Of a stretch of 24,393 nt of DNA, positions 1-24,393 are shown one piece after another. The position numbers and the translations under genes are program-made. Below the pieces are notes generated by a model, which made no database searches, was not told where the DNA came from, and worked only from the letters and a program-made list of their open reading frames with translations. The stretch's first letter is position 1. Every line of letters begins with the position of its first letter. Source of the DNA: a virus; IMG/VR virus record IMGVR_UViG_3300033153_002341, positions 1 to 24,393 of that record. One strand, 5' to 3'.

Positions 1-156
1 TGGGTTGATTGGAAGTGGGGCGAGATAATGCAAAAAGAGTGTGAAGAGTTCGCGAGAGATGATAGTCACAAACACGATGACATAATTGACAACATCTGTA
101 TGGCAATCCGCAAAGGACTCTCAGCAGGTGAGGCAAGCGTTTATGATAATATTTAA
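1..156 (+). CDS. Terminase large subunit, C-terminal end (partial)
   Basis: The frame is open from base 1 and ends at TAA 154-156, giving the last 51 residues of a protein that begins outside the window. The stretch KHDDIIDNICMAI matches the end of the RNase H-like nuclease domain of phage terminase large subunits, where an Asp pair near an Asp-Asn completes the metal site. Such proteins drive DNA into the prohead and cut the concatemer. A portal gene directly downstream, the usual terminase-portal order, supports the call. The ATPase part cannot be seen, so identity rests on the tail motif and position. Confidence 0.72.
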   Translation, partial: WVDWKWGEIMQKECEEFARDDSHKHDDIIDNICMAIRKGLSAGEASVYDNI

Positions 157-236
157 AATTTTACTTGTAAAAAAAAGAAAAACCATTTAACATAAAGAAA
201 AGATTCCCAGCCAAACCTTTAATAAAGGATGTGTCC

Positions 237-1715
237 GTGACAAGAAAACGTAAACATAAAAATAGACCTACAGACATCACTCCTAAAGAACAGCCACCAG
301 AAAAAATACTTAACTCAGCAGACCAAGCAGCAAATATGCCAACCGAGGAAGAATACAGAATAATTACAAATTCATTGACAGGACTTTTATCCGGTTTGTC
401 TTTTGGTGTCCCAGGACACGGATCGCAAATAGATCAGGTCGATACGCTTTTTAAGAATAACCGATGGTATATGATCTCAAACATGAGACAAATTTTATCG
501 GAGCTTTATGTCGAGCATGGAATCATACAAACGCTCGTTGACCAGCCAGTAGATGACGGTTTCAGAAAAGGCGTTACAATAAACTCCGGTCAGCTTGATG
601 AAGATGAGATCCATGAACTCCAAGTTTATGTCGAGAACAACAATCTGCTCAACATCATAGCTCAGGGAATGAAGTGGGCTAGACTTTACGGTGGAGGTGG
701 TGTTCTTCTTATCACAGGACAAAACCCTCAAGAACCACTTAAAGAATTAAAAAAGGGAGATACATTCGAACTCAAATCCGTTGACATGTGGGAACTGTTT
801 TTTAACAAGCAAAACGTGGCCGGCGGGTATGATGATATAACTCCATTTTTCAAAGGAAAAGATACGCAGTTTAACTATTACGGACACAACGTAAACGCAA
901 GCAGGGTTTTGATCGCACAAGGAAAAGAAGCGCCCAGCTTTGTAAGACCGAGACTTCGCGGATGGGGAATGAGCGAAGTAGAACGCATGGTCAGATCGTT
1001 TAATTCATACCTTAAGAACAGCGAAGTAATATTTGAGCTTCTTGATGAGGCCAAGATCGATGTCTACAAATATCAAGGATTCAATTCTGCAATAGCCTCC
1101 AGAGAAGGAACAACAAAGATTCAGCAACAAGCTCAGACAGCTAATCAACTTAAGTCATTCTTAAACGCTATTGTAATGGATAAGGATGATGAATATGAGC
1201 AGAAAGTCGTCCGATTTTCTGGACTTGGAGAAATGCTAACACAGATCAGGCAAGGGATCGCAAGCGATCTCAAGATGCCGATTACAAAACTGTTCGGAGT
1301 CTCATCCGCAGGATTCAGTTCTGGGGAAGACGACATCGAAAACTATAACTCAATGATCGAAAGCGAAATCAGGCAGAAGGCCAAGCCAATTATAATATCC
1401 GTGTTGAAAATAGCCTGCCAAGCCTTGTTTGGGCTAGATCCAAAGGATATGACCATTGAGTTCCCGCCACTAAGGGTTTTATCAGCCGAGCAAGAGGAGA
1501 ATGTCAAAGCCAAAAAACAAAACAGATTCTCCACGCAATACGCAGAAGGAATGTATACGGATCAAGAATATGCAGAAGTTTTAAAGAAAAATGAACTGAC
1601 TGACATGGACACAGAAGTCCTTCTAGGAAAAAGAGAAGCGAAAGTCCCAGAGTCTCCGGCATCCTTTGAAACACCGACTGATTCACTATCAACCCAAATA
1701 AAAGTCTCAACATAA
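237..1715 (+). CDS. Portal protein (DUF1073-type)
   Basis: About 492 residues. It would form the dodecameric ring at the capsid vertex through which DNA is packaged and ejected. Supporting motifs are the N-terminal run around RWYMISNMRQILSELYVEHG, the LVDQPVDDGFRKG segment just after it, and GEDDIENYN in the C-terminal half (about residues 365-375), all typical of DUF1073-type portals. Two GTG codons are possible starts, 231 and 237. The AAAGGA at 224-229 sits 7 nt before 237 but only 1 nt before 231, so 237 is preferred. The tail after about residue 455 is polar and low in predicted structure. The stop lies one base before the minor head gene, implying coupled translation. Confidence 0.88.
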   Translation: MTRKRKHKNRPTDITPKEQPPEKILNSADQAANMPTEEEYRIITNSLTGLLSGLSFGVPGHGSQIDQVDTLFKNNRWYMISNMRQILSELYVEHGIIQTLVDQPVDDGFRKGVTINSGQLDEDEIHELQVYVENNNLLNIIAQGMKWARLYGGGGVLLITGQNPQEPLKELKKGDTFELKSVDMWELFFNKQNVAGGYDDITPFFKGKDTQFNYYGHNVNASRVLIAQGKEAPSFVRPRLRGWGMSEVERMVRSFNSYLKNSEVIFELLDEAKIDVYKYQGFNSAIASREGTTKIQQQAQTANQLKSFLNAIVMDKDDEYEQKVVRFSGLGEMLTQIRQGIASDLKMPITKLFGVSSAGFSSGEDDIENYNSMIESEIRQKAKPIIISVLKIACQALFGLDPKDMTIEFPPLRVLSAEQEENVKAKKQNRFSTQYAEGMYTDQEYAEVLKKNELTDMDTEVLLGKREAKVPESPASFETPTDSLSTQIKVST

Positions 1716-1716
1716 C

Positions 1717-2676
1717 ATGAAAAAATTTTTAAACCCGATACTAGACAAGAACGAGTATTACGCGGGAGTCCAGAAGGAGATAGAATATTACCTATACGAC
1801 CTTTTATACCGTAATCTTGTCAATTTTTTGCGTGAGAACATGGGAATAACTCTCAAAAACGCAAAGACAACATCCCTAAAAATAGCGCTAAAAACCAACA
1901 AAGTAACCTATGTGGACGGATACTTCGTGGGAAAATTCAACTCCTCAATCTCCAAAGAACTCCTGTCCATAGGGGCAAAATGGAGCACCCGGAAAAAGGG
2001 ATACAGAATAGAACTCATCAATGTGCCTATGGATGTCCGGGAATCAATCGCAACTGGCGCCTCAAAACTCGCGGCAGACCATGCCCAGATGAGAAAAATC
2101 CTAGCAGAAACAGAAGCGACAGCATCACAGTTGACCTTTAAATTTAGTTTTGAGCAGCAAATAGAGCCAGTGTTTAAAAACCTGAACATGCAGTTTGTGA
2201 AGACTGCTGCAGGGAACATCACAGTTACCCCAGAAATCACCACGGGAATAAAGGAGACTCTGATCGAGAAGTATAACACCAATATGGATTTATACATCAA
2301 GCAATGGCAGGAGGTGGCTATTGTGAGGCTTCGTGACAAGGTTGAGAAGAACGTGTTTGAAGGATTCAGAGCTGACACCCTGGAAAGGATCATAGTCAAT
2401 GAATTTCAGGTTAGCAGGAAAAAGGCCAAGTTTTTGGCAATGCAGGAGACGTCACTGCTTGTCAGCAAATTCCGAGAAGAGAGATATAAGGGCGCAGGTG
2501 TAAACAAATACAAATGGTCAACATCCGGGGACGCAAGAGTAAGGGATTCTCACAAACACCTGAACGGAAAAGTATTCAGCTGGGACAATCCACCGATCAC
2601 TAATAATCAAGGAGACAGGAACAACCCGGGAGAAGATTGGGGTTGTCGTTGTATCCCCATTCCGATCATAGATTAA
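1717..2676 (+). CDS. Minor head protein (SPP1 gp7 / Mu F-like)
   Basis: 319 residues. This family associates with the portal and is present in few copies inside the head, with roles in assembly and DNA delivery. The diagnostic part is the C-terminal half: a helical segment with FLAMQETSLLVSKFREERY, then SGDARVRDSHKHLNGKVF (about residues 270-287), and a terminal WGCRCIPIPI with the paired cysteines seen in this family. The N-terminal 150 residues are lysine-rich and less conserved, also usual. It starts one base after the portal stop. No separate ribosome binding site is evident, so coupling to the portal is likely. Confidence 0.9.
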   Translation: MKKFLNPILDKNEYYAGVQKEIEYYLYDLLYRNLVNFLRENMGITLKNAKTTSLKIALKTNKVTYVDGYFVGKFNSSISKELLSIGAKWSTRKKGYRIELINVPMDVRESIATGASKLAADHAQMRKILAETEATASQLTFKFSFEQQIEPVFKNLNMQFVKTAAGNITVTPEITTGIKETLIEKYNTNMDLYIKQWQEVAIVRLRDKVEKNVFEGFRADTLERIIVNEFQVSRKKAKFLAMQETSLLVSKFREERYKGAGVNKYKWSTSGDARVRDSHKHLNGKVFSWDNPPITNNQGDRNNPGEDWGCRCIPIPIID

Positions 2677-2693
2677 AAAAATAAAAAAAAGGT

Positions 2694-2721
2694 TTTACAT
2701 GCGCTGGATAATTGATATAAT
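2694..2721 (+). promoter_or_regulatory. Candidate sigma70-type promoter
   Basis: TTTACA (2694-2699) and TATAAT (2716-2721) are separated by 16 nt, giving a 5/6 -35 element and a perfect -10. Transcription would begin near 2728. The -10 lies inside the codons of a small ORF, and A/T-rich Ile/Lys codons can mimic such boxes, so this is only a candidate. It is notable because a strong terminator-like hairpin follows about 130 bases later. Confidence 0.4.
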
Positions 2722-2827
2722 AAAATCATTAAGGGAAAAAAAGTTCACTGGATCAATACAGATTAATTTTTTCAAAGGAAGTATATCTAATGTGATGAAG
2801 CACGAGAGCATGAAACCACCGAAGTAA
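2699..2827 (+). CDS. Small 42-aa protein, DUF2292 (YezD)-like
   Basis: An ATG at 2699 follows AAAAAAAAGG (2683-2692) by about 6 nt and opens a 42-residue frame ending at TAA 2825-2827. The pattern of a short amphipathic helix, then KKFTGSIQINFFKGSISNV and KHESMKPP, resembles the small DUF2292/YezD-like proteins often found in phage head regions: a helix, a Gly-Ser beta hairpin, and a final basic strand. The function of that family is not established. It lies between the minor head protein and the protease. The resemblance is from memory, so the family call is tentative although the ORF itself looks real. Confidence 0.5.
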   Translation: MRWIIDIIKSLREKKFTGSIQINFFKGSISNVMKHESMKPPK

Positions 2828-2856
2828 ATAACAGGGACACTCTATAAAAACAGAAG

Positions 2857-2892
2857 CCCATTCAATGAGTAAAATCATTGGATGGGTTTTTT
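2857..2892 (+). terminator. Rho-independent terminator-like hairpin
   Basis: CCCATTCAATGA (2857-2868) pairs with TCATTGGATGGG (2875-2886), 12 pairs with one G-U, around a 6-nt loop, and is followed directly by TTTTTT (2887-2892). This is a textbook intrinsic terminator. It ends 5 nt before the ribosome binding site of the protease gene, so downstream head genes need read-through, antitermination or an overlapping promoter. Confidence 0.8.
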
Positions 2893-2911
2893 ATTTAAGG
2901 AGAATAAATGA

Positions 2912-4201
2912 ATGAGAGAATTATTAAGAATAGTAATTGCTGAATTATCCTCTAAACACGGGGCAAGTCTTGATAAACTTACGGAGCAAGTAAGGAAGGG
3001 AATTAAGGTTGAACTCGAACATTCCGAAATGACCTCCGTCGACGTTGCAAAATATGACATCGACACTTTAATAAAAAAATTCACAGAGGAAGACCTTGAG
3101 GGAAAAGTCGACCACACGCTATTGATGTTTTTGAGAGGCGCGGAGAAGATTGCCCTCGACCATTTGGGAGAGCTTCCTGATTATTACGATCGATTAGAAA
3201 AGGTTGAGAAAAAGAACGCCTCCCAGATGCCGAGAGTTTACTACTGCAGGCATATCGAAAAAGGCGTTGTCGGATATGAAGACGAAATGGTTCTCATCAA
3301 CGATGACGCTCTAAATAAGCTAGATCAGACAATGGCCGGCATACCTGTCCGCGTCCACCATGTCGATGATATAGATGTCCATAATATTCAAGCAGAATCA
3401 GACGGATACGTCTCCGAATCGTTTTACTTGGAATGCGACGGGTGGCATTGGGCAAAATTCATTTGCGTAAGTGACGAAGCTCACAAAAGAGTTAGTGAGG
3501 GCTGGAGTGTTTCAAATGCATACACTCCAACGGCATGGGGAGGTAATGGGGTATATCACAACATCCCGTATGACCGAGAGATAACAGATGGAAAATACGG
3601 TCACCTAGCGATCGTTCCCAATCCTCGATATGAGGGATCAGTTATCATGACCCCAGAAGAGTTTAAAGAATACAAAGAATCTAAAGAGAAAGAACTCAAA
3701 GAACTTCAAAACGAAAAAAAGGAGAAAAAAGTTATGTTCAAATTTAAATTTTTAAAGAAGACAGCAGTAGAGAATGAAGTCGATGGATCGACAACAATTC
3801 AGTTGAAAAATGATAAAGAGATTTCAATTGATGAAATTCAAAACACCGTTGATGAAATGGAAGTTTTGAAAAAAGAAAATGAAGAATTGAAGCTTGAAAA
3901 TAAAAAGCTCAAAAAAACCAATTCCGATGAGGAAGTGGAAAAAGAGCGCCTTGCGAATATGTCGGATGAAGAAAAGGCTGAAGAAGAAAAGAAACGGCTG
4001 GAAAACATGACGGAGGAGGAAAAGGCAGCCGAAGAAAAGAAGAATCAGGAAGAAAAGAAGAAGGAAGAGGAAGAAAAAGAAAAAGAGAAGAAAAACGCTC
4101 TTAATCTGAAGCAGGCAGATATTCAAAATTCCGGAGAAGTCATTGTTGAGACATCTCAGGACAAGCTGGCCCGTGGAGCTTCAAGATACGGAAGCGCATA
4201 A
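2912..4201 (+). CDS. Prohead protease with C-terminal scaffold (DUF2213-type)
   Basis: 429 residues in three parts. Residues about 20-100 carry ELEHSEM and IALDHLGELPDYYDRL, the signature of the small DUF5661-like domain. Residues about 105-250 resemble the DUF2213 prohead protease region, with VRVHHVDD (about 147-154), VSNAYTP and IVPNPRYEGSVIM (about 234-246). The rest is a Lys/Glu-rich coiled coil expected of a scaffold. The role would be to build the procapsid around the scaffold and then digest it. The start is set by AAGGAG 2898-2903, 8 nt upstream. The ATG at 2908 is rejected because its frame stops after 11 codons. An internal ribosome binding site and in-frame ATG lie at 3714-3736. 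The catalytic residues cannot be assigned with certainty. Confidence 0.82.
   Translation: MRELLRIVIAELSSKHGASLDKLTEQVRKGIKVELEHSEMTSVDVAKYDIDTLIKKFTEEDLEGKVDHTLLMFLRGAEKIALDHLGELPDYYDRLEKVEKKNASQMPRVYYCRHIEKGVVGYEDEMVLINDDALNKLDQTMAGIPVRVHHVDDIDVHNIQAESDGYVSESFYLECDGWHWAKFICVSDEAHKRVSEGWSVSNAYTPTAWGGNGVYHNIPYDREITDGKYGHLAIVPNPRYEGSVIMTPEEFKEYKESKEKELKELQNEKKEKKVMFKFKFLKKTAVENEVDGSTTIQLKNDKEISIDEIQNTVDEMEVLKKENEELKLENKKLKKTNSDEEVEKERLANMSDEEKAEEEKKRLENMTEEEKAAEEKKNQEEKKKEEEEKEKEKKNALNLKQADIQNSGEVIVETSQDKLARGASRYGSA
3734..4201 (+). CDS. Capsid scaffold protein from an internal in-frame start
   Basis: Within the protease gene, AAAAAAAGGAG (3714-3724) lies 9 nt before an ATG (3734) in the same frame, at residue 275 of the long product. 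It would yield a 155-residue protein consisting only of the acidic/basic coiled-coil part, from MFKFKFLKKTAVENEV to the shared C-terminus. This mirrors lambda C/Nu3 and Mu I/Z, where a free scaffold is made by internal initiation at the 3' end of the protease gene. The break between the protease domain and the coiled coil falls at this point, which supports use of the start. Expression is inferred from sequence only. Confidence 0.7.
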   Translation: MFKFKFLKKTAVENEVDGSTTIQLKNDKEISIDEIQNTVDEMEVLKKENEELKLENKKLKKTNSDEEVEKERLANMSDEEKAEEEKKRLENMTEEEKAAEEKKNQEEKKKEEEEKEKEKKNALNLKQADIQNSGEVIVETSQDKLARGASRYGSA

Positions 4202-4257
4202 GAACTTCCAAATCTGAAAATATTTTAATTTAAAATTAAATTCAAGGAGGAAATACA

Positions 4258-5205
4258 ATGTCACAGAATCCAAACCAAAGATTACAAAACACAGAGCAAG
4301 GTCAGGTTGATTTGCTTATCAATCCTGCGATTCTTACTGCCCAGATTGCTTCAGCAGAATCAGAGGATCTAGCTGCTGGATCGCCTGTCAAGCTGTCTGA
4401 TGTTGCTGGGGCAATACCTCAATTTTTGTTGGCCACGGCTGACGACGACGATATATTTGGTTATATTGTTCGCAACATCAAAGATCAAACTGTCAGTGCT
4501 CTAGGGTACTGCGAAATCGCTTTTTCTGGATCTGTCATGTATATGACATCTGGCGCCGCAATCGCTCGTGGTGCTAAGGTCGAATCCGATGTATCAGAAA
4601 TTGAAGTTATTACACAGAGCGCAAATCCTGCTATCGGTATTGCTCTTGATAAAGCAACCGCCGCTTCTCAGCTGATCAGAGTATTGATCACGGCTCCTGG
4701 AAGTTCAATCGCTGGAGCATTCACCACATTAAGTGCAAGTGGAGCAGTTACTTTTGGAGACACGTTAGGAGTAACTGGAATAGCTACTTTAGCTGCCTTG
4801 CTTAATGCTGACGGTGGAATTGCTGTAGACACAGACAAGTTTACTGTTTCAGCTGCTGGTGCAGTTGCACTCGCACTTGGTCTAGTAGTAGGCGGAAACA
4901 CAACTCATACCGGAATTGTAATTGATGACGTTAATGATTATTCTGCCGGCGCTGGTGCATTGCCGATCACAAAGCCTGTTATTGCGTTAACCACTGGTGG
5001 AGCTGAAGCTTTAACTCTTGCCGATGGCGTTGAAGGTCAAAGATTGACCATTAAGATGGTTTCAGACGGTGGAGATGGAACGGTTACACCAGCTAACTTG
5101 CTTGATGGATCAACGCTAACTTTTGATAATACAGATGTTGCTGAGTTGATTTTCTTAGGTACATCTTGGGCGTTAGTAGGAACACCGACAGCAACTCTTG
5201 CGTAA
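4258..5205 (+). CDS. Capsid decoration/cement protein with fibre-like C-terminal extension
   Basis: 315 residues, ATG preceded by AAGGAGG (4243-4249). Residues 1 to about 145 fit structural cement proteins (gp24-like): AGSPVKLSDVAG, then a DDDDIFGYIVRNIK strand, an AIARGAKVESDVSEI turn, and AIGIALDKATAASQLIRVLI closing the domain. Such proteins clamp capsomer junctions on the outside of the head. The remaining 170 residues are different: TTLSASGAVTFGDTLGVTG repeats as in tail fibres, then a beta domain with GAEALTLADGVEGQRLTIKM and DGGDGTVTP. It sits directly before the major capsid gene, as expected. A capsid surface module displayed on the head is the best reading. Confidence 0.75.
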   Translation: MSQNPNQRLQNTEQGQVDLLINPAILTAQIASAESEDLAAGSPVKLSDVAGAIPQFLLATADDDDIFGYIVRNIKDQTVSALGYCEIAFSGSVMYMTSGAAIARGAKVESDVSEIEVITQSANPAIGIALDKATAASQLIRVLITAPGSSIAGAFTTLSASGAVTFGDTLGVTGIATLAALLNADGGIAVDTDKFTVSAAGAVALALGLVVGGNTTHTGIVIDDVNDYSAGAGALPITKPVIALTTGGAEALTLADGVEGQRLTIKMVSDGGDGTVTPANLLDGSTLTFDNTDVAELIFLGTSWALVGTPTATLA

Positions 5206-5260
5206 AAAGTGGCTGTATAAGCATTGAAATATTTAACCTTAACCTTAAAAAGGAGTAGAT

Positions 5261-6301
5261 ATGAAATTCAAGATTCTAAACTCAAAAGGCGAGCCACTTT
5301 TATTGAACGCTCGCGAAAAACAGATTGCTGCGTATAACCAGCAAGTCTGTAACGCGCTGGGATATGATATTGATATCACAACGCTGACTACAATTATCAA
5401 GAGAGTTGTCACCCAGAAATTCTTTGAGATCGCACCAGCAGACTATATGCCCGTCAAAGTTGGCGAAGGCGCATGGTCATCTCAGCTATTGACTTACCGC
5501 AGCTTTGATGTAGCCGCAGATTTTGAGACCGGTAACATAAACACGGGCGCGTCAAACACGCGATTGGCAGAAGCCGATGCAGCGGTTGACAGTGTGCCTG
5601 TTAAGGTAATCAACTGGGCGAAAACAATAGGCTGGACATTGATTGACCTTCAGCAAGCTGCGAAAGCAGGGAACTGGGATCTGATCACGGCTAAGGAAAA
5701 GTCTCGAAAAAAGAACTGGGATCTTGGTATTCAAAAGATCGCGTTTTTAGGATCGAGCACCGACACCGGAGTCTTGGGTCTTTTGACTCAGGGCGATGTA
5801 GCTAGTAATACTGCAATCATTACTGGATACATCAAGGACTTGTCTGCGGCAAACTTTGATACGTTCTTAGCTGCTTTGTATGGAGCGTACCGAAACAATG
5901 TTGTTCAGACAGCAAAACCGACTCATTTCATCATTCCAGAAGTTGATTTTAACGGACTGGCAAGTTTCCCAGATTCAACATATCCGTTAAAAACCAAGCT
6001 TCAGATTTTGGAAGAGGCGCTCAAACTGTTAACTCAGAATCCTAACTTCAAAGTTCTTCCTTGCTCATACTGCGACCAGGCGATCAACGCTGGATCACAG
6101 GTGGATGCGTCAGGGAAGAACCGTTATGTTTTTCTAAACTATGACGAAGATTCTGTGCGGATTGACATCCCGGTCGACTACACGGCTACATTGGCCAATT
6201 CGATCAATACGTTCCAGTTTAATAATGTTGGCTATGGCCAGTATACTGGAGCAAAGGCTTATCGCCCCAAAGAGATGCTTTACTTTGACTGGGCTACGTA
6301 A
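5261..6301 (+). CDS. Major capsid protein (DUF2184-type)
   Basis: 346 residues, ATG after AAAAAGGAG (5247-5255). The first 45 residues are a charged/helical arm, followed by the conserved segment FFEIAPADYMPVKVGEGAW and SQLLTYRSFDVAADFETGNI, then KVINWAKTIGWTLIDLQQA and the helix with KEKSRKKNWDLGIQKIAFLG, all features of the DUF2184 major capsid family with the HK97 fold. It would build the capsid shell. A strong terminator sits just after it, which would raise this transcript relative to downstream genes. The order cement-capsid-connector agrees with known relatives. Confidence 0.9.
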   Translation: MKFKILNSKGEPLLLNAREKQIAAYNQQVCNALGYDIDITTLTTIIKRVVTQKFFEIAPADYMPVKVGEGAWSSQLLTYRSFDVAADFETGNINTGASNTRLAEADAAVDSVPVKVINWAKTIGWTLIDLQQAAKAGNWDLITAKEKSRKKNWDLGIQKIAFLGSSTDTGVLGLLTQGDVASNTAIITGYIKDLSAANFDTFLAALYGAYRNNVVQTAKPTHFIIPEVDFNGLASFPDSTYPLKTKLQILEEALKLLTQNPNFKVLPCSYCDQAINAGSQVDASGKNRYVFLNYDEDSVRIDIPVDYTATLANSINTFQFNNVGYGQYTGAKAYRPKEMLYFDWAT

Positions 6302-6319
6302 GCAGCACAAGTAAATTCA

Positions 6320-6358
6320 GAATGTCTCCCCCTTTAAATGGGGGGGGAGCATTCTTTT
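6320..6358 (+). terminator. Strong intrinsic terminator after the capsid gene
   Basis: GAATG-T-CTCCCCC (6320-6332) pairs with GGGGGAG-CATTC (6343-6354), with a single bulged T on the left arm and a short A/T loop extended by extra Gs, followed by TTTT (6355-6358). The GC-rich stem plus T-run is a clear rho-independent terminator. It separates the capsid transcript from the connector genes and probably acts as a partial attenuator, since no clear promoter is visible before 6389. Confidence 0.85.
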
Positions 6359-6388
6359 ATTAATGACATTTTGAAGGAGAAATTAACC

Positions 6389-6880
6389 ATGGAAGAACAG
6401 ATCGTAAAGATTTTCAATAAAGGGAAAAGAATGATCGATGATATTAATCCCGATGACGTCGTTGAGGTTCCTTTGAGCAGAGCAGAAAAGCTTAAGAAGC
6501 TATTCAGCGCAGAGATCATCATTGTAGCAGAGGGGCAAGATCCTCACGTAGCTGCAAACAATGATTCTGCTCAGTGTGCTGCGTTAAAAAAAGAAGTTGT
6601 GGCACTTAATGAAAAGATTGAAGATTTGCAGAAGTCGGACAACTCGGAAGTTGTTGATAATCTTCAGAAAGAAATAGCGACTCTTCAGAAGGAGATTGAG
6701 GATCTCAAGAAAGAAGAAGAAGGAAGGGATGAATCTGAAGAACTTGAAACGCTCAAGGCAGACATCGAGCCTCTTAAAGCCGCACTTTCTGAAAAAGAAG
6801 ACGAATGCGGAAAACTTGTTAAGGAACTCGACAAGGCAAAAAAAGAGCTCGCAAAGAAGAAATCAGGCAATAAAAAATAA
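6389..6880 (+). CDS. Coiled-coil protein of unknown function in the head module
   Basis: 163 residues from ATG 6389, which has GAAGGAGA (6373-6380) 8 nt upstream. An ATG 51 bases earlier (6338) lies inside the terminator hairpin and is rejected. The N-terminal 50 residues (VKIFNKGKRMIDDINPDDVV and following) may form a small folded domain. Residues about 60-160 are a long Lys/Glu/Leu heptad pattern (LQKEIATLQKEIEDLKKEEE) predicted to be a coiled coil, with a very basic end. No family is recognised. Its place between capsid and connector suggests a virion or assembly role, perhaps a head fibre or internal protein, but nothing in the sequence decides this. Confidence 0.72.
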   Translation: MEEQIVKIFNKGKRMIDDINPDDVVEVPLSRAEKLKKLFSAEIIIVAEGQDPHVAANNDSAQCAALKKEVVALNEKIEDLQKSDNSEVVDNLQKEIATLQKEIEDLKKEEEGRDESEELETLKADIEPLKAALSEKEDECGKLVKELDKAKKELAKKKSGNKK

Positions 6881-6899
6881 TAATTAGGGGAGAAATGTG

Positions 6900-7346
6900 A
6901 TGGCCTTTACTGTCCCAACTATTGCTGCTTTTAAGGCATACTTTGCCAGAGATTTTAAATACGCTCCGGAAAATGATGCCAGCAACTTAGCATTTGTGAC
7001 TGACGCGGACATCAATAAAGCCTATGGCCAGGCCTCCGCTAATTTTAACACAGCATTATTCACTAACGATGACGACGCGGAGATAGCTTATTTATGGCTC
7101 TCCGCTTTTTATCTTGTATACGACCTTCAGTCGTCTGCGCAGGGACTAACAAGCCAATCAAACTACCCTATCAGCTCTAAGAGCGTAGGGAGCGTATCGA
7201 TCGGATTTACGGTACCAGAAAAGTACTCAAGAGATCCTTACCTTTCGATATTTACTGGTAACGGATATGGTTTAAAATATCTTTCTTTATTGCTTCCTCA
7301 TTTGGTCGGAAATATTGCAGCCATCGGTGGAGCGACGTTATCCTAA
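6900..7346 (+). CDS. Head-tail connector protein (DUF4054-type)
   Basis: 148 residues. The ATG at 6900 is preferred over the in-frame GTG at 6897 because AGGGGAG (6886-6892) is then 7 nt away. It begins with FTVPTIAAFKAYFARDFKYA, contains the helix IAYLWLSAFYLVYDLQ, and ends with KSVGSVSIGFTVPEKY plus a GNGYGLKYLSLLLPHLVGN helix, the pattern of DUF4054 connectors that bind under the portal in several myophages. The stop overlaps the next start (TAATG), so it is coupled to the neck genes downstream. Confidence 0.8.
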   Translation: MAFTVPTIAAFKAYFARDFKYAPENDASNLAFVTDADINKAYGQASANFNTALFTNDDDAEIAYLWLSAFYLVYDLQSSAQGLTSQSNYPISSKSVGSVSIGFTVPEKYSRDPYLSIFTGNGYGLKYLSLLLPHLVGNIAAIGGATLS

Positions 7347-7825
7347 TGTCAAGGAGAACGATAATAAAGAAAAATATCAAGGGTCTCTTAGATTTTAAGA
7401 GTATTCTGGATCATGGCCTTGAAGCAAGAGTGGGGATACTTGGATCAAATGCAATCTCAACCAGGGGAAAAGGCGGTGGATTAACGAACTCAGACATAGG
7501 ATTCAAGCATGAGGTTGGAGTCAAGAGCGAGAAGATCCCAAAGAGGTCATTTTTAAGAGAGCCTATACAAGAGAAATTTGAGCAAGCAGCAATAAAGAGC
7601 AAGAAATCTTTGAAGAAAACATTTGAAAAGATGGACATTAAAAAAGTGTTTGAGAAGATCGGAATAATTGCTGAGGGAGTGGTTCAAGAGGCTTTCGCAA
7701 CGAGGGGATTCGGGAAATGGGCGCCGAATAGTGAGATGACAATTGCGCTGAAGGGAAGCGACTCGCCTCTTATTGATACGTCCCAGCTAAGAAAATCAAT
7801 ATCAAGCGATGTAAAGGAAAAATGA
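7346..7825 (+). CDS. Tail completion / neck protein (HK97 gp10- or Mu gpG-like)
   Basis: 159 residues, starting on the overlapping TAATG. The order ARVGILGS, LTNSDIGFKHEVG, IPKRSFLREPI, a long Lys-rich helix, then FATRGFGKWAPNSEMTIALK and LIDTSQLRKSI is the familiar layout of tail completion/virion morphogenesis proteins related to HK97 gp10 and Mu gpG. These sit at the head-tail joint. Here the central helix is longer and more basic than usual. Its 3' end overlaps the next gene by ATGA. Confidence 0.82.
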   Translation: MSRRTIIKKNIKGLLDFKSILDHGLEARVGILGSNAISTRGKGGGLTNSDIGFKHEVGVKSEKIPKRSFLREPIQEKFEQAAIKSKKSLKKTFEKMDIKKVFEKIGIIAEGVVQEAFATRGFGKWAPNSEMTIALKGSDSPLIDTSQLRKSISSDVKEK

Positions 7826-8247
7826 TCTCGAACGCAAAAGATAGCCAGAGCATAGTAAGCGCCAAGGACAATAATAACGTCAGCTCTTTACCATACGTTG
7901 CAATCGCACTCCATAATTGGATGCAGCTGATGACTTTCAACCTCATCTGTAAGAGGATGATTGATGGATATACGCAGGAGATCAAAAGCGAAATAACAAC
8001 TCACGCGGTCAGACAGCCTATGTCTCCCCAGCTGGTTAACATGCAGCCGGCAGGACAAAGGTCATGGAAATGGGAAACGCTTCACGCGCTCCCGGACCTT
8101 GTCATGAATATAGACGATCAGGTAACATATCAGGAAGAAACCTTCAGGGTTAAAGGAAAAAAACACTATCCAGAATACGGATATATCGAATATCAACTAG
8201 CCCAGGACTATAACTATATGAACGAGGCACCAGAATATGACAGCTGA
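7822..8247 (+). CDS. Neck/joining protein of myophage type (unassigned)
   Basis: 141 residues, start overlapping the previous stop as ATGA. A central run, KRMIDGYTQEIKSEITTHAV, then QPMSPQLVNMQPAGQRSWKW, HALPDLVMNIDDQVTYQEE, and a closing HYPEYGYIEYQLAQDY, resembles a small protein found at this place, between the gpG-like and terminator-like genes, in other contractile-tailed phages. Relatives are usually labelled hypothetical or neck proteins. The function is inferred only from position and likely concerns joining head and tail. Confidence 0.62.
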   Translation: MISNAKDSQSIVSAKDNNNVSSLPYVAIALHNWMQLMTFNLICKRMIDGYTQEIKSEITTHAVRQPMSPQLVNMQPAGQRSWKWETLHALPDLVMNIDDQVTYQEETFRVKGKKHYPEYGYIEYQLAQDYNYMNEAPEYDS

Positions 8248-8779
8248 TATAACAACAAAAAGACCGGTCGACATTCTTCGGGAAATCATCGTGGAAGAAC
8301 TTGAACTCAGTGGCGATCGCGTAATGATTTGGAACAATAAGTCAGAGATCCCAAAGGATGAGTATCTTTTTATATCCCTAGAGCAGGCGGCATCAAAGGC
8401 ATTCTCGAACATTGTAATCTATGAAAGCCGGGACGACGGATACTACGAGGTGCAAACCCTAGCGACTTTAGAGAATTATAACATCGATATCATGTCCCGA
8501 AACCTTGAAGCTCTTCAGAGGAAGGAAGAGGTCATAATGGCAATGAGATCGAACTTTTCACAGAGTAAACAAGTTGCTAACGGGATGATGATCTCGAAAA
8601 TAGCTAACTTGACAGATATATCCGGAGTCGAAGCGTCTGCCCGGCTGTTCAGATTCCAATGCGTAGTAACGCTTCAGGCATCATATACAAAAGAGAAGGT
8701 AATCGAATATTATACAACCTTCCCGACGCTGGTAAAAACAGAAGACGAGGAGGTAGAATTTACACTACCACTAACTTAA
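8237..8779 (+). CDS. Tail terminator / neck gp12-like protein
   Basis: 180 residues, overlapping the preceding gene by 11 nt. The sequence reads DRVMIWNNKSEIPKDEYLFI near the start, NYNIDIMSRNLEALQRKEEV in the middle, and ASARLFRFQCVVTLQASY at the end, the arrangement of phage neck terminator proteins (gp12-like). These cap the tail at the neck before joining the head. It directly precedes the sheath, which fits. It is the last of four overlapping connector genes, implying translation in fixed ratio. Confidence 0.75.
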   Translation: MTADITTKRPVDILREIIVEELELSGDRVMIWNNKSEIPKDEYLFISLEQAASKAFSNIVIYESRDDGYYEVQTLATLENYNIDIMSRNLEALQRKEEVIMAMRSNFSQSKQVANGMMISKIANLTDISGVEASARLFRFQCVVTLQASYTKEKVIEYYTTFPTLVKTEDEEVEFTLPLT

Positions 8780-8792
8780 AGGGAGAAAAATC

Positions 8793-9917
8793 ATGAGCTT
8801 AGAATTAACGAATGTAGTAAATATCTCAGTATTGACGGCGCCTATCGGATTGGGCGAGTATAATGTGAACAATATAGCGCTATTCACACAAGAAACTCCT
8901 GTGAATGATCCGGGAGATTATGGCGTTTATGTGTCTCCTGCAGCGGTGGCTACGGACTGGGGATCAGATAGCGAAGCATATCTTCAGGCTGTGGCGTTAT
9001 TTTCACAGACTCCGAATATTCTAAACGGAGGTGGAAATCTTATCATTGCCAAATCAACAGCTCCTGAATTACTTGAAGAAGCTGTGGCAAGGATTAGCGC
9101 CCTGATCTTCTTTGTTGGCATATTGGCTCAGTGGGAAGGGACAGATGCTGCTGCGCAATTAGTTACAGCGACAGCAATTCAAGCGATGGGAGACAAAGTG
9201 TGGATTTTCCCACAATACGAGTCGTCAGCTATCTCTGGTGTTTTCACAACGCTTAAAGATGCCAGCCTCGACAAGACTCGATGTATTCTTTACACCGAGG
9301 ATGGTGACATTGAGGGCGCCAGAGTTATGGGCGCGGCATACGCGGGTGGTGGATTTGCGACCAACTTCGCATCTTCTAATGCTACCAGCACCCGGAATCT
9401 GAAGTCTTTGGTTGGCATAACACCGGACTCAGGAATCACCCAAACGATATATACAGCAGCGGAAACAGCAGGAGTTGACCTTTATGTCAGCTATGCAGGA
9501 GTCGCATCTGTGGCCTCATTCGGAGCCAATAAGTATTTTGACCAGGTTTATAATTTAATCTGGTTTGTATCACAACTCCAAGTCTTTGGATTTAACGCAT
9601 TGCGCGAGGTATCAACAAAGGTACCTCAGACAGAGCCTGGCATGACTATTTTGAAGGGAGCATACCGAAAAGTATGCGAACAGGGTCTCGTAAACGCTTT
9701 TATGGCTCCAGGGGGATGGAACTCATCGGAATGGTTTGGAAATCAAGAGGACTTCGATCGCAACATCCGACAGAGAGGGTATTACATATATAGCGCACCG
9801 GTTGCCGATCAATCTCAGGCAAGCAGAGACGCTCGTGTTGCCCCAACGATTCAAATAGCCATAAAAGAGGCGGGAGCTATTCATAGCTCCATCGTAAATG
9901 TCCTTGTTGAAGCTTAA
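8793..9917 (+). CDS. Contractile tail sheath protein (DUF3383-type)
   Basis: 374 residues, ATG after AAAGGGAGAAA. DUF3383 sheath proteins show an N-terminal beta region (LELTNVVNISVLTAPIG), the PVNDPGDYGVYVSPAAVATD strand and AYLQAVALFSQTPNI, a central ASLDKTRCILYTEDG fold, and a C-terminal QIAIKEAGAIHSSIVNVLVE arm that threads into the neighbour subunit. All are visible. The protein would contract to drive the tube through the envelope. Its length is toward the short side for the family, in keeping with a compact tail. Confidence 0.9.
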   Translation: MSLELTNVVNISVLTAPIGLGEYNVNNIALFTQETPVNDPGDYGVYVSPAAVATDWGSDSEAYLQAVALFSQTPNILNGGGNLIIAKSTAPELLEEAVARISALIFFVGILAQWEGTDAAAQLVTATAIQAMGDKVWIFPQYESSAISGVFTTLKDASLDKTRCILYTEDGDIEGARVMGAAYAGGGFATNFASSNATSTRNLKSLVGITPDSGITQTIYTAAETAGVDLYVSYAGVASVASFGANKYFDQVYNLIWFVSQLQVFGFNALREVSTKVPQTEPGMTILKGAYRKVCEQGLVNAFMAPGGWNSSEWFGNQEDFDRNIRQRGYYIYSAPVADQSQASRDARVAPTIQIAIKEAGAIHSSIVNVLVEA

Positions 9918-9948
9918 AACAATAGTAACGCTATAAAGGAGAAATATC

Positions 9949-10404
9949 ATGGCTAGAGTCGCCTTATCAGGAAAAGATACAACGAAAATCAACAACAGAA
10001 TACTGAGTGATCTTGTTGATGGAGATTGTACAGTTTTGACATTTCCGAATGATTTAGTTACAGCAAAAGCTGGCAAGAATGGGAATGTGGTTTATGGGTT
10101 TAATTACCCAGGAGAATTAGCTGAGGTTAGTATAAGAATTTTGAAAGGATCGGCAGACGACAAGTTCCTCAATGAGTTGCTTGCTATAATGAAGAACGAC
10201 CCGCCTTCATTTGTGTTGATGTCCGGAGAGTTCGTGAAAAATATCGGCGACGGAACCGGAGCGATTACAACCGAGATTTACATTATGTCCGGCGGAGTTT
10301 TTAAGAAAAATCCAGAAGCAAAAGAAAATGCGGAAGGCGACACTGAGCAGTCAATTTCAGTTTATAATTTCATTTTCGGAAAAGCTCCAAGAACCATCGG
10401 CTAA
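9949..10404 (+). CDS. Tail tube protein
   Basis: 151 residues, start after AAAGGAG, directly behind the sheath. The pattern DGDCTVLTFPNDLVTAKAGK, then GFNYPGELAEVSIRILKGSA, DDKFLNELLAIMKNDP and a final SISVYNFIFGKAPRTIG is that of DUF3277-like tube proteins, a beta-barrel that stacks as hexamers inside the sheath. No other tube gene is present. The assignment depends on the family pattern and its place between sheath and chaperone. Confidence 0.85.
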   Translation: MARVALSGKDTTKINNRILSDLVDGDCTVLTFPNDLVTAKAGKNGNVVYGFNYPGELAEVSIRILKGSADDKFLNELLAIMKNDPPSFVLMSGEFVKNIGDGTGAITTEIYIMSGGVFKKNPEAKENAEGDTEQSISVYNFIFGKAPRTIG

Positions 10405-10437
10405 AATTAAGAAGAACAGGACAAGGAAAGGATAGTA

Positions 10438-10875
10438 ATGGACAACCTAAAAAAAACGCTTCCAAGCGGTTCCATTTTAGAGGTCACTCTCGCCTCATTT
10501 GAAGAGGGAAACGCATTAATGAAGGCCGTCGTCAAAGAGGTAGAAAGCCTTAAAATTTCGCTAGGAGATTTTAACTTTAAAAACTTTGATATCAATTCAA
10601 TGATGAGCGACGAAATGATTAATACCGTAAAGAACTACGCAGCGCGTATGGTCAGCTCAGATGAAATCGAGACTTGCCTTTGGAAATGCATCGGTAGGGC
10701 AAGATACGATAACCAGCCTATCACAAAGAACTTGTTTGAGAAGCCAGAAAAAAGAGGGGATTATTTGATCATAATGAAGGAGGTTCTGGTTTATAACCTT
10801 GTCCCTTTCTTCTCAGGCCTCGGCTCAGTGTTGTCGGCTATAGCGAAGACAGCAACACAAAATATCCAGAAATAA
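10438..10875 (+). CDS. Tail assembly chaperone (short form, G-like)
   Basis: 145 residues, ATG after AAGGAAAGGA. It lies between tube and tape measure, where tail assembly chaperones always sit. It is helical and acidic, with VKEVESLKISLGDFNF, RMVSSDEIETCLWKCIGR and VLVYNLVPFFSGL near the end. It would keep the tape measure protein soluble during tail assembly and is absent from the finished tail. A slippery heptamer near its end (10803-10809) leads into a longer -1 frame product, listed separately. Confidence 0.78.
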   Translation: MDNLKKTLPSGSILEVTLASFEEGNALMKAVVKEVESLKISLGDFNFKNFDINSMMSDEMINTVKNYAARMVSSDEIETCLWKCIGRARYDNQPITKNLFEKPEKRGDYLIIMKEVLVYNLVPFFSGLGSVLSAIAKTATQNIQK

Positions 10876-11051
10876 AAGTATCAGGGGTGGATGAATCTCT
10901 CCTGATAGCGCTGAGGTTGTCGAAATCTGGATACGGGAAACCAACGGAGATTCTCAAAATGCCCTCCGACATTGTGATCGTGGCACTGGAATACGAGGAT
11001 TTTGTTAATAAATATGAATCGAAATTCATTGATTTAAACCGGGAGTCTTAA
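10438..11051 (+). CDS. Tail assembly chaperone, -1 frameshifted long form (GT-like)
   Basis: The short chaperone frame contains C-CCT-TTC (10803-10809), a perfect X-XXY-YYZ heptamer in its reading frame. Slipping back one base there continues at 10809 in a -1 frame that is open from 10797 to TAA 11049-11051, fusing 124 codons of the first frame to 80 of the second (204 residues). The added segment includes EIKVSGVDESLLIALRLSK, KPTEILKMPSDIVIVALEYE and KYESKFIDLNRES. It has no convincing start codon and binding site of its own. This is the same arrangement as lambda G/GT. No clear stimulatory RNA structure was seen, so the exact slip site is inferred. Confidence 0.72.
10803..10809 (+). promoter_or_regulatory. 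Slippery heptamer CCCTTTC for -1 frameshifting
   Basis: CCCTTTC is set in the chaperone frame as C CCT TTC, so both the Pro and Phe tRNAs can re-pair after a -1 slip (CCC, TTT). The -1 frame has a stop at 10794-10796, just upstream, and stays open for 250 bases downstream, ending shortly before the tape measure gene. The placement near the end of the first frame is what chaperone genes show. Confidence 0.68.
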
Positions 11052-11064
11052 AAAGGAATAAATT

Positions 11065-12219
11065 ATGCGTATAGGCGAGTTTTTTGTAGCCCTTGGAGTC
11101 GACGTCGAGAACAAAGACAGCAAGAAGCTGAATGACGTTATTAAAGGAATGGCCAATCTTAACGTCAATGCAGTCGCTTCAGCATTAGGACTTGGAGTCG
11201 CATTCCTCGCGCTAAAGAAGATCACGGAGCAGGCCGTGAAGACGGGACATGCTCTTCGAAACTTCTCTATTCAAACCGGAATATCCACAGAAAACCTCCA
11301 AAAATGGTCATTCTTCGCAGAGAAAATGGGCGCATCAGCTGCCGACGTCGAATCCTCTGTCAAGGCGATATCCATGGCGACAGCTCAGATAAAACTAGGT
11401 CAAGGTAACCTCAAGCCCTTCCAGATGCTAGGAATCGACCCTAATCAGGACCCATTCGAAATCTTGGAGCAAGTGGCCCAGAAGATCAAGAACCTAGATC
11501 CGGCAATGACAAGGCTAATTACGCAGCAAATGGGAATATCGGATGGAATGTTGAACATCCTGAAAGCATCAGACGATGTCCGAGCCGACATAGAGAAGCA
11601 ATTCTTCATGAGAGAAAAGGAGATAGAACAACTAAACGACCTTAGAATGGTATGGGTGCAGCTTCGACAAGCCGTTTTCTTTTTTATGAACATGGTAGGA
11701 ATCCACTTGGCTCCTGTTTTTAAAAATGTGGGAAAATTTATAGGGGAGCTTACGGTCTATTTAGGAGGCCTCATGAAGAAATTTGAGAACCTAAAGCTAA
11801 TCATCATAGGGATGGCAATCATTTTTGCACCAATACAAACCGCGATCGCAACCATAATTTTACTTATCGACGACTTATACGTCAGTCTTCATGGGGGAGA
11901 ATCAGCCTTCAAACCGACATTTGACAAGATGGCCCAGGGGTGGATCAGGATAGAGGGATGGATACAGAAGGCCAACACAGCAATTAAGAAATTCAAAGAG
12001 TCCGTAAACTCAATTAAGGATCTACCCTCCAAAGCAATGAAGATAATAGGGTTCAATCCATTTAAGTTTGGAGGTACGGGGGGCGGTAAGAGCGAAACAC
12101 GAGTAGAGATCAATGTAAATGGAACAGATTACCCAGCCCTTGTAGCAGAGAAGGTCTCTAACGCTCTAAAATCGTTATTCACAATAACATCATATCAGAC
12201 ACCGGGAGACGCATTATAA
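11065..12219 (+). CDS. Tape measure protein (short)
   Basis: 384 residues, ATG after AAAAAGGA. The N-terminal part (IGEFFVALGVDVENKDSKKL) and the region with RNFSIQTGISTENLQKWSFF and AEKMGASAADVESSVKAIS match tape measure proteins, which set tail length and enter the cell ahead of the DNA. Two hydrophobic stretches, at about residues 36-55 and 245-275 (LIIIGMAIIFAPIQTAIATI), are normal for the family. Its length is small for a myophage: at about 0.15 nm per residue it would suggest a tail under 60 nm. It follows the frameshift chaperone pair and overlaps the next gene by TAATG. Confidence 0.85.
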   Translation: MRIGEFFVALGVDVENKDSKKLNDVIKGMANLNVNAVASALGLGVAFLALKKITEQAVKTGHALRNFSIQTGISTENLQKWSFFAEKMGASAADVESSVKAISMATAQIKLGQGNLKPFQMLGIDPNQDPFEILEQVAQKIKNLDPAMTRLITQQMGISDGMLNILKASDDVRADIEKQFFMREKEIEQLNDLRMVWVQLRQAVFFFMNMVGIHLAPVFKNVGKFIGELTVYLGGLMKKFENLKLIIIGMAIIFAPIQTAIATIILLIDDLYVSLHGGESAFKPTFDKMAQGWIRIEGWIQKANTAIKKFKESVNSIKDLPSKAMKIIGFNPFKFGGTGGGKSETRVEINVNGTDYPALVAEKVSNALKSLFTITSYQTPGDAL

Positions 12220-12983
12220 TGGTAGACGTAGTCAAGGCAGCAGAGCTCCTAAAGAGCGCATCCAGGAATTTCATAGTAAGGCCGACCGGCATATCCAAGG
12301 TAATAGGATTGTCCGGATTTGTTTTTGATGTGGTTGAGGATGAGGAGGTTTCTTTCGAATCGGATATAACGGACCACTACGTCGAAGACAACAAGGCGAT
12401 TCAAGACCATGTGGCTCTACGACCAGAACGATTTACAGTAAGAGGATTTGTCGGAGAACTTAGCCAATTATTCCCTAGTCCTCTCCTTGCAATCGTAACG
12501 AAGGTTCAGCGATTGGCCGTACTCACAGCATATATACCAACGCTGACGAATCAAGCCACACAAAAAAGCACAAAAGTTGCTAATGAAAATATTCAGAAAC
12601 TGACACCAATAGAAAACGCTCAGAACCTATATGACATATTCTCAAACAAAAACACAACAGCAACAAAGCAGCAGCAAGCCTTTAATTTCTTTTATTCAAT
12701 GTATACATCCCGGCAATTTTTTATCGTAGAGACACCTTATAACATATTTGACAACATGGTAATCGAATCGATGAAGATCGTCCAAGGAGGGGAAACGAAC
12801 CTAATAAGCGACTTCTCGATAACATTCAAAAAAATAAGGGTAGCAGAAACACAATTTCTACCCACTCAGAACGTATTTAACGGTAGATCAGAAGCGATGG
12901 CATCAAGCGTCGTGGATAAGGGAAAATCACAAGGACAGCCGGCAGAAACGAGTCTCCTACACAAGATATTCAGCGAGAACTGA
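12219..12983 (+). CDS. Dit-like baseplate/tail protein
   Basis: 254 residues, starting on an overlapping TAATG. An N-terminal beta domain with KVIGLSGFVFDVVEDEEV, then ESDITDHYVEDNKAIQDHVA and RPERFTVRGFVGELSQL is the hallmark of Dit-like proteins at the tube-baseplate junction. The middle is polar and Gln/Thr-rich, and the C-terminal part has FIVETPYNIFDNMVIESMKI and NLISDFSITFKKIRVAE. It lies between the tape measure and the plug protein, the order seen in Mu- and Pam3-type tails. Confidence 0.78.
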   Translation: MVDVVKAAELLKSASRNFIVRPTGISKVIGLSGFVFDVVEDEEVSFESDITDHYVEDNKAIQDHVALRPERFTVRGFVGELSQLFPSPLLAIVTKVQRLAVLTAYIPTLTNQATQKSTKVANENIQKLTPIENAQNLYDIFSNKNTTATKQQQAFNFFYSMYTSRQFFIVETPYNIFDNMVIESMKIVQGGETNLISDFSITFKKIRVAETQFLPTQNVFNGRSEAMASSVVDKGKSQGQPAETSLLHKIFSEN

Positions 12984-12984
12984 T

Positions 12985-13326
12985 ATGAAAAAGATTAACG
13001 AATTTACATCGGATCCAAAGCAAAATCATGTTTTTACACTCGAAGACGGGACCGTGATAAATATTACTTTTGAATATAGGGAAAACCAAACGGGGTGGTT
13101 TATGTCTTTCGCTTATGAAGGGCGAGAATTTAACAATCGGAGGATAGTAACAAGCCCTAATATGATGAGGCAATTCAAAGACCTTCTTCCTTTCGGTTTA
13201 GGATGCTCAACATTGGACGACGGGGAGCCTATATTCCAGACAGACTTCTCAAGCAAAAGAGCAACATTTTACCTTCTGAACTCGGACGATGTGCAAACTG
13301 TAGAGGACGAAATAATCAATGCCTAA
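12985..13326 (+). CDS. Baseplate plug protein (Pam3 gp18-like / DUF6983)
   Basis: 113 residues. The sequence HVFTLEDGTVINITFEYREN, then TGWFMSFAYEGREF, SPNMMRQFKDLLPFGLGCST and DFSSKRATFYLLNSDDVQ matches the small beta-barrel plug protein of the minimal baseplate described for cyanophage Pam3, which closes the tube lumen at the hub. It starts one base after the previous stop and overlaps the hub gene by 8 nt. There is no strong binding site, so it is probably coupled. Confidence 0.75.
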   Translation: MKKINEFTSDPKQNHVFTLEDGTVINITFEYRENQTGWFMSFAYEGREFNNRRIVTSPNMMRQFKDLLPFGLGCSTLDDGEPIFQTDFSSKRATFYLLNSDDVQTVEDEIINA

Positions 13327-14173
13327 ATTTCAGCGAGAATACTCTTTGTCGATCGAGACCGCAGATGGATCACTTGTGACCATCGAAAGCCCTTTGACGT
13401 TGGAATTTAACATCGAGAGGAATACATTAGCATCGGCGAATACAGCCAATTTCAGGATCTTAAATCTTGGAGAACTCACGCGTCAGAGGATATACAAGAG
13501 CAAATTTGACATATCAATATTCAGATCTATAGAACTCAAAGCCGGTTACGCGGGAGAAGCTCCGGTTATATTTTCTGGTAATGTTTTGGAAGCTTTTTCA
13601 TATAGAGAAGAGGGATCGGTTAACACTTATACGGACATAAGCTGCTATGATGGAGGATTCGATATTGTAAACTCTTACTCCTCATTTGCCGTAAATGCCG
13701 GGAAAAAGAAAAAAGTGATAGAACGGCTCGCTGGGGACTTCCCGCACGTAAGAAAGGGACTATTCAGTGAGTTTGAGGGGGAAAGCTTGAGGGGTCGGTC
13801 AATCATGGGAAACACGTTCAAATTGCTCACTGGCGAGACCTTAGATGGATCGTATATAGATAATGGTGTCGTAAACGGATTGCTCGATAACGACTGCCTC
13901 CTTGGAGATATTCTGAGCATAGAATCCAGCACAGGATTGCTTGGAAGTCCAAAGAGAGCTGACACCCTATTGATCGTAGAGATTTTATTTGAGCCAAAAC
14001 TGAAGGTTGGCCAAAGGGTAGAACTCAACAGCCAGACAGAGCGGAATTTTAACGGAATTTACAAGGTATCCGGCATACACCACTCCGGGACCATAAGCGG
14101 AGCCGTAGGGGGCAAGTGTAAGACAATAGCGAGCCTTTGGTACGGCACAGACGTATTGAGGATACTTGGATGA
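13319..14173 (+). CDS. Baseplate hub protein (gp27/gp44-like)
   Basis: 284 residues, overlapping the plug gene by 8 nt. It opens with YSLSIETADGSLVTIESPL and FNIERNTLASANTANFRILN, then RSIELKAGYAGEAPVIFSGN and YTDISCYDGGFDIVNSYSS, the two barrel domains of phage hub proteins. The C-terminal part has LFEPKLKVGQRVELNSQTER and FNGIYKVSGIHHSGTISGAV. It would trimerise and hold the spike. No lysozyme domain is present, so if the virion carries a wall-cutting enzyme it lies elsewhere. The stop overlaps the spike start (ATGA). Confidence 0.8.
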   Translation: MPKFQREYSLSIETADGSLVTIESPLTLEFNIERNTLASANTANFRILNLGELTRQRIYKSKFDISIFRSIELKAGYAGEAPVIFSGNVLEAFSYREEGSVNTYTDISCYDGGFDIVNSYSSFAVNAGKKKKVIERLAGDFPHVRKGLFSEFEGESLRGRSIMGNTFKLLTGETLDGSYIDNGVVNGLLDNDCLLGDILSIESSTGLLGSPKRADTLLIVEILFEPKLKVGQRVELNSQTERNFNGIYKVSGIHHSGTISGAVGGKCKTIASLWYGTDVLRILG

Positions 14174-15153
14174 GCGAAAAAGTAACAAAAGGCGTAATAA
14201 CCCCGGATTTATCATCCTTGATCGATTTAAGGATCAAGAATGGGATGTCGATTCTGAATTGTACTCTCATAGGGACAGTGCAGGCCTTTGACGCAGTAAC
14301 TCAGACTGCCACGATATCGGTAAATTACAAAAGAAAAGTTGGTGAACTTTTTGTCGAATATCCCCTTCTTTTGGATTGCCCGGTCGTTATTCTAAGCGGA
14401 GGAGGAGGATATCTGACATTTCCTGTAGCAACCGGGGATACATGTATTGTACTTTTTTGTGATCGCGACATCGATGCTTGGTTTGATTCAGGCCAGATCC
14501 TAGCCCCGAACAGCGATAGGATACACGACCTAAGCGACGGAATAGCCTTAGTGGGCATAAGATCTAAGCTAAACTTGATTGAGACTTATAACGAGGTCAG
14601 AGCGTCCCTAATAGACGCATCAGGAGAGCGCCTGTCCCAAGCAGGGGACACGAAAACGTCCTTTAGAACAGCTAACCACTCCGGGTGGCTGATAATGGAT
14701 GGTAGCACCGTAGGGAACGCAGATTCAGGCGCCGATTATGCTGGCTCTGAATATGAAGAATTGTTTGATATTTTAAAAGCAGCAGAACCAAACGCAGGAA
14801 CAGAGGTTTTTGGGGATGATGATACGGTTATCATTACAGACATGCGCGGACGCGGTGCGGTAGGAGCTGATAACATGGGAGGAAACCAAGCTAATGTGTT
14901 ATCATCTGCAAATCAGCCCAACAGGAACACGCTGGGTGGAGAAATAGGGGAAGAGAAACATCAGCTGACAATAGCGGAATTAGCTAGTCATTTTCATACT
15001 TGGTTAGATCGTGTAGTCGGAACTATTTTATCAGGTATGGATACTGCTGGTCTTTATTCTGCTTCTACTACAAATACAAGCTCAACGGGTGGAGATGAAG
15101 CTCATAATAATATACCACCAGGCGTAATAATGTACTGGTTTATTAAGATATAA
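14170..15153 (+). CDS. Baseplate spike fused to a tail-collar-like domain
   Basis: 327 residues from ATG 14170, with GAGG at 14158-14161 eight nt upstream. A GTG 33 bases earlier lacks a binding site. Residues about 20-115 form the gp138-like OB domain of spike proteins (NCTLIGTVQAFDAVTQTATI, PLLLDCPVVIL, GGGGYLTFPVATGDTCIVLF). Residues about 165-327 instead resemble a phage tail collar domain: GWLIMDGSTVGNA, DTVIITDMRGRGAVGADNM, LTIAELASHFHTW and a final NIPPGVIMYWFIKI. Spikes normally end in a beta-helix and metal-binding tip. Here the collar fold may act as the tip, or may be a short fibre on the same chain. Confidence 0.8.
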   Translation: MSEKVTKGVITPDLSSLIDLRIKNGMSILNCTLIGTVQAFDAVTQTATISVNYKRKVGELFVEYPLLLDCPVVILSGGGGYLTFPVATGDTCIVLFCDRDIDAWFDSGQILAPNSDRIHDLSDGIALVGIRSKLNLIETYNEVRASLIDASGERLSQAGDTKTSFRTANHSGWLIMDGSTVGNADSGADYAGSEYEELFDILKAAEPNAGTEVFGDDDTVIITDMRGRGAVGADNMGGNQANVLSSANQPNRNTLGGEIGEEKHQLTIAELASHFHTWLDRVVGTILSGMDTAGLYSASTTNTSSTGGDEAHNNIPPGVIMYWFIKI

Positions 15154-15163
15154 GGACTAAAAA

Positions 15164-15523
15164 ATGACAATAGTACGATCTTTGGATAATAATCATGATT
15201 GGAACTTTGGAAGCGGAAAACAATCTTATCTCGTCGACAATAACGCAATAGCCCAGAACGTACAGACGAGACTGTATTCTTTTCTTAATGATTGTTTTTT
15301 CGATATGGACGCAGGAATTGATTGGTTGCGACTTCTTGGAACGAAAAATACAGAGAATGAAATCGTGTTATCTTGCAAGGCCGTAATACTTGAAACGGAC
15401 GAGGTTGTCCGAGTCAATAGCTTATCGGCCTCAGTAAACTCAAGCCGAAACATAACGATTGAGTATAATATTGATACAAATTACAGTCGAAGTTTTCAAC
15501 AATTATTAGAAATAACGGGGTGA
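15164..15523 (+). CDS. Baseplate wedge protein, gp25/gpW-like
   Basis: 119 residues, ATG after AAGGA. The pattern IAQNVQTRLYSFLNDCFFD, MDAGIDWLRLLGTKN and VILETDEVVRVNSLSASVNS is that of the gp25/gpW/Mu gp46 family, which ties the wedges to the sheath and begins contraction. It sits just before the J-like wedge, as in most contractile systems. Confidence 0.85.
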   Translation: MTIVRSLDNNHDWNFGSGKQSYLVDNNAIAQNVQTRLYSFLNDCFFDMDAGIDWLRLLGTKNTENEIVLSCKAVILETDEVVRVNSLSASVNSSRNITIEYNIDTNYSRSFQQLLEITG

Positions 15524-15527
15524 TAAA

Positions 15528-17360
15528 ATGGCAAACGAAATAGACGAGAGTGGCATAAACATCGAGACACTTGCAGAGACGATCGATGCAATTATAAACG
15601 GGACGGTTGATGTCCCAGGACTTAAGGATATATACGGCGATGATATCAGTGTGGATTCAGACACTCCGGATGGACAGCTTGTCAATATTTACGCTCTGGC
15701 AAAACAAGACATCCTGAATCTTATTGTCCAAAGCTATAACTCCAAAGATCCTGACCAGGCGGTCGGCGTAGCCCTTGATGCTGTATGCGAACTATGCGGA
15801 ATATTTAGGAGAGAGGGAACAAGGACTCTTGTTTCTGTAACGGTAGTCACGGACAGGAGCCTTACTCTTGACGGACTTGATACGTCCGATACTCCCTACA
15901 CTGTCTCTGATGCAACCGGTAATGAGTTCGAGCTGATAGCAACAAGCAACCTAACAGCCGGGGATAACATCCTAGCATTTCAGGCCAAAGAAATCGGATC
16001 GATAGAAGTTCTCGCAAACATAATAACCGTAGCTGTGACAATCGTACTCGGTGTTCTTTCTCTTAATAACCCTGCAGCTGCAACCACAGTAGGTATTGAT
16101 GAAGAGACAGACGCAGAGTTAAGAATACGAAGACAGGCAAGTATAGCAGTCCCTTCGCAGGGATATTTGCAAAACCTTCTTGCCGGCATTTTGACCGTTG
16201 TTGGAGTAACATCGGTACAAGTTATTGAAAACGACACATCAACAGGAGAAACAGCTAGACACACAATGACGGCTGTCGGAACTGCTCAACTTGATACTGC
16301 TCAAAAGGTTTTTGGAACCGCTTCCTTATTGCTTGATGGTAATAGTGATTCTGTAACTACTCCTGATTCTGATGACTGGCATTTTGGAACAGAAGATTTT
16401 ACCATTGACAGAAGAGTTCGATTCGCAAGTTTAACAGGAATACAAATCATTGCAGGGCAATACGTTGACGGTACCCATTACTGGTTCGTCCAAAAAGACG
16501 CAGCGCACAAGCTCCACCTAAAGTTCGTTGACGGAACAGCCAAAGGTGATTATATCATGACATCTGCTTGGGCAGGCGTTGCAATTGATACATGGTATCA
16601 TGTGGAATTTGCTAGAAGTGGAGCAGAAGCTTTTATTTTTATTGATGGTATTTCCCAAACTTTAACAGAAACAACAGCCTTCAGCACAAACGACGTCGGA
16701 AACTTGGCGGCAATTCTCACCATTGGAGCACAGAATAGCACAGGGTATTTTAATGGATGGATGGACGAAGGAAGGATAGTTAAGGGCATAGCCATGCATA
16801 ATTCAGATTTCACACCGCCGACTCTTCCTTATAGCGGTTCAGGAAAAACAAGACTCCTTCTGCATTATGATGGAATTGATACATCAACAACAATACTAGA
16901 TACCTCCGACGGACAACCTGCACATTCAATCTGGGTTATTGTTCAGGGAGGGACAGACGCAGAAGTTGCGGAAGTTATATATAATTACAGAAACGCAGGG
17001 TGCGGAATGAAAGGGGACACGGCGGTAAATATTACGCAAGCTGATAGTTCAATTTTTGAGATTCGATTCGACAGGCCAGTAGCCCAAGACTTATATATTG
17101 ATATGGTTTTAGAGGCAAAAAATGCTGGAACAATTGATACAGATTATGTTAAAGAACAAATTGTCGCAAGATATATTTTAGGAGTCAATGAGGTCGCGGA
17201 CTCTTCAGCTGTTTGTGCAATAATTGCGGATATTGATGAAAATTTAGTTGCCTCTGAAATAACTGTATCTGATGATGGGGCTGTAGATGTGGCATTATTA
17301 GAAACAAGCGCAGAAGATAAATATTTTTCAAATGATACGTCAAGGATAACGATAACATGA
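15528..17360 (+). CDS. Baseplate J-like wedge (Mu gp47) with inserted LamG-type domain
   Basis: 610 residues, longer than a typical gp47/J protein. Residues 1-241 and 459-610 form the J family: IYGDDISVDSDTPDGQLVNI, EETDAELRIRRQASIAVPSQ, then QPAHSIWVIVQGGTDAEVAE, YRNAGCGMKGDTAVNITQ and FDRPVAQDLYIDMVL. Residues about 242-458 are a LamG/concanavalin-like module: VFGTASLLLDGNSDSVTTPD, DWHFGTEDFTIDRRVRFASL, TWYHVEFARSGAEAFIFIDG and YFNGWMDEGRIVKGIAMHN. The module interrupts the J domain at the point where the family normally reads NDT...GxPAHS. It would place a sugar-binding fold on the outer wedge. The gene overlaps the next by ATGA. Confidence 0.88.
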   Translation: MANEIDESGINIETLAETIDAIINGTVDVPGLKDIYGDDISVDSDTPDGQLVNIYALAKQDILNLIVQSYNSKDPDQAVGVALDAVCELCGIFRREGTRTLVSVTVVTDRSLTLDGLDTSDTPYTVSDATGNEFELIATSNLTAGDNILAFQAKEIGSIEVLANIITVAVTIVLGVLSLNNPAAATTVGIDEETDAELRIRRQASIAVPSQGYLQNLLAGILTVVGVTSVQVIENDTSTGETARHTMTAVGTAQLDTAQKVFGTASLLLDGNSDSVTTPDSDDWHFGTEDFTIDRRVRFASLTGIQIIAGQYVDGTHYWFVQKDAAHKLHLKFVDGTAKGDYIMTSAWAGVAIDTWYHVEFARSGAEAFIFIDGISQTLTETTAFSTNDVGNLAAILTIGAQNSTGYFNGWMDEGRIVKGIAMHNSDFTPPTLPYSGSGKTRLLLHYDGIDTSTTILDTSDGQPAHSIWVIVQGGTDAEVAEVIYNYRNAGCGMKGDTAVNITQADSSIFEIRFDRPVAQDLYIDMVLEAKNAGTIDTDYVKEQIVARYILGVNEVADSSAVCAIIADIDENLVASEITVSDDGAVDVALLETSAEDKYFSNDTSRITIT

Positions 17361-17965
17361 TAGATCCGGAAATCTTAAAATATTACGCCGATCTCTTAAT
17401 CGTTCAATATAATAACCTAGCCAAAGCCAGGGGGAACGTCGAGCTTATGGTCAATCAGGCCACATGTGACGGATTAGCCCAAGATGAAAATTTATCTTTT
17501 ACTTTGGCAGATGCAATCGGAGCACAGCTTGACATATTAGGTAGGATCGTAGGAGTACCCAGAAACGTCCAGGGTCTTATCATTGGAAGGACTTATTATA
17601 ATTTTACGACCTATTTGTCCCCAGCGAGCAACGGGTTCGCGTCTTATGCCGATGCCGTTTATCCTTCTGATATTTTATGGCTGAGATATTCTGATATTAC
17701 AAACGCTTCGTATACACTTTTAGATTCAGAGATGAGAACTTTAATTGCTTTAAAGATAGCATTAAATACAAGAAATTCAAGCACAAAAGATATAAATGAT
17801 ATATTATGGGAATTTTTTGGATCAGACGTCGAGTTTATTGATAACCAAGACATGACAATCACGTACAACATATCGACAGACATCCAGCAAGTAATGGAGA
17901 TCGCTGTATTTTTAGAATTTTTACCAAAACCAATGGGAGTTTCAAAAACTGTAAATTATGTCTAA
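17357..17965 (+). CDS. Baseplate protein, Mu gp48 / DUF2612-like
   Basis: 202 residues, start on the overlapping ATGA. LADAIGAQLDILGRIVGVPR at about residues 54-73 and LLDSEMRTLIALKIALNTRN further on are typical of DUF2612, with STKDINDILWEFFGSDVEF and FLPKPMGVSKTVNYV closing the protein. Such proteins are the last wedge subunit and attach the fibres. It lies between the J wedge and the fibre gene, which fits that role. Confidence 0.82.
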   Translation: MIDPEILKYYADLLIVQYNNLAKARGNVELMVNQATCDGLAQDENLSFTLADAIGAQLDILGRIVGVPRNVQGLIIGRTYYNFTTYLSPASNGFASYADAVYPSDILWLRYSDITNASYTLLDSEMRTLIALKIALNTRNSSTKDINDILWEFFGSDVEFIDNQDMTITYNISTDIQQVMEIAVFLEFLPKPMGVSKTVNYV

Positions 17966-17976
17966 GGAGATAAAAA

Positions 17977-18909
17977 ATGTCTAAACTGACAAGAGTTTTG
18001 CAAAAACAATTTGGGATAAATGGGGTATCAACAGATTTCGGAAAATTCGGATCATTAGCTGCAGGCTCTGCTGCAACAACAAAGGATCCTGCTCTTATTC
18101 AGTCTTTGGCTGAATTTGAATTAGGATGGGATGATGGTGTTATTGCAACAAATAGGCCGGCAATGGAGGATCGCAACGGCCTAGATTTACTAATGTTTAG
18201 ACAGCTTGCTTACATCTTCCAAGAGGGCTTATGCGAGTATGATTCCTCGACGGAATACCATCAATTCTCAGTAGTTAAGAAAACAGGGACATATGAGCTA
18301 TACGGATCAATAATAAACACAAACACAGGTAACGCTTTGCCTTCTCAGGTGGATGACGCAAACTGGAAATATCTCGGAACGTTAGAGAATCTAGTACAAT
18401 CAAGATATATGGTAGGCCAAGAGGTTTCTCTTGATTACGAACCGAGTGCCGGGGATTTGACAGACAACAGGATACTCCACTCAGATGGGTCGGCCATATC
18501 CAGGACAACATATGCGGATCTATTCGCCAAAGTTGGTGTTATCCATGGTCAAGGAGACGGGGCGACAACTTTTAACCTCCCTGACAAAAGAGGACAAGTC
18601 TCTCGCGGCTGGGACGACGGCGCAGGAGTTGATCCGGATGCTGGAAGTCGAACTGCTGATGCCACGGGGGGTGTGACGGGAGATGAAGTTGGATCCGTTC
18701 AAAATGATGAACTTAAGAACCATGATCATCCAGTAGTGTTTCCTTCTACCGGAAGTACAGGATTAGGTACTTTTGAAGAAGGTGCAACCGCTCCAAATTA
18801 TGAAATGCCCTCTGGAAATTCTGGTACATATTCAGGAGATACAGGAGAATCAGGCGGAAATGAAACAAGACCGAAAAACAAATATGTTTGGATCGGGATA
18901 GCTTATTAA
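17977..18909 (+). CDS. Tail fibre with C-terminal collar domain
   Basis: 310 residues, ATG after AAGGAG. The N-terminal half (DFGKFGSLAAGSAATTKDPA, SLAEFELGWDDGVIATN, CEYDSSTEYHQFSVVKK) resembles the baseplate-binding part of phage fibres, including a small beta module around NALPSQVDDANWKYLG. Residues about 160-310 are a tail collar domain: RILHSDGSAISRTTYADLFA, GATTFNLPDKRGQVSRGWDD, LKNHDHPVVF and the final PKNKYVWIGIAY. It is probably the receptor-binding short fibre. A second, more distant collar-like domain occurs at the end of the spike. Confidence 0.8.
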   Translation: MSKLTRVLQKQFGINGVSTDFGKFGSLAAGSAATTKDPALIQSLAEFELGWDDGVIATNRPAMEDRNGLDLLMFRQLAYIFQEGLCEYDSSTEYHQFSVVKKTGTYELYGSIINTNTGNALPSQVDDANWKYLGTLENLVQSRYMVGQEVSLDYEPSAGDLTDNRILHSDGSAISRTTYADLFAKVGVIHGQGDGATTFNLPDKRGQVSRGWDDGAGVDPDAGSRTADATGGVTGDEVGSVQNDELKNHDHPVVFPSTGSTGLGTFEEGATAPNYEMPSGNSGTYSGDTGESGGNETRPKNKYVWIGIAY

Positions 18910-18923
18910 GGAAAGGTTTAATT

Positions 18924-19289
18924 ATGGATCGATGTACTTATGATATTTGTATTAAGCAAGGTGCTAATTTTTATCAGCAATTTTATATTGTTGATGAAGT
19001 GGATGGTGTGGAAGTTCCAACAGATTTAACGGATTATACTGTTGAAATGCAAATAAGAAGAACGGTAGAAAACTCAACGATCTTTGCAACTTATTCCACT
19101 GCTAATGGATTGATAACTCTCGATGAGTCTAATGGAATTATTACGATTAATGTTCCAGCTGCAACAACCGCAGCATATCAATATGATTTCGAGGGAGTTT
19201 ATGATATAGAAATTACTGCTCCTATTACTGGGTTTGTGGAAAGGGTTCTTCAAGGTAAGTTGATCGTTGACGGAGAGGTAACGCGATGA
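18924..19289 (+). CDS. Small tail-associated beta-sandwich protein
   Basis: 121 residues. ATG 18924 has AAGGAAAGG (18908-18916) 7 nt upstream, so the in-frame ATG at 18888, which overlaps the fibre gene, is rejected. The sequence DICIKQGANFYQQFYIVDEV, TDYTVEMQIRRTVENSTIFA and YQYDFEGVYDIEITAPITGF looks like the beta-sandwich proteins that follow fibre genes in many phages, similar in layout to baseplate upper proteins (BppU-like). No enzyme motif is seen. It overlaps the next gene by ATGA. Confidence 0.68.
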   Translation: MDRCTYDICIKQGANFYQQFYIVDEVDGVEVPTDLTDYTVEMQIRRTVENSTIFATYSTANGLITLDESNGIITINVPAATTAAYQYDFEGVYDIEITAPITGFVERVLQGKLIVDGEVTR

Positions 19290-19594
19290 GTATAAAAATT
19301 ATTAAATCGTGTAATAGGCCTGTTAAAATTGTTAGGACAACAGGCATTATTAAAATTGTATCAACGAAACAAACATCGGCTATTTTTGTTCCTTTTTCGT
19401 TCACTGCAACTGATGGACAAACAGTATTTCCTTTGCCCTCTGCTGCAAAATCAGGAGGGCTTTTTATGGTATCAATTAACGGCGCGCCTCAAGACCAAGA
19501 GGGTGGAGATTACACCGTATCAGGTGTTACTCTAACTTTCGATGAAGGACTTGATACAAACGACAAGGTATATGGAGCTTATGAACAAGCATAA
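19286..19594 (+). CDS. Small fibre-like protein
   Basis: 102 residues, ATGA overlap with the previous gene. The last 65 residues (FSFTATDGQTVFPLPSAAKS, GLFMVSINGAPQDQEGGDYT, LTFDEGLDTNDKVYGAYEQA) form a small beta module found in many phage tail proteins. The first 30 residues are basic. It overlaps the next gene by 14 nt. It is probably a tail tip or fibre-associated subunit, on context only. Confidence 0.62.
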   Translation: MSIKIIKSCNRPVKIVRTTGIIKIVSTKQTSAIFVPFSFTATDGQTVFPLPSAAKSGGLFMVSINGAPQDQEGGDYTVSGVTLTFDEGLDTNDKVYGAYEQA

Positions 19595-22370
19595 AATAAT
19601 TCAATTCACATTAATATTTTTATTAATCCCCGTTATTTGTTTTGCTCGGACTAAAACTCCCTCAAAAGATGTAACTGTATCGGATGCAGGAGGATATTTT
19701 TCATCCACTGACGTTGAAGGTGTTCTCCAAGAAATAGGAGCAGGCGCAGGAACAGGCCAATCAAATACAGCTTCGAATACCGGATCAGTTGGAGTTGGTC
19801 TTTCTAAACAAAAGACGGGTGTTGACCTTGAGTTCTATAAAATATTTTCTGAAAACAATATATTGACAGCAATTTTATCGGGTACAGATTATTTTTCATT
19901 GACAGTTAATGAAGGAAATATTAGCCATGATGCAATAGCCGATGTCTCCGCAGAAGATCATCAAGATTTAGTAACGGTAGACGTAAACGCAGACACTCTT
20001 CTTAGTCTTACAAATCAAGAGCTAGGATTAGACACTCAATTAGCAAATAAAGTCTTTGCCGGCCCCGCAGCAGGAGGAGCAGCAATCCCATCCTTTCGGG
20101 ATATTGTAGATAATGACATCCCTGATACAATAACAGTCTCAAATTATGTGAGAAAAAGTATGTGGACAGATCATGATAATTATCCTGATGCGTGTTCTGC
20201 CGGACAAGCAGTGACAGGACTAGGTGATACTTTAGCTTGTGCTACGTTCTGGGACGCATTAACGGATATGACCTTGGCAGATGGGTCTATCTATATAGGT
20301 GACGTGAGTAATAATCCTGTGGCTCAAGTAATGACAGGAGATATTACAATAACCAATGGGGGTGTCACATCAATAGGTGTAGATAAAATAAAGGATACTA
20401 TGCCCGATTGGGGCACAGGAGCAGGGCAGATAGATTCTGATGATATACCAGACCATAATAGCCATTCCGTTAGGGATACTTTTGTACACATAATTAATAG
20501 AGGAAAGGCCGAAGCCATAACAATAACTTTAACGGGTGGCTTAGGTATTAGTTGGACAACCGGAGAAATTTACGATGAAACAACAAATTCTTTTATAGCA
20601 ACAGAAGCAGGGAGTGGGAATTTAACAAATACAGCAGAAAATTATTTAAAATGGGTGTCGGGTACAACATTAACTATATCCACAACATCAACTAGTGGGG
20701 ATGAGATTCTTATTTCTCCATTTTCAGTTTATGATGGAAATATAAACGGGTATAGAGAAACAACTCTAATGGATGCAACGCAAGCCAATACTCGTCGGGG
20801 ATTAAGAGCAATATACCCTACTTTTATTGATAGTGGAATGAGCGTACATGAGGATACAGATGTTACAAATGCTTTAGATGTAACAATGGATGCAGGCGTA
20901 TTTTGGAAAGATGCGATTGAGAAAAAAACACCCGTCGAAATTAAGTCACGGACAACTGCTATGGTAAGGAATTTTCATACAGCTAGTGTTTGGGATAGTG
21001 ATACAAACGCACAGATTGAAACAACCAATTACGACAATGGGACGGGTTTAACAGCAATACCAGCTAATAAATATGTCAAAGCTAAGTTCATTTTTATGAA
21101 TGGTAAAATTGGATTTGTTTATCCTCGTGCTTATTTTAATAATGTTGCAGATGCTCTTGACGCAGCGTTACCAGCAAGTCCACTCGGATTAGCTTCCGTG
21201 CCAGTTTTAACAGGAGTTGTTTACAAGCAAGGAGCTGCCAATTTTACAGCAGCAGTTTGGACTGATGAAAGGGTAGGTATAGCAGAGGGTACAGGCGGAT
21301 TAGTAACTGACCATGACCAGTTAGGAAGTCTTGCATGGACAATTTCAAAACATACAAGTACAGCGTTAGCGATTGCAGGATTTGATGGCGCAGGAGCAGC
21401 GTCAGAATATACGACGACAGGTTCAGGGACAGTTTTAGCTTTGGCGACTTCTCCGACTTTGGTGACTCCGGCATTAGGCACTCCGGCATCAGGTGTAATG
21501 ACTAATGTTACGGGTACAGCATCGGGGTTGACGGCAGGAGCGGTAACAAACGCAACGCTTACAACAGCCCTTACAGTAAATACAGGGACGCTTGAACTTA
21601 AAGGTAACGCAGCAAATAACTCTGTTCTGACGGTTGGAGCAGGGGCGGTGTCAGTTTCAGGGGCTAATACGGGGGATAACACAGTAGCCACTTCAGGAGA
21701 TGCGGCCGTTGACTTTTTTGGAGCAGGTGTAAGTGCGGTAACAGATGCTACGGCTTGCACAGAGATAGAAGGGAATTTACTTACTATTGATACAGCAGTA
21801 CTTAAAGTAAGCGGAACAAAAGCTAACTTAGAAACTGCTATAAGTGATGTAGCAGATTTTGCAGAGGCAGACGGTGATGCGTATACGGGGGTGCATAATT
21901 TTAGCGGAGCAACATCTTTAGAAATACCGCAAAACAAAACAGCTTCAACGAGTGGACATATAACTACAGATGACACGAGTGGACAGTTTAGATATGGGGC
22001 TAATGATGTTCAGAGGGTTTTAAGTCCTTTATATTCACCTTCTGCCATATTAGAAAATGTTGCAGCAGCAGATGATGGTGTGCCTTTAGGAAGTAAAAAG
22101 TATGCTAGGACGATAACACAAGTGGGGTGTAGGTGTATTGGTACTTGCACAACAAAAGCAGAGTTTTCATTTTCTGATTCAGCCGCCAATGCTTTTACGT
22201 TAGCAGCAACTCCTACTTGTGCGACAACGGGAGCAATAACTTATCAAAATGTAACAAATGGTGGAGCTTTAGTAGCAGGAGAGGGGATGTTATTTAATGT
22301 TACCAATGCAGTAAGTCCAGAAACTGATTGGTACGAAATTGTGTGGACGGAAACAATAACCGCAGATTAA
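19581..22370 (+). CDS. Long tail-fibre-like protein with a Sec signal peptide
   Basis: 929 residues from ATG 19581. It starts with a Lys/His n-region, the hydrophobic run IIQFTLIFLLIPVICFA and a likely cleavage before RTKTP, a Sec-type signal peptide that is unexpected in a virion fibre. Upstream ATGs at 19542 and 19572 would add residues that spoil the signal. The rest is fibre-like: SDAGGYFSSTDVEGVLQEIG, AEDHQDLVTVDVN, TQANTRRGLRAIYPTFIDSG and DVTMDAGVFWKDAIEKK in the middle, Gly/Thr/Ala repeats such as LVTPALGTPASGVMTN at about residues 630-720, and a C-terminal Cys-containing beta domain (VGCRCIGTCTTKAEFSFSD). The binding site is weak and close. Its role in adsorption is inferred. Confidence 0.75.
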   Translation: MNKHKIIQFTLIFLLIPVICFARTKTPSKDVTVSDAGGYFSSTDVEGVLQEIGAGAGTGQSNTASNTGSVGVGLSKQKTGVDLEFYKIFSENNILTAILSGTDYFSLTVNEGNISHDAIADVSAEDHQDLVTVDVNADTLLSLTNQELGLDTQLANKVFAGPAAGGAAIPSFRDIVDNDIPDTITVSNYVRKSMWTDHDNYPDACSAGQAVTGLGDTLACATFWDALTDMTLADGSIYIGDVSNNPVAQVMTGDITITNGGVTSIGVDKIKDTMPDWGTGAGQIDSDDIPDHNSHSVRDTFVHIINRGKAEAITITLTGGLGISWTTGEIYDETTNSFIATEAGSGNLTNTAENYLKWVSGTTLTISTTSTSGDEILISPFSVYDGNINGYRETTLMDATQANTRRGLRAIYPTFIDSGMSVHEDTDVTNALDVTMDAGVFWKDAIEKKTPVEIKSRTTAMVRNFHTASVWDSDTNAQIETTNYDNGTGLTAIPANKYVKAKFIFMNGKIGFVYPRAYFNNVADALDAALPASPLGLASVPVLTGVVYKQGAANFTAAVWTDERVGIAEGTGGLVTDHDQLGSLAWTISKHTSTALAIAGFDGAGAASEYTTTGSGTVLALATSPTLVTPALGTPASGVMTNVTGTASGLTAGAVTNATLTTALTVNTGTLELKGNAANNSVLTVGAGAVSVSGANTGDNTVATSGDAAVDFFGAGVSAVTDATACTEIEGNLLTIDTAVLKVSGTKANLETAISDVADFAEADGDAYTGVHNFSGATSLEIPQNKTASTSGHITTDDTSGQFRYGANDVQRVLSPLYSPSAILENVAAADDGVPLGSKKYARTITQVGCRCIGTCTTKAEFSFSDSAANAFTLAATPTCATTGAITYQNVTNGGALVAGEGMLFNVTNAVSPETDWYEIVWTETITAD

Positions 22371-22380
22371 AGGAGCAGAC

Positions 22381-22890
22381 ATGAAAAGATTAGGATTAGT
22401 ATTAGCAATTATGATGATTACAGGAGTGGCGCAGGCTAAAATTATTGGTGAAGTAATTGGTCAAGAGTTAACAGAAGATAAATTTATTAAAATAAGTACA
22501 AAATTTATTGATGACAAAGATACTACTGATAAAACAGACGATGAACAAGTGGGAACAATAGATTATAGACTTTGGAATCCTTTAAGATTTGAAAATAAAA
22601 CATCAAAAGAAATAATTGATATAGTTAAGAACGACTTGGAAAAAAAGATAAAAGGAAATACTATTTATCAATATATGAAAAATAAAGGAGGTAACCCTTT
22701 AACTTTATTAAGAAAAGAAAAAGCACAAAATATTTTTGAGGGTTTATCTAAAATTAGTATTAAACTTGAACAAATTAATTTAAAAACCAAGATGGATATA
22801 GACGGAGACGGTTATTGTGAAGAAGAATGGACTATTAAACCTAACGGTACTGAGTCTAGGGTTTCTATTACTCCTGGTTCCTGCGACTAA
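22381..22890 (+). CDS. Secreted protein of unknown function
   Basis: 169 residues, ATG after AAAGGAG. The first 19 residues, MKRLGLVLAIMMITGVAQA, form a clear Sec signal with an A-x-A type site. The mature part is hydrophilic and Lys-rich: VIGQELTEDKFIKISTKFID, SKEIIDIVKNDLEKKIKG, and near the end DIDGDGYCEEEWTIKPNGTE, a calcium-loop-like Asp pattern. No family is recognised. It follows the long fibre after 10 nt and its last 74 nt overlap the next gene in another frame. It is more A/T-rich than the baseplate genes. Confidence 0.65.
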   Translation: MKRLGLVLAIMMITGVAQAKIIGEVIGQELTEDKFIKISTKFIDDKDTTDKTDDEQVGTIDYRLWNPLRFENKTSKEIIDIVKNDLEKKIKGNTIYQYMKNKGGNPLTLLRKEKAQNIFEGLSKISIKLEQINLKTKMDIDGDGYCEEEWTIKPNGTESRVSITPGSCD

Positions 22891-23512
22891 TTCAGCAATA
22901 GTAGAAGACGCTCACGGTACTGCAAATGCTTCAACAGCTTCTGTTACAGTTGCAGATAATAGTAATAGAATTTTAGTTGCTACGTGGGCAGCAGGTAACT
23001 GGAATGATTCAAATGCTTGTACTTATAATAGTGTAAGTATGACTATTGATGCAGAACAGCAATCTAGCTATGACGATTTTGGGGTTTCTTCTCTGGTTGC
23101 ACCTGATACTGGTACGCATACTTTAGCCTGTGGGGATACTAGTGAAGAAAATGGAATAACTTGGGTAGTAGTTTATAATGCTGAACAGTCAAACGCAGAA
23201 GGAATTAATACTTGTTATATATCTGCAGGAGGTTCTTTTACTTGTACTCCTGTGACTGTTTCGAGTGGCAGTATGCTAGTTGGAGGATATAAACATGACA
23301 GAGATTCAGGGGCGAGTGTTGCAGCTGGCGCAGGTCTAACTATTTTATCGTCAGGAGAGGCTACTTCACATAGTGCTTATGGGATAGGGGCAACTGTTTT
23401 TTCAATGAGTGGAATTTCTAGTAATGGTCCGAAGAGACAAGCTGCTGCTTCCTATAAAGAAGCAGGAGCACCACCAGCAGGCCGAACCCGAAGGATGTTT
23501 GTATCACAATGA
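22817..23512 (+). CDS. Secreted beta-rich protein with an overlapping signal peptide
   Basis: 231 residues from GTG 22817, with GGAG (22804-22807) 9 nt upstream and a stop in the same frame at 22799, so this is the only reasonable start. The first residues (KKNGLLNLTVLSLGFLLLLV, then PATNSA) give a strong signal peptide although they are read out of frame with the previous gene. The mature part, ADNSNRILVATWAAGNWNDS, LVAPDTGTHTLACGDTSEEN, CYISAGGSFTCTPVTVSSGS, is a beta-sandwich domain like those in phage and bacterial surface proteins. The C-terminus ends in a basic PPAGRTRRMFVSQ. Function is unknown; attachment or surface roles are possible. Confidence 0.6.
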   Translation: MKKNGLLNLTVLSLGFLLLLVPATNSAIVEDAHGTANASTASVTVADNSNRILVATWAAGNWNDSNACTYNSVSMTIDAEQQSSYDDFGVSSLVAPDTGTHTLACGDTSEENGITWVVVYNAEQSNAEGINTCYISAGGSFTCTPVTVSSGSMLVGGYKHDRDSGASVAAGAGLTILSSGEATSHSAYGIGATVFSMSGISSNGPKRQAAASYKEAGAPPAGRTRRMFVSQ

Positions 23513-23622
23513 TAATCACCTGCCCTTCATGCGGAGTACAAGGCGAATACGAAGAGGGACATAGTTGCTGGATTTGCAGAGCGTGCGGAAAATTAATAAT
23601 CGAAACTAACAAAGGAAAATGA
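23509..23622 (+). CDS. Small 37-aa zinc ribbon protein
   Basis: ATG 23509 overlaps the previous stop as ATGA. The product has MIITCPSCG near the start and GHSCWICRACGKLI later, giving Cys5, Cys8, Cys20, Cys23 and Cys26, enough for one zinc site. Such small ribbons are common among phage and bacterial accessory genes and often bind nucleic acid or protein, but nothing here shows a partner. Confidence 0.6.
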   Translation: MIITCPSCGVQGEYEEGHSCWICRACGKLIIETNKGK

Positions 23623-23624
23623 CC

Positions 23625-23651
23625 ATGGCGAGTAAAGGTTCATTATGCTAA
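23625..23651 (+). pseudogene. Remnant 5' end of a small basic gene, split by the HNH gene
   Basis: ATG 23625 has an excellent site (AAAGGA 23611-23616, 8 nt away) but encodes only MASKGSLC before TAA 23649-23651. The gene after the HNH starts MSNVKGSC and goes on for 33 residues. The shared KGS-C pattern suggests the short ORF is the old start of that gene, cut off by the insertion. The reading is inferred, and a chance short ORF remains possible. Confidence 0.35.
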
Positions 23652-24271
23652 AAATATGTAAATATTGTAATAAAGAATTTAATGTCGCTCCTTGTAAAAT
23701 AAAAGTTGGTAAAGGTAAATATTGTTCAATGAAATGTCGTAGCTTAGACAATAGTGTAGAAATTATTTGTAAAAAATGCGGAAAAGCTTTTCGTGTTTCA
23801 AGGACAAGATATAAAAACGGAAGAGGGGCTTTTTGTTCAAAACAATGTCAATATACATGGCTTTCTAAACAAAAAAATGTACTTTGTGATTATTGTGGTA
23901 AAAGTTTTATGGCTAAAATGAGTGAATTAAAAAGAAATAAAAATCATTATTGTTCACGAGAATGTTGTAAAAAAACATTGAAAGGAAAATGTGTTGGTGA
24001 AAAAGCCTCGGGTTGGAAAGGCGGAAAACAAAGAGAAAGACATAACGGAAATTATAAATATTCTGATTGGAGATTAAAAATATATGAAAGGGACAATTTT
24101 ACTTGTCAATCTTGTGGCCAAAAAGGTGGAAAATTAAATGCTCATCACCAGTTTATGTGGTCAGAATATCCTTCATTAAGATATGAATTATGGAATGGCA
24201 TAACTTTGTGTGAAGAATGTCATAAACAAGAACATAAAAAAATAAGAAAGGATACAAAATGTCTAATGTAA
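23645..24271 (+). CDS. HNH endonuclease with three tandem zinc knuckles
   Basis: 208 residues, ATG after AAAGG (23634-23638). Residues 5-107 hold three knuckles with the same spacing, CxxC, 18 residues, CxxxC: Cys5/8/27/31, Cys42/45/64/68 and Cys81/84/103/107, probably for DNA recognition. Residues 142-200 are an HNH nuclease: WRLKIYERDNFTCQSCG, His167-His168 in NAHHQFMW, Asn184 in NGITLC, and CEECHKQEH with Cys189/192, His193 and His197. It looks intact. Free-standing HNH genes in phages often act as homing enzymes. Its A/T-rich codon use differs from the head and tail genes, a sign of transfer. Confidence 0.88.
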   Translation: MLKICKYCNKEFNVAPCKIKVGKGKYCSMKCRSLDNSVEIICKKCGKAFRVSRTRYKNGRGAFCSKQCQYTWLSKQKNVLCDYCGKSFMAKMSELKRNKNHYCSRECCKKTLKGKCVGEKASGWKGGKQRERHNGNYKYSDWRLKIYERDNFTCQSCGQKGGKLNAHHQFMWSEYPSLRYELWNGITLCEECHKQEHKKIRKDTKCLM

Positions 24272-24360
24272 AAGGTAGTTGTAGAAAAGGTGCTGTCCCG
24301 AGAGTAGGAAGTAAAGGAGATGCTAAACCATCAAGAGGAGGAAGAGGTAGGAGAAACTGA
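24259..24360 (+). CDS. Small basic Gly/Arg-rich protein (33 aa)
   Basis: ATG 24259 follows AAAGGA (24247-24252) by 6 nt and overlaps the HNH stop region by 13 nt. The product, with CRKGAVPRVGSKGDAKPSRG and a final RGRRN, is strongly basic and low in complexity, as seen in nucleic-acid-binding tails. No family is recognised. It may be the displaced copy of the gene whose old start survives at 23625. Confidence 0.5.
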   Translation: MSNVKGSCRKGAVPRVGSKGDAKPSRGGRGRRN

Positions 24361-24393
24361 AATTTAAGTGTCTTGTGTGTAAAAAAATAGTAG
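24357..24393 (+). CDS. Possible start of a further zinc-ribbon gene (partial)
   Basis: From CTG 24357, which overlaps the previous TGA as CTGA in the way ATGA overlaps occur elsewhere in this window, the frame reads KFKCLVCKKIV and is still open at the end of the window. A CxxC pair at residues 5 and 8 fits a zinc ribbon like the 37-aa protein upstream. GAGG at 24344-24347 lies 9 nt before it. A CTG start is rare and the piece is very short, so this is only a candidate. Confidence 0.28.
   Translation, partial: MKFKCLVCKKIV

Follow-up and report, generated by a model that had tools for sequence, protein, structure and literature searches.

The putative large tail fibre encoded by a phi1422-like myovirus carries a predicted Sec signal peptide directly upstream of a fibre-type N-terminal region. 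Comparable signals precede fibre-type N-termini in several phage lineages; the observation is confirmed, and it reaches well beyond the phage in which it was made. These data suggest that the fibres of some tailed phages leave the host cytoplasm by export. The reading that we favour, with a probability of roughly 0.45, is that such fibres undergo maturation in the periplasm and are attached to virions during lysis by way of adaptors that are not exported. In the usual view, tailed-phage fibres are both produced and attached in the cytoplasm, and we found no description of tail fibres with Sec signals in the open-access literature. According to one published study, signal peptides are absent from phage DGR proteins (PMC6199706).

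Kinship and organization of the fibre locus

The stretch of DNA analysed here, referred to as the window, is an IMG/VR virus record of 24,393 bases, a 24-kb fragment where a complete phi1422-like myovirus would have a genome of about 45 kb and a contractile tail, so that its phi1422-like placement is known here from gene order. From the portal gene at 231 to the DUF2612-type baseplate protein ending at 17965, 20 of 21 genes have colinear phi1422 homologues (23-56% identity), and the sole exception lies at 6338-6880. The conserved succession of portal, head, tail, baseplate and fibre genes places the window among the phi1422-like myoviruses of the phiPLPE group. Phage phi1422 infects the predator Bdellovibrio and has been described as a lytic, phiPLPE-like dwarf myovirus, in a paper that does not mention signal peptides (PMC3391216).

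Downstream of the baseplate genes, a collar-domain fibre is followed by a 121-aa protein, a 102-aa tail-fibre-like protein and three signal-bearing genes (Table 1).

Table 1. Predicted features of the fibre locus, in window coordinates.
Feature	Position	Strand	Basis
Collar-domain tail fibre, signal-free	17977..18909	+	Pfam Collar 1e-11; PHROG tail collar fibre; signal score -4.9
121-aa protein, signal-free	18924..19289	+	PHROG_1084; weaker match to L-shaped tail fibre assembly family
102-aa tail-fibre-like protein, signal-free	19286..19594	+	PHROG_2710 tail fibre 6e-8
929-aa fibre pre-protein	19581..22370	+	Signal score 14.5; modules common to other phages' signal-bearing fibres
Fibre signal peptide (predicted)	19581..19646	+	Cleavage after residue 22
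Mature fibre N-terminal region	19647..19949	+	Fibre motif DAGGYFSSTDVEGVLQEI, 12 residues past predicted cleavage
Shared fibre module DFAEADGD..TGVH.F.GAT.LEIP	21687..21998	+	Common to other phages' fibres
169-aa companion, predicted exported	22381..22890	+	Signal 22381-22437, score 17.9
231-aa companion, predicted exported	22817..23512	+	GTG start; signal 22817-22885, score 19.8

The N-terminus of the collar-domain fibre is common to the window, the related loci L135, L157 and L168, and the phi1422 gene at 43436-44149, and this protein is likely a proximal fibre made in the cytoplasm. Homologues of the 121-aa protein occur in L135 and L168, with more distant ones in some relatives that lack the window's fibre type. 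The 102-aa protein is more restricted. Its only homologues among the group's downstream genes are in L135 (46%) and L168 (38%), both of which have a fibre of the exported type. The stop of its gene overlaps the fibre start in the window, and the L135 fibre gene likewise overlaps its 102-aa counterpart. The 102-aa protein could possibly serve as a docking adaptor for the exported fibre. A frameshift fusion of the two genes was considered and rejected, since the signal would then sit inside the protein.

A search of the PDB with the window fibre returned matches at chance level only. The 169-aa protein belongs to no Pfam family, and the one PHROG match that it gave is weak (E 0.024) and lacks an assigned function; no Pfam or PHROG family was found for the 231-aa protein. 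No relatives of either protein were found in IMG/VR or among cultured phages. A single-sequence AlphaFold model of the mature 231-aa protein reached a pLDDT of 33, and its fold is unusable.

Predicted signal peptides

Signals were scored with a home-made log-odds scorer for n-, h- and c-regions, which uses hand-set weights and gives relative scores instead of calibrated probabilities. Ten of 11 known signals from laboratory strains and coliphages scored 12.7-23.6, the exception being FhuA (0.8). An earlier note on this DNA had named three consecutive proteins with signal peptides, and both this reading and its gene coordinates proved correct. All three proteins score high (Table 1), against at most 1.2 for each of the 24 upstream genes and -13.2 for the downstream HNH gene. 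When the N-terminal residues were shuffled, the observed score was matched in 4, 0 and 0 of 5000 trials for the fibre, the 169-aa and the 231-aa protein, respectively. As judged by this scorer, each has a charged n-region, a hydrophobic core and small residues at -3 and -1, which confirms a predicted signal peptide of the Sec/SPase I type in all three.

Cleavage is predicted between MNKHKIIQFTLIFLLIPVICFA and RTKTPSKDV in the fibre (ATG at 19581) and between MKRLGLVLAIMMITGVAQA and KIIG in the 169-aa protein. In the 231-aa protein it is predicted between MKKNGLLNLTVLSLGFLLLLVPA and TNSAIVED, or after TNSA. A further in-frame ATG 9 b upstream of the fibre start has little effect. The sole usable start of the 231-aa gene is the GTG at 22817, with a GGAG 9 b upstream. 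This gene overlaps the 169-aa gene by 74 b, and its signal is encoded in those last 74 b in another frame. This signal carries the greatest uncertainty of the three, since no homologue confirms it. Export of the three proteins, as we infer it, is well supported by their sequences.

Recurrence within the phiPLPE-like group

The fibre loci of relatives were collected via the baseplate J gene; the baseplate protein at 17357-17965 gave no matches as a search probe. Among 45 group members, with ORFs of at least 250 aa considered and a score of at least 13 counted as a signal, signals occurred in 0 of 134 ORFs up to the J gene versus 11 of 121 beyond it. Signal-bearing proteins occupy the same fibre slot in L135, L168, L170, L173, L157 and the cultured phage phi1422. 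In the last, gp68 and gp75 have strong signals (20.8 and 22.3) and lie in the fibre region as the window proteins do, although gp68 is not homologous to the window fibre by BLAST. Once cleaved as predicted, gp68 would start with QIKGVDGK.

L135, the nearest relative, has three signal-bearing genes in a row. Its homologue of the fibre, at 51% across the first 120 aa, carries a signal that differs in sequence from the window's and is equally good, and the two genes that follow encode signal-bearing proteins of 303 aa (weaker, 10.8) and 507 aa (21.2). L168 combines a third fibre homologue with another four signal genes (224, 315, 811 and 131 aa), of which the 811-aa protein has a CBM96 domain and 30 Cys; a weak beta-helix match was also found in L168. 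The homologous fibres of the window, L135 and L168 all keep a signal while the signal sequence itself diverges, and predicted cleavage in the two relatives falls at the window's place relative to [RV]TKTP[SA]KD. L170, a prophage in a Bdellovibrio MAG, encodes a signal-bearing homologue of gp68. L157 and L173, a prophage in a Terriglobia MAG, have similar fibre N-termini after their signals, that of L173 being read from a start 39 codons further in. Apparent signals at the collar-fibre N-termini of L139, L149, L150 and L156 were false and came from start-codon choice.

In the window, L135, L157, L168, L170 and phi1422, and also in L173, every ORF of at least 400 aa that lies past the collar fibre and within 9 kb of the J gene carries a signal. 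An exported protein therefore appears to stand in for the large fibre in these phages. The feature is scattered in the group and not universal. No further carriers were found in 369 genomes of the phylum of the Bdellovibrio MAG. Unlike the window, four other cultured phiPLPE-like dwarf myoviruses, from Iodobacter, Pectobacterium, Vibrio and Aeromonas (the last two partly scanned), showed no signal-bearing fibre. This absence counts against periplasmic fibre maturation, as does L138, in which a protein with a weaker signal (12.3) stands beside large signal-free ORFs.

Recurrence in other phages and the companion genes

Beyond the group, the module at 21687-21998 of the window fibre is common to 11 loci of other uncultured phages. 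With the window included, 9 of the 12 module-sharing fibres score at least 13, L179 scores 12.5, and no signal is present in L178 or L186. This count is independent in part only, because seven of these fibres were already in the probe alignment, where similarity to the window fibre, rather than a signal, had been the ground for their inclusion. Several of the loci have further signal genes beside the fibre, and a companion in L004 has a LamG fold. Searches for the hosts of L004- and L008-type phages found none.

Companions of some kind thus recur beside signal-bearing fibres, although those of the window, L135 and L168 have no sequence match with one another and only the fibre N-terminus is common. 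The earlier note regarded the three genes as a candidate for an undescribed system and suggested checking related genomes for conserved co-occurrence with the fibre gene. Such a system is not supported. The same three families do not recur together, and none of the signal-bearing genes of neighbouring phages is related to either companion. Since the companion genes are not conserved, there is no fixed three-gene system.

Two other explanations were weighed. Free receptor-binding proteins that never enter the virion could block receptors in the periplasm or lysate, which would cause superinfection exclusion or keep progeny from being trapped on debris. Such a role would suit soluble, signal-bearing proteins that lack an anchor, the glycan-binding folds among relatives' companions (LamG in L004, CBM96 in L168) and the many such proteins encoded by several phages. 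We nonetheless consider it unlikely, because a free blocker would not be expected to have fibre-type N-terminal motifs, to take the place of the large fibre at its slot or to be encoded by a gene overlapping a tail-fibre-like one, and because multi-module fibres of this size would be an expensive means to that end. The exported proteins may instead aid lysis or attack envelope polymers from within, as periplasmic enzymes or spanin-like helpers. Many relatives do encode signal-bearing lipoprotein-like and lysis-type genes a few kb downstream, and the CBM96 domain and weak beta-helix match of L168 would agree with it. Pfam, PHROG and PDB searches, however, found no enzyme domain in the three window proteins, and the fibre-type N-termini are at odds with this role, which makes it highly improbable.

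Signal placement before fibre N-termini

Between the predicted cleavage site and the fibre N-terminal motif lie 0-12 residues, a spacing that is nearly constant at either 0-1 or 11-12 residues. In L002, L004 and L005, cleavage lies 0-1 residues before DTKxSxL...D.L..VD, a motif that begins 1-2 residues after the initiator Met in the signal-free fibres L178 and phi1422 gp67. A Methylophilales phage protein without any preceding segment matches the same motif from residue 3. In the window, L191 and L194, cleavage lies 11-12 residues before DAGxYYxSTxVEGALQEI, which occurs near the signal-free N-terminus in L198 and L203. L173 and L157 share a third motif type 8-11 residues after cleavage, and no signal-free copy of that type was found. 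Two of the three motif types therefore occur also in fibres without a signal. The fibre-type N-terminal motif and the position in the fibre locus identify the window protein as a probable tailed-phage tail fibre.

This arrangement of signals before fibre-type N-termini argues against two ideas, that host genes were captured and that the segment is a structural helix left uncleaved. More generally, the hydrophobic N-termini might not serve export at all: virion fibres could retain them as structural or membrane-contact segments, or they could have arisen by chance. A hand-made scorer and cleavage sites that are predicted leave some room for this idea, to which we give very little credence. Charge, hydrophobic core and AxA-type site occur together in unrelated proteins, shuffled sequences seldom match the observed scores, homologues retain the signal despite sequence change, and the distance from cleavage to motif is nearly constant.

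Ordinary tailed-phage fibres (phi1422 gp67, L178 and L198) share N-terminal motifs and shaft modules with the signal-bearing fibres but lack a signal and remain in the cytoplasm until assembly. A second comparison is offered by the coat proteins of filamentous phages, virion proteins that are made as Sec pre-proteins, as these fibres would be. Unlike these fibres, they are assembled into virions in the inner membrane, whereas tailed-phage particles are assembled in the cytoplasm.

Cysteine content

In phi1422, mature exported proteins contain 13.4 Cys per 1000 residues versus 5.5 in structural proteins (p 0.017). The corresponding values in the window are 10.3 and 6.1, a difference that is not significant (p 0.08). 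Within the group, 14 of 16 Cys-bearing exported proteins have even Cys counts versus 17 of 35 structural proteins, a parity that is a hint only, because it was tested after the counts had been seen and some of the proteins are related. In other phage types the proportion is an unmarked 13 of 22. Cysteine content and even counts hint at an oxidising compartment; the p value of 0.08 in the window and the parity of 13 of 22 elsewhere count against periplasmic fibre maturation.

Relation to Bdellovibrio MAT fibres

Bdellovibrio bacteriovorus exports 21 phage-fibre-like adhesins, the MAT fibres, which resemble the phage proteins as long modular fibres with a signal peptide but are chromosomally encoded bacterial adhesins in which a conserved beta-rich N-terminal domain, about 130 aa long, directly follows the signal (PMC10769870). 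The L168 fibre and the MAT fibre Bd2133 have a common shaft repeat (E 7e-6), and the window fibre has no such match. In BLASTP comparisons of the phage signal-bearing proteins with two Bdellovibrio MAG proteins, taken as MATs by their S74 domain and signal, the N-terminal region was unmatched and matches began only at residue 213. The phage proteins are fibre-like by sequence, and their classification as MATs is not supported. Module exchange between phage fibres and MATs is possible.

A role as adhesins on the surface of infected cells or lysogens, benefiting the host or holding infected cells together as MAT-like fibres, would draw on this resemblance, on the shared repeat and on the prophage carrier in a Bdellovibrio MAG (L170, on a contig with bacterial genes on both sides as judged by eye). 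We regard it as quite unlikely, given that no phage protein matched the N-terminal region of the two S74 fibres, phi1422 is described as lytic (PMC3391216) and no surface anchor was seen in the window proteins. As to other hosts, L173 lies on a 216-kb contig of its Terriglobia MAG. Assignment of L168 to Ca. Dependentiae was not accepted and is doubtful, since its bin measures 2.4 Mb versus 0.7-1.7 Mb for the others listed.

Proposed periplasmic maturation and docking at lysis

The puzzle raised in the earlier note, that export is odd for fibres expected to assemble in the cytoplasm, is real. Of the options for export listed there, assembly of fibres outside the cell is the one to which the evidence leans, given the fibre motifs, the large-fibre slot and the small-gene overlap; roles in the host envelope or in exclusion are less likely. 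In the favoured scheme, the three pre-proteins would be exported by the host Sec machinery and cut by signal peptidase I. The 929-aa protein would be the large distal tail fibre of the phage, folding and trimerising in the periplasm, with disulphides where its cysteines allow. It would meet the cytoplasm-made particles only when lysis mixes the compartments, and would then dock by means of three proteins without signals, the 102-aa, the 121-aa and the collar-fibre protein. The 169-aa and 231-aa proteins may be exported accessory proteins, perhaps binding proteins. A periplasm-matured, lysis-docked fibre is favoured because of the large-fibre replacement, the overlap with the 102-aa gene and the restriction of 102-aa homologues to phages with such fibres.

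Joining at a late stage is feasible in principle, since fibreless T4 particles accept added fibres in extracts. To our knowledge, tailed-phage particles are completed in the cytoplasm, which counts against docking at lysis, and we found no precedent for an exported fibre that docks at that stage. Somewhat more tentatively, the carriers may represent a scattered class of tailed phages whose receptor-binding fibres are Sec-exported, folded and oxidised in the periplasm, and whose virions are completed outside the cytoplasm at lysis.

If export comes before fitting in some fibres, periplasmic folding factors could help to determine host range, disulphides would become possible in fibres, and virion completion would extend into lysis. 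Even if the fibres stay outside virions, recurrent exported fibre-like phage proteins would point to an envelope function that we found described nowhere. As a cultured phage with a similar arrangement, phi1422 makes these possibilities directly testable.

A minor observation concerns the adaptors. Over a short stretch, the L135 adaptor (N-terminus LTIKQKVASI) resembles by eye a 1363-aa fibre of L175 that has no signal (N-terminus LAIKQTKVASI). This likeness, which BLAST failed to report, would fit the splitting of a fibre into an adaptor and an exported part.

Signal-bearing genes in other phages

Genes with a predicted Sec-type signal peptide also occur outside the fibre slot. The record L029, which resembles the cultured Bdellovibrio phage phi1422, carries two such tail-fibre or decoration-like genes immediately 3' of the portal gene, a location that differs from that of the fibre locus. 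In more distant relatives (L097 and L133), two almost identical proteins reach a signal score of 24.4, the top of the set on the relative scale of the hand-weighted scorer; as far as seen, they bear no relation to fibres. An uncultured phage (L004) displays seven signal-bearing genes inside 8 kb. One of these contains a LamG domain; in another, the part from residue 26 on, right behind the signal, matches the family of virion structural proteins PHROG_1645. A large signal-bearing protein is likewise encoded in L168, a carrier of a homologue of the window's fibre.

Coordinates of signal-bearing genes in other phages, the prophage and additional genes of the window
Feature	Location	Strand	Remarks
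Two tail-fibre or decoration-like genes	L029:11555-15676		249 and 1114 aa
Signal-bearing protein	L097:13873-14355		160 aa
Signal-bearing protein	L133:13213-13695		160 aa
Seven signal-bearing genes	L004:3479-11328
Signal-bearing protein	L168:5626-8058	minus	811 aa; CBM96, weak beta-helix match, 30 cysteines
Apparent prophage (L170, L211, L212)	G032:C12, about 96000-138000		Bdellovibrio sp. UBA4095
Baseplate J protein	window 15528-17360		LamG at about residues 270-418
Short ORF	window 23510-23623		starts at stop of 231-aa gene; two CxxC pairs
HNH endonuclease	window 23645-24271		directly beyond fibre locus; several cysteine-rich zinc-finger-like repeats

Apparent prophage and metagenome bins

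Judged by eye, the phi1422-like prophage of the bacterial MAG G032 appears integrated, with bacterial genes on either side and an integrase-like fragment at one flank. The MAG that holds L168 (G033) is a Candidatus Dependentiae bin and is probably mixed, because it measures 2.4 Mb versus 0.7-1.7 Mb for the others listed in the phylum.

Baseplate and downstream genes of the window

The match between the J protein and its phi1422 homologue is interrupted by the concanavalin-like LamG domain, a predicted insertion of sugar-binding type within a baseplate wedge protein. Downstream of the fibre locus, the short ORF reads by eye like a small zinc-ribbon protein, and the HNH endonuclease gene is likely a mobile element.
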